The translations under genes and the position numbers were made by a program. The notes beneath the pieces are model-generated. The model was not told where the DNA came from and ran no database searches. It saw nothing but the letters and a program-made list of their open reading frames with translations. This document shows, one piece after another, positions 1 through 64,000 of a stretch of 64,000 nucleotides of DNA. Location of the stretch: positions 62,001 to 126,000 of the forward strand of contig NZ_JAHBGD010000005.1 of the NCBI RefSeq assembly GCF_018390605.1, given 5' to 3'. The stretch is from Ancylobacter defluvii. GTDB taxonomy: Bacteria; Pseudomonadota; Alphaproteobacteria; Rhizobiales; Xanthobacteraceae. Positions within the stretch are counted from its first letter, which is position 1; every line of letters starts with the position of its first letter.

Positions 1-774
1 AGGGGGTGCAGATCGCCGCGCGGGGCGACTGCGCCGCGAGAGGCAGGGGACACCTGATCCTGTCCGGCAAACGGCGGTCCATAGGCGGACTTGCCTCGCC
101 CGCGCTTGCGCGCCGCCAAAGCGCGGATCGGGTTCGCAGGGGCCCTTCGTTCATAAGTTACGCGCGAATGGCGCCGGTCGGCGAGACGCGCATGGTGGGC
201 AGCATGGTGGACAATCTCGCCGGTGCAGGCATTGGCTCGGCATCGGCAAAGGCGGTCTGCTCACCACCTGATGGCCGCGCGTTTGTTTCGTCGGCTCGGA
301 TTAGGTCCACCCACACGAGTCGGCGCCGGAATCGGTCGCGCCCATATTAGCGCGGCTTCCGGCCTCGCGCCCTGGCGGAGGGAGCATTCCCGCCTAAGCC
401 GGGCAGCGGATCGTTGCAATTTCAACGACATAGGTGTCTGCAGTTTTCCCCTTATCGGCGCGCCAGCTGTTCTGTATGCCCATAAGTCATTGAATTTGTT
501 TGATGTTTTATGGCGAAAATGGACATGTCCCCTAGATGGCCCCTGGAGGTGTCCGCTAGCGAGTGGGCTGCCGCCGCGTCAGAGTGCGCTCCGGCCAAGA
601 CGGATCGATTGAGTTGGCCTCCTTGTCTCAACTGGGGTCATTTTTGCGGTCATCGCCCTGTGCCGCAGAAGTTCCTCCGGTGCCGGTCTGAGTTGGAATT
701 CGTCCAGACGTGCTTGGCAGTCATCACCGGTGAGGGTGACCGGTGTGGGGTGTCTCCGAGCAAGTCTTGGGTGC
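1..774. other. non-coding or decayed stretch
   Basis: I see no supportable gene here. The open frames that cross it are short, overlap each other on both strands, and have arginine/proline-rich translations typical of chance frames in GC-rich DNA. Around 430-530 the sequence is visibly richer in A and T than the rest of the window. Together with the gene fragment and insertion element that follow, this suggests an old insertion or rearrangement zone rather than core genome. Confidence 0.4.
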
Positions 775-1101
775 CTATATCGCAAGCGCGCGTGGCATTC
801 CCACTTGCTCAATTTTGCCGATGGACCCATCAATCCGGCCTCTGATGTCGTCGAGCCTTCCGATAATTTGCGCGATTAACTCTTCGTCGTTTGCGTCATA
901 TTCGATGACAGTGGGATGTATCGCGCCATTGTTTCTTCCAGCAACGTGGCCGCGCCTGATGAATGACGCCCATTGCTGAACATTTTCATCATTGTAGGCG
1001 CCGCAACGCCACTCCCTCAACACTCTCACGAAAGCGGCGCGCGAAGCCGATAGCTGAGCCAGATTTGCAGTCGCATCTCGCAGTTCTGCATGTCGGCTGC
1101 G
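775..1101 (-). pseudogene. fragment of an unrecognised protein, next to IS element
   Basis: The minus strand is open from an in-frame TAG lying on the edge of the insertion element (1102-1104) down to a stop at 775. The translation is gene-like: a helical stretch (AELRDATANLAQLSASRAAF), then a segment rich in polar and acidic residues containing WASFIRRGHV and EELIAQIIGRLDDIRGRID. No ATG opens it; a GTG at 1029 is the only obvious start inside. Base composition is lower in GC than neighbouring genes. I do not recognise the family. It is probably the C-terminal part of a decayed gene, but a short intact gene starting at the GTG is possible. Confidence 0.35.
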
Positions 1102-1104
1102 CTA

Positions 1105-1711
1105 GGGTCGAGACACAACGCAGCCAGCATGAGACGAGGGCTGCGAGGCAGAGGCTGGGGAGATAGTTTCTCGCGAGCTTGTCTTATCGGGTGGCGATGC
1201 GCCTGAAGTCCTTGAGGCGACAGAACATGCGCTCGATGGCATTGCGTTTCCTGTAGTGCCTTTTGTCGAATGGATGCCGGTACTTTCGATCATCCTTGTT
1301 GGGGATGATGGCGCGTGTCCCTCGGCTGGCGAGGTCGTAGCTGGCCTTGTCGCTGTCGCCTTGATGTGGGTGCTGTCGGCGAGCAACTGGCGCGGCGTGC
1401 GGCAATCACCGGTCAGGGCGGCGTAGAGGCGCTGCCAGATCCCGTTGCGGGACAAGCGGTCGAAGCGGTTGTGGACCGTGGTGTAGGGGCCGTAATCGAC
1501 GGGACAATCGCACCAGCGGCAGCCGCAGCGCAGCACATGGACGATACCCGACAGGATGCGCCGGTCATCGACACGTAGCGGGCTGTCATAATGAGGCAGA
1601 AGCGGTTCGATTTTCGACCATTGGTCATCTTTCAACCAGAGCAATCGGCTCATGGGACCTTCTCTCTCCATGAACCGATCGAATCATAATTTATTCGTTG
1701 GCTTTAGACCC
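1105..1711 (-). mobile_element. IS5-family element, internally deleted copy
   Basis: The element is bounded by imperfect inverted repeats. The left end reads GGGTCGAGACACAACG; the right end, read on the other strand, is GGGTCTAAAGCCAACG, with 11-12 of 16 bases matching. The dinucleotide TA sits immediately outside both ends (1103-1104 and 1712-1713), which fits a TA target duplication. At about 607 bp it is some 200 bp shorter than typical elements of this type, because the middle of the transposase gene is missing. It is expected to be immobile on its own, but intact ends could allow mobilisation in trans by a related transposase. Confidence 0.75.
1109..1653 (-). pseudogene. IS5-family (IS427-like) transposase, disrupted
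   Basis: The start is the ATG at 1653, preceded by GAGAAGG. The N-terminal part (MSRLLWLKDDQWSKIEPLLP, then a helix-turn-helix region and the first catalytic segment LADSTHIKA) is intact. The reading frame then jumps near 1350 directly to the C-terminal part containing SRGTRAIIPNKDDRKY and KRNAIERMFCRLKDFRRIATR. The intervening 60-80 residues, including the second catalytic Asp region, are absent. A second lesion is the TAA at 1184-1186, where the family normally has Tyr after RRIATR; beyond it the frame continues with family-like sequence (DKLARNYL) towards 1109. IS427-type elements can use programmed frameshifting, but the missing segment and stop make this copy non-functional. Confidence 0.8.
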
Positions 1712-2011
1712 TAGAATCACACCCCGCGAAAATCTCGCGTACCGCATGGCGCCGCACCCAGCGCTGGAAGCCAAGCCGTCGGCCGGCGACGTCCCGAGCG
1801 CAGTGCAAGTGTTCGCCGCCCTTGCCGAGGTGCGGTTGCCGCACACCTTGCTGGCGGAGGAATCGCGCTCCAATATTGCTGATCTCGGCATAGCGGATCC
1901 GTCCCAAACGCGGCCCGGCAGGATCGACCGATCCCGGCCCGGCGCCGCGGAGGCTGCATCTCGCGCTCGATTGACAGGCGGAAACGAAGCAGGCACCTTC
2001 CCAGCTATTCA

Positions 2012-4035
<2,024 letters not shown>

Positions 4036-4455
4036 TAGGTAGCAGGGGAAACCGATGCGGCCCCTCGCTTTCCAGTCGGACACCTATTGTGGCGGACTGG
4101 TTTCAGGGCGCCGTAGCGCCCCAATCTCGACCCGTCGAACTGGCGGCACGCCGCCCACCGTGAAGCTGACCCGTGCAGGCTCGGACGACTTCACGGCGGC
4201 TAGTGTGCCGATCGCCGAAGATACGGCAAGGGTGGAGGCCGAGCATGACGTGACTCTGTCGGAGGTTGGCCTCTCCTATCAAGGCCAGTTAAGCGGCTGC
4301 GACGGGGAAATCGTGAACTGCCTGTCGATCATACAGGTGTGGAATTACACATTTCGGTTCTACGGCCCTCGGGCCGAGCTCCTGAACGGCAGGTGGAAGT
4401 TGCCGGAGGCGCAGCCTGCATCGTAGGACGCAAACCAGTATCTTTCTCAAGGATG
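4036..4455. other. intergenic, no supported gene
   Basis: This gap separates the convergent thiC and the large regulator. The only notable frame is 4055-4426 on the plus strand (123 codons), whose C-terminal half (VKLTRAGSDDFTAASVPIAE onward) has a less biased composition than usual chance frames. It matches no family I know and has no convincing ribosome-binding site. I do not call it a gene. Confidence 0.3.
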
Positions 4456-7320
4456 CTAGCCGAGCCGTTCCAGCACCTGCCATGCGGCTCGATAATCCGG
4501 CTTGGCGTGCCCTTCCTCGAAGGCGGCGACGGCTTCGCCCAGCCGCGTCCCGAAGCGATGCGCCTGTGGCTGCCGCCGCACCGCCGTCGTGGCGATACGC
4601 AATGCCCATGAGCGCAGGCCTGTCCGCTGCGCGAGGTGCCACGCCTCATTGAGGCCGTCCATCGCCTCTTCCGGCCGCTCTGGCCCGACGATGTCGGCAC
4701 GGATTCGCAGGAGCTCCGGCAAGATCCACCCCTCGCCACTGGCGCGACAGAACGCGATTGCGCCGTCGACACTGGCGAGCGCTTCTCGCCCAAGTCCGAG
4801 CCCTCCGAGCGCCTGTGCATAATGGCTGAGGAACATCGCCCGGCGGATCGGCCAACGGGTGCGGTCCAGCGCCTCGACGCCGGCGGCGAGATCTTCGGCG
4901 GCCTGCGAGACGTTCCCGCGCAGCAGATGCAGCGAGCCGTGATAGCAGCGGGACCAGGCCCGCCACGGCCCGAAGGAATGCCGGCCGGAAACATCGGCCA
5001 GCAACTCCAACCGCTCGGCCAGAGCGTCGGTCTCGCCGCAATAGAAGGCGACAGGGCAGCCGGAATCGACAAGATTGAGCGCCAGCGTCGTCGCATGGCC
5101 GTGCGCCCGTGCATCGACGACATTGCGGGTGGCGAGAGCGGAGGCCCGATCCTGCAGGCCGAGAAGATAGAGATTGGCCGAATGGAAAGCGCGTCCATTC
5201 AACTGCTGATCATACTGCATGCGGACGATGACATTGGCCGCGCCGCCGCCTTCTATCGCCGCTTCCAATGCCGTCCGCGCCTCCTCGGCGCGACCGAGGA
5301 ACAGAAGGGAAATACCGGCGAGTCGATTGGCGATGACAAGGTCGGGCGCCCTCGGACCATCACCGGCGGTATGGGCGAGGGCGGCGAAATCGCGCGCGAT
5401 ATCGAGCGATACGTCGTAGCGGCCGGAGCAGAATTCGACCAGCCACAGCGCCCAGCCGGTCCTCAATTGCAGCTCCACGCTGCCCGTCTTGCGCGCAATC
5501 CGGCACGCCGCCTGGAGCGGTTCCTCGGCCTCGGGGCCGGGCCCTATGGTGTAAATTAGTGCGGTGCCTAGCCCGGTCAGCAGCGAGATTTCACGGGCGG
5601 CATCGAGCGACGGTCCCTCGCGAAGGCCGATCAGCGCCCGCTCGAAATGTGCCCGGCATTCATTCACCAGCGACAGCTGAAACCACAACACCGCCGAGGA
5701 GATGGTGATCGCCGCGCCGATCTCGTGGTCGCCTTTCGGCCCGAAGCTCCAGTCGAGCGCGGCGCGCACATTCTCCAGTTGCCCGGCATAGGTCGTGAGC
5801 CATTCGGCAGGACGCGCCCGCGGCCATTCCTGCTCGGCGGCGGTGACCAACTCCTTCATGTAGAGGGCATGCCGGCGGCTCAGCCGATCGAAGCCTCCGC
5901 ACTGCCAGAGTTTCTCCAGCGCATAGGCGCGGGTAATCTCCAGCAGGCGATAGCGCGGCACCGCCTGCGAAAAATCGGCAGCGACCAGCGACTTCGACAC
6001 AAGGCTGGTGAGGTTCTCGATGATCTCCCAGCTCGGCTCCTCAATGGCGGCGACCTTGCTGGCGGCATCGAGCGAGAAATGCCCGGCGAAGATCGCCAGG
6101 CGACAGAGCGTGGTCCGCTCGCCGGGTTCGAGATGGTCGTAGCTCCAGCTCAGCGTCGCCAGCAATGTCTGGTGACGCGGCAGGGCAGTGCGCCGACCAG
6201 CGACAAGCAGACGAAACAGGTCGTCGAGCCGTTGCGCCAGTCCCTTGATGCCAAAGGCATCCACCCGCCCGGCCGCAAGCTCGATCGCGAGCGGCAATCC
6301 GTCGAGGCGGCGGCAGATGCCGATGATGACCGCCAGGTCCTCCGGTGTCGGCTCGTAGTTTCCCAGCGTGGCGGCTGTACGCTGCACGAAGAGCCTAACT
6401 GCCGGGAAGGCCAGCGCTTCGGTGCCCGCGCCATCGACCTCGCGCGGTGGCACCTCCAGCCCCGGCAACCGGAAGACATGTTCGCCCTTGGCCCGCAGCG
6501 GCTCGCGACTGGTGACCAGTAGACGAAGCTCCGGGTTGGCGTTGAGCATTTTCTCCGCGAGGTCGGCGACGGTGCCCACCACCTGCTCGCAATTGTCGAG
6601 GATGAGCACCCCCCGCTCGACGGGAAGCTGCTCGGCGAGCTGGATCGGTCCCGCGCCCAGGGTCATGCCGATCGCTGACGCGATGGTGTTTTCCACCAGG
6701 GCGGGATCGCTGATCGGTGCCAGTTCCACCAGGATTACTGCGTCGGGGCCGGTCGCGCCCTCCTGTCCCAGCAGGGCGCGCGCAGCATCCAGCGCCACCG
6801 TGGTCTTGCCGACGCCGCCAGGGCCCACGACGCTCACGAAGCGGTGGCGGGCGAGCTGATGGCGAATTGCCGCGACCGCCGCGTCGCGCCCCAGCACCGG
6901 CGTGAGGTTGAGCGGCAGATTCTGCCGAACCACACGGGGGGCGGCGGCATCCCGTTCGGCGACGTCGGTGAAAGTGACGTCGGCAACGAAGCTGTATCCG
7001 CGGCGGGCGATGTTGGCGATGTAGTGCCGTCCGTCCTGGCCGTCGCCGAGCACGCGGCGCAATGCCGTCATCTGCACCCGCAGATTGGCCTCCTCCACGA
7101 ACAGGTCCGGCCAGGCGCTCGCCAGAAGTTCCTGTTTGGAGAGCACCTCGCCGGCTTTCTCGACCAGTGCGACCAGCAGTTCCAGCGCCCTCCCGCCCAT
7201 GGGCACGACGACGCCATCCTTCAGCAATTGCTTCGACGTGAGAGAGAGGCGAAACGGGCCGAACAATGCGGCACGGGAGGCGGGTTTCATGAACGATCCG
7301 GGAGACGTCTGTTCGACCAT
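4456..7320 (-). CDS. winged-helix regulator with NB-ARC-type ATPase
   Basis: This is a large one-component transcriptional regulator. Residues about 17-115 form an OmpR/PhoB-type winged helix (LFGPFRLSLTSKQLL ... ARRGYSFVADV). An ATPase module of the STAND/NB-ARC kind follows, with Walker A GPGGVGKTT at 166-174, a Walker B-like VLILDN near 240, and LLVTSREPLR. The C-terminal half is helical and TPR-like. I prefer the ATG at 7320 (954 aa), preceded by GAGGAAG, over the upstream ATG at 7431, which would overlap the divergent transporter's start. Such proteins usually sense a small ligand or partner and hydrolyse ATP. Divergence from the exporter suggests it controls that gene. The ligand is unknown. 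Confidence 0.85.
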   Translation of the reverse strand: MVEQTSPGSFMKPASRAALFGPFRLSLTSKQLLKDGVVVPMGGRALELLVALVEKAGEVLSKQELLASAWPDLFVEEANLRVQMTALRRVLGDGQDGRHYIANIARRGYSFVADVTFTDVAERDAAAPRVVRQNLPLNLTPVLGRDAAVAAIRHQLARHRFVSVVGPGGVGKTTVALDAARALLGQEGATGPDAVILVELAPISDPALVENTIASAIGMTLGAGPIQLAEQLPVERGVLILDNCEQVVGTVADLAEKMLNANPELRLLVTSREPLRAKGEHVFRLPGLEVPPREVDGAGTEALAFPAVRLFVQRTAATLGNYEPTPEDLAVIIGICRRLDGLPLAIELAAGRVDAFGIKGLAQRLDDLFRLLVAGRRTALPRHQTLLATLSWSYDHLEPGERTTLCRLAIFAGHFSLDAASKVAAIEEPSWEIIENLTSLVSKSLVAADFSQAVPRYRLLEITRAYALEKLWQCGGFDRLSRRHALYMKELVTAAEQEWPRARPAEWLTTYAGQLENVRAALDWSFGPKGDHEIGAAITISSAVLWFQLSLVNECRAHFERALIGLREGPSLDAAREISLLTGLGTALIYTIGPGPEAEEPLQAACRIARKTGSVELQLRTGWALWLVEFCSGRYDVSLDIARDFAALAHTAGDGPRAPDLVIANRLAGISLLFLGRAEEARTALEAAIEGGGAANVIVRMQYDQQLNGRAFHSANLYLLGLQDRASALATRNVVDARAHGHATTLALNLVDSGCPVAFYCGETDALAERLELLADVSGRHSFGPWRAWSRCYHGSLHLLRGNVSQAAEDLAAGVEALDRTRWPIRRAMFLSHYAQALGGLGLGREALASVDGAIAFCRASGEGWILPELLRIRADIVGPERPEEAMDGLNEAWHLAQRTGLRSWALRIATTAVRRQPQAHRFGTRLGEAVAAFEEGHAKPDYRAAWQVLERLG

Positions 7321-7429
7321 CGCTTCCTCTATCATAATGATCGGAAACATGGTCTGAGAAGAGAACCAGCCGCCGAGTTTTCGCTGCGACGGCAACGGGT
7401 TCGGCCGACGTAAGGGAACCGCATTTTTC

Positions 7430-8608
7430 ATGAATACGAGCCCTTCCGCAGCGTCCGCGCGGGCGGAGACGCGATCTGGTGGCCTGCGCGTCGCCGTTCT
7501 GCTGGCGCTGCTGGCGATGGCGGGGCCACTCTATATCGACATCATGCCCTCCATCGTCGCGGCGTTGCGGAGCGAATACGGCCTCAGCGCCGCGCAGGCA
7601 GGCTTCGTCGCCGCCAGCAACGGCTATGGCTCGACGCTTGGTGCGCTGCTCGCCCTGTTCATCGTGTCGCGCCTGCCCTGGCGTCCGCTGGCGGTAGCGC
7701 TGCTCGTCGCCCTCGTCGCCACGGACGTCGCCACCACCTTCGTGCGCAGCATGGAAATGCTGGTGGTCGTGCGCGCCACCCATGGCGTGATCGGCGGGAT
7801 GCTCGTTGGCCTTTGCTACGCGTTGATCGCGCGCACCGGGGATCCCCGCCAAGGCTTCGGCATTCTTTTCGTGTTTCATTTCGCCTTTGGCGGCCTTGGC
7901 GTGTTCGCCTCCACCTTCCTGGCGCCCTTCATGACGCATGGCGTGGTCTTCCTGGTCCTCGCCGCCTTCGGCGTGCTGGCGGTGCTGGTCATCCCGTGGC
8001 TGCCGGCCTTTGAACCGCCGCCGCGGGAAGCCGGCAACCTGGGGAGCCATCCTGTCTTGCTTCCGGCCCGAAGCCTCATGCGGATCGGCGGGCTGTTCCT
8101 GTTCCAGGCCGCGAATCTCGGTCTCGGTGCCTTCCTGATCGGCATCGGCGCCGATCTCGGCCATGCGGCGAGCTTCTCGGGCGCGGCAGTGGGACTGGGC
8201 CTGTGGGCCGGCGTGCTGGGAGCCCTTACCATGCTGATGCTCAGCCGCACCTTTGGCTGGCGTCCGATGGTGCCCATCATTCTGGCGGCCGGCTTGAGCA
8301 AGGCGCTGGTCGGCTTCGGCGACGACCCGATGGTGTTCGCCGGCGCCATCGCCTCGGTGTTCCTTACCATGGCGATGGCGCTGCCCTATGCCTTTGCGCT
8401 CTGCGCCGAGGGCGACAGCAGCGGCCGCTCCGCGGTGCTGGCCGGCTTCGCCTCTAAGCTTGGCCTGTCCACCGGCCCGGCGATCGGCGGCCTTGTCTAT
8501 GCGTTTGGCGCCGAAGCGTTAATCGCTACAGCGATCGCCACCGTGATGGCCGCCGCGGCGCTGTTTGCCCTGTCGCTGCGTCCGCAGGCAGCCCGCCAAC
8601 CTGCCTGA
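7430..8608 (+). CDS. MFS transporter
   Basis: A 392-residue major facilitator superfamily permease with about twelve hydrophobic segments, beginning RVAVLLALLAMAGPLYIDIMP and showing a central linker near residues 195-210. It resembles 12-TM sugar or drug exporters of the DHA1 type, but specificity cannot be read from sequence. It is divergent from the winged-helix/NB-ARC regulator, with only about 110 bp between the preferred starts, so both probably share a regulatory region. The ATG at 7430 is the first Met of the frame; no strong Shine-Dalgarno sequence is visible. Confidence 0.85.
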   Translation: MNTSPSAASARAETRSGGLRVAVLLALLAMAGPLYIDIMPSIVAALRSEYGLSAAQAGFVAASNGYGSTLGALLALFIVSRLPWRPLAVALLVALVATDVATTFVRSMEMLVVVRATHGVIGGMLVGLCYALIARTGDPRQGFGILFVFHFAFGGLGVFASTFLAPFMTHGVVFLVLAAFGVLAVLVIPWLPAFEPPPREAGNLGSHPVLLPARSLMRIGGLFLFQAANLGLGAFLIGIGADLGHAASFSGAAVGLGLWAGVLGALTMLMLSRTFGWRPMVPIILAAGLSKALVGFGDDPMVFAGAIASVFLTMAMALPYAFALCAEGDSSGRSAVLAGFASKLGLSTGPAIGGLVYAFGAEALIATAIATVMAAAALFALSLRPQAARQPA

Positions 8609-8693
8609 CGGAGATTTTGCAGTTTTTTGCACCTTTGCACGCGGTGCATCGGCTAATTCATGCAGGCCGTCAGTTGGCGGCTGGAGAGTGGCC

Positions 8694-9185
8694 ATGACCA
8701 AGGCGATCGAACCAGCATTGCGGTGGGATTCATCCGCCGACGGGATGGAGGTCGATTCGCGCGAGTTCGAGCTTGTCCGCCAGGCAGTGGTGGAAGCCTT
8801 CGACAGCGGAGAAGACTGCGAGATCGAGCAAATGATTCGGCTGCGCAGCGTGTTGCCGGTACGGCGGCGCGTGCAGGTGCGGCTCGAGCGCGATCTCGAT
8901 GACAGGGTCGCCGTGGTACATATCTCCGTCGAGCGCGACGGCGAACCGATAGCCGCGTGGACATGGACGCTGGCGGAAGCCGGCGACGGCGGACATTCGG
9001 CCATGGTCAATGCCATCAACGCCTTCACCGCGGTCGTTCTGCATGCCGAGGCCGTCAAGCGGCAAGTCGCACGCAACCAGTTGGCGGAGGCTTCGGGCTC
9101 GATCGAGCACATTCTCGCCAACATCCACCGCGTCTGGCAGCATGTCGGCGGCCTGTGCCGGGAACGCTCCGCGCCGGTCTCTTAA
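8694..9185 (+). CDS. hypothetical protein, 163 aa
   Basis: The start is the ATG at 8694 after GGAGAGTGGCC. The protein is soluble, without signal peptide or membrane segments. It has an acidic N-terminal half (ALRWDSSADGMEVDSREFEL), a beta-rich middle (RVQVRLERDLDDRVAVVHIS) and a helical C-terminus (AEASGSIEHILANIHRVW). I do not recognise a family. It stands alone between the MFS gene and the convergent phosphoketolase. Composition and codon use look like a real gene. Confidence 0.6.
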   Translation: MTKAIEPALRWDSSADGMEVDSREFELVRQAVVEAFDSGEDCEIEQMIRLRSVLPVRRRVQVRLERDLDDRVAVVHISVERDGEPIAAWTWTLAEAGDGGHSAMVNAINAFTAVVLHAEAVKRQVARNQLAEASGSIEHILANIHRVWQHVGGLCRERSAPVS

Positions 9186-9393
9186 GCCAACAAGAGGGCC
9201 TTAGGCACGGCGGCCCGATCCCGCTGCACCGAGCCGGCACTGGGAAAGCGGGGACTGATCAGGTGCCGGAGCCATCTCGGGTGCTGAACGGTCACACCAT
9301 GGCTGGGCGACGAGCCCGCTGCTGCGGCCCGCCCACGCCGCGCAACATGTTCGATACCTGCCCGTATCGACGCGACCAGGTGAAGACGAGGGA

Positions 9394-11751
9394 TCAGGTT
9401 GACCAGTGCCAATTCCGAATCTCGGGCATGTCCTCTCCATGATTGCGGACGTAGTCGTGGTGCTCGGAGAGCTCGCCCTCGAGAGTCGAGATGGCGTCGG
9501 TGGTGCGACCGGCGAGACGGGGGATCCGCTGCAACGCCGCGATGGCGAGATGAAAGCGATCGAGCTCGTTCATCACCGTCATGTCGAACGGGGTCGTCGT
9601 CGTGCCTTCCTCGCGGAAGCCATGCACGTGGAAATTCAGATGGTTGCGGCGCCGGTAGGTCAAACGGTGAATGAGGAAGGGGTAGCCGTGATAGGCGAAG
9701 ATCACCGGCCGGTCGGTGGTGAACAGCCGATCGAACGCCTCGTCGGTAAAACCGTGCGGATGCGTCGAGTGCGACTGTAGCGTCATCAGATCGACCACAT
9801 TGACCACCCGGATGCGCAGGTCGGGGAATGCCGCGCGCAAAAGATCGACAGCAGCCAGCGTTTCAAGGGTCGGCACATCGCCGACGCACGCCATCACCAC
9901 GTCTGGATCCGCGCCCTCATCGCTGGATGCCCACTCCCATATGCCGGCACCGGCACGGCAATGGGCCTCGGCCGCCTCGGCGGAGAGCCACTGCGGCTGC
10001 GGCTGCTTGCCGGCCGTGATCACGTTGATGCGGTTCCAGGTACGCAGGCAATGGTCGGTGACCCACAACAGGCTGTTGGCATCCGGCGGGAAATAGAGAC
10101 GGACGATGTCGGCCTTCTTGTTGGCAACGAAATCGGCGAAGCCGGGGTCCTGGTGGCTGAAGCCGTTGTGGTCCTGGCGCCAGACATGCGAGGTCAACAG
10201 ATAGTTCAGCGAAGCAACGGGCTTTCGCCAAGGCAGCTCCGCCGAGGTCTTTAGCCATTTTGCATGCTGATTGACCATCGAGTCCACGATGTGGATGAAC
10301 GCCTCATAGCAGGAGAATAGCCCGTGACGCCCGGTCAGCAGGTAGCCTTCGAGCCAGCCCTGACAGAGATGCTCTGAAAGAACCTCCATGACGCGGCCCT
10401 GCCGGGCAAGGCCCGTATCGTAGGGTTCTATGGCTTCCATCCACACGCGGTTCGTAACCTCGAACACCGCGTCCAGTCGGTTCGAGGCCGTTTCGTCCGG
10501 CCCCACGAGGCGGAAATTTCGTGCGTCTTCGTTGAGGCGGATGACCTCCCGAAGATAGCGCCCCATCGCCCGCGTCGCCTCGCCCGTTGATGTGCCTGGC
10601 CGGCCGATGTCCAACGCCAGATCCTTCCAGTCGGGCAGGACAAGCTCCTTTCGCAGCAGGCCGCCATTCGCATGCGGCAGCGCGCCCATCCGCTTCTCGC
10701 CGCGCGGCGCCAGCGCTTGCAACTCCGGCCGCAGGGTGCCGTTTGCGTCGAACAGTTCCTCCGCGCGGTAGCTGCGCATCCAGTCTTCGAGGATGCGGCG
10801 GTGTGCGGCATCTCCGCGGGCGTTGGAGACCGGCACCTGATGCGAGCGCCAGAATCCCTCCACCTTCTTGCCGTCGACCTCGCGCGGGCCGGTCCAGCCT
10901 TTGGGACTGCGCAGCACGATCATCGGCCAGCGCGGACGTTCGATGTCGCCGGTGGCGGAACGCGCCGCACGCTGGATCTCGCGGATCCGGTCAAAGGCGT
11001 TGTCGAGTGTCCCCGCCATCGCCGCATGCATGGGCATCGGCTCGTGCCCCTCGACGAAGATCGGCTCGTAGCCATAGCCGGTGAACAGCGCACGCAGCTC
11101 GTCATCCGACATCCGGGCGAGCAGGGTCGGATTGGCGATCTTGTAGCCATTGAGGTGCAGGATCGGCAGCACCGCGCCGTCGAGCGCAGGATTGAGGAAC
11201 TTGTTCGAATGCCAGGCGGCCGCCAGTGGCCCGGTCTCCGCCTCGCCGTCGCCGATCACGCAGGCGACGACGAGATCGGGATTGTCGAAGGCGGCGCCAA
11301 AGGCATGAACCAGCGCATAGCCGAGCTCCCCACCTTCGTGGATCGAGCCGGGTGTCTCGGGCGCCACATGGCTCGGCACGCCGCCGGGAAACGAAAACTG
11401 GCGGAACAGCTTGCGCATACCCGCCTCATTCGGGGTGATGCCCGGATAGATCTCGCTATAGGTTCCTTCCAGCCAGGTGTTGGCCACCATGGCTGGACCA
11501 CCGTGGCCAGGACCGCAGACATAGAGCACGTCGCAATCGCGTTCGCGGATGATCCGGTTGAGATGCGCGTAAATGAAGTTGAGGCCCGGCGTGGTGCCCC
11601 AATGGCCGAGCAGACGCGGCTTGACGTGCTCGGCCGCGAGGGGCTCGCGTAGCATGGGATTGTCGAGCAGGTAGATTTGTCCGACCGACACGTAGTTAGC
11701 CGCGCGCCAATAGCGGTCGATGGCTTCCAGTTCGGTCTGTCGGACGGTCAT
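9394..11751 (-). CDS. xfp: phosphoketolase
   Basis: This ThDP-dependent enzyme splits xylulose 5-phosphate and/or fructose 6-phosphate with phosphate, giving acetyl phosphate plus glyceraldehyde 3-phosphate or erythrose 4-phosphate. Its 785 residues match the family. Diagnostic blocks are EGGELGY (139-145), the ThDP/Mg site GDGEAETGP (167-175) with downstream HLNG, and [11 protein letters not shown] at 49-59. The ATG at 11751 follows GAGAGGAAA. No acetate kinase or phosphotransacetylase gene is adjacent, so the acetyl phosphate must be handled by enzymes elsewhere. Specificity for xylulose versus fructose phosphate cannot be settled here. Confidence 0.95.
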
Positions 11752-12115
11752 CTGATTTCCTCTCGTTTCGCGCGGCGGCGCCGCTCGCCGGAACAGGGAA
11801 CACCCTAGGGATGCAGCGGGATGTCGATCCCGGACACCTTGGAATCCGTGGCCGTCGGCCGTCGCGGGTGCATGTTCACGTCGATCCTCTCATCGGCGGG
11901 CGATGGTGTCGTGACGTGTGCCGATGGGCAATACGTGGATCAACGAGTGTCGGCTGAGCCCGGATCCAGCACCATGGTCGATCCGTCTCCGTATGTCGAC
12001 GCGTTCGGGTGAAGACGCGGGGGATTTGGGCGGAGGAGTCAGGCAGGGGGCTGTGTGATCGTCCCTTCGCCGTTCCTTGCCGAAAAGCGTGTCTGGATAC
12101 GTCGAATGCGGGCGC
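11752..12115. other. intergenic, nothing recognised
   Basis: This gap separates the start of the phosphoketolase gene from the end of the efflux operon. It should contain the phosphoketolase promoter. I see no RNA gene, repeat or supported open frame in it. Confidence 0.4.
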
Positions 12116-13672
12116 TCAGGCGAGGCGGCGCGTGAACGCGACAGCCACCATAGCCAACAGAAGAAGCACACCGAGCGCCGCGAAGGTGTCCGAGAAGCCC
12201 ATGATCAGCGACTGCCGCGCCACCAACTGGCCCAGCAGGATCTCTCCCTGATGATAGGCGCGGTTGGGGTCGGGTACGCCGTGCTGCAGGAAATAGTGCT
12301 GCATGCGGTCGAGGAATTCGCGCACGCTTTCGCCATAGGGCGTGACCGACTGGCCGATGATGTTGGAGTGGAACTGCTCACGCTTGGTGATCAGCGTCGC
12401 CAGAGCCGCGGTGCCGATGGCACCGCCCAGGCTGCGCATCATGTTGAACAGGCCGGACGCCTGCCCCGACAGGGCCGGCGGCATGCCGATCATGGTGATG
12501 CTGGCGAGCGGGGAAAGCACGATCGCCTGGCCGACCGCGCGCACGATATTGGTCATCATCAGCTGGTCGCCGCCGACATTGTAGCTGAGATGCGTGTTGA
12601 GGAAGCAGCTCAGCGAGAAGATGGACAGGCCGACGCCCACCAGCAGGCGCGCGTCGATATGCTTCATCAGCAGCGGCACGAAGGGTATGATGAGCAATTG
12701 CGGCAACCCCACCCAGGCGAGCACTGCGCCGATCTGCTGCGCATCATAGCCCTGCACCTCGTCGAGATAGGTCGGCAGCACATAGACCGAGCCGAACAAT
12801 GCAAAACCGACGATGACATTGGCGAAGGTGCCGAGGGCGAAGTTGCGCCGGTTGAACAGCCGCAGGTTCACTGCCGGTTTCTCGACCTTAAGTTCGATGA
12901 TGACGAACACGATCAGGCAGATCGCCGAGATCATGGATAGCTTCACGATCAGCGGTGAGCCGAACCAGTCGTCCTTGTTGCCTTCGTCGAGCACGGTCTG
13001 CAGGCAGGCGAGGCCAAGCGCCATGAAGCCGATGCCCCACCAGTCGCCTTCCTTCAGCAGGTGCAGTTGCAGCGGGGCCTTCTCCAGCGTGGGGATCAGC
13101 ATCCCCAGCATCACCGCACCCGGGATCAGGTTGATGAAGAAGATGTAGGGCCAACCGAACTGGTCGGTGAGCCAGCCGCCGATGGTCGGGCCAATCGCGG
13201 GTCCGAAGGTTGCCGTCATGGCGAAGATGGCGATGCCGATCGGCTGCTGTCGGCGCGGCAGCTTGGTCAGCACCATGGTGAAGGCGAGCGGGATCAGGCA
13301 GCCGGCGAAGAAGCCCTGCAACCCTCGCGTCACGATCATCTGCGTCAGGTTCGTCGCAAATGCGCAGCCCATCGAAAAGATGAGGAACATAGTCACGCAG
13401 CTGAGCAGGAAGCGGCGGAAGCCGAAGACGCGGCTGAGATAATCGGTCAGCGGGATCATGATGATCTCGCCGATCAGGTAGGAGGTCGATATCCAGGTGC
13501 CATTGTCGGAGCCGGTGCCGATTCCGCCCTCGATATAGGGCAGCGAAGCGTTGGTGATCTGGATGTCGAGCACGGCGATCAGCGCACCGAGCATGCAGCC
13601 GATGACCGCGATCCAGGTGACGGGGCTTGCGCCCGGCTCCTGTGCCGGGGTCGAGACGGGGGTATCGGCCAT
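12116..13672 (-). CDS. emrB: EmrB/QacA-type MFS drug exporter
   Basis: A 518-residue inner-membrane permease of the DHA2 family with fourteen predicted hydrophobic segments. Typical blocks are ALIAVLDIQITNASLPYIEG in TM1 and FGPAIGPTIGGWLTD, the antiporter motif C region in TM5. With the adjacent membrane-fusion protein it would form an EmrAB-type proton-driven pump exporting hydrophobic toxic compounds through an outer-membrane channel not encoded here. Its start lies nine bases past the emrA stop, so the two are co-transcribed. Substrate is unknown. Confidence 0.92.
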   Translation of the reverse strand: MADTPVSTPAQEPGASPVTWIAVIGCMLGALIAVLDIQITNASLPYIEGGIGTGSDNGTWISTSYLIGEIIMIPLTDYLSRVFGFRRFLLSCVTMFLIFSMGCAFATNLTQMIVTRGLQGFFAGCLIPLAFTMVLTKLPRRQQPIGIAIFAMTATFGPAIGPTIGGWLTDQFGWPYIFFINLIPGAVMLGMLIPTLEKAPLQLHLLKEGDWWGIGFMALGLACLQTVLDEGNKDDWFGSPLIVKLSMISAICLIVFVIIELKVEKPAVNLRLFNRRNFALGTFANVIVGFALFGSVYVLPTYLDEVQGYDAQQIGAVLAWVGLPQLLIIPFVPLLMKHIDARLLVGVGLSIFSLSCFLNTHLSYNVGGDQLMMTNIVRAVGQAIVLSPLASITMIGMPPALSGQASGLFNMMRSLGGAIGTAALATLITKREQFHSNIIGQSVTPYGESVREFLDRMQHYFLQHGVPDPNRAYHQGEILLGQLVARQSLIMGFSDTFAALGVLLLLAMVAVAFTRRLA

Positions 13673-13681
13673 GGCACGCCC

Positions 13682-14854
13682 CTATTCGTTCGGCGGGATG
13701 TAGGCGGCGCGCCGCACATCCACAGGAACGGTATCGTCGGTGCGGATCGTGGTTTCCACCGACATGCCGGGCCGCAACTGGTCGGCGAGCGGATCGGTGC
13801 GGTCGATGTCGATGCGCACCGGGATGCGCTGGACGATCTTGGTGAAATTGCCGGTGGCGTTGTCCGGCGGCAGCAGGGCGAATTCCTGGCCGCTGGCCGG
13901 CGCGAGGCTGGAGACGAAGCCGCGCACGTTGAGGCCGGGGAAGGTATCGACCGAGATGGCCACCGGCTGGTTGGGCTTCACGTCGGTAAGCTGGGTCTCC
14001 TTGTAGTTGGCAACGACATAGGCCGCCTGCAGGGGCACCACCGCAAGCAGTGCGGTGCCGGGCTCGACATATTGCCCGACGCGCAGCATGCGCGCGCCGA
14101 TGACGCCGTCGACCGGGGCGCGCAGCTCAGTATAGCCGAGATTCAGCTTCGCCGTGTCGAGTGCCGCCTGGTTGTGGCCGAGCGTCGCCTTTGCTTCGGC
14201 GAGCTCGGCCGTCAGCGTGGCGACCTGCTTCTGCGCGGCGTCGAGTGCGGCGGTGTCCCGCGCGACCTGCGCCTGCGCCTGGCTGATCTGCGCCGTTGTC
14301 TGCTCGGCGGTCTCGACTGGCCCGTAGCCGTCCTGCGCCAGCTTCATGAAACGCTGGTTGTTCTGGCGGGCGAAGGTTTCGTTCGCTTCGTCGGCGACGA
14401 TCTGGGCCTTGGCTTCGTCGATCAGGGCTTGCTGCTCGTCAAGCTGTGCCTGGTGATCGTCGATCGCCGCCTTGGCCTCGGCGACATCCGCCTCGGCCTG
14501 ATCGACCGCCGCCTGGTATTCGCGCGGATCGACGACGGCGAGCAGGTCCCCCTGCTTGACCGGCTGGTTGTCGATGACGTTGACGGTGACCAGATGCCCC
14601 GCGACCTGCGGCGCGATGGTGACGATGTCGGCCTGCACATAGGCGTCATCCGTGGACGCCTCGAAGCGCCAGAGGGTCCAGTATTCGTAGCCGGCATAGC
14701 CGAAGCCGCCGAGCGCCGCGCAGGTGGCCGCCACCATCAGCCCGATCTTGAGCGAGCGCCATCGAGGCGCTGTAGACGGCGCCGAGGCCGCTTTGACGAG
14801 CACATCGGCGACGGGCTCGACCTTCAACGCCCTGGGGTTCGTGGCCATGTTCAT
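13682..14854 (-). CDS. emrA: HlyD-family membrane fusion protein, EmrA-like
   Basis: A 390-residue periplasmic adaptor: a single N-terminal membrane segment (about 33-55), a lipoyl/barrel-sandwich half (QVAGHLVTVNVIDNQPVKQG), a long coiled-coil hairpin rich in Ala, Gln and Glu (about 120-220), then the second barrel half (LRAPVDGVIGARML) and a beta-barrel C-terminus. This is the order of EmrA. It is the first gene of the two-gene efflux operon and starts with ATG at 14854 after GGAGG. A 9-bp inverted repeat 80-122 bp upstream may be its operator. Confidence 0.92.
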   Translation of the reverse strand: MNMATNPRALKVEPVADVLVKAASAPSTAPRWRSLKIGLMVAATCAALGGFGYAGYEYWTLWRFEASTDDAYVQADIVTIAPQVAGHLVTVNVIDNQPVKQGDLLAVVDPREYQAAVDQAEADVAEAKAAIDDHQAQLDEQQALIDEAKAQIVADEANETFARQNNQRFMKLAQDGYGPVETAEQTTAQISQAQAQVARDTAALDAAQKQVATLTAELAEAKATLGHNQAALDTAKLNLGYTELRAPVDGVIGARMLRVGQYVEPGTALLAVVPLQAAYVVANYKETQLTDVKPNQPVAISVDTFPGLNVRGFVSSLAPASGQEFALLPPDNATGNFTKIVQRIPVRIDIDRTDPLADQLRPGMSVETTIRTDDTVPVDVRRAAYIPPNE

Positions 14855-14933
14855 GGCGGCCTCCTATGGATCTGCCGCCTCGATGCCACGGTTCGTGCAC
14901 GGGGTATTTCCGATATCGACACCCGTTGCGTAG

Positions 14934-14976
14934 ATGCATGCCGAGCGGAGGTGCCGGTGCTAAGCGGGGCATGCAT
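14934..14976. promoter_or_regulatory. inverted repeat upstream of emrAB
   Basis: ATGCATGCC at 14934-14942 is exactly mirrored by GGCATGCAT at 14968-14976, with 25 bp between the arms. It lies in the otherwise empty region ahead of emrA. The spacing and perfect symmetry suit an operator for a dimeric repressor (TetR or MarR type). No such regulator gene is adjacent, so its owner would be encoded elsewhere. Confidence 0.4.
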
Positions 14977-15216
14977 TGGATGTGGAGCTTGGAGGGATGC
15001 GTGAGGTGGTCGGGCTCCTCATTGGAGCGGGACAGCCCGGTCACATCTGACGCCAGCGCTCCTGCCAGTGAGAAGCTCCCGCGCAAAGCTCCGGCCGGGC
15101 GGCGCCAGCGAAGCCGAACTTTCCTGCCAGCACTTCTTCCGTTCTCTCGCGCACCGCGCCATGCAATGACGGCAATGAGCCGGGATGGCCGGGCCGGAGC
15201 GGGTATCGCAGCCCAG

Positions 15217-16620
15217 TCAGCACTCGACGAAATTGACGGCGAGGCCGCCGAGGCTGGTCTCCTTGTATTTCTCGCTCATGTCCATGCCGGTCTGCCGCAT
15301 CGTTTCGACGGCAACATCAAGAGGCACGAAATGCGTGCCGTCGCCCTTGAGCGCCAGCGAGGCGGCCGTGACGGCCTTTACCGCCCCCAGCGCGTTGCGT
15401 TCGATACAGGGCACCTGCACGAGGCCGCCGATCGGGTCGCAGGTCATTCCAAGATGATGCTCAAGCGCGATCTCGGCCGCGTTCTCAACCTGCTCGGGCG
15501 AGCCTCCCAAAACGGCCGCCAGGCCGGCGGCCGCCATCGCGGCGGCGGACCCCACTTCTCCCTGGCATCCGACCTCCGCCCCCGAGATCGAGGCGTTGGC
15601 TTTGATGATTCCGCCTATCGCGGCCGCCGTCAGCAGAAACTCCCGGATGCTGTTCTGATCCGCCTCGGCATGGAAATGTTGCCAGTATCGCAGGACGGCC
15701 GGCATCACGCCGGCAGCGCCGTTGGTCGGGGCGGTGACGACGCGGCCGCCGGCGGCGTTCTCCTCGTTCACGGCCATGGCGTAGATCGACAGCCAGTCAT
15801 TGGCGAGCAGCGGGTTGACGCGGTTCTGCCGGGCATCCTCCACCAGCCGGTCGTGCAGGGCACGGGCCCGGCGCTTCACCTTCAGGCCGCCCGGCATGAC
15901 ACCGCCCTGCGTGAGGCCACGGTCGATGCAGTGGCTCATGGCCTGCCAGATGGCGTCGAGCCCGGCGTCGAGATCGGCCCGGGACATCCATGCCTCCTCG
16001 TTCACGCGCTTCATCTGGGCGATCGACAGGCCGCTCGCGGCCGCCATGGCCAGCATGTCCGCCGCTGTGCGGAAGGGAAAGAGCACATCCCGCCGCTCGG
16101 CGAGCGGCGCCCGGTTTGACCGCGCGAGGTGCAACTCCTCATCAGACACGACGAAGCCGCCGCCGATCGAATAATAGATGCGCTCGAGCAGCAGGCCTCC
16201 GGTCTGGTCATACGCCCGGAAGCTCATGCCGTTGGCATGGCCCGGCAGCGGCGTGGTCTTGTCGAGCACGAGATCGACCGCCGGGTCGAAACCATAGGCC
16301 GGGTGACCGGGCGGCCGCACCCTGCGTGTCGCCGCCACCTCCGCGACGACGGCCTCGACCGCGTCGGGGTCCACCGTCACCGGCGTGTAGCCGGCGAGGC
16401 CGAGGATCACGGCGCGGTCGGATCCGTGCCCGACGCCGGTATGGGCCAGCGACCCATGCAGGCGCACGCCAATATGGGTGACGGTGCCGTCCGCCGTCCG
16501 TCGCCACGCTCCATCCTTCACGTCTTGCAGAAAGCGCGAAGCCGCGGTCATCGGCCCCATCGTATGAGAGCTGGACGGGCCGATGCCGATTTTAAAGAGT
16601 TCGAAGACGGACAGGAACAT
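15217..16620 (-). CDS. sdaA: L-serine ammonia-lyase, iron-sulfur type
   Basis: The enzyme deaminates L-serine to pyruvate using a [4Fe-4S] cluster. The start at 16620 gives [20 protein letters not shown], the invariant N-terminus of single-chain SdaA proteins, so the 22 codons upstream are not used. The length of 467 aa is normal. Cluster cysteines lie in the C-terminal third, in [36 protein letters not shown] and beyond. The gene is monocistronic by spacing. No dedicated serine transporter is next to it. Confidence 0.95.
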
Positions 16621-16872
16621 GCTGTTTCTCGCCACCACCGCGCGGCCGGCCGCGACGGCAAGGATGGAGTCCTCCATACACCGCATGGGGCGAACGGCTT
16701 GGCAAGTTCCACCATGTCACGGCCTTCCGCATTTTCCCCGGAATGTCGGCCCGAAGATCGGCTGCCAACACACTGTCAGACTCTACCTCTGATGGAAGCA
16801 GAGCACGCCAGCCCCGGAAACTGGTGCCGCGGCGGGCCTCGTCACCTCGCCTGTCTCCGACAGGCATCCACT

Positions 16873-17370
16873 TTAAGAACCTCCAGCCGTCGCGAGAAGC
16901 ACAGCCTCGAGTTCTCGATCGAGATAGAGGCCGAATTGCCGGACCTCGTCGTCTCCGAACTGGCCAAACAGCGACGAAGGGCGATCATATTCGAAGACGA
17001 CTTCACCGCTGACGGTCTCGAACAATGCAACGCGCAACGGCGCGTAGAGCGCTGCGCCGAGGTGATGGCGGGTCATTTTCGAGGCTGTGATCGGATTGCC
17101 GATCTCGTATTGGACAGCACTCTTCCTGCCTCCGGCGAACGCGAGCAGCGCACCGTGGTCGCGTTCGAGGAAGATGAAAAGCTTGGGGCCGTGCGCTTCA
17201 TACTGATCGATCGCGGCGCGGTCCCCGCGGCTCAGCAAGGCGATGACGTCTGCGTCCAGTTCCGGCAGGGCCGCCGCCAGAGCTGCCCGCACCTCTGCGA
17301 AAGGGCGTGCGCAGGTGATACGGACATGCTCGACAATGATCGGCCGCGATGTGATCTCGGGGGAAGCCAT
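16873..17370 (-). CDS. DUF302 domain protein
   Basis: A soluble 165-residue protein of the DUF302 family, recognisable from the C-terminal half: IGNPITASKMTRHHLGAALY followed by APLRVALFE. Function is not established; members fold as a compact alpha/beta domain. The start ATG at 17370 follows GGGAG. It lies 65 bp downstream of the broken gene at 17436-18156 and is probably in the same leftward transcript as that pseudogene and the hydrolase. Confidence 0.8.
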   Translation of the reverse strand: MASPEITSRPIIVEHVRITCARPFAEVRAALAAALPELDADVIALLSRGDRAAIDQYEAHGPKLFIFLERDHGALLAFAGGRKSAVQYEIGNPITASKMTRHHLGAALYAPLRVALFETVSGEVVFEYDRPSSLFGQFGDDEVRQFGLYLDRELEAVLLATAGGS

Positions 17371-17435
17371 GGTTCACTCCCTTCTGAAGGTCGAGGGGGC
17401 TATTGGTCCATCTATGCGCGTTGCTCCGGCCGGCG

Positions 17436-18156
17436 TCACGCGAGGCGGTAATCCGCAATGTCGACGCCGACGATCAGCGGTTCTGCCGCCGGCGTGTTGT
17501 CCGGCTACCGTGGATAAACCCTGAAGCCGGACGGCAGCAGGATGCCTTCGACATTGACGGGACCGAGGAGATAGCGGGTCGTCGCGTTGTTGCCCTGAAT
17601 CTCCACCTCGTAGTCGTGGCGCCGGATCAGGCCGTCCCGGCCAATATAGAGGGTCTGCTCCCGGCTGTGGGTCGCGATGGACGCGGGTAAGCTCACTCGC
17701 AGCCTCCGCCACACCTCGCCCTTCTTCCGACCAGGGCGCGATCTCCTCCGCCACCACGCCGGGCTGGGCGAGGATGAAGGGCGAGGTCAGGTAGGTCCAC
17801 ATCGTATAGCCCGCGAAATAGGCGAGCTGCGGATCGCTCCAATGGGTCTCCATCGCAAAGCCGGAAAAGCTGGTGCGCGGCTGCGCCAGCCTCTCGATGA
17901 TGGTGCCGTCCGGCGTCTCGCCGCGCACCTCGTCCGGCGTGAAACGCGAACGGTTCGCCGTCGGGTGGAAGGGCCAGTGCGAGACTTCCTCCTTGCGGAG
18001 GTTCACCCGGACATTGGCATGGGCGAGGACGTCCGGCTTGCCCTTCAGGTCCCAGAGAATGCCGAACTGGTGAAGCTGCGCCGTCAGAACGGAGAACCTT
18101 TAGAAGCGCTCGAGGCCGCCATGCGCCTCGATCACCTGCTGCTGAAGATTGTGCAT
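17436..18156 (-). pseudogene. broken paralogue of the protein at 20193-20912
   Basis: Reading from ATG 18156 (after GGAGAGCGGC) the product begins MHNLQQQVIEAHGGLERF and hits TAA at codon 19. Downstream, conserved blocks FSGFAMETHWSDPQLAYFAG and MWTYLTSPFILAQPGV run on in the same frame. Near 17710 a +1 shift moves the family sequence (WRRLRVSLPASIATHSREQT) into the next frame. A TAG at 17505-17507 then interrupts it, with a final family-like tail (EPLIVGVDIADYRLA) ending at 17436. The intact relative shows matching blocks in the same order. Two stops plus a frameshift make it a pseudogene unless several sequencing errors coincide. Confidence 0.8.
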
Positions 18157-18168
18157 GTGCCGCTCTCC

Positions 18169-18993
18169 TCAGTTGTCCAGGAAGGTGTGGCAATGGGCGA
18201 CGAACCTCTCCGGGTATTGGAACAGCGCGCCGTGGCCGGAGTCCGGGTAGAGGATGAGCTCGGCGTTCCGCATCGCCTTGAACATGTTGTAGGCGTTGAT
18301 GCTGGGAAACATCGTGTCGTCGCTGCCATGCACGATGAGGGCGGGCTGCCCGATGGAGCGCAGCGTCGCGTCGCCATCCCGCTTCTGCGCGCACCAGCCG
18401 ATGATGGCCTTCGCCTGCGGCTCGCTGACGTCGCCACCACCGTCCGGGTCGCGGTCCCGGGTGCGAGCGGCTGCGCGGGCGACGAAAGCCCGACCGGCGA
18501 GCTGGCTCGCCCCGGAAGGTGTGAAGAACAATGGCAGCCGCACGTCCGGCGCATCTTGAGCGAACGCATCCTCGACCACGGCGAGCAGATGCTCCTCACC
18601 GCCGCGAGGCGCCGCGCCAGCGATGATGATCCGGGCGATCAGATCAGGCTGCTGCGCGGCGAGAACCTGGGCGAGCATGCCGCCGAGCGAGAAGCCGAGA
18701 AGATCGACCCGCGCCAGACCTAGGCCGCGGATGAACGCCTCGGCATCGGCTGCCATCTGCTCCACCGTGTCGGGAGTCCGGCCGGTCGAGGCACCCACAC
18801 CGAGATTGTCGAAGACAATGACCGGCCGCGTCTGCGCGAGTGCGTTCACCATGGCCGGATCCCAGGAATCCATCGTGCCGGTGAAGTGCTGAAGCAGGAG
18901 GAGCGGTTTTCCGCTCGTGGGCCCGAGGCACCTGAAGGCGAAGCGAACATTGTCGACGTTCAGGAATTCGGTGCTTGCGGTTTCGAGTGACAT
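18169..18993 (-). CDS. alpha/beta hydrolase
   Basis: A 274-residue alpha/beta-hydrolase fold protein of the esterase/haloperoxidase-like group. The nucleophile elbow is GFSLGG with Ser102; the acid is D225 or D226 in HGSDD, and the catalytic His is H254 in DSGHGALF. The substrate is not evident. It lies 12 bp upstream of the broken gene, in the same orientation, and diverges from the GlxA-type regulator, which may control it. Confidence 0.85.
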   Translation of the reverse strand: MSLETASTEFLNVDNVRFAFRCLGPTSGKPLLLLQHFTGTMDSWDPAMVNALAQTRPVIVFDNLGVGASTGRTPDTVEQMAADAEAFIRGLGLARVDLLGFSLGGMLAQVLAAQQPDLIARIIIAGAAPRGGEEHLLAVVEDAFAQDAPDVRLPLFFTPSGASQLAGRAFVARAAARTRDRDPDGGGDVSEPQAKAIIGWCAQKRDGDATLRSIGQPALIVHGSDDTMFPSINAYNMFKAMRNAELILYPDSGHGALFQYPERFVAHCHTFLDN

Positions 18994-19240
18994 GACGGGT
19001 CCTTCGTGCGCGGCATGGCCGGAGACGACATCGATCGGCAGTGGCGCGGAGGATCACATGGTGAGGGCGATGCGGAAGCCGGCTTGGCCGGACATGGGAG
19101 CTCCCGTATTTGCGACCATGGCGAAGCGGTAGCAGTGGCAAGCTCGGGTCGACAGGACACAGATGCCCTCATTCCGGCCACGTGATTGCAGATGGCGTGA
19201 TGGTCACCACATTCGCGGTGAACAGCTCCGGAGAGGAAGC

Positions 19241-20182
19241 ATGAAAGTCGGCCTGGTCCTGTGCCCGGAGTTCCAACCCATCTGCTTTGGCGCGACGACG
19301 GCCTTCGACGTTGCCAACAAGCAGGCGGGCCGGAAGCTTTATGACGTGCGCGTCCTGTCGGAGGATGGCGGGCTGATCGCCTCCTCATCCGGCATGCAGG
19401 TCATGACGGATGCTTTCGACACAGAGCCCTATGACACGTTGATCGTCGCCGCGGGCCTGGAGATACCAACCTCGTCGCCGGGGTTGATCCGGTTGGTGCG
19501 TGCCGCCGCTCGCGAGGCCCGGCGCGTCGCCGCCATCTGCCTTGGCTCGTTCGTGCTCGGCGATGCCGGCCTGCTGAACGGCCGGCGCGCCACTACCCAT
19601 TGGCGCTACGCACACGCCCTTCGGGATCGCTTTCCAAGCTGCCGCGTCGACATGGACAAGATCTTCATCGCCGATGGTCCGATCTGGACCTCGGCCGGCA
19701 TGACGGCCGGCACCGATCTCGTCGTTGGCATGATCGAGCGCGACCATGGTGCCGAGGTCGCGCGCTCGGTCGCCAAGGGCATGGTGATGTATCATCGCCG
19801 CTCGGGCGGTCAATCCCAGCACTCCACCCTGCTGGATCTCAGTCCCCAGGAGGACCGGATCCAGGGGGCGCTGAATTATGCGCGGCAAAATCTTGCCGAA
19901 GAGCTGACCATTGAAGATTTGGCGGATGCCGCCTGTCTGAGCCCGCGCCAGTTCAGCCGCCTGTTCCGGGCGGAGACCGGCACCACGCCGGCCAAGGCGG
20001 TCGAAGCGCTGCGGGTGGAAGCCGCGAAGCTGATGCTGGAGCAAAGCCGGTTGCCCCTCGAGGTGATCGCCCGCGAGGTGGGCTTCGCAAATCGGGAGCG
20101 CATGCGGCTGTCGTTCCTCCGGGTGCTCGGCGAGGTGCCACGGGCCATCCGCAGCGAAGCCGGCCCGCTCGCTTCGCTCTAG
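19241..20182 (+). CDS. GlxA-type AraC-family transcriptional regulator
   Basis: This 313-residue protein has an N-terminal DJ-1/PfpI-like ligand domain (about 1-170, with AAICLGSFVLGDAGLLNGRR) and a C-terminal AraC double helix-turn-helix (about 210-300, with LTIEDLADAACLSPRQFSRL and FANRERMRLSFLRVLG). The start at ATG 19241 follows GAGAGGAAG; the longer frame upstream is not needed. It diverges from the hydrolase operon and faces the intact unknown gene at 20193. Regulation of the hydrolase cluster is a reasonable inference. Confidence 0.9.
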   Translation: MKVGLVLCPEFQPICFGATTAFDVANKQAGRKLYDVRVLSEDGGLIASSSGMQVMTDAFDTEPYDTLIVAAGLEIPTSSPGLIRLVRAAAREARRVAAICLGSFVLGDAGLLNGRRATTHWRYAHALRDRFPSCRVDMDKIFIADGPIWTSAGMTAGTDLVVGMIERDHGAEVARSVAKGMVMYHRRSGGQSQHSTLLDLSPQEDRIQGALNYARQNLAEELTIEDLADAACLSPRQFSRLFRAETGTTPAKAVEALRVEAAKLMLEQSRLPLEVIAREVGFANRERMRLSFLRVLGEVPRAIRSEAGPLASL

Positions 20183-20192
20183 CGTACCCGCA

Positions 20193-20912
20193 CTAGCCGA
20201 GGCGGATGTTGGACAGGTCGATCGAGACGACCAGCGGGTCCCGGCCGAAGCTGCCATCGGGCTGCCGGGCAAAGATGCGCCTTTTCGTCGGGAACTTGAT
20301 GCCGGACACTTCCTCATAGTCCGAGATGAGGTGCGCCCCCGGGGTGTTGCCGGCGATCTCGACGTCATAGTCATGGCGTTTGAGCAGTCCGTCGCCATCG
20401 AGATAAAGCGTCTGCACGGCGCTGTGCGTGGCTATGCTCGCGGGGAACCGCACGGCGAGACGGCGCCAGTCGCCATCTTCGGTCTGCCAGGGTTCCAGTT
20501 CCTCCGTCTCCACGCCCGGCCAGGCGAGCACGAACGGCATGTTGAGGTAGGTCCACATGGCGCAGCCAGCGAAATAGGCGAGCTGGAGTTCGGTCCAGGG
20601 CGTTTGGAGCGTGTGCCCGATGAAGTTCGCCCGAGGTTGGAGAAGCTCGTCGACAACCGTTCCGTCGCTCGCCTCGAGCGCGACGCGCCCGGGTGCGAAA
20701 CGCGAGCGCCGATCCTCCGCTCCGAATGGTGCGTGCGACGCCCATTCCTCCTTCAGCCCGACGGTGACGGTGGTGCGCTCCAGAGTGTGGGCCTGCCCCT
20801 TCACAGCCCACAGGACGCCTCCCTGGACGAGATCGGCGGAGACCTGTTCGAACTGTCGCCAACGGTCGAGGCCGCCATGAGCCGCGATGGCAAGGTCCTT
20901 AAGCCGGGTCAT
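20193..20912 (-). CDS. unrecognised protein, intact paralogue of 17436-18156
   Basis: The start is the ATG at 20912 after AGGAGAACAGC, giving 239 aa (MTRLKDLAIAAHGGLDRW). The protein has no signal peptide or membrane segment and alternates short beta strands with charged loops; conserved with its broken paralogue are an N-terminal AHGGLDRW-type block, QLAYFAGCAMWTYLNMPFVL, and FPASIATHSAVQTLYLDGDG. I cannot name the family. Clustering with a hydrolase, a DUF302 protein and a GlxA regulator suggests a shared metabolic or stress role. Its 3' end is 10 bp from the convergent regulator's stop. Confidence 0.7.
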   Translation of the reverse strand: MTRLKDLAIAAHGGLDRWRQFEQVSADLVQGGVLWAVKGQAHTLERTTVTVGLKEEWASHAPFGAEDRRSRFAPGRVALEASDGTVVDELLQPRANFIGHTLQTPWTELQLAYFAGCAMWTYLNMPFVLAWPGVETEELEPWQTEDGDWRRLAVRFPASIATHSAVQTLYLDGDGLLKRHDYDVEIAGNTPGAHLISDYEEVSGIKFPTKRRIFARQPDGSFGRDPLVVSIDLSNIRLG

Positions 20913-21268
20913 GCTGTTCTCCTGCTGTGGCCCACGGGATGGCGGGCGGCTGCCGGAGGAACCTAGGCGGCAGGCAAGGCTGCGGTGAACGACGTAGATG
21001 CCTTGTTTCGGGCCGCAATCAACCGAAGCCGGCCGGCAGTATTCTATGGGCAGGGCCACGCGAGCGAGGGGGAGAGGTGGGACCATTCACCGAGCTCTGC
21101 TCCGCTTGGCGGCCATCCACGCCGCTCTGGCTGGCGACTCGGCCGCGTCGGCGGCGACGGCATCGAGACTCGATTGAGGGATGTAGATATGGCCGGCCAT
21201 GAGCGGCGAGGGAGTTGTGCGGATCTCGTCGGCCTGCACCGCGGCGGGACAGACCCAGGCCGTGCCTG
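20913..21268. other. intergenic, nothing recognised
   Basis: This region should hold the promoter of the leftward gene at 20193-20912. Frames crossing it on the plus strand start and end without a ribosome-binding site or recognisable domain. No repeats or RNA signals were noticed. Confidence 0.35.
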
Positions 21269-21424
21269 TATGCTCAGACCATGCTGCGCGACAGTAAGCG
21301 GTCTCTCGCCGAGATTGCTCTGCTCGCCGGCTTTAGCAGTCAGCCACATTTCACCCTGCTGTACGGGCGGCTCACCGGCCTGTGTCCCGGAAGGTGGCGC
21401 CGCCTTCAGCGGGACGAAGCGCTT
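21269..21424 (+). pseudogene. AraC-family regulator, C-terminal fragment
   Basis: The plus strand encodes MLRDSKRSLAEIALLAGFSS followed by QPHFTLLYGRLTGLCPGRWR, which is the second helix-turn-helix of an AraC-family DNA-binding domain. Nothing upstream in any frame supplies the first helix-turn-helix or a ligand domain. The frame continues as nonsense into the 3' end of the antiporter gene on the other strand. It is a remnant of a lost regulator. Confidence 0.65.
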
Positions 21425-21425
21425 T

Positions 21426-23063
21426 TCAGTCCTCGGACGCGGTCTCGAAGGCGGCTTCCGCGAGATCCGTCTCGCGAAGCAGTTTGCGCGCGATATCGCT
21501 CGATATGCGATGGCTGCGCACCAGGCCGACGATGGCGGCGCTTTCGGCTCTCAGGGCCAGCACGTGCAGCCTCTCCTCCGCATGCAGCGCATCTTCTTCC
21601 TGCGCGCCGCGAACTTCCGGCTGAAGCTGTGCCAGACGATGCTGGTAGTAGTCGGCGACCAGGGCGACCGCCGCGAGGCGGCGGCCTTCCTCCGGTCCCT
21701 GCGGCTCTCCGGCTCGCCCCAGTGCGGCAATGGCCGCTTTGGCCGCCTCGATGCGAGCCATGCGCTCCTGCTGGTCCTGTCTAGGCTCCTGCGGCAAGGG
21801 GACACCCTTCAACAGCCGCGGCAAACCGACATTGGCCAGGATGAGCGAGCCCAGGATCACCCCGGCCGCGATGAGAATGGCAAGATCGCGTGAGGGAAAA
21901 GCCGATCCGTCAGGCAAGAACAGCGGCAGGCTGAGAGCGCCTGCGAGCGTGACGGTGCCCCGAACGCCCGCCACCGACATGGCGAGGACCAGTCGGCCGT
22001 TGGGCAGCCGTTGGCCGTGGGCGAACTCCTTGTTGAGCCGTAGCCAGATGAAAACCGAGATCCAGACCCAGATGAAACGCAGCACCGCCAATGCGGCGAT
22101 AACCGCCAGCACATAGATGGCCAGCCAGCCGAGACCCGCATGGCCGCTCTCGGCGGCGCCGGCGTCGACCCGTGCCATGATGCCGGGCAACTGCTCGCCG
22201 AGCAGCAGGAAGATGGCGCCGTTGAGTGCGAATTGCAGCGTCTCCCACACCGCGTTGCGACGGATACGCGTTACGGCGAGCGCTTGGCCGCTCACCTCGA
22301 TCCAGCTCATCATCATGCCGGCGGCCACCGCCGCCAGTACCGGCGAACAGCCGATGGCATCGGCCAGGACATAGGCGCCGTAGGGATTGAGGAGGCTGAT
22401 GAGGATTTGGGAAGAGGTGTTCTCTCCCAGGCGCGCCACCACCCAGAGCTTGACCGAAGCGATCGCCCAGCTGAAAGCAAGGCCGAGCGCCACGCCGCCG
22501 ACCGCTGCCCAGGCCAGCCCACCCAGGGAAGGCCAGAAGGGAAAGGTGCCGGTCATCATCACCGCCACGGCGAGGCGCAGGCAAACGAGGCCGGAAGCGT
22601 CGTTGAACAGGGCCTCACCTTCGAGAATGCGCAGGAGCCGACGCGGGATCGGCACGTGCGTCACCATGGCGGTGGCCGCCACGACGTCCGTGGGCGACAG
22701 TACCGCCGCCAGAGCGAAGCAGACCGGGAGCGGCATGGCGGGCAGGATCGCATGCAGCATGAGCCCGACCCCGAGCACGGTGAAGAAGACGAGGCCGAAA
22801 GCCAGCGACAGCACGATCGCAGCATTGTCCTGAAGGTCGCGCTTGGGCACGCGCCAGCCGTCGAGGAACAGAAGCGGCGGCAGGAACAGCAGGAAGAAGA
22901 GCTCCGGTTGCAGCGTTACGCCGAAATTGGTGGTGAGGCCGATGACGGCGCCAGCAGCGATCTGGATCAGCGGCGGCGCGATCCGGCCGCCTGCCGCGGC
23001 GGCGATCCAATGGGTGGCGACGACCCCGACGAGAAGGACGAGGATGATCCAGAGCAGGTTCAT
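21426..23063 (-). CDS. Na+/H+ antiporter, CPA1 family
   Basis: A 545-residue inner-membrane cation/proton antiporter. About twelve hydrophobic segments fill residues 1-410, including LSPTDVVAATAM and EGEALFNDASGLV, both diagnostic for the CPA1/NhaP group. The charged C-terminal 120 residues form a cytoplasmic tail with coiled-coil character (EPRQDQQERMARIEAAKAAI), typical of the bacterial Na+/H+ antiporter form. It probably exports Na+ or K+ in exchange for protons for pH and salt homeostasis. The gene is monocistronic. Confidence 0.92.
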   Translation of the reverse strand: MNLLWIILVLLVGVVATHWIAAAAGGRIAPPLIQIAAGAVIGLTTNFGVTLQPELFFLLFLPPLLFLDGWRVPKRDLQDNAAIVLSLAFGLVFFTVLGVGLMLHAILPAMPLPVCFALAAVLSPTDVVAATAMVTHVPIPRRLLRILEGEALFNDASGLVCLRLAVAVMMTGTFPFWPSLGGLAWAAVGGVALGLAFSWAIASVKLWVVARLGENTSSQILISLLNPYGAYVLADAIGCSPVLAAVAAGMMMSWIEVSGQALAVTRIRRNAVWETLQFALNGAIFLLLGEQLPGIMARVDAGAAESGHAGLGWLAIYVLAVIAALAVLRFIWVWISVFIWLRLNKEFAHGQRLPNGRLVLAMSVAGVRGTVTLAGALSLPLFLPDGSAFPSRDLAILIAAGVILGSLILANVGLPRLLKGVPLPQEPRQDQQERMARIEAAKAAIAALGRAGEPQGPEEGRRLAAVALVADYYQHRLAQLQPEVRGAQEEDALHAEERLHVLALRAESAAIVGLVRSHRISSDIARKLLRETDLAEAAFETASED

Positions 23064-23475
23064 GCGGTCTCACCGGGATAGCTGCGGAGAAGCGACGAGG
23101 CCGGATGCGTCATCCCGAAGGGGAGGGGGAGGGCGGGGGAGCAGAACGACGATTCAGGCTAACGCCGCCCAGCATGGTGCTATGGAGCGCCGCGTTCTTC
23201 CCGATCCACATTGCCGATGCGGATTCGACCGGCGAGGTGCGCGCCACCGGCCGGCAGCGCGGGTGTGCAGCGGGCGCGGGTGATCGTCCGCGATGGCCCT
23301 GCGATATCGCCACCGGTTTGTCGTGCAGGCGCCTTCTGTGCGTCCGCGTCGCCGATCGGGACAGAAAAAGACCGCCGGCCCGTTAGCTGGTGCATCGCGA
23401 AGGGCCGGATGGTGGAAGGAAAATGGGCGGCGCTGCTTGCGAGACTGCCTCGGTGCCGCCCGGTCTTGCCGCCTT
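23064..23475. other. intergenic, nothing recognised
   Basis: This gap lies between the antiporter promoter region and the 3' end of the metal-importer operon. Open frames on both strands are arginine-rich chance frames. I saw no clear terminator hairpin with a U-run, repeat or RNA gene. Confidence 0.35.
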
Positions 23476-24321
23476 TCAAGCAGGGTCGCTGGTTTCGATC
23501 CGTCTGATCGCCAGAGAAGAACGAATGAAGGCAGCAACGAAGACGATGCTCATCAGCAGCACGATGGTCGGGGCCGGTGCGCTATCGAGAAAGAAGGACA
23601 GGTAGACGCCGAGCAGCGAGGCGCTGACGGCGATCGCCACCGACAGCGCCAGCATCGCGCCGAAGCTGCGGGCGAGCAGGAAGGCGATGGCGCCCGGCGC
23701 TATCAGCATGGCGATGGCAAGGATCAGTCCGACCGCCTTCAGCGCGCCGACGATGGTGAGCGAGATCAGGCAGAGCAGTCCGTAATGCAGCAACCCGACG
23801 CGCAGGCCGACCGCCTGCGCCTGTGTCGGGTCGAAGGCGTGCAGCAGGAAGTCTTTCCACTTCACCCCGATGATGCCGGCGACCACGGCGGCGATCAGCG
23901 CGGTTTCGCCAATGTCCCGCCAGGTGACGCCGAGCATGTCGCCGAACAGGATATGGTCGAGATGTACTTCGGACTGGATCTTGACGTAGAGCACCAGCCC
24001 GACGCCGAACATGCCGGAGAACACGATGCCCATCACCGTGTCCTGCTTGATGCGGCTGTTGTCCTTCAGGAAGCCCGTCGCCACCGCGCAGAACATGCCG
24101 GCGGCGAAGGCGCCGATCGCATAGGGCAGGCCGACAATGTAGGCCAGCACCACGCCGGGAAATACCGCGTGGGAGATGGCGTCACCCATCAGCGACCAGC
24201 CCTTGAGCACCAGGAAGCAGGAGAGCAGCGCCATCGGGACGGCCACCAGCCCGGAGATGACCAGCGCATTGACCATGAACTCGAATTGGAACGGCGCGAG
24301 CAGCGTGTCGATCATGGTCAC
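23476..24321 (-). CDS. sitD: Mn/Fe ABC transporter permease, SitD-like
   Basis: This 281-residue integral membrane protein of the ABC-3 (zinc/manganese/iron) permease family has about eight hydrophobic segments and the family block GDAISHAVFPGVVLAYIVGL near residues 45-65. It is the last gene of the operon and overlaps sitC by 4 bp. With SitC it should form the membrane channel for divalent metal import, as in SitABCD, YfeABCD and MntABCD systems. Confidence 0.9.
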   Translation of the reverse strand: MTMIDTLLAPFQFEFMVNALVISGLVAVPMALLSCFLVLKGWSLMGDAISHAVFPGVVLAYIVGLPYAIGAFAAGMFCAVATGFLKDNSRIKQDTVMGIVFSGMFGVGLVLYVKIQSEVHLDHILFGDMLGVTWRDIGETALIAAVVAGIIGVKWKDFLLHAFDPTQAQAVGLRVGLLHYGLLCLISLTIVGALKAVGLILAIAMLIAPGAIAFLLARSFGAMLALSVAIAVSASLLGVYLSFFLDSAPAPTIVLLMSIVFVAAFIRSSLAIRRIETSDPA

Positions 24322-25178
24322 AGCCCTGCCTTGAGTGCCTGCGCCGTCCGCCGTCGCGCCGCCAGCAGGCCGTGCTTGGGCGCGAAGACGAAGGCGATGA
24401 GGAAGATCAGCGTCTGCAGCACGACGATGATGCCGCCGGTGGCGCCGTCGAGGAAATAGCTCGCATAGGCGCCGATGAAGCTCGTCACCGCGCCGATGGC
24501 GACGGCGATGGTCAACAGGCGCGGGAAGCGGTCGGCGAGCAGATAGGCGGTGGCGCCGGGCGTCACCACCAGGCAGATGACCAGGAAGGCGCCCACCGTC
24601 TGCAGCGCGGCGACCGTGCAGGCCGACAGCAGGGTGAAGAACAGCACCTTGAGCGCCGTGGGTTTGAGGCCGATCGAACGCGCATGCGCCTCGTCAAAGA
24701 ATACGGCCATCAGGTCCCTCCACTTCACCAGCAGGATCGCCAGCGAGACGAAGCCGATCAGCGCGAGTTGCAGCGTGTCCTCCGGCGTGATGGCAAGGAT
24801 GTTGCCGAGCACGATGGTCTGGATGTTCACCGAGGTCGGCGACAGCGACACCATGAACAGGCCGAGCCCGAAGAAGGAGGAGAAGATCAGCCCGATGATG
24901 GCGTCCTCCTTCAGCTTCGTGCGCTGGCTGAGGAACAGCATGGCCGCCGCGGCGAGCCCGCCGGAGAAGAAGGCGCCGATGGCGAAGGGCAGGCCGAGCA
25001 TGTAGGCGCCGGCGACGCCCGGCACGATGGCATGCGAGAGCGCATCGCCGATCAGCGACCAGCCCTTGAGCATCAGGTAGCAGGACAGGAAGGCGCAGAC
25101 CGCCCCGACCAGCGCCGAGACCCACATGGCGCTGCGCATATATTCGTAGCCGAAGGGCTCGGCGAGCAACTCGATCAC
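24318..25178 (-). CDS. sitC: Mn/Fe ABC transporter permease, SitC-like
   Basis: A 286-residue ABC-3 family permease similar to its neighbour, with [20 protein letters not shown] as the matching block and eight or so membrane segments. Its start overlaps the ATPase gene's end by 4 bp and its end overlaps sitD by 4 bp, implying translational coupling. Two distinct permease genes are the hallmark of Sit/Yfe-type manganese and iron importers rather than ZnuABC, which has one. Confidence 0.9.
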
Positions 25179-26077
25179 GAAGCGTCCTCCGTGGTGCGCG
25201 GCTGGCGCTCGCCCTTCTCGCCATAGAACACCAGCGGGCGCTCGTCGTCGGTCAGCACGGCGAGCTGGCGCCGGTCGTCATCGGCGTGCAATCCGGCGGC
25301 GCCGAGCACGAAATGGCGCAACACGCCGCCGAAAGTCTTTTCCAGATTGGCCTCGGTGAAGGTCTCGACTGTGAGGCCATGGGCGAGCACGGTGCCCTTG
25401 ATCAGCACGGTCCGGTCGCAGAATTCCGGCACGCTGCCGAGATTATGGGTGGAGACCAGCATGACCCGGCCTTCCTCGCGCAGCGCCTTGAGCAGCGCGA
25501 TGATCGCACCCTCCGTCTTCACGTCGACGCCGGTGAAGGGTTCGTCGAGCAGGATCACCCGCGCATCCTGCGCCAGTGCGCGGGCGAGGAAGACGCGCTT
25601 CTTCTGTCCGCCGGAGAGCTCGCCGATCTGCCGCTTGCGGAACTCGTCCATGCCGACGCGGGCGAGCGCGTCGGTCACCGCCTGCCGATCGGCGGCGCGG
25701 GGGATGCGCATCAGGCCCATATGGCCGTAGCGCCCCATCATCACCACGTCTTCGACCAATACCGGGAAGTTCCAGTCGACCTCCTCCGCCTGCGGCACAT
25801 AGGAGACAAGATTGCGCCGCAGTGCCTCGTCGACGCCGAGGCCCAGCAGCGAGATATCGCCCGCCGCCACGCGCACGAAGCCCATGATGGCCTTGAACAG
25901 CGTCGATTTGCCCGAGCCGTTCACCCCGACCAGCGCCGTGATGGTGCCGGTCGGGATCGAGAAGCTGGCAGCCCGTAGCGCAGTGTGGCCGTTGCGATAG
26001 GTGACGGTGACGTTGCTGACGTCGATGCCCACGCCGGTGCTGATCGCGCCTGCTGGTGCCACAGGTCGCGCGTTCAT
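25175..26077 (-). CDS. sitB: Mn/Fe ABC transporter ATP-binding protein, SitB-like
   Basis: A 300-residue ABC ATPase: Walker [10 protein letters not shown], signature [15 protein letters not shown], Walker [11 protein letters not shown] and the His loop STHNLG. The tail after about residue 250 is longer than usual and of unknown role. The start at 26077 overlaps the binding-protein gene by 4 bp, which fixes it as MNARPV. It powers metal import with the two downstream permeases. Confidence 0.93.
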
Positions 26078-27006
26078 TGCGACAACCCTTCGGCCAGTCC
26101 CTTTTCCAGCGTGCCGGTGGTCACGGCGAGCAGGTCGATATAGGTCGGCACCGGGCCGTCGGCTTCGCTCAGCGAGTCGACATAGAGCACGCCGCCATAA
26201 TGCGCGCCGGTCTCGCGGGCCACCTGCCGCGCCGGCTTGTCGGAGACCGTGCTCTCGCTGAACACGGCGGGGATGTGGTTCCTGCGCACGGAATCGATCA
26301 CCTTGCGCACCTGCTGCGGCGTGCCCTGCTGGTCGGCGTTGATCGGCCAGAGATAGAGCTCCTTCAGCCCGAAATCGCGGGCGAGATAGGAGAAGGCGCC
26401 CTCGCTCGACACCAGCCAGCGCTTGTCCGCCGGGATGGTGTCGAGCTTCGCCCGGATCGGCGCCACCGCCGCCTCGATCTTCGTCTTGTAGGCCGCCGCA
26501 TTGGCCTCGTAGGTCGCGGCATTGGCCGGATCGTACTTCACGAAGGCGTCGCGGATGTTGTCGACATAGATCAGCGCGTTCTGCGGCGACATCCACGCAT
26601 GCGGGTTCGGCTTGCCGCTATAGGGGCCCTCGAGGATGCCCATCGGCTCGACGCCGGTGGAAACGACGACGCCGGGTACGCCCTTCAGGTTATGGAAGAA
26701 TTTCTCGAACCACAGTTCGAGGTTCAGCCCGTTCCACAGGATGAGCTGGGCGCCCTGCGCGCGCTGAATGTCGCCGGGTGTCGGCGCATAGTTATGGATC
26801 TCGGCACCGGGCTTGGTGATCGACTCCACCACGGCGGCATCGCCCGCCACGTTGCGTGCCATGTCGGCAATGACGGTAAAGGTCGTCACCGCCTTGAATT
26901 TCGGCGTCGCCCCCTCCTGTGCCGAAGCACCGGCAAATCCCGCCATGCCGATGAAACCGGCCGCCACCAGGCCCGCCAGAACCACGCGCCTCGATCCATC
27001 GAGCAT
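26074..27006 (-). CDS. sitA: Mn/Fe periplasmic binding protein, SitA-like
   Basis: A 310-residue cluster-A-I (cluster 9) metal-binding protein with an N-terminal signal peptide (cleavage near AGASAQ). The four metal ligands expected for the Mn/Fe branch are visible: H71 ([11 protein letters not shown]), H136 (NPHAWMSP), E202 (SEGAFSYLA) and D277 ([11 protein letters not shown]). It lacks the long His-rich loop of ZnuA, which favours manganese or iron over zinc. The ATG at 27006 follows AGGAGACGGG. Two operator-like repeats lie 14 and 65 bp upstream. Confidence 0.93.
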
Positions 27007-27019
27007 CCCCGTCTCCTTT

Positions 27020-27034
27020 TGCGAATGATTTGCA
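27020..27034. promoter_or_regulatory. Mur/Fur-type operator, proximal copy
   Basis: TGCGAATGATTTGCA is an imperfect 7-1-7 inverted repeat (TGCGAAT against TGCAAAT), the form bound by Fur-family regulators. It resembles rhizobial Mur (manganese-responsive) boxes in front of sit operons. It lies 14 bp ahead of the sitA start, overlapping the leader, so binding should block transcription. Confidence 0.8.
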
Positions 27035-27070
27035 GGAGCATCTTACGCAGAGTTATCACCTGTGTGCAAC

Positions 27071-27085
27071 TGCGAATGATTTGCA
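27071..27085. promoter_or_regulatory. Mur/Fur-type operator, distal copy
   Basis: An exact second copy of TGCGAATGATTTGCA in the same orientation. It begins 51 bp from the first, close to five helical turns, so two dimers would sit on the same face of the DNA. Such paired sites are known for Mur at sitA promoters. Confidence 0.8.
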
Positions 27086-27379
27086 TGACAGGGGGGAAGC
27101 GTCCCCCCATGGACAGCTGAAGATCCTGACCGCGGCAGTGCACTCGGGCCAGGCGGGGGAGAGCGCATGGCGCCGGCTCGGCTTGGGTCAGGTGTCCGGC
27201 TGAATCGCGCGGCGGCGTCACAGGCAGGGCGGGCTTCCATCAGCCTGACGGTCCTCGCGGAACGGATGCACCCTCTTTCGACATCGTCCCTCGAAGGACG
27301 GGTTCATCCCTGCGCGGTATCGGCTTCCTCCCTACGCGCGGATGCGATAAATCCTGTCGAACGGGCTGGATCGAGGGCC

Positions 27380-28759
27380 ATGAAGGATGCGGCAGGCGGC
27401 CGGGCGGCGAGCTTCGGCGAACGGGCGGAGCCGGCGGCCGAGGAGGTAGAGTTCATGCTCGCCCTTGCGGGGCTGTGCCGCCTTGCGCGCACAGCTTTCG
27501 ACGCGCCCGTGGCCTCGTTGTGCCTTTCGGATGGCCGCACCCATTGGATCGACCTTGATGCCGCGGTCGATCCGGCCGCCTGGGAGTTCGCTACATCGCT
27601 CGCTGGGCGCCCCGATGCCACCGGCGGGCCCATGGTGATCGAGGATGCCGCACGACATCCTGCCCACGCTGACCTTCCCCTTGTGAGCGGCGCGCCGGCG
27701 GTGCGCTTCCTCGCCAGCGCGCCCACCGATGCCGCCGGTTCCGGCCGGCTGGCGGTGTTCGATACGCAGGCGCGCGCGCCGAGCGTGGAGGCGGTTGCCC
27801 GGCTCGCCGCGCTTGGCACTCTCGCCGGCCAATGCCTCGCACTGGAACGGCGGGCGCGGGAGGCGGAGCAGCGCGAGGCGGAGTTTCGCCTGCTTGCCGA
27901 GACCTCGACCGACACTATCGTGCGCGGCAATCTCGACGGCATCCGCCTGTACATATCGCCCTCGGTGCGCTCGCTGCTCGGCTACGAGCCGGAGGAACTG
28001 GTCGGACGCCGGGCGATGGAGATTGTCCATCCCGACGATATCGCCGGCTTCGCTGCGCTCATGCAGCGCATCCGTGCCGGCCACCTCGACATCGGTGATA
28101 TCGAAGTGCGTCAGCGCCATCGCAACGGCGCCTGGGTCTGGATGGAGGCGTCGCTCCGCCTCACCTATGACCGCGCGACCGGCGCGCCCAATGGCTATGT
28201 CGCCTCGGTCCGCGGCATCGACCGGCGCAAGAACGAGGAGGCGCGGCTTGAGCATCTCGCCACTCATGACGCACTCACCGGTCTCGCCAACCGCGCGCTG
28301 CTTGGCGAACACCTGGTGCAGGCGACGGAGCGGCTGCGGCAGGGCGGACGGCGCTTCGCGGTGCTTTACATGGACATCGACCATTTCAAGCAGATCAATG
28401 ACGGCTTCGGGCACCGGGCCGGCGACGTGGTGCTGCGAGAGGTCGCTGCGCGCTTTCAGGCGGTGCTTGGTCCAGAAGACATCGTTGCGCGTCTCGGCGG
28501 CGACGAATTCGCCTTGATCCACACGCTGGAGGCCGACATTTCGGAGGCGGGCAGGCTGGCGTGGCGGCTGATTGCGGCGATGGCCGAGCCGGTCGCGTTC
28601 GCTGGCACGACGATCCCGCTGGGGCTCAGCATCGGCATCGCCATCGCACCGGATCGCGGGAGCGATGCCGATGCGCTGATCGCCAGCGCCGACCGCGCGC
28701 TCTATGAAGCGAAGCTGGCGGGACGCAACACCTTCCGCTTCGCTTCCGAGACTGTTTAG
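27380..28759 (+). CDS. diguanylate cyclase with GAF-like and PAS domains
   Basis: A 459-residue cytoplasmic protein. A GAF-like sensor spans about 25-160, a PAS domain about 165-285 (YISPSVRSLLGYEPEELVGR), and a GGDEF domain about 295-455 with the active-site loop RLGGDEFA at 371-378 and MDIDHFKQIND. It should make cyclic di-GMP from GTP. The product-inhibition I-site normally has Arg six-plus-three residues ahead of GGDEF; here that position is G364 (GPED), so feedback control at that site is absent. I start it at ATG 27380 rather than the upstream Met at 27167. Confidence 0.9.
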   Translation: MKDAAGGRAASFGERAEPAAEEVEFMLALAGLCRLARTAFDAPVASLCLSDGRTHWIDLDAAVDPAAWEFATSLAGRPDATGGPMVIEDAARHPAHADLPLVSGAPAVRFLASAPTDAAGSGRLAVFDTQARAPSVEAVARLAALGTLAGQCLALERRAREAEQREAEFRLLAETSTDTIVRGNLDGIRLYISPSVRSLLGYEPEELVGRRAMEIVHPDDIAGFAALMQRIRAGHLDIGDIEVRQRHRNGAWVWMEASLRLTYDRATGAPNGYVASVRGIDRRKNEEARLEHLATHDALTGLANRALLGEHLVQATERLRQGGRRFAVLYMDIDHFKQINDGFGHRAGDVVLREVAARFQAVLGPEDIVARLGGDEFALIHTLEADISEAGRLAWRLIAAMAEPVAFAGTTIPLGLSIGIAIAPDRGSDADALIASADRALYEAKLAGRNTFRFASETV

Positions 28760-28868
28760 CTCCGCAGCACCACATCGCCTGGGGACGTGGCATGACGGGA
28801 CGGATGGCGCTGACGCGTGGTCGAGCCTGCGAAGCGAAGCGGCGTGGATCGGCGGCGGTGCGTCGTAG

Positions 28869-29290
28869 GGGGCGCGGTGGCGGTTCTGGCTTCATGCGAC
28901 CACCGCGCTGACCTCGGTGGTGCTGATTGGCCTCGGCGCGCCGGTTGCATTGGCGCAACCAGCGAGCGGCAGCGGCGACGTATCGCGCGGTGCCGGCCCC
29001 GCCGCTGCCCGAATGGGATGCCGGTCCCATCCTGTCGTTCGGCGTGAACGGTGTTGGGGTGCTGGACATCGAGGAGGCGGCCGGCTGGTCAGCTCCTTCG
29101 ACGCTGTCGGCTTCGTCGGCACATATGTCGGCCGGAACATCGACGGGTCCGGGACGGTGACGGTCTCCGGCACCGATGCGAGCAGCCAGGGCTCGACCTG
29201 GGCGAATGCCGGGCTCCTTTCGATCGGACACTGTGGGACCGGCTCCCTTGCCTTGACAATTCGGGATCCGTGCGACGTCGTGCCATCCAT
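28869..29290 (+). pseudogene. autotransporter-type passenger, decayed N-terminal remnant
   Basis: One plus-strand frame begins after a stop with a signal-peptide-like segment, RFWLHATTALTSVVLIGLGA then PVALAQPAS. The sequence then makes sense in the next frame as LSFGVNGVGVLDIEEAA, and back in the first frame as FVGTYVGRNIDGSGTVTVSG and AGLLSIGHCGTGSLALTIRD. These Gly/Thr/Ser-rich strand motifs are typical of beta-strand-repeat autotransporter passengers. No start codon, no further repeats and no beta-barrel remain, and at least two frameshifts are needed. The rest of the gene has been lost. Confidence 0.5.
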
Positions 29291-29307
29291 CGAACTGGGA
29301 GGCAGCG

Positions 29308-29976
29308 ATGGCAGGCAAGGGAAAGTCGATACTGTTTTCGGAAATGACCCCCGGTCCTGACTTCGAAGCTGAGTTCAACTCCTGGTACGATACCGTGCAC
29401 ATTCCCGAGCGGATGGTGTGCCCCGGCTTCGTCAGCGGGCAGCGCTATCGTCGCCATGAGGGCTCCGGCTATCTGGCTGTCTACGAGATGGACGATCTCG
29501 GCGCGATGACTACGGCGGCCTACACCAAGGTGAAGACCCAGCCCTCCGAGCAAAGCGCGTGGATGCTGAAGAACGTCACCGGGTTCACCCGGTATCTCGC
29601 GAATGAAACCTCGGTGCGCGCCAAGGGCGACGTCGACGCCGCGGTGAATGCCCCGGTGCTCTACGCTGTCGCGTTCAACGTGCCGGCGGAGGCGGCCGCG
29701 GACTTCGACAGCTGGTACGAGCAGGACCATGTGCCTCTGCTGATGGAGGAGCCGAGGTGGCTCATGGTCCGGCGCCTGCGCGTCACGGACGGCGTGCCCG
29801 AGACCTACACGCACCTCGCATTGCACTATCTTGCAGACGCGGATGCCTTGAACTCGCCCGCCCGCGAGAAGGCGCATGAGACGCCGTGGCGCGCACGCCT
29901 TTCCCATGAGCCCTGGTTCAAGGGAACCTACACGGTGTTTGACCGAACCGGGCCGCGTCAGTTCGCGACAGCGTGA
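29308..29976 (+). CDS. dimeric alpha-beta barrel protein, two-repeat
   Basis: This 222-residue protein is made of two similar halves. Each has a strand, then a Phe-x-x-Trp-Tyr helix with an acidic/His motif (FNSWYDTVHIPERM near 28-41 and FDSWYEQDHVPLLM near 133-146). This is the pattern of ferredoxin-like dimeric barrel proteins such as EthD and related DUF families. Some members act in oxidation or degradation of aromatic compounds, but no activity can be assigned here. The start ATG at 29308 follows GGGAGGCAGC. Confidence 0.7.
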   Translation: MAGKGKSILFSEMTPGPDFEAEFNSWYDTVHIPERMVCPGFVSGQRYRRHEGSGYLAVYEMDDLGAMTTAAYTKVKTQPSEQSAWMLKNVTGFTRYLANETSVRAKGDVDAAVNAPVLYAVAFNVPAEAAADFDSWYEQDHVPLLMEEPRWLMVRRLRVTDGVPETYTHLALHYLADADALNSPAREKAHETPWRARLSHEPWFKGTYTVFDRTGPRQFATA

Positions 29977-30212
29977 CGGAGGGGCGCGCTTATCCTGTTG
30001 ATGTTGGGGATGATCTCGACGGCCGGCGCGATCTCGGCCGGCGCTCCGGGAGTCATGAAGCCGGTTTGCATGTCGATCACCAGATGTGCGGTCCGCTTGG
30101 GATCGATGCTCTCGAACAGGCGGAGCCGGCCGCGCCGCTGAAGAGCGATCTGCACGATGTCGTCTTCAAGCTTTAACTTGTGCATCTGGGCTTCAATGGC
30201 GTCGGCCATCAT
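29958..30212 (-). pseudogene. isochorismatase-family hydrolase, N-terminal fragment
   Basis: The 84-codon frame starts with about 35 family-like residues and then gives SIDPKRTAHLVIDMQTGFMT followed by PGAPAEIAPAVEIIPNINRI, the N-terminus of a cysteine hydrolase of the isochorismatase superfamily with the catalytic Asp in VIDMQ. Family members are about 190-230 aa; here the frame ends just after the first helix, so Lys and the nucleophilic Cys are missing. The stop lies within the 3' end of the convergent barrel-protein gene, which seems to have replaced the rest. Confidence 0.7.
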
Positions 30213-30288
30213 CTGCCAGGGTCCAAGCGGCGGCGACCGTGGGTTGGTCGGCCGTCGCTTGGCCTTGAGAAGCTACAGCATATGTCAG

Positions 30289-32100
30289 CTATCGTTCGCT
30301 CGCGGGCGGAAACACCCACTTGCCATCCTTGAACGGCAGGAAGCTGCCATCGTCCACACCCACCTCGGCGGCGATGAGCCCGTTCATCTTGGCATTCAGA
30401 GAGAGGATCAGGTCGCCCGACGCCTTCCCCTTCATGGCGAGATTGTTCACCTCGTCCGGATCGTTCTGCAGGTCGTAGACCTCAAGATCGTTCATCGCCG
30501 TCAAGTCCTCCCATGTATCGGGAGTGTTGAAGCCTTCAGGCGCGAAATAGCGTGAGAACCGATAGCGACCGTCGAACACGCTGCGGATCGAGCAGCGCAG
30601 CTGGAAGTCCGGCGGCTGCTTCTCCATGGCGGCGATGCGCTGGGCGAGCGGGATCGAATTGTCGGCCTTCACGTCGAAATGCGCGGCCCAGCGGGCGTCC
30701 TGATAGCTCAGCATATTGTAGCAGAACAGCGCGGCCGGCCGCAGCGTGTCGGTCTGCGCGGCGCCGGGAGTGGTGAGCAGGGCTGAGAAATCATGCCCCG
30801 GCAAGCCTTCCTTCGCCTGCTTCAGCTTGTCCGGCGCCGCGCCGGTGAGCGCGAGAATCGTGGGGGTCAGGTCCACCTGCGAGGTCACGGCGTTGCAGGA
30901 AACGCCGCCAGGATAAGCGGGATGGACGATCATCAGCGGCAAGTGGTTCTGCTGGCGGTAGGTGGAGTTGCCCTTGCCGCGCATCTGATGATGTCCGCCC
31001 AGTTCGCCATGGTCGGCGGTGAAGACGATGATGGTGTCGTCAGACATGCCGTTGGCCTTGATGGCTTCCAGCATGCGGTAGACCTGCAGGTCGCAGTCGC
31101 GGATGCAGTTGAAATAATAGTTCTGCAGCACGCGCCAGCGCCGGTCTTCGTCTGGCCACTGGCCGACGAGGAAATCCATGACCTCCTGATAGATGTGCTG
31201 AGCCTTCGGGCGGCCCGGCGCATTGAATGCCTGGGTGCGCGTGGAGGGCAGGGGAACGTCCCAGGTCGCCGCGTAGAGATCGTTTGCCGGAGGGCGGGCG
31301 ATCGGCATGGAGGACTGCTTGCCCTGCACCGTCTGTCCAGGGAGATCCGAATTGATGTACATGACGTCATGCGGATTGACGAAGTTGACCGCGAGATACC
31401 AGGGTTTTCCGGCGGCCCTCAGTTCCTGCCCCTTGGTGCGCAGCCAGCGCGTCGCGAACGCCGTCGTGGTGTCGTCGTAATTGTAGCCGCCCAGCGTCGT
31501 GTCATTGATGTCGCCGACGCCGAAGAAATCGTCGAAGCCATAGCTCTCGATGATGTCGCGATATTGCGCGAACGGCGCGTCGATGGCTTCGCTCACCTGA
31601 TCGAGATTGGCGGAGAGGTGCCACTTGCCCTGATAGGCGGCGTGATAGCCGAGCTGGGCGAGACGGTGCCCCACGGTCTTCACATCCGTCGACATGTCCG
31701 GCTGCCACAACGCATTGGCGTTGTCGAAGATGCCGGTGTGGGGAATGTGCTGGCCGGTATAGAGCGTCGAGCGGGCTGGCGAGCAGACGCAGGACGCGGC
31801 CTGGTGGTTGTTGAAGGTGATGCCGTTGGCCTTGATCCATTCGCGCCCCGGCACCGGAAACGGCCATGCGTCGAAAAAGTGCTCCTGGTCCACCAGAATG
31901 AACAGGATGTTGTAGCCGCCGGGCGGGGCGTCGGGCGCCTTGATGGGCGATGGCGAGCGGGACGGCATGCCCCCGGCCTCTCCGGCTTCTGCTGCCTTTG
32001 GCAACAGGCTGGCCCCCATCAAAGCGGCTCCGGAAGTGAAAATCTCCCGGCGAGATGCAACGAGCTTGTTCTCAGGCTTTTCTGTCACGTTATCCCCCAA
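30289..32100 (-). CDS. sulfatase, Tat-exported
   Basis: A 603-residue formylglycine-dependent sulfatase. The modification motif C-x-P-x-R is present as C106-S-P-A-R110 followed by STLYTG. Metal-binding Asp residues are in ILVDQEH near 70 and in FTADHGELGGH near 360. The N-terminus carries a twin-arginine signal (SRREIF at 16-21, then a hydrophobic stretch), so it is folded in the cytoplasm, where the Cys can be converted, and exported to the periplasm. The sulfated substrate is unknown. No sulfatase-maturing enzyme is encoded nearby. Confidence 0.9.
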   Translation of the reverse strand: MGDNVTEKPENKLVASRREIFTSGAALMGASLLPKAAEAGEAGGMPSRSPSPIKAPDAPPGGYNILFILVDQEHFFDAWPFPVPGREWIKANGITFNNHQAASCVCSPARSTLYTGQHIPHTGIFDNANALWQPDMSTDVKTVGHRLAQLGYHAAYQGKWHLSANLDQVSEAIDAPFAQYRDIIESYGFDDFFGVGDINDTTLGGYNYDDTTTAFATRWLRTKGQELRAAGKPWYLAVNFVNPHDVMYINSDLPGQTVQGKQSSMPIARPPANDLYAATWDVPLPSTRTQAFNAPGRPKAQHIYQEVMDFLVGQWPDEDRRWRVLQNYYFNCIRDCDLQVYRMLEAIKANGMSDDTIIVFTADHGELGGHHQMRGKGNSTYRQQNHLPLMIVHPAYPGGVSCNAVTSQVDLTPTILALTGAAPDKLKQAKEGLPGHDFSALLTTPGAAQTDTLRPAALFCYNMLSYQDARWAAHFDVKADNSIPLAQRIAAMEKQPPDFQLRCSIRSVFDGRYRFSRYFAPEGFNTPDTWEDLTAMNDLEVYDLQNDPDEVNNLAMKGKASGDLILSLNAKMNGLIAAEVGVDDGSFLPFKDGKWVFPPASER

Positions 32101-32368
32101 AAAAGATACGTCGAGAATTATTAGGTTTGATCAGTTTATTTCACAAGGGAAACAGTTGAAGGAAGGCCGGTCTCTGACCGCACATATTTGAAGCTCTTCC
32201 TTCGCCGTGGTCCTCCCAATCGGAGGGGAGGTTAATCCTGAAATGGAAGTAGTTTCTTGAGGAAATAAATGCTTAACATCATACCGTAGGTGGGATCTTC
32301 TCAGCGCTCTTCTGCCGCTGTAAGTTGCATAAGCTCAGCTCACTGAAATTCAGCCCCCTGGAGTCGCC

Positions 32369-33328
32369 GTGAAAAAAATCGCCCTCGAGGAGCACTTCAT
32401 CACGCCGGGCCTCGAGCCTCACATGCGGGCGGCGATGCCAAAATTGTCGCCGGAGAGCGCTGACCACCTTTGCCAGCTTATGTTGGATTTTGGTGAGCGC
32501 AGGCTCGCAGCCATGGACGCGGCCGGTGTCGACACCGCCGTTCTGTCCATTTCCGGGCCGGGGGTGCAGGCCGAGCCCGATGCGGCGACGGCCGTGAAGC
32601 TCGCCCGTGACGCCAATGACCGACTTGCGGCGGAGGTCGCCAAGCAGCCGGCCCGGTATCGTGGCTTCGCCCACCTGCCTATGCAGGACGTGCCCGCAGC
32701 CATAGCGGAGCTGGAGCGTTGCGTATCTGAGCTCGGCTTTGTCGGCTCGATGGTCAATGGCCACACCCACGGCGTCTATCTGGACGACCCGGGATACGAT
32801 CCGTTTTGGGAACGCATGCAGGCCCTCGATGTGCCGCTCTACCTGCACCCGACGGATTCCTTCGTGCTGCCCTATGTGCTTGAGGGCGCGCCGGAGCTTC
32901 TGAAGCCGACTTGGGAGTGGAACTTCGAGACCTCCTCCCATTTCCTGCGGCTGCTTTTCGCCGGCGTGTTCGACCGCTTTCCCAGGCTCAAGATCATTCT
33001 CGGGCACATGGGTGAAACGATGCCCTACCATCTGTGGCGCTTCGACAGCCGCGCTGCGCTTATCATTGGCAAGCGCCCGCTCAAGGAGGCTCCCTCCTTC
33101 TATCTGAAGCGAAACTTGTTCGTGACGACGTCCGGCCAGTTCGACAACGTTCCGTTGATCGCGGCGCTCTCTGCCCTCGGAGCCGACCGTGTGCTGTTCT
33201 CCATCGACTACCCATATGAGGACTCGATCACAGCCGGACGCTTCTTCGACACCGCGCCACTCGACGAGATGACGCGCGAAAAGGTTGCTCGCCTCAACGC
33301 GATCTCCGTCATGAACATCAGGATTTGA
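32369..33328 (+). CDS. amidohydrolase of the ACMSD/resorcylate decarboxylase group
   Basis: A 319-residue metal-dependent TIM-barrel protein of the amidohydrolase_2 family. It aligns along its length with gamma-resorcylate and 2,3-dihydroxybenzoate decarboxylases: ALEEHF at the N-terminus (metal ligands E7 and H9), LYLHPTD, ILGHMGETMPYHLWRFD, and SIDYPYED with the catalytic Asp. It probably decarboxylates a hydroxy-aromatic or related carboxylic acid without oxygen. The start is GTG at 32369 after CTGGAG. It is divergent from the sulfatase gene; a functional link is plausible but unproven. Confidence 0.85.
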   Translation: MKKIALEEHFITPGLEPHMRAAMPKLSPESADHLCQLMLDFGERRLAAMDAAGVDTAVLSISGPGVQAEPDAATAVKLARDANDRLAAEVAKQPARYRGFAHLPMQDVPAAIAELERCVSELGFVGSMVNGHTHGVYLDDPGYDPFWERMQALDVPLYLHPTDSFVLPYVLEGAPELLKPTWEWNFETSSHFLRLLFAGVFDRFPRLKIILGHMGETMPYHLWRFDSRAALIIGKRPLKEAPSFYLKRNLFVTTSGQFDNVPLIAALSALGADRVLFSIDYPYEDSITAGRFFDTAPLDEMTREKVARLNAISVMNIRI

Positions 33329-33424
33329 GACGGCGCACGCCAGGACCGTTTGCTTCTGCCCGATGAAGACGTCGGCCGAGGACGAGTACCCGCGCGCGAT
33401 CCTCGCGCTCAGGGCGCGCGGACC

Positions 33425-34222
33425 TCAGTCGACGGCCAGCGACATGCCCAGCCGCACTTCGTGCTCGATCAGCTTCCAGATCTCATCGACGAGCTGCACG
33501 AAGGCCAGGCTGCGCTTGACCTCCAGATCGCGCGGGCGCGGCAGGTCGATCGGTATCTCGGCGCGAATCTGGCCGGGCCGGGCGCTGAAAACCACCACCC
33601 GATCGGAGAGAAACACAGCTTCGTCGATCTGGTGGGTGATGAGGACGACGGTCTTCTTCTGGCGTCCCCAGATGCTCAGCAACTCGGCCTGCATGATCTC
33701 GCGCGTCTGGGCGTCGAGTGCGGCGAATGGTTCGTCGAGCAGCAGGATGCGCGGATCGACCGCCAGCGCCCGGGCGACATTGACGCGCTGGCGCATGCCG
33801 CCGGAGAGCTGATGCGGGTAGTGGTGCTCGAAGCCGCGCAGGCCGGCGAGCTCGATGAAGCGCCGGGCGATCGCCTCCCGCTCGGCGCGCGCCATGCCGC
33901 CGATGGCGAGGCCATAGCCGACATTCTCGATCACCGTCTTCCAGGGCAGCAGCGAGTCGTTCTGGAACACCATGGCCCGGTCCGGCCCGGGCCGGGAAAC
34001 CGCGCGGCTGCCGACGGCGATCGTGCCCGAACTGGCGGGCATCAGCCCGTCGATGATCCGCAGCAGCGTGGACTTGCCGCTGCCGCTCGCCCCGACGATG
34101 GCGACGAACTCGCCGTCCTTCACCGTCAGGTCGATGTCGCGCAGGGCCTCGACGCTCGGCTTGCCGGTGCGCAGGAAGGTCTTGTTCACGCCGCGGATAT
34201 GGAGAGTGGCGTCGTCGGTCAT
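33425..34222 (-). CDS. NitT/TauT-type ABC transporter ATP-binding protein
   Basis: A 265-residue ABC ATPase of the nitrate/sulfonate/taurine class, with Walker A GASGSGKST, signature LSGGMRQRVNVARAL (the GGMRQR form is typical of this class), Walker B ILLLDEPFAALD and the His loop LITHQID. It is the last gene of the leftward catabolic operon and would energise the adjacent permease together with the binding protein at 40180-41151. Confidence 0.92.
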   Translation of the reverse strand: MTDDATLHIRGVNKTFLRTGKPSVEALRDIDLTVKDGEFVAIVGASGSGKSTLLRIIDGLMPASSGTIAVGSRAVSRPGPDRAMVFQNDSLLPWKTVIENVGYGLAIGGMARAEREAIARRFIELAGLRGFEHHYPHQLSGGMRQRVNVARALAVDPRILLLDEPFAALDAQTREIMQAELLSIWGRQKKTVVLITHQIDEAVFLSDRVVVFSARPGQIRAEIPIDLPRPRDLEVKRSLAFVQLVDEIWKLIEHEVRLGMSLAVD

Positions 34223-34274
34223 GCGGTCCTCGCGCAGCTGAGGCAGAACGGAGCGGAAGGGCGGCGGATGGGGT

Positions 34275-35069
34275 TCATTCCTGCCTCCAGGGGGCGAGAC
34301 GGCGTTCGATCGCCTCGAACACCAGGCTGCCGATCAACCCCATGGCGCCGAGCAGCATGACATAGGCGAGCAGCGTCGCCGTATCGAAGGTCTGGCCGGC
34401 GGCAAGGATGGCAAAGCCGAAGCCGGCGAACGAGCCGAAGAACTCCGCCACCACGATGCCCACCAGCGCGCGCGCCCAGGCGACGCGGATGCCGCTGACG
34501 ATGAAGGGCAGCGCATAGGGCAGGGTGACGGTGGTGAAGATCTGCCATTTGCTGGCATTGAACGAGCGCGCAGCGTCGATGAGGCCGCGATCGGTGGAGC
34601 GCAGGCCGGTCTCGGTGGTCACCAGCACGGGGAAGACCGCGATCAGCACCACCAGCACGAATTTCGAGGCGAAGCCGAGGCCGAGCCAGGCGATGACCAG
34701 CGGCGCCAGCGCCACGATCGGCACCGAGTAGAGGGCGGTGAGCATGGGGCCGGCCGTCAGCGACATCAGCCGGCTGGACGACAGCAGCAGCCCGCCGGCT
34801 ATGCCGACCAGCACGGCGACGGGGAAGGAGGCGCCGACGGCGAGGCAGGTGGCGAGCCCGTTCGTCCACACGGCGCCCGAGCGGACTTCCCGCATCAGCG
34901 CTTCGAACACCTCCTGCGGCGGCACCAGCAACAGCCGGTTGGTGACGAGGGTGGCGGTGAGCAGCTCCCACACGATCAGCACGAAGGCGATGGAGAGGAG
35001 CACCCGCACCAGCGTGGCGCTGCGGGTCTCGCGTTCCAGAAAGGCATAAGTTTTCTGCCAGAAGGTCAT
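34275..35069 (-). CDS. NitT/TauT-type ABC transporter permease
   Basis: A 264-residue inner-membrane permease of the SsuC/TauC type with six or so hydrophobic segments. The EAA-like coupling loop is in the second half (STDRGLIDAARSFNASKWQI). Its start overlaps the upstream dehydrogenase-like gene's stop by 4 bp, tying transport to catabolism. It lies 52 bp ahead of the ATPase gene. Confidence 0.92.
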   Translation of the reverse strand: MTFWQKTYAFLERETRSATLVRVLLSIAFVLIVWELLTATLVTNRLLLVPPQEVFEALMREVRSGAVWTNGLATCLAVGASFPVAVLVGIAGGLLLSSSRLMSLTAGPMLTALYSVPIVALAPLVIAWLGLGFASKFVLVVLIAVFPVLVTTETGLRSTDRGLIDAARSFNASKWQIFTTVTLPYALPFIVSGIRVAWARALVGIVVAEFFGSFAGFGFAILAAGQTFDTATLLAYVMLLGAMGLIGSLVFEAIERRLAPWRQE

Positions 35070-36175
35070 GTGAAGCTCCTGCCGGCGCCGGCCCGCGGTT
35101 CGAAATGGCCCTCGCGGGCGCGATGCCGGATCGCTTCCGGTGTCATGGTGTCGAGGCGCAGCAACGGCAGTAGCGCGTTCGCTGCCCGATAGTCGCGCCC
35201 GATCGCGGCGCTGGCGAGCGCGATGGTTGCATCGTGCACGGGCGTCGTCACGCCGGCTCCCCGGCCGATCTCGGCGGCGAAGACGAGGCCATAGCTGAGG
35301 TCTTGCGCGAGATAGCGATGGTCGATGCTGCGTGGCCCCTTCGGTCCGCGGCCATGAGCGTGGAGATGGGCGTTCATTTCCGCCATCGAGCCGAGCGGAA
35401 TGCGGAAGGAGCGCTGGAAGTGCTCGTTCACGCCGTGGATGGTCGCGCCATAGGCCGATGCCACGGCGAGCCGCTCGGCATCGAGCGCTTCCATCAGCCG
35501 GCCGATCGAGCCCGTGGTCTGCTCATAGGGCGCCCAGCTTTCGCCACGCTCGATGCGCGACAGGTTGAGCAGGCAGACCGGCACATGGAACACCGGATTG
35601 GCGTTGGACAGCAGGGCGATGGCGAGCGCGTCCGGCCGGGCTTCGAAGTGCGTGCCGGTCAGTTCCCGGCACAGCGACAGCGCCGATGGTTCGAGCCGTG
35701 AGGGCATCACCGCGGCTTCGATGCGCGGGCGCAGCGTGCGGATATCCACGGCGAGCGGTCCGGTCTTGTGGGCGGTGGCGACCGTCGTGTTCCATGACAC
35801 GATCGGCAACTCGACGCCACGCGCGGCGAGCAGTTCGGAGAGGTAGACGGCGCTCATCGAATGCGCCGCGCCGATGAGAAACGGCACACCGGGTGCCAGC
35901 AGCGGAGCGGCGGCGCGTATTACCGGCACATGGCCGCCGGCATCGACGGCAAGCAGCACGGCGTCGGCGCCGTTGATCGCGTCGGCGAGGTCGCTGCCGG
36001 CGGCAACATCCCATTCGCCGGCGAGAGCACCGATGGAGATCAGGCGAGGCGGCTGCGGCAGGCCCGCAGTGCCGGCGCCGGAGGGCGACCAGATGATCGG
36101 CGCATGCCCGCGTGAGGCGAAGAGAGCGGCGCTGGCGAGGGCCATGGCGCCGGAGCCGAGGATGGCGATCTTCAT
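35066..36175 (-). CDS. NAD/opine dehydrogenase-family protein
   Basis: A 369-residue two-domain protein. The N-terminus is a Rossmann fold (KIAILGSGAMALASAALFAS, a GxGxxx(G/A) nucleotide-binding turn) and the C-terminal half matches the octopine/nopaline dehydrogenase helical domain, with ALLSNANPVFHVPVCLLN carrying the likely catalytic His. Opine dehydrogenases interconvert amino acid plus keto acid and secondary-amine dicarboxylates with NAD(P)H. The start at 36175 overlaps the PrpD-like gene by 4 bp. In this operon it may open a secondary amine imported by the ABC system; that is inference. Confidence 0.82.
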   Translation of the reverse strand: MKIAILGSGAMALASAALFASRGHAPIIWSPSGAGTAGLPQPPRLISIGALAGEWDVAAGSDLADAINGADAVLLAVDAGGHVPVIRAAAPLLAPGVPFLIGAAHSMSAVYLSELLAARGVELPIVSWNTTVATAHKTGPLAVDIRTLRPRIEAAVMPSRLEPSALSLCRELTGTHFEARPDALAIALLSNANPVFHVPVCLLNLSRIERGESWAPYEQTTGSIGRLMEALDAERLAVASAYGATIHGVNEHFQRSFRIPLGSMAEMNAHLHAHGRGPKGPRSIDHRYLAQDLSYGLVFAAEIGRGAGVTTPVHDATIALASAAIGRDYRAANALLPLLRLDTMTPEAIRHRAREGHFEPRAGAGRSFT

Positions 36176-37584
36176 GAGCCGCGAACCTCCGCGGGGAAGA
36201 GGCGGCTGAGATCGTCGACCGCCTCTATACCCCGCAGCCGGGCGAGCAGGTCGGAGGCGATGGCCGGCGACATGAACGGCGCGACATTGCGCCTGAACTT
36301 GGCGTCGAGCAGGTCGTCCGGCATCGGACGCATCGGCTTGCCGGTCGATGCCGCCTGAAAATGCGAGACCTCGCGGCCATCGGCGGTGGTGATGGTCACG
36401 CGCGTGGCCTCGGTGCCGTTGCGGGCTTCTTCCTCGTCGTCGAACAGGTCGGCACCCACCATCTCCACCTTGGCCATCTCCCGATGGACGGCGGGATCGG
36501 CGACGGTTTCCGCCGTCAGCAGGTCGGCGGTGAACCGCCCATGCGCAAGGATGCAGCCGAGCGCGAAGGGCATGGAGAACTGCGCCTGCGTGACATTGGC
36601 GGGGAGCGGGAAAGCCAGATTGCGCAGGATATGGCCGGTGACCTCGCAGCGCACGCGTACCACCTCGCCGACCTCGATATCGTGCCGCTGCAACAACGCC
36701 TCCAGCGACTCCGCCGCCGCCTGCACCGAGGAGCACGCCGGATAGAGCTTGAAGGAGGTGCCGGGCGCCTCGAAGCTGCCGAGCCGGGCAAGCGGCAGGC
36801 TCGACCATTGGCCGCCATTGATCACCTCAATCAGGCCGCGCGGGCCTTCAAAGGCGTCGAGCGGGCCTTCCGCGCCGTCGCGGGCGAGCAGGGCGGCGCG
36901 CAGGCCGGTCTCGCCGGCACGGGCGCACAGGACCGGCTTCATGTCCGAGCCGACGGCGATGCGCAGCCCGCCGGCCTGCACCGCGGCGATGGCGAGGGCA
37001 TGGGCGGTGCGGTCGGCATCGAGGCCGATCAGCCGCGCCACCGCTGCCGCGGCGCCGATGGGGCCGAGCACCGCGCTGTTGAACCAGCCCTTGTAGAACA
37101 GGCTGTCGCGATCCTTGCGATAGGGGGCCTCGGACAGGCATTCGGCGAGGGTTCGTATGACTTCCGCGCCGACGGCGAAGGCGCCGATGAGCTCCGCCCC
37201 GTTCGCCCCCGTCTCTTCGCCCATGGCGATGAGCGCCGGATAGAGCGCCGCCGGGGCGAACACCATGCCGATGTTGAAATTGGCATCGAAGTCGAGCACA
37301 TGCGCCGCGGTAGCGTTGATGCGCGCCGCGGCCGTCGCCACCAGCCGCTCGCCGCCCGCGCCCAGCACCAGCGCGGCGCCGGGCCTGGCTTCGGCGCAGG
37401 TCTGCGCCCGCACCACGCGCGCCAGCGGCAGCGCCGAGCCGGCAAAGGCGATGCCGACAATGTCGACAAGGGCCCGGCTGGCGGAGAGGCGGGCGCTCTC
37501 GGGCACTGACGCCGCCGGCAGATCGGCGACGAAGGTGCCGAGCGTCTCGGCAATGCGCGCCGTGTCGGGACGCTGCATGCTCAT
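36172..37584 (-). CDS. MmgE/PrpD family protein
   Basis: A 470-residue member of the MmgE/PrpD family, whose characterised members include 2-methylcitrate dehydratase and cis-aconitate decarboxylase. Family features include the long all-helical domain, FDANFNIGMVFAPAALYPAL and the Cys/Ser-containing FKLYPACSSVQAAAE. No methylcitrate-cycle genes are nearby, so a role as dehydratase, decarboxylase or isomerase on an operon-specific carboxylic acid is more likely. It overlaps both flanking genes by 4 bp. Confidence 0.85.
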   Translation of the reverse strand: MSMQRPDTARIAETLGTFVADLPAASVPESARLSASRALVDIVGIAFAGSALPLARVVRAQTCAEARPGAALVLGAGGERLVATAAARINATAAHVLDFDANFNIGMVFAPAALYPALIAMGEETGANGAELIGAFAVGAEVIRTLAECLSEAPYRKDRDSLFYKGWFNSAVLGPIGAAAAVARLIGLDADRTAHALAIAAVQAGGLRIAVGSDMKPVLCARAGETGLRAALLARDGAEGPLDAFEGPRGLIEVINGGQWSSLPLARLGSFEAPGTSFKLYPACSSVQAAAESLEALLQRHDIEVGEVVRVRCEVTGHILRNLAFPLPANVTQAQFSMPFALGCILAHGRFTADLLTAETVADPAVHREMAKVEMVGADLFDDEEEARNGTEATRVTITTADGREVSHFQAASTGKPMRPMPDDLLDAKFRRNVAPFMSPAIASDLLARLRGIEAVDDLSRLFPAEVRGS

Positions 37585-38978
37585 GCGTGGGCCGCAGCCT
37601 GATGCCGCGCCGTCGCCTGCCGGCCGAAGCCCTTCTCGCCGATGACCTCACCGTCGCGGTAGACGGAGCGGCCGCGTACCAGCGTGTGCACCGGCTTGCC
37701 GGTCACCTTGCGGCCGGCATAGGGGCTCCAGCCGGTGAGGCTCAGCACGTCGGCGTCGCGGATCTCATATTCGTTGTCGAGGTCGACCAGCACCAGGTCG
37801 GCATGGTTGCCGGGTACGATGCCGCCCTTCTTCTCCAGGCCGAACAGCCGTGCCGGCGCTGCCGAGCAGGCCTCGACCACCCGCTCCAGCGAAATCTTGC
37901 CTTCGCGCGCGGCGGTGAGGAACATCGAAAGATAGAACTGGGTCGAGGGCGTGCCGGTGTGGGCCTTCCAGCCGTCGGTCCAGCCGATCTCCTTCTCCTC
38001 CCGCGTATGCGGGGCGTGGTCGGTGGCGACGATGTCGATAGTGCCGTCGTTCAATCCCTCCCACAGGCCGGGCACGTTCTTCTCCGGCACCCAATAGGAC
38101 AGGGCGTAGGAGCCCAGGCGCTGGATCGACGACCAGTCGCAGCCGAGGAACAGCGCCCAGGGGTTGATCTCGCAGGTGACCTTCTGGCCCGCCGCCTTGG
38201 CCTTGCGGATCAGGTCGACGCTGCCGGCGGTCTGGGTGTGCAGGATGTGCAGGTGGCAGCCGGCCGCCTTCTGCAGCCGCAGCAGCGTGGCGATGGCGGT
38301 CTCCCAGATCACCCCGTCATGGGCGGCATAGGCCTTGGCATAGGCAAGGGCGTCGCGCTCGCCGCGGGCCCAGAACTCCTGCTCGATCACGTCCATCAGC
38401 GCCTGGTCGTGCGGATGCACCATCAACGGCACGTTCACCGCGGCGCAGGCCTGCATGATCTCGAGGATCTTGCCGTGGTCGTGCACGCCGATCCCCGGCA
38501 TATGCGGGTAGTTGCGGCCGGTATCGACGACCATGAAGAACTTGAAGGCGGCGATGCCCTCCTGCGCCATCGACGGCACCTCGTCCAGGATGGTCGGCGC
38601 CGGGTTGAAGTTCCAGTCCACCACGGCGTCGGTCTCGTAGATGGCGAACTGCTTCTTCAAAAGATCCAGCGTGTTCGGCGGGGGGGTGACGTTAGGCATC
38701 GCGACCGAGGTCGTCACGCCGCCGGCGGCGCATTGCCGGGTCGAGGTGAGGATGGTGTCCTTGTATTCGAAGCCGGGGAGGGAGCCCTGCCGATGATGCG
38801 AATGCATGTCGATGATCCCCGGCAGCACCGCGAGACCGGTGGCGTCGATCGTCTCGGCGGCGGCCGGCTCGGTGCCGGGCTCGTAGAGGCCGGCGATCAG
38901 GCCGTCCTTGATGCCGATCGATCCTTCGAAGCGACCGCCGGGGGTCATGACGAGGCCGTTCAGGATGATGCGGTCCAT
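37581..38978 (-). CDS. dihydroorotase/dihydropyrimidinase-like amidohydrolase
   Basis: A 465-residue cyclic-amide hydrolase of the amidohydrolase superfamily. The binuclear metal centre is complete: H59 and H61 (IIDMHSH), the carboxylated Lys K146 (AAFKFFM), His near 188-190 (MVHPHD), H247 (HILHTQT) and D320 (VATDHAPH). It should open or close a cyclic amide or imide, as in hydantoinases, allantoinase and dihydroorotase; the exact ring is not evident. The start is MDRIIL at 38978, giving the usual N-terminal beta-sandwich. It overlaps the PrpD-like gene by 4 bp. Confidence 0.88.
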   Translation of the reverse strand: MDRIILNGLVMTPGGRFEGSIGIKDGLIAGLYEPGTEPAAAETIDATGLAVLPGIIDMHSHHRQGSLPGFEYKDTILTSTRQCAAGGVTTSVAMPNVTPPPNTLDLLKKQFAIYETDAVVDWNFNPAPTILDEVPSMAQEGIAAFKFFMVVDTGRNYPHMPGIGVHDHGKILEIMQACAAVNVPLMVHPHDQALMDVIEQEFWARGERDALAYAKAYAAHDGVIWETAIATLLRLQKAAGCHLHILHTQTAGSVDLIRKAKAAGQKVTCEINPWALFLGCDWSSIQRLGSYALSYWVPEKNVPGLWEGLNDGTIDIVATDHAPHTREEKEIGWTDGWKAHTGTPSTQFYLSMFLTAAREGKISLERVVEACSAAPARLFGLEKKGGIVPGNHADLVLVDLDNEYEIRDADVLSLTGWSPYAGRKVTGKPVHTLVRGRSVYRDGEVIGEKGFGRQATARHQAAAHA

Positions 38979-39013
38979 GGAAGCAATCCTTTGCACTGAC
39001 GGGGTCGAAAAGG

Positions 39014-40087
<1,074 letters not shown>

Positions 40088-40179
40088 CGGTCCGTTCCTG
40101 GGTCCGTTCCGGGCAAGGGGGGAGCGTCGGCGGGAATCGCTCCCCGCCGTCGGTTCAGTGAAAGGGAGCGCGCGCGGCG

Positions 40180-41151
40180 CTACTTCCCGGCCAGGAAGCC
40201 CGGATCGTAATAGCGTGAGAGCTCGAACTCCTTGGTGCTGTCGGGTTCGGCACCCACCGCCTTGGAGATCATGATCAGATTGGTGAGGCTCGCCGCCGAG
40301 ACCTCGAGCCCGGCACCGATCGCCTTCTGCTGCTCGACGATGAAGGCGTAGGAATCGGCGCAGATCGCCGGGTCCACCTTGGTGTAGGTGGCGAGGATGG
40401 CGATCGCCTTCTGCTTGTTGGCCGGGTCGTAGATCCAGGTCGCCGCGTCGCGCGTCGCCTGGGTCACCGCCGTGGCCGCCTTGGGATTCTTGGCCGCCCA
40501 GTCGGTATTGAGGATCAGCGGGGTCTGGAGATAGGGATCGGTATAGTCGTCGAGCACCTTCATCCCGTCCTTCTGGGCGATGGTGTCGAAGGGCGCGATC
40601 AGCAGCGCGCCGACCACCTGGCCGTTGCCGAGCGCCACGACGCGATCCTTGGAATTGGCCATCGCGACCATCTGCAGGCTCTGGGCGTCGCCGCCGCCGC
40701 GCTGGATCAGATAGCGCAGCAGATTGGCGGTGCCGCCCTTGACCCCGCCGGCCGTCACCGGCTTGCCGCTCATCTGGGCGACGCTGGTGATGTCCTTGTT
40801 GCCGATGAGGCGCAGGATCGACTTGGTGAGGATGCCGCCGGAAATGACGATCGGCGCGCCCTGATCGATGGCGCGGATGGCGAGGTCCGCCACCGAGACG
40901 CCGGCCTCGACCGAGCCGGTGGACACCGCCTGCAAGAGCGCCGGGCTGCCGGCGGCGACAAGCTCCCTCACTTCGATGCCGTGCTTGGCATAGAAGCCCT
41001 GGTCCTTGGCGATGGCATGCAGCCACAGGAGCGCGCTCGGCGCCAGCACCGCCATGCGCACTTCGGTCTTCTCCTGAGCCCGTGCGGCCGGTGCCGAGAG
41101 GATGAGCGCGGATGCCAGCACACAGCCGGCTGCCCGCAGAAATGCTTTCAT
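40180..41151 (-). CDS. NitT/TauT-type ABC substrate-binding protein
   Basis: A 323-residue periplasmic binding protein of the SsuA/THI5/NMT1-like group. A signal peptide ends near AARAQEK; mature blocks such as LWLHAIAKDQGFYAKHGIEV and GGVKGGTANLLRYLIQRGG are typical of the family. It is the first gene of the operon, while its permease and ATPase are the last two. The ATG at 41151 is chosen because it opens the signal peptide; the longer frame upstream enters the promoter. The ligand is unknown. Confidence 0.9.
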   Translation of the reverse strand: MKAFLRAAGCVLASALILSAPAARAQEKTEVRMAVLAPSALLWLHAIAKDQGFYAKHGIEVRELVAAGSPALLQAVSTGSVEAGVSVADLAIRAIDQGAPIVISGGILTKSILRLIGNKDITSVAQMSGKPVTAGGVKGGTANLLRYLIQRGGGDAQSLQMVAMANSKDRVVALGNGQVVGALLIAPFDTIAQKDGMKVLDDYTDPYLQTPLILNTDWAAKNPKAATAVTQATRDAATWIYDPANKQKAIAILATYTKVDPAICADSYAFIVEQQKAIGAGLEVSAASLTNLIMISKAVGAEPDSTKEFELSRYYDPGFLAGK

Positions 41152-41342
41152 CGTTCGTCCTCGCGCTGGACGGCCGTTCTGCCGCCTCCTCTGGATGCCG
41201 TTTCGTTGAACGGCGTGCAGATAGGGCCATATTGCGGAGATGATTTCAACGAATTTTGCCATTATGTGTCAATTTAATCATTTTGCAAAATCGCTGCATA
41301 TTTCGTAACCAGTCGGAATCTCCTTCCCCGCGGATCCTGTGA
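41152..41342. promoter_or_regulatory. divergent promoter region with palindrome
   Basis: This AT-rich gap separates the leftward catabolic operon and the IclR gene. It contains the perfect 12-bp palindrome ATTTTGCAAAAT at 41280-41291 and a second half-site AATTTTGCC near 41252. IclR proteins bind such short palindromes in divergent promoters, so this is a candidate operator for the regulator next door. Confidence 0.5.
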
Positions 41343-42116
41343 ATGAGCCGGCAGAGCCATATCCTTTCCATCCTCCAGCTGTTCGATACCGGCATGTCGG
41401 TGTGGACCGTCGAGGAGATCGCCAAGGCGCTCGGCGTTTCCGTGCGCACGGCCTACAGGACGGTGAGGGAGCTGACGCAGGGCGGGTTTCTCGATCCGGT
41501 CTCCGGCGCCGGCTATGTGCTCGGGCCGGCCTTCATCCGTTTCGATCGGGTGCTGCGGCAGAGCGATCCGCTCATCCACATTGCCACCCCGGCGATGGAG
41601 CGGCTGCTCGACGAGACCAGCCAGGAAGCGGCCGTCATCCTTTGCCGCCGCTTCAAGGACTGCGTGATGAGCGTGCACATGGTGGAGGGGCGGGAGCCGC
41701 ATCTGCCCGCGAGCTACGAGCGCGGGGCGGCGATGCCGCTTTTCCTGGGCGCGCCGGCCAAGGTCATTCTGGCCTTTCTGCCGGACCGGGTGTTGCGGGG
41801 CCTGTATCTGCGCAACGATGCCGAACTGCGCCGGTCCGGCATCGATTCCTGGCTGAGCTTCAAGGAGCAGCTCAAGCCGGTGCGGAAGGCCGGCTATGCG
41901 ATGACGCAGGCGGAGATCGGCGAAGGCCGGCTCGGCATCGCGGCGCCCATCACGCGCGATGGCCTCGTCGTCGCCAGCCTCAGTCTGGTGCTCTCGGTCC
42001 GCAGCAACAGGCCGGATGCCGATCGGATCGCACACTTCGCCGAGGGGGTGCGCCGCGCGGCCTCCGCGGTCTCGGCAGCACTCGATGTTTCCGAGCCGGG
42101 AGCGGCGCCGCGGTAA
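41343..42116 (+). CDS. IclR-family transcriptional regulator
   Basis: A 257-residue IclR-type regulator with an N-terminal winged helix (about 3-62, WTVEEIAKALGVSVRTAYRT) and a C-terminal effector-binding GAF-like domain (about 75-245). It diverges from the seven-gene operon at 33425-41151, the usual arrangement of an IclR regulator and its target. The effector is presumably the imported compound or an intermediate. Confidence 0.9.
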   Translation: MSRQSHILSILQLFDTGMSVWTVEEIAKALGVSVRTAYRTVRELTQGGFLDPVSGAGYVLGPAFIRFDRVLRQSDPLIHIATPAMERLLDETSQEAAVILCRRFKDCVMSVHMVEGREPHLPASYERGAAMPLFLGAPAKVILAFLPDRVLRGLYLRNDAELRRSGIDSWLSFKEQLKPVRKAGYAMTQAEIGEGRLGIAAPITRDGLVVASLSLVLSVRSNRPDADRIAHFAEGVRRAASAVSAALDVSEPGAAPR

Positions 42117-42621
42117 AGCTCATCATGCCGTTCTATCGGCGCGGCGCGAGGGCCGGGTGCCCAATGCGGCACTGAACGGCGGGATGTGTCTGCCGTGAGC
42201 CCGGCGAGAATCCCGTCGCTCACGGTAGGAGGGAAGGCTGTTTCCCGCTGCCGCGTGGACGCGGCGGCGAATGCCGTCCCGGTCCGCCGGTGCCCTCTCC
42301 ACGCGATAAGTCAAAATCGCGCTGCATGATCGGCAGATGTCTCCTTCTCGACTGTCTCCCTCTCGACGCGATCGGCGTGGGCGCACGAGATCTTCGGCGG
42401 GTCGACGCGCGAGAGGGGGGGCTGCATCTTCCCGCCGCATGGGGCGGTGCGCGTGGGGCTTCAGGATGCCCGGTGTTGGCCGGGTGATCCGTACCGACAT
42501 TCTTTGAACCGGCGGCCGATACTGCGGGCCGGCGCGATTTGCGGACATTCACGTGGCGCGTGAAGGCGGAGGCGAGTCCGTCGTGGCTGCGCCTGGCCGT
42601 CAGGTGCTTTGAATGGCATCG

Positions 42622-42641
42622 ATAAAGTGCACGCACTTTAT
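42622..42641. promoter_or_regulatory. perfect inverted repeat ahead of ABC operon
   Basis: ATAAAGTG, four bases, then CACTTTAT: an exact 8-bp-arm palindrome in an AT-rich stretch about 180 bp before the first gene of the operon. It is a candidate binding site for the operon's GntR regulator or the neighbouring IclR protein. Confidence 0.45.
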
Positions 42642-42773
42642 GCACGCAAAATATCCATATCGCCTTCATTCGTGACAGAGGCGAAATTCCCACGGCAATG
42701 TCGCTGACCTTAAGTCATTGATTTGTCGCGCGGGAACGAAAAAGCAGAAACTGGCACATGCCTTGCTTTCAAT

Positions 42774-42798
42774 ATCGTATGCACTCGATGCATGCGAT
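42774..42798. promoter_or_regulatory. inverted repeat close to operon start
   Basis: ATCGTATGCA and TGCATGCGAT are inverted copies (9 of 10 positions) separated by 5 bp. The site ends 25 bp before the ATG at 42824, a position that would block transcription or initiation. It is the better candidate for the GntR-family repressor encoded in the same operon. Confidence 0.45.
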
Positions 42799-42823
42799 AA
42801 AATCCAGAAGCAGGGACATACAG

Positions 42824-43954
42824 ATGCGCACTTCCTTCCTTACCGGCGATATCAGTCGCCGCTCCTTCCTCAAGGCCGGCGTCGCCGCTGGCGCGCTTGC
42901 CGCCACCTCCCGCTGGTCGGCGGCCCAGGCCGACGACCCCAAGGTGCTGAATTATCTGTCCTGGCCGGGCAATGCCGATCCTTACCTCGTCGAGCAGTTC
43001 GAGAAGGAAAACGGCGTCAAGATCCGCATCAAGGAGTATGTCGGCGGCGACCAGATGCTGGCCGTCATCAACCAGTCGCCGCCCGGCTCCTTCGACGTGG
43101 TGCTCGCCGATGCCGAGTACATGCACTTGCTGCATGCAGCGGACTTCGTCGAAGAGCTCGACCCGGCCGATTACCCGCTGAAGGACTATTGGCCGGAATT
43201 CCAGAAGTTCCCGCTGCACTGGTTCGACGGCAAGCTGTACGGCGTGATGACCGATTTCGGCTATCTCGGCCTGTCCTACAACACCAAGGAGTTCACGCCG
43301 AAGGAGGTCTCCTCCTATGCCGCGCTGTGGAGCGAGAAGGCCAAGGGCAAGGTTGGCTTCTTCGACTGGTATCTGCCGTCCATGGGTTCGATCAGCCTTT
43401 CCAATTCCAACCGTCCGCCCTTCGACATCGACGAGGCGCATTTCGAGGCGGTGAAGGAGAAGCTGTTCTCGCTGAAGCCGCAGGCCTCGGGCTTCTACAC
43501 CATCGCCGACATCTTCTCCTCGCTCACCAATGGCCGCGCCCAGCTGGTGCCCGGCATCGGCGAGTGGATCACCCTCGGCCTGCGGATGAACGGCGTGCCG
43601 GTCGACACCATTATCCCGGAGGAGGGCGGGCTGCAGTGGACGGAGTCGCTGTCCATCGTGAAGGGCACGCCCAAGCGCGATCTCGCCCGCAAGTTCATCC
43701 AGTACACCACCTCGCCCGAGGGGCAGGTGAAGATGGCGACCAAGGTCGACAACAAGAAGTCGATCCCCTCCATCGCCGGCTGGAAGCTGCTCAACGAGAC
43801 TATGCCGAAGGAGGCCGAAATCCTGCGCATGACGCTCACCGGCCCGAACGTGATGGACGAGTACAAGGCGAAGAAGATCCAGTTCCGCCAGTTGCCCAAG
43901 CAGCAGGAAATCTCGGATTGGAACGACGCCTGGAGCGAGTTCAAGAGCCTCTGA
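42824..43954 (+). CDS. polyamine-type ABC substrate-binding protein
   Basis: A 376-residue periplasmic binding protein of the PotD/PotF group (spermidine/putrescine-like), with VLNYLSWPGNADPYLVEQFE at the mature N-terminus. The export signal is twin-arginine: SRRSFLKAG at 11-19 followed by an Ala-rich hydrophobic stretch, which is common for alphaproteobacterial members. I start it at ATG 42824. The actual ligand may be another cationic or nitrogenous compound given the downstream enzymes. Confidence 0.9.
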   Translation: MRTSFLTGDISRRSFLKAGVAAGALAATSRWSAAQADDPKVLNYLSWPGNADPYLVEQFEKENGVKIRIKEYVGGDQMLAVINQSPPGSFDVVLADAEYMHLLHAADFVEELDPADYPLKDYWPEFQKFPLHWFDGKLYGVMTDFGYLGLSYNTKEFTPKEVSSYAALWSEKAKGKVGFFDWYLPSMGSISLSNSNRPPFDIDEAHFEAVKEKLFSLKPQASGFYTIADIFSSLTNGRAQLVPGIGEWITLGLRMNGVPVDTIIPEEGGLQWTESLSIVKGTPKRDLARKFIQYTTSPEGQVKMATKVDNKKSIPSIAGWKLLNETMPKEAEILRMTLTGPNVMDEYKAKKIQFRQLPKQQEISDWNDAWSEFKSL

Positions 43955-43981
43955 GTATCATACGAACCAAGGGGATCCGCC

Positions 43982-44911
43982 ATGACGGCCGCCTCCGTGA
44001 CGACGCGTGCCAGCGCCCTGCGGCGCTGGTCCTGGCTGCAGGGGCCACGCATGACGGGTTCCCCCGCCGTGCTGCCCTCCGTGCTCGGCCTGCCGGTGCT
44101 GCTGTGGCAGGCGGTATTCTTCGCCGCGCCGCTGGTCTTCCTGGTCGTGGTGACCTTCTGGCAGGTGAAGGCGTTCCGGCTGGAGCCGGCCTTCGTGCTC
44201 GACAACTGGTCGCGGATCCTGTTTTCCGCGACCTTCCAGCGCGCGCTGGTGCATACCTTCGCCGTCGCCGGCACGACGACGCTGCTCGCCGTCGCGCTGG
44301 CCTTTCCCGCCGCCTATACCATCGCCTTCCGGCTGAGCCCACGCAGGCGCGATCTGGCGGTCGCCTTCCTCGTGGTGCCGGTGTTCTCCAGCTACATGCT
44401 GCGCATCTATGCGTGGCAGATCGTGCTCAGCCCGGAAGGCATGATCAACGCCCTGCTCGGGCTGACAGGCATCGGGCCGCTGCCGCTGCTCGGCGGGGCG
44501 TTCTCGTTGCAGATCGGCCTGCTGACCCTGACGCTGCCGATCGCCGTGCTCATCCTCGTCTTCGCCATGGCCGGCATCGACCGCACGCTGGTCGAGGCGG
44601 CGGAAAATCTCGGCTGCCGACGGGCCCGCGTGATCATGCATGTCGTCGCGCCATCGGTCCGACCGGCCATCGCACTGGCCGCGACGACGAGCTTCCTGCT
44701 GGCCTTCGGCGACTATATCAGCCCGCTGTTCATGACCGGTTCCAAGCCGCCCACTCTCTCCATCCTCATTGTCGATACGGTGAAATCCGGCTCGCAATGG
44801 CCGCGCGCCTCGGTCATCGGCGTGGCGATGCTGGTCATGCTGGCGCTGGTGCTCGGCATCGGCCAATGGCTGTCGAGCGGTCGCGCCACCCGCCGGGAGG
44901 GGGCACGATGA
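43982..44911 (+). CDS. polyamine-type ABC permease, PotB-like
   Basis: A 309-residue permease with six hydrophobic segments of the PotB/PotH type. The coupling loop is LVEAAENLGCRRARVIMHVV near residues 200-220. It follows the binding-protein gene by 27 bp and overlaps the second permease gene by 4 bp. Confidence 0.92.
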   Translation: MTAASVTTRASALRRWSWLQGPRMTGSPAVLPSVLGLPVLLWQAVFFAAPLVFLVVVTFWQVKAFRLEPAFVLDNWSRILFSATFQRALVHTFAVAGTTTLLAVALAFPAAYTIAFRLSPRRRDLAVAFLVVPVFSSYMLRIYAWQIVLSPEGMINALLGLTGIGPLPLLGGAFSLQIGLLTLTLPIAVLILVFAMAGIDRTLVEAAENLGCRRARVIMHVVAPSVRPAIALAATTSFLLAFGDYISPLFMTGSKPPTLSILIVDTVKSGSQWPRASVIGVAMLVMLALVLGIGQWLSSGRATRREGAR

Positions 44912-45720
44912 ACCGCATCCTCGCCACCCGCCTCTCGCGCCTCGCCCAATACAGCTTCCTAGGATTGCTGTTCGCCTTCATCGCCACGCCGATGCTGGTC
45001 ATCGTCGTATTCTCCTTTGATGCCAACCGCTTCCCCACCATTCCCTGGGGTGGCTTCAGCCTCGAATGGCACCGGGCGATCCTCGCCGATTCGATGATCC
45101 GCGACGCCTTCGTCAACAGCATGCTGGTCGGGGGTGGCACGGCGGTGCTTTCGACGCTGCTCGGCTTCGCCGCCGCCTATCTGGATTTCCGCTACCGCTT
45201 CCGTCTCAAGCTCGGCTTCGTGCTGCTGGTGGCGGTGCCGCCCGCCGTGCCGGCCACCATCCTTGGCATGGCGATGCTGGCCTTCCTCTCCCGCATCGGG
45301 TTGTTCGGGCGGCTGGAGACGATCATGGCCTGCCATGTCGCCATCGCCACCTCCTTCTCCATGGCGATCATCCGCCTGCGGCTGAACGACCTCAGCCGCG
45401 ACCTCGAGCCAGCCGCCTGGAATCTCGGTGCCTCACCGGCGGCGGCGCTGTTCCATGTGGTGATCCCGTTCTGCAGACCGGCGCTGATCGCCTCGTTCTT
45501 CCTGTCGGCAGCGGTATCCTTCGACGAATTCCTCATCGCCTGGTTCGTCGGCGGCGTGCACGAGACCTTGCCGGTGCGCATCCTCAACCTCCTGCAAGGT
45601 CAAGTGAATCCGAAGATCAACGCGATCGGCGCGGTGGTGCTGGTCGTCAGCGTGGCGCTGGTGCTTCTCGCCCAACGTTTCACCGGCGTCCGGGCCGGAC
45701 GCCGCAACCCCGCTCCATGA
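44908..45720 (+). CDS. polyamine-type ABC permease, PotC-like
   Basis: A 270-residue permease of the PotC/PotI type, six hydrophobic segments, with coupling loop DLEPAAWNLGASPAAALFHV near 165-185. The ATG at 44908 lies inside the previous gene's last codons, so translation is coupled. With the first permease it forms the membrane channel. Confidence 0.92.
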   Translation: MNRILATRLSRLAQYSFLGLLFAFIATPMLVIVVFSFDANRFPTIPWGGFSLEWHRAILADSMIRDAFVNSMLVGGGTAVLSTLLGFAAAYLDFRYRFRLKLGFVLLVAVPPAVPATILGMAMLAFLSRIGLFGRLETIMACHVAIATSFSMAIIRLRLNDLSRDLEPAAWNLGASPAAALFHVVIPFCRPALIASFFLSAAVSFDEFLIAWFVGGVHETLPVRILNLLQGQVNPKINAIGAVVLVVSVALVLLAQRFTGVRAGRRNPAP

Positions 45721-45734
45721 CAAGGGAGAGCCCC

Positions 45735-46823
<1,089 letters not shown>

Positions 46824-46872
46824 GCCGGGCTGCTGCCGCAGGCCGGATAAGACATTGAAAGAGGATAAAGGC

Positions 46873-47382
46873 ATGTACCGCGAAGAATTCATGCGCCGCG
46901 CCATCGATATATCGCGCGAGGCATTGGAGAAGCCGGGCACCGAGCCGTTCGGCTGCGTTATCGTCAAGGATGGCGCGATCATCGGCGAGGGGCTGAATCA
47001 CTCGCTCGCTCATTTCGATCCCACCTCACATGGCGAGGTAGAGGCGATACGCGATGCGTGCCGCCGGCTCGAATGCGTCGACCTTACCGGCTGCGAGCTC
47101 TACACCTCCTGCGAGCCTTGCGCGATGTGCGTGGCGACGATGGAGGTGGCGGGCATCTCGCAGCTCTATTATGCCGCCTCGATGCGGCAGGCCGGTGCCG
47201 CCTTCGCCTCGCTCACGCGTGCCGAACGCCACCCCATCGACACCGAGGCACTGCGTACAGCGGCCGGGGCTCTTGTTGAAGAGCGCGCCATGCCTTCGCA
47301 GCAGGAGATGGACGCCGATGCGGTGGCGATTCTCGACAGCTGGGCGAAAGCGCGCAAGGCTGCCACCGCGATCTCGGACTGA
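46873..47382 (+). CDS. nucleoside/nucleobase deaminase
   Basis: A 169-residue zinc deaminase of the cytidine/deoxycytidylate deaminase superfamily. The zinc site is complete: H53 with the proton-shuttling E55 (HGEVEA) and C83/C86 (EPCAMC). Size and the C-terminal extension resemble guanine deaminase GuaD and tRNA-independent nucleobase deaminases; the substrate amino-heterocycle is not evident. It is 49 bp after the ABC ATPase gene, in the same operon, suggesting the imported compound or a product carries an exocyclic amine. Confidence 0.88.
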   Translation: MYREEFMRRAIDISREALEKPGTEPFGCVIVKDGAIIGEGLNHSLAHFDPTSHGEVEAIRDACRRLECVDLTGCELYTSCEPCAMCVATMEVAGISQLYYAASMRQAGAAFASLTRAERHPIDTEALRTAAGALVEERAMPSQQEMDADAVAILDSWAKARKAATAISD

Positions 47383-47412
47383 TTCAGCGCATACAAAACA
47401 TCGAGCATTTGC

Positions 47413-48189
47413 ATGAACATTTCACGCGTGAAGAAGGGCGCCTCGCGCTCGGTGAACGACCCGACCGCAAAGGGAAAGGGTCCGCCCGGAGAGAGCGGAG
47501 CCATCTCCCGTACCGAAGCGGTTCAGGACGCACTTCGGCAAGCCATCATTGAGCAGAGGCTCCAGCCGGGAGCCAAGCTTCCGGAGGACGCCATCGGCGA
47601 CGCCTTCGGTACCAGCCGCACCATTGCGCGCGAGGCGCTCGGGCGCCTCGCCGTTGAAGGACTGGTCGAGTTGAAGCCCAATCGCGGCGCCTTCGTTGCC
47701 AATCCGAGCCTCGATGAAGGACGCGATGTGTTCGTTGTCCGCCGGGGCCTCGAGCGCATCGTCACCGAATGTCTCGCCGGCAAACTGAAGCCGGACGAAA
47801 TTGCAGTGCTGCGCGACCATGTCGCCCGCGAACAGAAGATCTCCGGCCACAATGAGGTGGAATCGATCCGCCTCGCCGGCGAGTTCCACCTGCTCCTCGC
47901 CCGCCTGACCGGCAACCAGGTGCTCGTGCGCTATGTGACCGAGGTGGTGTCGCGCTGCTCGCTCATCCTCGCCATGTATGGCCGGCCGCATTCCTCCGAC
48001 TGCGGCGTCAGCGAGCATGGCGAAATCGTCGATGCACTGATCGCCGGGAACGCCGCGCGCGCTGCCGAGCTCATGGATCATCATCTTGCGGCGGTCGCCA
48101 GCCGCGCGCTTCTTCAGGAAAAAGCCGAGCGCGACATCCGCGACGTGCTGGCGCCTTATGCTGCCCGGATCAGGGGGCTGGAGTCATGA
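47413..48189 (+). CDS. GntR-family regulator, FadR/FCD type
   Basis: A 258-residue regulator: an N-terminal winged helix (about 35-100, EDAIGDAFGTSRTIAREALG) and an all-helical FCD effector domain (about 105-245) with metal-binding His residues, including SEHGEIVDALIAG. As the sixth gene of the importer operon it probably represses that operon in the absence of substrate, acting on the palindromes upstream of 42824. Confidence 0.9.
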   Translation: MNISRVKKGASRSVNDPTAKGKGPPGESGAISRTEAVQDALRQAIIEQRLQPGAKLPEDAIGDAFGTSRTIAREALGRLAVEGLVELKPNRGAFVANPSLDEGRDVFVVRRGLERIVTECLAGKLKPDEIAVLRDHVAREQKISGHNEVESIRLAGEFHLLLARLTGNQVLVRYVTEVVSRCSLILAMYGRPHSSDCGVSEHGEIVDALIAGNAARAAELMDHHLAAVASRALLQEKAERDIRDVLAPYAARIRGLES

Positions 48190-48866
48190 GCATGCATCCC
48201 CAGCCGGAGACGGACTCCGTCGCCTTCGATTTCCGGGCGCTCGGCGAACGCGAGCGTTACAAGCTGATGATCGGCACCATCGTGCCGCGTCCCATCGCAC
48301 TGGTGACGACCGTCGATCCGCAGGGGCGGGTGAATGCGGCGCCGTTCAGCTTCTTCAATTGCCTCTCGGCCGATCCGCCGATCCTGGCGCTGGGCGTGGA
48401 AAACCACGCCGACATGTCGTTCAAGGACACGGCGCAGAACATCCGCCTCACCGAGGTTTTCACGGTAAACATTGTATCCCACGCCATCGCCGAGGGAATG
48501 CATGTGTGCGCGGCGGATTTCCCGTCCGGACATGACGAACTTGCCGCCGCCGGGTTCACGGCGGTTGCCGGCGTCAAGGTCGCCTCGCCGTGGATCCGAG
48601 AGGCGCCGGCTGCCTTCGAATGCCGGCGACACCTCACCCTGGAACTGGGCAAGTCGCGGCAGATCATCCTCGGCGAGATCGTTTATGCGCATTACCGGGC
48701 CAACGTCGTCGATGCGGAGCGGTTGCACGTCGATCCGGTGCGCCTCGATGCGATCGCGCGGCTTGGCGGTAGCACCTGCGCGACGATCCGCGACCGCTTC
48801 GACATGCCGACCCCCACATTCGCCGAATGGTCCGCATTGTCACGGCCGACTGAAAAAGCGGGTTAG
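48186..48866 (+). CDS. flavin reductase-like FMN-binding protein
   Basis: A 226-residue split-barrel flavoprotein of the flavin reductase family (YKLMIGTIVPRPIALVTTVD and NAAPFSFFNCLSADPPILAL are the typical FMN-binding blocks). Such proteins supply reduced flavin to a partner monooxygenase or act as oxidoreductases themselves. No two-component oxygenase gene is adjacent. It overlaps the GntR gene by 4 bp and closes the operon. Confidence 0.9.
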   Translation: MSMHPQPETDSVAFDFRALGERERYKLMIGTIVPRPIALVTTVDPQGRVNAAPFSFFNCLSADPPILALGVENHADMSFKDTAQNIRLTEVFTVNIVSHAIAEGMHVCAADFPSGHDELAAAGFTAVAGVKVASPWIREAPAAFECRRHLTLELGKSRQIILGEIVYAHYRANVVDAERLHVDPVRLDAIARLGGSTCATIRDRFDMPTPTFAEWSALSRPTEKAG

Positions 48867-48921
48867 TGCGAGCCCGACGGCGGCCTCGACCCGCGTCGGC
48901 CAAGGAGCGTTCAAGACGTCC

Positions 48922-49653
48922 CTAGGCTGATGCGGGCGCGGTATCGTCCCATGATTGTTCCGAGCCGCCAGAGGACAAATCGTTTCCGTCTGCGCCGGGC
49001 GGGGTCCCGGGTAGCCATGTTGCCAAGGCGCCGCGGCCTTCCTCGGTCAGCGCGTAGACGCCACGCTCCGAGCGCTCGAACCAGCCATAGACATTCCGGC
49101 GCAGTATCTTTTGGGCGTCGGGGAAAGAGTGCTTGAGATCGCGCGGCCGCTGCGGCGCCAACGCCATCGCCGCGGCGCAGGCGAGTGCCTGCTGGCGATA
49201 CGCGGTCATGATCGGCTTACGCGTGCCGCCACCAGCAACCGGGTCGCCCTGTCGCCGCTTGTGTTCCTCCACTACGCGTGAGCGCCGGCGGGGATTCTTC
49301 CGCGGCAAGGGCGCTGTCGGAGACACGAGGATCTCGACGTGCCCATACGCCGAAACACCGAGCAGCCCGAAGCCGAGATGTCGGCACAGATTGCGGTATC
49401 TCCGATCGCTCTCGCGGCCCTTGCCCTTGGCCGAGAGCCGGGCGGCCAGCCAGATCTCGTCGGCGACGCTCATCCGGTCGACGCCCTGAAGGATGAGCTC
49501 GAGATTGAAGGTCAGCTTCAGCTCGCCAATGACCATCACGGAGGGATCATCGTTCCGAAGGCCGACAAGATCGCATGACCCGATCTCGCCCTTGACGGTA
49601 TAGCCCAGGCCTTCGAGGAAGCGTTTGACGGGTTCGTAGAGAGACGTTTCCAT
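48922..49653 (-). CDS. DUF2161 family protein
   Basis: A 243-residue protein of the DUF2161 family, conserved in alphaproteobacteria. The N-terminus has a PD-(D/E)xK nuclease-like layout: YEPVKRFLEGLGYTVKGEIG, then D28 and the GELK motif near 42-45. A winged-helix-like C-terminal region follows (about 150-220). Enzymatic activity is not established. The acidic, low-complexity tail (GSEQSWDDTAPASA) is probably disordered. It is convergent with the flavin reductase gene. Confidence 0.85.
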   Translation of the reverse strand: METSLYEPVKRFLEGLGYTVKGEIGSCDLVGLRNDDPSVMVIGELKLTFNLELILQGVDRMSVADEIWLAARLSAKGKGRESDRRYRNLCRHLGFGLLGVSAYGHVEILVSPTAPLPRKNPRRRSRVVEEHKRRQGDPVAGGGTRKPIMTAYRQQALACAAAMALAPQRPRDLKHSFPDAQKILRRNVYGWFERSERGVYALTEEGRGALATWLPGTPPGADGNDLSSGGSEQSWDDTAPASA

Positions 49654-50126
49654 ATCGTAGCTCCGCGCCGCTATTGCTGGTCGAAGTGAGCGAGGGGCCA
49701 GCCCGGCCGCATTGCCATATGCTGTCCTTCAGCCGCAAGTCGGGCCATTTGCCATTCGGCTTGATGAAGACGACGCTGGCGGCTTTGAAGACCCATTCAT
49801 TACAACGATCGCTGGTTCTTGCGCCGCCAAGAGCCCAGCTCGCTCGTGAGCATGTGGACCCTAAGAGATCAAACGATATTCAGAGTATCGAACAACCCTT
49901 AAGGTCTCGCTAGCGCATCCGGCCGGCGCGACTGCCTTGCCTGGTCATCGGATGTTCAATGCGGCAATGACCACCCGTACGATGGCTTGAGCGCCGACGA
50001 CGGCACCAGCCACCCGAGAGCTGGGGCTGGCAGCGATTGCGCGAGTTTACCGGCGGGCGATGTCTTCCAATGCAGGAGGTGGCAGCGTAAGCTGCCCGAC
50101 GATGAGAACGGCCTCGCATCGGCGGT
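49654..50126. other. intergenic, nothing recognised
   Basis: About 470 bp between the start of the DUF2161 gene and the end of the osmolyte-importer operon. Frames across it lack ribosome-binding sites and known domains. No repeat, RNA gene or clear terminator was noticed. Confidence 0.35.
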
Positions 50127-50885
50127 TCAGAGAACCTGCTCCAATTCATCGAACCATAGGTCGGTTGCCACGGCGAACAGCCCAACGAGCAGCGCACCTT
50201 GGATGACGTAAGCCGGGTTGGAGCCGGATAGCCCCTCGATTATGGGTGAGCCGAGCGTCAGCGCCCCGACCGTCGACCCAATGGTCGCGGTGCCGATGTT
50301 GAGAATTACAGAGGTTCGCACGCCTGCCAGTATTATCGGTGCGGCAAGGGGCAATTCCACCTTGAGAAGCCGGCCCTGCGGCGACAATCCGATGCCGTCG
50401 GCGGCTTCGATCGGTGCCCTGGGAATGGCCGTCAGGCCGGCGATGGTTGCGCCTATCACCGGCAGCAGGCCGTAGGCGATGAGCGCGATAATAGTTGGAG
50501 CGCTGCCATAGCCGACGGCCGGCACCGCGAGAGCCAGTACGGCTGTCGGCGGGAATGTTTGGCCGATGGCGGCAAGCGTGTCGACGGGGCCAGCGAAGTC
50601 GCGCCCGATGGGGCGCGTGACAAAAATGCCGATGCCTATGCCGAGAGTGATCACGACAAGGCTCGCCATGCCCACCAACGCGGCGTGCGAAACTGCCAGG
50701 TCAAGAAAGCTTGCGCGGGTATAGAGAGGACGTGGAAGTTCGGGGAACAGCCATCCGAAAATCGGCGCGCTGTAAGGCAGCAAAGCGAGCATCGCTACGA
50801 ATACAAGGCTCACCAATGCCGCTGGGCGTGTTGCAGCGTCGACGACACCTCGCACGGTTCGGCCAGCACGGCTGCGAGCCATCAT
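50127..50885 (-). CDS. yehW: osmolyte ABC permease, YehW-like
   Basis: A 252-residue permease of the glycine betaine/proline (OpuBB/YehW) class with six hydrophobic segments and coupling loop [20 protein letters not shown]. It is the last gene of an operon in the order binding protein, large permease, ATPase, small permease, which is exactly yehZ-yehY-yehX-yehW. Overlaps the ATPase gene by 4 bp. Confidence 0.88.
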
Positions 50886-51823
50886 GTTTGCCTTCCATCC
50901 GGCGAGGCGATGGCGGCCAGCACGAGGGTTCCGCGTCGATCCGCTGCACGGTCATACACTGGCAGGCGGTGAGCGCCCGTGGTCACCATACGCTCCAGGG
51001 CAATGTCCAAAGTCACGTCGGCATCGATGGGCGTGCCGCCGATAGGCTCACTGAAATCGGCGCGTTCTCGGACACGGGTGACTTGCAGCAGGCGCAGGCC
51101 GCGTCGGGGGCCGCCGACAAAGGCTTCCACGAAGGCGTTGGCCGGCCGCGCGAGCAGATCGTGCGGCGAGCCGTGCTGGATCAACTTGCCGCCATCGAGC
51201 ACCGCAACCAGCGAGGCGAGGCGGATTGCCTCGTCGATATCATGGGTGACGATGACGATCGTTTTTCCTGTCCGTGCCTGAATGTCGAGGAGGGCTGCCT
51301 GCAGGCCATCGCGGGTTACGGGGTCGAGGGCCCCGAATGGTTCGTCCATAAGCAACAGATCGGGATCGGCGGCGAGCGCCCTGGCAACGCCGACGCGCTG
51401 CTGTTGGCCACCGGAGAGCTCGTGCGGACGGCGGTGGCGGTAGGAGGCGGGATCAAGTCCGACGAGATCGAGCAGTTCATCGATGCGACGGTCGATCCGG
51501 TCGCGCTTCCATCCGAGAAGATCCGGAACCGTGGCAATGTTGCGGGCGACGTTCCAGTGAGGGAATAGGCCGACCGACTGAATGACATAACCGATGCGTC
51601 GGCGCAGCGCGACCGGGGCAAGACTCGCCGCATCGGTGCCGTCGATCAGTACACGCCCCTCATCCGCTTCGATGAGGCGGTTGATGAGGCGCAGGGTGGT
51701 CGTTTTTCCGCCGCCGGATGCGCCGACCAACGCGCAAATGGTGCCGGTCGGCACGGTGAGCGAGAGTTGGTCGACCGAGACCGCATTGCCATATCGTTTG
51801 GTGAGGCGATCAAGCACGATCAT
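50882..51823 (-). CDS. yehX: osmolyte ABC ATP-binding protein, YehX-like
   Basis: A 313-residue ABC ATPase of the OpuCA/YehX class: Walker [10 protein letters not shown], signature [15 protein letters not shown], Walker [13 protein letters not shown], His loop VTHDID. Residues about 245-310 form a CBS-like regulatory tail ([20 protein letters not shown]), which in related importers senses ionic strength. It overlaps both flanking genes by 4 bp. Confidence 0.9.
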
Positions 51824-53049
51824 GCGGACGCTCCTGTCGTCACGGCCGCAGCAAGGCTTCGCAAGAGGAGATCGGCGGCGAGCGCCAGAGCGATGGCCGA
51901 TAGCGCGCCGAGCAGAATGAGGTCGGTGGCCGTCTGCCCGAGCCCTTGGAAAATGAACGCACCGAGCCCGCCGGCACCGATGAGTGCGGCGACCACGGCG
52001 AGCCCGGTGAGTTGCACCACGACGAGACGCAGGGATGTGACGAGTATCGGCAAAGCGAGGGGGATGGATACGCGCCAGAGTATCTGGCGCTCGTCAAAGC
52101 CCATGCCGCGCGCAGCGTCCAGGACGCTCGGTGGCGTGGACGCCAGCCCGGTGAATACTCCGCGTGCTACCGGCAACAGGCCGTAAAGCGTCAGCGCGAT
52201 GATGGCGGGGGCGGCGCCAATCCCGCCTATGCCCAGCGTGCGTAGCAGGGGCAGCCAGGCCGACAGGGCACTGAGGGGGCCGATAAGCAGGCCGAAGATC
52301 GCAATGGACGGAACTGTCTGAATAAGATTCAGGATCGCGAACAGTGCCTTGCGCCACTTTGGGCGGCGAAACGCGACGTAGCCGAGCAGGCTGCCGATCG
52401 GCAACGCTCCCGCCAGCGCTCCGCCGACAAGCACGAGATGACGCAACAACTCCGAGCCGTAGGCTTCGCGGCGATTGGCGAACTCACGGGCAAGCGACAG
52501 GTCTGAGAGGGCGCCTGAAGCCGCGAGCAGGGCGATGGCTCCCCCTACTATCGCCACGACGACCATCTGCACGAACATATTTCGCGTGAGGCGGGCCATT
52601 GCATCGGCAAGTGCAAAGCCGGAACCGGCGGCAATGATCCAGAATGCCGGCCCCAACGACGTCCGGGCAATGGGTCCGCTTGCCTGAGCGACAAGGCTGG
52701 CGGCCTGTCCCGCAGCCGTGATCGTCGTAAGCAACGTCATCGCGGCAATGATGGCGGTGAACCGGTCACGCCATACGCCGAAGCGGAGCACTGCCGAAAC
52801 GCCGAGCCCGACGATCAGGGCAACGAGAAGGGCGGTGACGCCCGGATCCACCGCCGACCACAGGGCGACCGGCTTGCCGCTGAGAATGCGATTGGGCGCG
52901 ACGGACACGAAGCCGAGACTCATCGCCGCCGCGGCGATGCCGCCGACGATCAGCACCAGCAGCGGGTTGGAGCGGCCAGCACCGCTCCTAAGCTGTGGTG
53001 CAGCGGCCTGCGGTGGCGATATGACCGACAAGCCGCTTTCTGATGTCAC
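51820..53049 (-). CDS. yehY: osmolyte ABC permease, YehY-like
   Basis: A 409-residue permease, longer than usual because an extra N-terminal block of about five hydrophobic segments precedes the standard six-segment domain. This two-part design is that of YehY. The coupling loop is STPPSVLDAARGMGFDERQI. With the small permease it forms a heteromeric channel. Confidence 0.9.
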   Translation of the reverse strand: MTSESGLSVISPPQAAAPQLRSGAGRSNPLLVLIVGGIAAAAMSLGFVSVAPNRILSGKPVALWSAVDPGVTALLVALIVGLGVSAVLRFGVWRDRFTAIIAAMTLLTTITAAGQAASLVAQASGPIARTSLGPAFWIIAAGSGFALADAMARLTRNMFVQMVVVAIVGGAIALLAASGALSDLSLAREFANRREAYGSELLRHLVLVGGALAGALPIGSLLGYVAFRRPKWRKALFAILNLIQTVPSIAIFGLLIGPLSALSAWLPLLRTLGIGGIGAAPAIIALTLYGLLPVARGVFTGLASTPPSVLDAARGMGFDERQILWRVSIPLALPILVTSLRLVVVQLTGLAVVAALIGAGGLGAFIFQGLGQTATDLILLGALSAIALALAADLLLRSLAAAVTTGASA

Positions 53050-53969
53050 TTCAACAGGCCCTTTTCGGTGAGCCAGGACCTGGCGACTGATCGGGCATCC
53101 TGCCCTTCGATCTGTACTTTTGCATTCAGAGCCTGCAGCGTCTCGAGCGACAAGGCCCCAAAGGCCGGCGCCAAGATCGACGCGATCTCGGGATGCGCCT
53201 CCAGTACGGCGGCGCGCACAACGGGCGCGGGTTCATAGACCGCCTGAACGCCCTTGGTGTCCGTAAGTACCTTCAGGTCGAGCGCCGCTATGCCACCGTC
53301 TGTGCCGTACACCATAGCGGCGTTGACGCCCGATGTGCCTTCCGCCGCGGCCTTGATGGTGGCGGAGGTGTCGCCGCCGGAGAGCACCAGAAGCTGGTCC
53401 TGGCCGAGCTTGAATCCGTAGGCGCTCTGGAAGGCCGGCAACGCTGCCGCGCTCTCGACGAATTCAGCCGAGCCCGCCAGCTTCACCTTGCCCCCACCTG
53501 CAACCCATTTGCCGAAATCGTCCAGCGTCGCAAGGTTGTTGGCTTTGGCGACGTCGCCCCGAACCGCAATGGCCCAGGTGTTGTTGGCCGGAGCGGGTTG
53601 CAGCCAGACGACCTTGTTCGCGGCATCGAGCGCCTTTGCCTTCGCATAGGCGGTATCGGCCTTCTTCCAAGCGGGATCGGAGTCGACGTTGAAGAAAAAG
53701 CCCGCGTTTCCAGTATATTCTGGGTAGATGTCGATCTCGCCTTCGAGAAGCGCGGTGCGTACGATCTTGGTCGGCCCGAGCGAGATGCGTTCCTTTACAT
53801 CGATGCCCTTTTGTTCCAGCAGCAGCGCGATGACATTGCCGAGGATGGCGCCCTCGGTATCGATCTTCGAGCCCACGGTGACGCTGTCGGCGGCGTTGGC
53901 CATCTCGACGGCGAACAACCCGATGCCAGTGGCGAGCGCGGCCACCGCGAGAATGCGCCTGAAAGTCAT
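53046..53969 (-). CDS. yehZ: osmolyte substrate-binding protein, YehZ/OsmF-like
   Basis: A 307-residue periplasmic binding protein of the OpuAC/OsmF family with a clear signal peptide (cleavage near EMANAADS). Mature blocks VTVGSKIDTEGAILGNVIAL and EGEIDIYPEYTGNAG are typical. Members bind glycine betaine, choline or related quaternary amines, usually with low affinity in YehZ. It is the first gene of the operon and overlaps yehY by 4 bp. Confidence 0.9.
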   Translation of the reverse strand: MTFRRILAVAALATGIGLFAVEMANAADSVTVGSKIDTEGAILGNVIALLLEQKGIDVKERISLGPTKIVRTALLEGEIDIYPEYTGNAGFFFNVDSDPAWKKADTAYAKAKALDAANKVVWLQPAPANNTWAIAVRGDVAKANNLATLDDFGKWVAGGGKVKLAGSAEFVESAAALPAFQSAYGFKLGQDQLLVLSGGDTSATIKAAAEGTSGVNAAMVYGTDGGIAALDLKVLTDTKGVQAVYEPAPVVRAAVLEAHPEIASILAPAFGALSLETLQALNAKVQIEGQDARSVARSWLTEKGLLK

Positions 53970-54356
53970 TGCAATGCTCCCTTACAAGCGCGGACCGATA
54001 GGTCTGCGCCCTGAAGACATATCACCACTAATTTTATAGACAATTGCCATTTCGGGTTCAGCCCACCGCTGGCATGCATGTGGAAAGTCCAGATGGCCGG
54101 GGACGCCATCATGGTCGAACTCGGACCAAGTGCCTGATCCGTACGGCCTGCCGAACCTCGACATGCCGCTTGGTAACAGCGTGTCCATAAGAGCAGGAGA
54201 ATAACCCCGGAGAGCCAGATTACTATCGCAAAGGTCGCGGCCGGCAGATCTCGCTCCGACCGCGTGACCCCTTTGTGGCAACGCTGCGCGACGAAACTCC
54301 GCGCGCTATCCGTCATGGAAACCGGCTATGCTTTCCTGGTAAAGTGACATGCGCGC
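53970..54356. other. divergent intergenic region
   Basis: This region separates the leftward osmolyte operon from the rightward FUSC operon and must hold both promoters. An AT-rich patch near 54025-54050 is the likeliest promoter site for yehZ. I found no strong palindrome, RNA gene or gene. Confidence 0.4.
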
Positions 54357-56510
54357 ATGCGGGGAAAGATGAGCGTTGCCGAGATGACAGCCGCCCGGTG
54401 GCGTCTCGCATTCCCCATCGATCTTGGCTGGCGCAACGTCGTCTTTGCCGTTCGGACCGCGGTGGCTGCCGTCGTCGCCCTCGCCATTGCCTATTGGCTG
54501 GAATTGCAGGACCCGCAATGGGCGGTGCTGACGGTCTATCTCCTGGCACAGCCGACGGCGGGAGCCGCATTGGCGAAGGGGGCCTACCGCGTCATCGGTA
54601 CGCTGCTTGGGGCGACCGTCGGCCTCGTCATTCTCGCCCTCTATTCGCAGGCGCCTGTGCCGCTCGTCGGGGCGATCGCCCTTTGGCTGGCACTGTGCTT
54701 CTTTATCGGTGCGCAGATGCGCAACTATACAGCCTATGGCTTCTTGCTGGCCGGCTACACCGCGCTGCTGGTCGGGCTGCAGGGGGCGTCCGATCCAACG
54801 CATGCATGGCATCTCGCCTTCGACCGTACGGCCGAGATCATCATCGGCATCGCCTGCATCACGGCGGTCAGCGTGCTTGTCTTCCCGCGCTATGCCGGCG
54901 TCATGCTGCGCGAGCAGCTCGCCGAACTGTTCGGCCAGCTTAGCCACTATGGCGCCATCGCGTTGCGACCAGCGACGCCTTTTGCAACTTTTGCGGCGCT
55001 CCGTCGGGTGATGATCGAGGCGGTGGTCAAGTTCGACGCCTTGCGCTCCTATGCGGTGTTCGAAGCGCCGGACATGCGCGCCGATGATGCCGCGCTGAAG
55101 CGCATGGTGCGGGAGTTCCTGCGGGTGCTCGCTATCGCACGCGGTCTTTATGTGCGTGTCGAGGATTTTCAGTCGGAAGATGCCGAGCCGATCATCGAGC
55201 GGCTGCGGCCGAGCATGGCAGCGACGGCTGCCTTGCTCGATCGCATCGCTGCCGACGTCCATGCCTTTGAGGATCCACGGCGGATCCGCCGGGAGCTGCT
55301 TGCCGCCAGGGGTGCACTGAAATCGGCCACCCGCGATCTGGAGGCAATGGCCGGCCGGGTGCCATTCGAGCCGCTGGCGGAAGGGGTGCTTATCCTGCGC
55401 CGGGCGGGAGACTTGCTGCACGGACTATCCATGGTGATGGTGAGCGAGGCGGCCAGCCTGCGCCGGAACCAGCGTGTCGCCGTTCGCCCGGAAAAGCAGG
55501 CGCCGGTGGTTCCCGCCGCCTCGAACATGGAGGCGCTGCTGCTTGCGGTTCGCTCCGCACTGGCACTGGTTTTGATGAGCGTTCTGTGGGCCGCGACAGA
55601 GTGGACCGATGGCTTCAACGCCGTTTCCGGCCTTGCCATCATTCTGTTCTTCGCCGTCAACCAGGACCAGCCGGGCAAGCTGGGCTTCGCATTCCTGCTG
55701 TGGTCGGCGATCGGGATCGTTGCCGCCTATGCGGCGATGATCTTCGTCTTGCCGTGGATCGAGGGCTATGAAGCACTGGCGCTGTTCCTCATCGTGGCCT
55801 TGCTGCCGGCCGGGTTGATGGCGGGAACGCCGCAATATGCCTGGCCCGGCATCGCCTTCGGCGGATTCTTCGTCTCGGAGATCGGCACGAGCAATGTGCT
55901 TCAGCCCGATGAACTTTCCTTCGTCAATGCTGCCTTCAGCCTGTTGTTCGGTATGGGAATCTGCCTCGTTCTGCTCAACCTGTTTCCGATCAACTCGCTC
56001 GCCACCCGCGGGCGCGTGTGGGCCCGCACAATGGCGATCCTTCTTCCGGCGGCGGCGCGCGGCCAGCGTCACGAACGGGCGATCGTCGGGGAAATCGTAG
56101 CAATGCTCGCCGGCTTGCTGCCGCGCCTGTCGTTAGACCGGCAGGGCGAGGAGGACTTTCTGCGCGGAACGTTGGGCGCGGCCTCGACCAGCTTGGAGCT
56201 GGGCCGGCTCAACCGACTGCGGCGCGATGCCGACCTGTCCAGCGAAGCATCCGCACTTATCGCCCGCTTTCTTGACCAGTTCGCCGCCGAACTGGAGAGC
56301 CTTCCCGAGGCCGGTGACACCATCGGTGCCAGGGTGGCCGCCGCGCAAGCCACCGTGCGCGCCGCTCTCGAGGCGCTCGCTGCCTTGCAGCTTGAACCTG
56401 GAGCGTTGGCTGCGGCGCTGAATGTCCGTGCCGGTGCTTCCCTGCGTTTTATCGCCGACCGCTTCGACATCGATCGGGCATTCCTTGTCCGCTCCTTCGG
56501 CGAGGCCTGA
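54357..56510 (+). CDS. FUSC-family exporter, AaeB-like
   Basis: A 717-residue inner-membrane protein of the fusaric acid resistance family. Two clusters of about six hydrophobic segments (roughly 25-165 and 395-530) each precede a soluble helical region. With the downstream adaptor it should export aromatic carboxylic acids or other toxic aromatics. The start is uncertain: ATG 54357 has no clear ribosome-binding site, while ATG 54369 follows GGGGAAAG very closely. Confidence 0.9.
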   Translation: MRGKMSVAEMTAARWRLAFPIDLGWRNVVFAVRTAVAAVVALAIAYWLELQDPQWAVLTVYLLAQPTAGAALAKGAYRVIGTLLGATVGLVILALYSQAPVPLVGAIALWLALCFFIGAQMRNYTAYGFLLAGYTALLVGLQGASDPTHAWHLAFDRTAEIIIGIACITAVSVLVFPRYAGVMLREQLAELFGQLSHYGAIALRPATPFATFAALRRVMIEAVVKFDALRSYAVFEAPDMRADDAALKRMVREFLRVLAIARGLYVRVEDFQSEDAEPIIERLRPSMAATAALLDRIAADVHAFEDPRRIRRELLAARGALKSATRDLEAMAGRVPFEPLAEGVLILRRAGDLLHGLSMVMVSEAASLRRNQRVAVRPEKQAPVVPAASNMEALLLAVRSALALVLMSVLWAATEWTDGFNAVSGLAIILFFAVNQDQPGKLGFAFLLWSAIGIVAAYAAMIFVLPWIEGYEALALFLIVALLPAGLMAGTPQYAWPGIAFGGFFVSEIGTSNVLQPDELSFVNAAFSLLFGMGICLVLLNLFPINSLATRGRVWARTMAILLPAAARGQRHERAIVGEIVAMLAGLLPRLSLDRQGEEDFLRGTLGAASTSLELGRLNRLRRDADLSSEASALIARFLDQFAAELESLPEAGDTIGARVAAAQATVRAALEALAALQLEPGALAAALNVRAGASLRFIADRFDIDRAFLVRSFGEA

Positions 56511-56511
56511 G

Positions 56512-56757
56512 ATGCAGACGACGAGCAGTCTCTCTTTGTACACTCCCGAACTCTTCGGATTTTATCTGCCGCCGGTGCTCATGTGGGCGCTGATCGCCCT
56601 GGCGCCGTTTCTGATAATCCGATGGCTGCTGGCACGGATAGGGTTTTACCGCTTGGTGTGGCATAGGCCGCTGTTCGAAGCGGCGCTCTATGTGATCCTG
56701 TTCGGTGCCGTCATACTCGGTCTGCCGGTGGTGTTTGGAGGCGCAGGATGGCTTTGA
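56512..56757 (+). CDS. DUF1656 small membrane protein
   Basis: An 81-residue protein with two hydrophobic segments and the family start PELFGFYLPPVL. DUF1656 (YdhI/AaeX-like) proteins are nearly always encoded between FUSC and HlyD components and are thought to be a small subunit of the pump. The ATG lies one base after the FUSC stop codon, and its 3' end overlaps the HlyD gene by 10 bp. Confidence 0.9.
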   Translation: MQTTSSLSLYTPELFGFYLPPVLMWALIALAPFLIIRWLLARIGFYRLVWHRPLFEAALYVILFGAVILGLPVVFGGAGWL

Positions 56758-57623
56758 TGCGGAGCGCGTTGCGCATCGGCGTCACCTTGATCGCGGTGAG
56801 TGCGGCTGTGTTCGTCGGCTGGCGGCTCTGGCAATTCTATACGCTGGCGCCATGGACGCGCGATGCCCGCATCCTCGCCAATGTGGTCGAGATCGCTCCT
56901 GATGTCTCCGGCCTCATTAGCGGGGTGAATGTCGTCGACAATCAGCAGGTCCGGCGCGGCGACGTGCTGTTCGTCATCGACCAGGATCGGTTCAAGGTGG
57001 CGGTGCAGCAGGCGCAGGCCGAAGTCGCGATGAAGACGCAGGCTCTTCGTCTCGCCCGGGACACGGCAACGCGCAACACCAGCTTGGAGCGAGAGGACAG
57101 CGCGGCGATTTCATCTCAGGCGGCCGAGGATACCACCGTCTCGGCAGCGGAAGCCGCGGCCGAATTGCAGGCGGCCGACGCGGCGCTCGCGACCGCGCAG
57201 ATCAATCTCGAGCGCAGCACGGTGCGCGCGCCTGTCGATGGCTACATTACCAATTCCAATGTGAATGTCGGCGATTACGCCACGGTCGGGCAGGGGGTGT
57301 TGGCGCTTGTCGACAGCGGCTCATTCTATGTCTACGCCTACTTCATGGAGACCAAGCTGCCAGCGGTCCAGGACGGAGCCCGGGCGCGCGTGGAGCTCAT
57401 GGCCGGGGGCGTGAGTATCGAGGGGGTGGTGGGGGGGATCAGCCGCGCGATCGCCAATACCGGCGAAGGCAGCGGTCTTCTGGCGCAGGTGAACCCGAAT
57501 TTCGACTGGATTCGCCTCGCCCAGCGCATTCCAGTTCGCATCAGGCTCGGAGAGCTGCCGGCGGGTGTCCGGCTCGCCGCAGGGATGTCGGCCACCGTTG
57601 TTGTCCTCCCGCAGAAGCCGTAG
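56748..57623 (+). CDS. HlyD-family membrane fusion protein, AaeA-like
   Basis: A 291-residue periplasmic adaptor with one N-terminal membrane segment (about 6-28), two lipoyl halves (VSGLISGVNVVDNQQVRRGD and RAPVDGYITNSNVNVGDYAT) around a short coiled coil, and a C-terminal beta-barrel. Length and layout match AaeA/YdhJ. It links the FUSC permease to an outer-membrane channel encoded elsewhere. Confidence 0.92.
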   Translation: MALMRSALRIGVTLIAVSAAVFVGWRLWQFYTLAPWTRDARILANVVEIAPDVSGLISGVNVVDNQQVRRGDVLFVIDQDRFKVAVQQAQAEVAMKTQALRLARDTATRNTSLEREDSAAISSQAAEDTTVSAAEAAAELQAADAALATAQINLERSTVRAPVDGYITNSNVNVGDYATVGQGVLALVDSGSFYVYAYFMETKLPAVQDGARARVELMAGGVSIEGVVGGISRAIANTGEGSGLLAQVNPNFDWIRLAQRIPVRIRLGELPAGVRLAAGMSATVVVLPQKP

Positions 57624-57725
57624 TTCTGCCGTGGTGGGCTTAAAGAGCGAGAGGCAGCCGATCGCTTGCCCCGTTTGGAACGGAATAAGCTAGGCGGGGA
57701 GGTGAGCCTGCCCCGGGCAATTTAG

Positions 57726-58520
57726 CTATCGTCGAGCGAGACAGACCGGCGTGTGATCGACAGGGTCCTCGATGATGGTCGCCTCGACGGCAAAAACCGC
57801 AGCGATCAGATCGGCGCGCATGACCTGAACCGGCGGGCCCGACGCGACGAGTTGTCCGTCCTTCAGCAATAGCATCTGGTCGGCGAAGCGCGCCGCCTGG
57901 GTCACGTCATGCAGCACGGCGACCACTGTCGTTCCCTGCTCGTGAACGAGGCGTTTCAGCAACGCCATGACATTGAGCTGATGAGAGATGTCGAGATAGG
58001 TCGTCGGCTCGTCGAGCAGCAGGATGTCGGAAGATTGCGCGAGCGTCATGGCGGTCCATGCGCGCTGGCGCTGTCCGCCGGACAGGTTGCAGAGTGGTGT
58101 GTCGGCCAGTTCCAGCGTTTCGGTCAGCTCAAGGGCTCGTCGGCACGCGGCATCATCGGCGAGCGACCAGCGGGTGAACAGGCCTCGATGCGGGTAGCGG
58201 CCTTGTGCGACAAGGTCCCGCACCGTGATGTCTTCGGGAGCACGCGGCGATTGCGGCATCAGGCTGAGGCGCCGGGCGATCTGCCCGCGGGACATCGAGG
58301 CCATGGGCAGGCCGTCGATCAGTACCGCGCCGCTGGCGGGCGTGATGAGGCCGGCGAGCGCTCGCAGCAGCGTCGACTTGCCGCTGCCATTGGGGCCGAG
58401 CAAGGCGGTGAACTGGCCGGTCGGCACCGAGAAGGAGAGGTTGCGGATGATGTCGCGGCCGGAATAGCCGATCGAGATCGAGCGGGCTTCCAGGCGGGAT
58501 TCTGGGGCGCGTTCAATCAT
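57726..58520 (-). CDS. fhuC: Fe-siderophore ABC ATP-binding protein
   Basis: A 264-residue ATPase of the FecE/FhuC class: Walker A GPNGSGKST, signature NLSGGQRQRAWTAMTLAQ, Walker B ILLLDEPTTYLD, His loop VLHDVT. It is the last gene of the siderophore-uptake operon and overlaps the second permease gene by 8 bp. The symbol is by class; the siderophore is unknown. Confidence 0.9.
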   Translation of the reverse strand: MIERAPESRLEARSISIGYSGRDIIRNLSFSVPTGQFTALLGPNGSGKSTLLRALAGLITPASGAVLIDGLPMASMSRGQIARRLSLMPQSPRAPEDITVRDLVAQGRYPHRGLFTRWSLADDAACRRALELTETLELADTPLCNLSGGQRQRAWTAMTLAQSSDILLLDEPTTYLDISHQLNVMALLKRLVHEQGTTVVAVLHDVTQAARFADQMLLLKDGQLVASGPPVQVMRADLIAAVFAVEATIIEDPVDHTPVCLARR

Positions 58521-59469
58521 CGCGTTGTTTCCACAAGAGAATTCCTATGAACGGCACGCCGATGAGCGGCGTCAGCACCCCTGCGGGAAGGTTGAGCAGG
58601 CGCCCTCCCAGATCCGCCGCCAGAAGCAGGATAGCGCCCCATGTCGCGGCCAGGGGCAGGCGGTAGGCGTGCCGGGTATCGCCGCATATGCGGGCAAGAT
58701 GCGGGGCGAGGAGGCCGATGAAGGCCAGCGGACCGGCCGCGGCGACGGCGGCACCGGCGAGGATCGTACAGAGGAGTATTAAAATACCTCGCATCAGGTG
58801 CAGGCGCAGGCCGAGGCTCTGGATGCAGTCATCGTCGAAGCCGAGGATATCGAGCTCGCGTGCCAGCAGCCTTGTGGCGACCAGCGCGGGCATCGACCAG
58901 GCGAGTAGCCAGGAAAATCGTGTCCAATCAGCACCATAGAGGCTTCCCGCCATCCAGCCGACGGCGCGCTGGACATCGCGCACATCGCCGAAGGCGGTGA
59001 GGAAGGAGATAGCGGCACCGGTCAGCGCGCCGATGCCGATGCCGACGAGAATCAGCCGGATGGCGGAGGTTCCCTGCCGCCAGGCGAGGCCATAAATGGC
59101 GGCGGCGGCGAGGGTGGCGCCGGCGAAACCGGCCAATGGCATCAGGTGTCCGGTCGGACCGGTGAGGTGTACGATGAGGATGGTCACCCCCAGACCGGCA
59201 CCGCCATTGATGCCGAGCAGGCCGGGCTCGGCGAGCGGGTTGCGCATCACCGCCTGGGTGATCGTCCCGGCGACGGCGAGGCAGGCGCCGACCAGGATCG
59301 CCACCGCCACGCGCGGGCCGCGCAGGGTGCCGACCACGACGCCGGCCACCGGATCGCCCCGGAGCGCGGCGAGGATGTCCGCCGGCGCGAGCCCGGCGTC
59401 GCCCCAGGCGAGGGTCAGCAGCGCCATCGCCAAAGCGAGCGAGACGGGGAGGGCGATGCCGGCCCTCAT
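58513..59469 (-). CDS. Fe-siderophore ABC permease, second subunit
   Basis: A 318-residue FecCD-family permease with eight to ten hydrophobic segments. Blocks LRGPRVAVAILVGACLAVAG, NPLAEPGLLGINGGAGLGV and FIGLLAPHLARIC are diagnostic. In FhuB the two halves are fused; here they are separate genes overlapping by 4 bp. The start is ATG 59469, though ATG 59481 is possible. Confidence 0.9.
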   Translation of the reverse strand: MRAGIALPVSLALAMALLTLAWGDAGLAPADILAALRGDPVAGVVVGTLRGPRVAVAILVGACLAVAGTITQAVMRNPLAEPGLLGINGGAGLGVTILIVHLTGPTGHLMPLAGFAGATLAAAAIYGLAWRQGTSAIRLILVGIGIGALTGAAISFLTAFGDVRDVQRAVGWMAGSLYGADWTRFSWLLAWSMPALVATRLLARELDILGFDDDCIQSLGLRLHLMRGILILLCTILAGAAVAAAGPLAFIGLLAPHLARICGDTRHAYRLPLAATWGAILLLAADLGGRLLNLPAGVLTPLIGVPFIGILLWKQRDD

Positions 59470-60506
59470 CGCAGGTCCCATGCCCGCCGGCGGGCGAGCG
59501 CGATGAAGACCGGGGCGCCGATCGCCGCCATGGTGATGCCGACCGGCAGGTCGATGCCGGCGAGGCCGCGAAGCGCGGCATCGGCTCCCACCACCAGCAG
59601 GGCGCCGAGCGGGGCGCTGAAGGCGATGATCCAGCGATAATCCGGGCCGACCAGCAGGCGCGCCATATGCGGCACAACCAGCCCGACGAAGCCGACCGGC
59701 CCGGCAAGGGCCACCGCCGAGCCGGCGAGCAGCACCACCAGCACCGCGCAGGCGAGCCGCCAGCCGGCAAGGTTTTGACCGACCGAGCGGGAAAGCTCGC
59801 TGCCGAGGCTCAGCGTCATGATCGGCCGCGCCGCCAGCAGGGCGCCGGCGAGGCCGGCAAGCCCATAGGGTGCGACTGCCGCCACGACCGAGAGCGGACG
59901 CCCGGCGAGGCTGCCGACCGACCACAGCCGCACGCTGTCGAGGGTGCCCTGATCGCGCAACAGGATGGCGGTGGTCAGCGACGCGAGAAAGGCGGTGAGC
60001 ACCGCGCCGGCAAGCGCCAGCTTCAGCGGGGTCGCCCCGCCGCGGCCGGCCGAGCCGACGGCATAGACGCAGATGGCGGCGCCTGCCGCGCCGGCGAAGG
60101 CGAACCAGATCAAGGTTGCGGTGGCGTCCACGCCCGCCAGGGCGATGGCGAGCACCACCGCGAAGGCGGCTCCGGCATTGATGCCGAGCAGGCCGGGCGA
60201 GGCGAGCGGATTGCCGGTGACCGCCTGCATGATGGCGCCGGCGACCGCCAGCTGGGCCCCGACCACCAGTCCCGCCAGCACGCGCGGCAGCCGCACGTCG
60301 AGCACCACGATATGCGCCCGCGAGCCGTCGAAGCCGGTGAGCGCGGCCAGTATGGTGTCGAGCGCGATCGGCGAGGCACCGACCGTCATCGCCCAGACCG
60401 CCATGAGCGGCACGGCGGCGAGGGCGATCACCAAGGCGGGACCGCACATGCCGTTGCGGGAGCGGGATCGCCCGCCCGGCGCAATGTCCGAAGCCGGCCG
60501 CCTCAT
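59466..60506 (-). CDS. Fe-siderophore ABC permease, first subunit
   Basis: A 346-residue FecCD-family permease similar to its neighbour (LRLPRVLAGLVVGAQL-like segment, NPLASPGLLGINAGAAFAVV, GFVGLVVPHMARLLVG). The start MRRPASD at 60506 overlaps the binding-protein stop by 4 bp and leaves about 25 residues before the first membrane segment. Confidence 0.9.
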   Translation of the reverse strand: MRRPASDIAPGGRSRSRNGMCGPALVIALAAVPLMAVWAMTVGASPIALDTILAALTGFDGSRAHIVVLDVRLPRVLAGLVVGAQLAVAGAIMQAVTGNPLASPGLLGINAGAAFAVVLAIALAGVDATATLIWFAFAGAAGAAICVYAVGSAGRGGATPLKLALAGAVLTAFLASLTTAILLRDQGTLDSVRLWSVGSLAGRPLSVVAAVAPYGLAGLAGALLAARPIMTLSLGSELSRSVGQNLAGWRLACAVLVVLLAGSAVALAGPVGFVGLVVPHMARLLVGPDYRWIIAFSAPLGALLVVGADAALRGLAGIDLPVGITMAAIGAPVFIALARRRAWDLR

Positions 60507-61441
60507 GGAGCGACGATGAGGAAGCGCTCGACGTCGTCCAGCACCCGATTGGCCGAGCCGACGCCGCTGAACTCCATCCAGATCGCTGGATCGAGGCGAT
60601 GGACGCGGCCGGCCGCGACCGCCGGCAGCATCTGCCAGAGCGGATTGGCCAGCACCTCCTCGTGGCGGCCGCTGGTGGCCGAGTTGTTCACGCCGCCGAC
60701 GATGTAGAGCAGGACACTGCCATCGAGCCCGGCGAGGGCCTCCCAATCCGCCCGCTTCAGCGTCTCGCTGCCGCTTGCGGTCTCGTAGTCGGAACGCCTG
60801 ACGCCGAGATCGCGCAGCACCGCGAACGGGCCATAGGCGCGCGGGCTGTCGAGATAGACCTGGAATTCCCATGGGGTGATGCGCACCACCGAGACGGTGC
60901 GCGCCGGCAGGCGGGGCCTCAGCGCCGCCACGCGCGCCTCATAGGCGGCAAGAAGCTGTTTCGCCTTCTCGTCCCGACCGGTCGCCTGCGCCATCCGCGC
61001 GAGATATTCCTTCCAGCTGTCGGCGCCGATCAGCACTGTGGGAGCGAGCTGCGACAGCATCGGCCAGGCGGCATCGGCCATGGCGCCGCCGATGATGAGA
61101 TCCGGCTTCAATGCGACGATGCGCTCGACGCTGGGTTCGAGGAAGCTGCCGAGATCGGTGACGCCCCGCCGCAGCGCCTCCTCGCGCAACGCCTTGTCGC
61201 TCATCACCGCGAGCGGGGCGCCGACGAGCGGCAAATCGAGCTCCAGGCCCATGCCGAGGCTGAAGGCCGGATCGAGCACGACGATCCGTGCCGGCACCTG
61301 CGGCACGCAGACCGGAGCATGCAGGATGTCGGCGGCCTCGACGAGGCGCCCCTGGCAGGCGGCTTGCGCCGGCACGGTGGCGAGGGCGAGCACGGGGAAC
61401 AGGGCGAGGGTCCACGCCATCGCCGCAAGCCTCGCCATCAT
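60503..61441 (-). CDS. Fe-siderophore periplasmic binding protein, FhuD-like
   Basis: A 312-residue type III binding protein of the FhuD/FecB class. A signal peptide ends near VPAQAACQG. Mature landmarks are ARIVVLDPAFS, VERIVALKPDLIIGG and LSQLAPTVLIG, the usual binding-protein pattern for ferric siderophores. It overlaps the FhuF-like gene by 4 bp. The MM start leaves 61441 or 61438 as the first base. Confidence 0.9.
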   Translation of the reverse strand: MMARLAAMAWTLALFPVLALATVPAQAACQGRLVEAADILHAPVCVPQVPARIVVLDPAFSLGMGLELDLPLVGAPLAVMSDKALREEALRRGVTDLGSFLEPSVERIVALKPDLIIGGAMADAAWPMLSQLAPTVLIGADSWKEYLARMAQATGRDEKAKQLLAAYEARVAALRPRLPARTVSVVRITPWEFQVYLDSPRAYGPFAVLRDLGVRRSDYETASGSETLKRADWEALAGLDGSVLLYIVGGVNNSATSGRHEEVLANPLWQMLPAVAAGRVHRLDPAIWMEFSGVGSANRVLDDVERFLIVAP

Positions 61442-62415
61442 GGCTTCTCCCCCGAGCGAACCTTGGTTTCCGGCACCGGGACACGGCCGGCGGCTGCCGC
61501 CGGCGGCTCCGGCAGCGGCGGCAACCCCAATTCCGCGCGCATATGCGCTTCGATGCGGTGACGTCGTTCGTCCGGCTCGACCAGCACGCAGGTGGAGCAG
61601 AGCGAGCCATTCGGCGCGGTGTAGAACCGGCAGCATCCGCCGCGCGCCCGGAAGCTGCGGCGGGCGAGGACGCGACCCGATGGCCGGTCCTCGCGGATGA
61701 CGATGTCGAAGAAATGCAACTGGCGGTTGGCCAGCGGCGAGCCGGGCCGCTTCAGCACCGCCATCGCCTCTTCCTTCGCCGCCGCCTCGCAGCCCAGCTG
61801 CCGGCCGGCTTCGAGGAAGCGCGCGGCGACGGCATCGGCGACGAGGCGCCACATCGCCTGCCAGGGCAAGCCGGTGCGGCCTTGCAGCCGGTGGATCAGC
61901 GGCGCCATATGCGCCTCAAGCCCGTCCGCCAGCGCCTCTCGCAGCTCCGCATGGCCGACGGCGCGCAGAAGCGCCGCGGCAGTCTGCGGGCGCGGGCGAT
62001 CGGTGGCGCCGGCGGGCCGGAGAAAGCGCAGCCGCACGCGCGGCGCCGCGCCCGGAGAGAGCGAGAGTGCCAGCGCGCAATTGTCCGGCGCGAGGTTCGG
62101 CACCAGCCCATGCGACAGTAGCGGCACGGCGGCGACGATGCCGATAAGATTGGCGTATTCGGTGATGAAGAAGGCCGCCGCGCCCTTGGCATCGAGGCCG
62201 GGCGTCGGCGCTTGCTGCCGCGCCAGCATCGCCTCGATAAAGCGTTCGTCGGCGAACAGCGCCGCGACGGGCGTGAAGCCCGGCTCCAGCCCGCCGATTT
62301 CCACCTCCGGCAGTGACCAGTGACGCGCGAGAACGTCGAAGGCGGCGCTCAGGATCCGCGCCGCCTCCTCGTTCTCTCCGCCGCTTTCATGGCCGCCCTG
62401 CTGCGACGCGCTCAT
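61438..62415 (-). CDS. fhuF: FhuF-like siderophore-iron reductase
   Basis: A 325-residue cytoplasmic protein of the FhuF family. The C-terminal [2Fe-2S] motif C-C-x10-C-x2-C is present as C261, C262, C273 and C276. FhuF reduces ferric iron in imported siderophores so it can be released. A Pro/Ala-rich tail of about 30 residues follows. It lies directly between the TonB receptor and the binding-protein genes, so receptor, importer and reductase are expressed together. Confidence 0.9.
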   Translation of the reverse strand: MSASQQGGHESGGENEEAARILSAAFDVLARHWSLPEVEIGGLEPGFTPVAALFADERFIEAMLARQQAPTPGLDAKGAAAFFITEYANLIGIVAAVPLLSHGLVPNLAPDNCALALSLSPGAAPRVRLRFLRPAGATDRPRPQTAAALLRAVGHAELREALADGLEAHMAPLIHRLQGRTGLPWQAMWRLVADAVAARFLEAGRQLGCEAAAKEEAMAVLKRPGSPLANRQLHFFDIVIREDRPSGRVLARRSFRARGGCCRFYTAPNGSLCSTCVLVEPDERRHRIEAHMRAELGLPPLPEPPAAAAGRVPVPETKVRSGEKP

Positions 62416-62440
62416 GCGGAGGCGCTCCCCATCGCGCGGG

Positions 62441-64000
62441 TCAGAAGGTGGCGCGGGCGCGCACGCCGAGCACGCGGCCATCGCCGATATTGGCCTCCGA
62501 ACCGAAGTCGTCGATATAGACGCCGGTGAGGTACTGCTCGTCGAAGATGTTCTTGGCGTAGAGGGTGAGCGACCAGTTCTTCGCCTCATAGCCCACCGCC
62601 GCATTGACGAGGGTGAAGGCCGAGACACGCTCGTCTTCGGTGTTGGCGACGTCGCCCACCGAATAATAGCCATCCGTGTAGGAGAGGTCGGCCGAGGCGA
62701 AGAAGCCGGAAGCATGCCGATACACGCCGCCAATGTTGAGGGTGGCGGCGGGCGCCTCGGGGAACTCGTTGCCGGTATAGTCGCCGGTCGCCATCACCGC
62801 GCTGTCGAACTCGGTCTTCAGAAGACCGAGCGAGGCGAAGGCGGAGAATTCCTGCGTGATGCGGGCGCGCAGTTCGAATTCCGCGCCATAGGCATGCGCC
62901 TCACCGGCATTCATGGTGATGGACTGCCGGTACAGCGGGTTGGGATCTTCGACGGCGATCTGGAGATCGCTGAACTTGTAGTAGAAGCCGTTGACGTTGA
63001 ATTCGAGCCGGTCGTCGAGCCATTTCGAGCGATAGGCCACCTCGTAAGCCCACAGCGTCTCGGGATCGACCTCGTACGGATTGCCAAAGGTATCGACGGC
63101 GGCAAAGCCGGCGCGGAACCCCTCGCTCACCGTGAAGGCGATGTTCTGCTTCGCGTCGATCTCGTAGGCGAGGCCGACCTTAGGCAGCGCCACCGTGTAG
63201 TCGGTGGAGGCGGTCTGGTCGATGGTGTCGTAACCGAAGGACCTGAGGTTCAGCACCTCGCCATTATTGGTGACGTCCACGGTCTCGTAGCCGAGGCGGC
63301 CGCCGAACATGAGCGACCACCGCTCGGTGAAGGCGTAGCGCATGTCCGCATAAAGCGCATAGGACGTCAGCGTGCTGGTGCCCAGAAGGTCCTGATACAG
63401 CATGTCGTACAGGCCATAGGCGGTGTTGGTCACCGTGATGCTTGAATCGCGCTCGTAGCTGAAGCGTCCGATATTGAGGCCGACGACGCCGCTCAGCGGG
63501 CGCACGCCTTCTTCCATTTCGAGGCGGAGATCCTCGGTGAAGTCGTTGCCGGGACGCACCTCGTCGCGAATGAAGGCGACCGCGCCTTCGGGGCTTTCAA
63601 TCGTCGCGTCGGTCTGGATGTAGGCCGTGACCGAGCGCAGCTTGATGCCCTCGCCGAGTTCCTGGGAGACGTTGGCGACGACGTTGGTGACGTCGGTCTG
63701 ACGCAGCTCGACGGCGGAGACGTCGGAATCGAAGCGGCGGGCGAAGAAATCCGGGCCGGTCACCGCCGAGACGGAGGGCTGGTCCGAGGTGCGGCTGATG
63801 GTGAACAGGGCTTCGAAACCGTCCAGCGCGGCTGGGGTCAGCAGGAACTTCGCCCGCAGCTGGCCGAAATGGCCGTCGCCCAGTTCCTGGTTCAGCGGGT
63901 CGGCATAGGCGATGCCGCTGTCATCGGCGAAATACTGGCCGGCGACGCGGAAGGCGAGCTGGTTCTCGACCATCGGGCCGGAGAGCATGAAGGCGCCGCT
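62441..64000 (-). CDS. TonB-dependent siderophore receptor (5' end beyond window)
   Basis: The open frame continues past the right edge, so the signal peptide, plug and TonB box are not visible. The 519 or so residues present are the outer-membrane beta-barrel, with alternating aromatic strands (AFRVAGQYFADDSGIAYADP, WSLTLYAKNIFDEQYLTGVY) and the terminal GVRARATF ending in Phe, as needed for outer-membrane insertion. It is the first visible gene of the siderophore operon, 25 bp ahead of the FhuF gene. Confidence 0.92.
   Translation of the reverse strand, partial: SGAFMLSGPMVENQLAFRVAGQYFADDSGIAYADPLNQELGDGHFGQLRAKFLLTPAALDGFEALFTISRTSDQPSVSAVTGPDFFARRFDSDVSAVELRQTDVTNVVANVSQELGEGIKLRSVTAYIQTDATIESPEGAVAFIRDEVRPGNDFTEDLRLEMEEGVRPLSGVVGLNIGRFSYERDSSITVTNTAYGLYDMLYQDLLGTSTLTSYALYADMRYAFTERWSLMFGGRLGYETVDVTNNGEVLNLRSFGYDTIDQTASTDYTVALPKVGLAYEIDAKQNIAFTVSEGFRAGFAAVDTFGNPYEVDPETLWAYEVAYRSKWLDDRLEFNVNGFYYKFSDLQIAVEDPNPLYRQSITMNAGEAHAYGAEFELRARITQEFSAFASLGLLKTEFDSAVMATGDYTGNEFPEAPAATLNIGGVYRHASGFFASADLSYTDGYYSVGDVANTEDERVSAFTLVNAAVGYEAKNWSLTLYAKNIFDEQYLTGVYIDDFGSEANIGDGRVLGVRARATF

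Follow-up and report, generated by a model that had tools for sequence, protein, structure and literature searches.

Within the window, by which we mean the whole 64,000-nt stretch of DNA analysed here, seven genes run on the minus strand from position 41151 to position 33425, with the gene of an IclR-family regulator opposite them on the plus strand (Table 1). The original prediction had described just such a run of seven leftward genes with a divergent regulator, and the coordinates and Pfam domains confirm it; its tally of seven holds, but the COG0523-family GTPase, which turns out to be the commonest neighbour of the cyclic amidohydrolase (AHY), had been left unnamed. The three 4-bp overlaps that it reported between the genes of AHY, the MmgE/PrpD-family protein (PrpD), the opine-dehydrogenase-family enzyme (ODH) and the permease (ATGA in each case) are present, and a fourth (GTGA) joins the GTPase gene to that of AHY, which requires that AHY start at the GTG at 39017, not at the ATG at 38978. 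Spacers of 92 bp separate the substrate-binding protein (SBP) gene from the GTPase gene, 52 bp the permease gene from the ATPase gene, and 191 bp the IclR gene from the SBP gene. No carbamoylase or amidase acting on a ring-opened product is encoded within the operon. An amidohydrolase-2 gene (32369-33328) and a sulfatase gene (32100-30289) were considered as members of the unit and rejected, both being without a match in L106, L119, L121, L123, L153 and L154.

Table 1. Genes and candidate regulatory site at the locus (positions 33425-42116 of the window)
Feature	Position	Strand	Domains and remarks
IclR-family regulator	41343..42116	+	PF01614/PF09339; divergent; IclR_B clade
Perfect 12-bp palindrome ATTTTGCAAAAT, candidate IclR operator	41280..41291	.	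overlaps a weak -35-like hexamer reading towards the SBP gene
SBP_B, NMT1/SsuA-type periplasmic substrate-binding protein	40180..41151	-	PF09084, PF13379
CobW/COG0523-family GTPase	39014..40087	-	PF02492 and PF07683, both over cut-off
AHY, cyclic amidohydrolase, dihydroorotase/hydantoinase/allantoinase superfamily	37581..39017	-	PF01979
MmgE/PrpD-family protein, clade without the canonical catalytic His	36172..37584	-	PF03972, PF19305
ODH, opine-dehydrogenase-family (octopine-dehydrogenase-family) NAD(P) enzyme	35066..36175	-	PF02317
ABC permease	34275..35069	-	PF00528
ABC ATPase	33425..34222	-	PF00005

The palindrome has one match in the window and none in 100 shuffles; similar palindromes, CTTTTGCAAAAG and ATTTGCAAAT, were found in L153 and L119, respectively, and some relatives lack one. 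The promoter-like sites are a weak signal (two found vs 0.9 expected), and the one terminator-like site (2.9 expected) is not convincing.

Over its whole chain, the best solved relative of AHY is the L-hydantoinase 1gkr (240 bits), and its HxHxR, MPN and DHAPH motifs align with the dihydroorotase 4yiw. The metal ligands and the dihydroorotase-type Arg, Asn and His are invariant in 20 of 20 orthologues, and in the dihydroorotase of E. coli, dihydroorotate is bound by residues of this type, as described in PMC8659124. Since AHY retains all metal ligands together with this Arg/Asn/His set, its substrate probably carries a carboxylate. AHY remains below the cut-off of the dihydroorotase (PyrC) family TIGR00857 (247 vs 279 bits), which two other genes of the same genome pass, and below the NCBIfam cut-offs for dihydropyrimidinase (211/393 bits), allantoinase (243/358 bits) and ErtD (206/650 bits). 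The COG0523 GTPase has both the cobW and the CobW_C domain; it scores below the equivalog cut-offs for true CobW and ZigA (138/332 and 109/600 bits), and we consider it a putative metallochaperone for AHY.

The best solved relative of PrpD is iminodisuccinate (IDS) epimerase (2hp0, 116 bits), and the protein scores under the NCBIfam cut-offs for 2-methylcitrate dehydratase (31/950 and 23/575 bits). In seven of seven members of its clade, vs none of ten other relatives, the catalytic His is replaced by Phe and the adjacent Asp by Ala; in the B. subtilis IRG1 numbering, these replacements, of His102 and of the second Asp of DFDD, are the only clade-specific changes, and Arg100 and His151 vary across the family (ten other relatives aligned). 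For the IDS epimerase, the account in PMC7347537 suggests His99 and Tyr145 as catalytic residues; Tyr145 is Phe in six of the seven clade members and is kept in L123. An assignment as IDS-type epimerase was abandoned in view of the His-to-Phe change in all seven. Given the loss of the catalytic His and the adjacent Asp, ordinary methylcitrate dehydratase or IDS epimerase chemistry appears unlikely, and it may be that PrpD is no conventional enzyme. The processing of a carboxylic acid, with which the protein had been credited, is doubtful in a clade that lacks the catalytic His of the family.

The ODH passes the PF02317 cut-off (119 vs 30 bits), and its best solved relative is CENDH (1bg6, about 100 bits). 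The catalytic His197, Arg287 and Asp292 are in place and are kept in seven of seven sequences; the Asp is presumably the counterpart of the catalytic Asp of octopine dehydrogenase. By its domain and catalytic residues, the protein belongs to the opine dehydrogenase family, with opine activity being putative. The active site of octopine dehydrogenase, as described in PMC2924402, comprises a His-Asp dyad and an Arg sensor.

The neighborhoods of AHY in 42 named loci show which of these genes belong together. The GTPase gene adjoins that of AHY in 37 of them, and IclR is found in 35, SBP in 27, and the permease and ATPase in 26 (orthologues at 56-82% and 60-83%, respectively). Eight betaproteobacterial loci have a TctC-type receptor cluster, with the TctC identity Pfam-confirmed for three of the eight, in place of SBP and permease; thus, the transporter is exchangeable, whereas the GTPase and AHY are retained. 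This pair is the heart of the module, usually accompanied by IclR and an importer. The PrpD-ODH pair is present in four of the 42 loci, and most core loci are without it: it is an accessory pair added to the core. The operon that the original prediction treated as a unit is conserved, but it is not one fixed set. A phylum-wide search for AHY gave nothing above 37% other than the window itself, and all matches in 1034 plasmid records are below 60% identity. In L115, L120 and L129, a two-Cys enzyme resembling EutA and arylmalonate decarboxylase is encoded downstream of AHY.

The complete seven-gene order with the divergent IclR gene is identical in L106, L119 and L121 (53-90% identity per protein), and its recurrence in these three other named genomes indicates that the arrangement is more than chance; the proposed operon thus passes the check on conserved gene order. 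In L123, it is rearranged, with SBP-PrpD-ODH adjoining the core, whereas in L153 (Azorhizobium oxalatiphilum) SBP-PrpD-ODH and in L154 (Rhodoplanes sp. Cfx2-03) PrpD-ODH-TctC, each with its IclR gene, form units of their own, apart from the AHY core, and neither unit includes a permease. In the IclR tree (37 rows), all seven PrpD-locus rows lie on one side of a single branch (support 99/95), and this IclR_B clade is exclusive to the PrpD-dehydrogenase loci; likewise, all six PrpD-locus rows of the SBP tree (29 rows) are set off by a single branch (support 100/99). Against this one clade each, the permease tree requires two label changes and the AHY tree three. Judged by sequence, from which gene content, gene order and conserved residues are likewise read, cassette and core have separate histories. 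The three label changes of the AHY tree could equal one gain and two losses.

Among 296 genomes of the family, 15 besides that of the window have AHY (81-90%), and all four others with an ODH (58-69%) belong to this group, a co-occurrence with a chance of 4e-6 before any correction for kinship. These family-wide searches score just 5-6 candidates per genome, so that orthologues may be missed, and L119 and L121, having been found via AHY, are no test of a dependence of ODH on AHY. Across the order (397 genomes), the top ODH match outside the window is at 44%, and the 20 neighborhoods examined have no PrpD or amidohydrolase of the set close by; three matches from the same genus (42-43%) lie in other gene contexts. 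A first scan of the genome contigs with ODH gave no relative. The best ODH match listed among 262 plasmid records is at 43.2%, none being at cassette level, and PrpD matches in 425 plasmid records are all below 60% identity.

Taken together, these data lead us to envisage a mosaic catabolic operon, a reading to which we assign a probability of about 0.5, in which a widespread core is combined with a cassette that feeds a related compound into the AHY step. In the core, the importer would take up a small cyclic amide or ureide bearing a carboxylate, the ring of which would be opened by AHY, acting as a cyclic amidohydrolase with a binuclear metal centre that the co-encoded GTPase probably loads. 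In the operon of the window and in six other genomes, IclR_B would sense, and SBP_B would bind, a related but different compound, entering via the same permease and ATPase as the core compound; ODH and the His-less PrpD would then make the AHY substrate from it, the simplest route being to oxidise a secondary C-N bond with NAD(P) as cofactor and to carry out an isomerisation or elimination as well. We infer the direction of import, the delivery of metal, the action of PrpD and ODH before AHY, and all of the substrate chemistry. Since SBP and IclR form clades of the PrpD loci and AHY does not, a cassette with its own ligand specificity and sensor appears to dock onto an unchanged AHY step, which suggests that PrpD and ODH act on a different imported compound, upstream of AHY. 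A cassette processing the AHY product could likewise travel with a new SBP. It is conceivable, although we would say so tentatively, that sensor, SBP, His-less PrpD and ODH make up a mobile "adaptor cassette" feeding a second compound family into a conserved COG0523-equipped AHY pathway, with a PrpD reaction new for its family.

The original prediction placed ring opening before opine oxidation, and the trees rather suggest the reverse. Such a linear route, in which PrpD and ODH process the product opened by AHY, for instance by epimerising and oxidatively splitting an N-substituted amino dicarboxylate, would suit the consecutive, overlapping AHY, PrpD and ODH genes, as well as the closest solved relative of PrpD, which acts on iminodisuccinate, an N-substituted aspartate (PMC7347537), and the above two-Cys enzyme could be another product isomerase. 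It seems rather unlikely, however, given that SBP and IclR change along with the cassette while AHY does not, that L153 and L154 carry the cassette away from their AHY core, and that the epimerase His is gone from PrpD. Still more doubtful is the use of an opine lactam, whereby a lactam or free opine would be imported, with AHY opening the lactam and ODH splitting the opine: according to the account in PMC6733357, opine lactams are present in tumours and the succinamopine plasmid pTiEU6 has opine dehydrogenase, mmgE and hydantoinase/oxoprolinase A/B genes, but its lactam openers are of the unrelated HyuA/B type, it uses a flavin-type oxidase for catabolism, and what its opine dehydrogenase does is unclear; nor was a cassette-level ODH seen in the 262 plasmid records. 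It is very improbable that the locus is a zinc-limitation set like the Zur regulons of pseudomonads, which hold COG0523 genes together with PyrC paralogues (PMC2770081), as the Zur-linked paralogue described there is devoid of the zinc ligands that AHY retains in full, the regulator is an IclR protein, an organic-solute importer is attached, and the genome has two other dihydroorotases over the family cut-off.

The mosaic reading keeps what the original prediction had at its center, an importer and catabolic enzymes under an IclR regulator, which is supported and conserved in other genomes; its remark that no characterised pathway with this combination is known is also in keeping with the results, family models having given no match to a named pathway and the literature searches made having yielded none that fits. 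The split into a widespread core and a rarer plug-in helps to narrow down the nutrient, the motifs of the very conserved AHY point to a carboxylated cyclic substrate, and the paralogous SBP_A (of core loci) and SBP_B supply handles for ligand screening; identifying one ligand would annotate AHY across dozens of genomes. In addition, the GTPase is a candidate case of a COG0523 metallochaperone with AHY as client, and the PrpD clade consists of MmgE/PrpD members with a rebuilt active site.

Among known systems, the succinamopine region of pTiEU6 has an ABC importer, an opine dehydrogenase, an MmgE-family gene and ring openers together, as here, but it differs in its HyuA/B ring openers, flavin oxidase and LysR, the likeness resting on gene content, not on shared order (PMC6733357). 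Type I dihydroorotase (4yiw) has the metal ligands and the three motifs in common with AHY, which differs in falling under the TIGR00857 cut-off and in sharing an operon with an importer, whereas the non-ATP-dependent L-hydantoinase (1gkr) is without the Arg and Asn common to AHY and dihydroorotase. With the IDS epimerase (2hp0), PrpD shares two Pfam domains, but its clade is without the catalytic His and the neighboring Asp. The opine dehydrogenases have the family domain and the catalytic His, Arg and Asp in common with ODH, which differs from them in reaching only about 100 bits, with CENDH, and in its linkage to an amidohydrolase and PrpD. Finally, the COG0523 subgroups of Haas et al. 2009 (PMC2770081), the main text of which never mentions hydantoin or an amidohydrolase, include GTPases encoded next to a metalloenzyme gene, as is the case here.

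The catabolic operon under study is real and conserved, has a mosaic make-up and is undescribed. The original prediction had proposed a candidate undescribed catabolic operon with a split ABC importer, and its seven leftward genes and divergent IclR regulator gene are present in the window; the count of seven stands, although one of the seven, a CobW/COG0523 GTPase, had been left unnamed. Four of the gene junctions are 4-bp overlaps. The binding protein, GTPase, amidohydrolase, PrpD protein, dehydrogenase and permease all score below the NCBIfam equivalog cut-offs; the amidohydrolase passes none among the best 25 of 60 models, and the ATPase none among the best 25 of 189.

Coordinates of the operon, its surroundings and a related locus
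Sequence	Position	Strand	Content
Window	41151-33425	-	Operon; Pfam, in gene order: NMT1-type binding protein, CobW/COG0523 GTPase, cyclic amidohydrolase, MmgE/PrpD, octopine-dehydrogenase family, ABC permease, ABC ATPase
Window	41343-42116	+	IclR regulator gene
Window	32369-33328	+	Amidohydrolase-2 family gene, adjoining the operon
Window	32100-30289	-	Sulfatase gene, adjoining the operon
Window	30212-29958	-	Short reading frame
Window	42758-46823	+	Flanking importer operon, SBP_bac_8-type ABC set
Window	53969-50127	-	Flanking importer operon, OpuAC betaine-type set
Devosia MAG (L125)	8569-9899		Pair of DUF1989 proteins immediately preceding the amidohydrolase; urea-amidolyase-associated type, scores below cut-off

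Neither the Amidohydrolase-2 gene nor the sulfatase gene has a counterpart in any of the six other loci with PrpD and the dehydrogenase. The short frame, which by eye resembles the beginning of an isochorismatase-type hydrolase before a stop cuts it short, has no Pfam match at 1e-5.

Among 296 genomes of the family, the cyclic amidohydrolase (AHY) recurs at 81-90% identity in 15 others. Scanning of genome contigs with an alignment of these family AHYs yielded 42 named loci, a sample that depends on two peptide patterns rather than a full census; of the 15 family loci, 14 seem to coincide with named ones and are not to be counted twice. With preset identity thresholds and a distance limit of 7 kb from AHY, 37 of the 42 loci have CobW, 35 have IclR, 27 the binding protein (SBP), 26 the permease and ATPase, and four PrpD and the dehydrogenase; in two of the five loci without CobW (L146, L147), AHY sits at a contig end. 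The hosts range from Xanthobacteraceae and other Hyphomicrobiales through to Burkholderiales, and one partial match (L147) comes from a MAG that bears the name Chloroflexota. Some of the MAG names seem questionable, including those of contigs labelled as Bordetella parapertussis and as Klebsiella pneumoniae, which carry near-identical environmental-type loci (L134, L144). Between IclR and the next gene, L115, L122, L124, L129, L131 and L136 share the inverted repeat TTCGCA-N5-TGCGAA, or one close to it, a possible operator site for the core regulator.

The receptor swaps and varying neighbours beside CobW-AHY indicate that this pair is the constant heart of the system and the importer is exchangeable. 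Specifically, eight betaproteobacterial loci have, 3' of AHY, a receptor belonging to a single cluster (TctC in all three of the eight that were checked) that replaces the ABC importer; in the Devosia MAG, which has no CobW, a TctC/TAXI-like receptor accompanies the DUF1989 proteins before AHY. An arylmalonate-decarboxylase/EutA-like protein with two conserved Cys, below the EutA cut-off, directly follows AHY in L115, L120 and L129. A more distant locus (L105, genome G833) combines a 45% AHY relative and a 45% CobW neighbour with a Pot-like importer, a zinc-type alcohol dehydrogenase and an IclR gene; its adjoining RidA and alpha/beta-hydrolase genes recall Rut pyrimidine clusters.

The PrpD-dehydrogenase pair, with its own SBP and IclR, appears to form a cassette. 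All seven genes, in this order and with IclR divergent, recur in Aquabacter sp. P-9 (L106), Mesorhizobium sediminum (L119) and Aureimonas fodinaquatilis (L121), with 53-90% identity per protein. In Rhodoplanes tepidamans (L123), SBP-PrpD-dehydrogenase occupies one strand and CobW-AHY-permease-ATPase the opposite one; in Azorhizobium oxalatiphilum (G851, matched to L114), IclR and SBP-PrpD-dehydrogenase share a contig, and the core is on a different one; in Rhodoplanes sp. Cfx2-03 (G824, matched to L110), IclR and PrpD-dehydrogenase, followed by a TctC receptor, lie apart from the core. The dehydrogenase is found at 58-69% in four other genomes of the 296, all within the 15 others with AHY (chance 4.4e-6, kinship ignored and both searches taken as the same 296-genome draw). 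Since no other dehydrogenase above 43% was found in the 30 genomes of the same genus, the operon probably arrived horizontally.

Judged from the trees, cassette and core have separate histories. Proteins from PrpD loci occupy one side of a branch in the SBP tree (six of 29 rows, 100/99) and in the IclR tree (seven of 37 rows, 99/95), while the five in the permease tree (27 rows) need two label changes and the five in the AHY tree (41 rows) three, a number that one gain plus two losses could also account for. The AHYs of A. oxalatiphilum and Rhodoplanes Cfx2-03, with the cassette elsewhere, were scored as lacking PrpD; neither placement would give one clade.

AHY aligns with dihydroorotase 4yiw at HxHxR, MPN and DHAPH, and the E. 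coli enzyme binds dihydroorotate through the equivalent Arg, Asn and His (PMC8659124). All of 20 AHY orthologues keep these residues and the metal ligands unchanged, whereas in L-hydantoinase 1gkr, the best solved relative overall, Ile replaces both the Arg and the Asn. With two other dihydroorotases in the genome above the family cut-off, AHY is not the housekeeping one. The dehydrogenase keeps His197, Arg287 and Asp292, Arg287 matching Arg324 of octopine dehydrogenase through the stretch 284-336/321-373 (PMC2924402), and its motifs are kept in 7/7 clade members. In all seven members of the PrpD clade, Phe stands at the position of His99, the suggested catalytic base of IDS epimerase (PMC7347537), and Ala replaces the second Asp of DFDD, whereas ten other relatives all keep His and Asp. 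The Tyr145 position is Phe in six of seven; Arg100 and His151 are also changed, but vary in the ten relatives too.

AHY varies little, and its variation does not follow the cassette, whereas the sensor and binding protein do change with the cassette; most likely, then, the cassette brings in a compound that is related but distinct and turns it into the AHY substrate, the direction being our inference. The changed binding protein and regulator, two units without a permease of their own, and the link to AHY fit a cassette that feeds AHY. The motifs suggest that the AHY substrate would bear a carboxylate, and the gene neighbourhood that the GTPase may deliver metal.

Searches of an open-licence library turned up no description of this gene set, weak evidence of absence given that subscription journals lie mostly outside its coverage. 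What is new is how the genes are combined, how the cassette behaves and how the PrpD clade is altered, not the domain types. COG0523 proteins occur together with dihydroorotase paralogues in Zur regulons, but the paralogue there is without zinc ligands (PMC2770081). The nearest precedent for uniting these enzyme kinds is a region of the Ti plasmid pTiEU6 in which an mmgE gene lies with HyuA/B genes and one for an opine dehydrogenase (PMC6733357).
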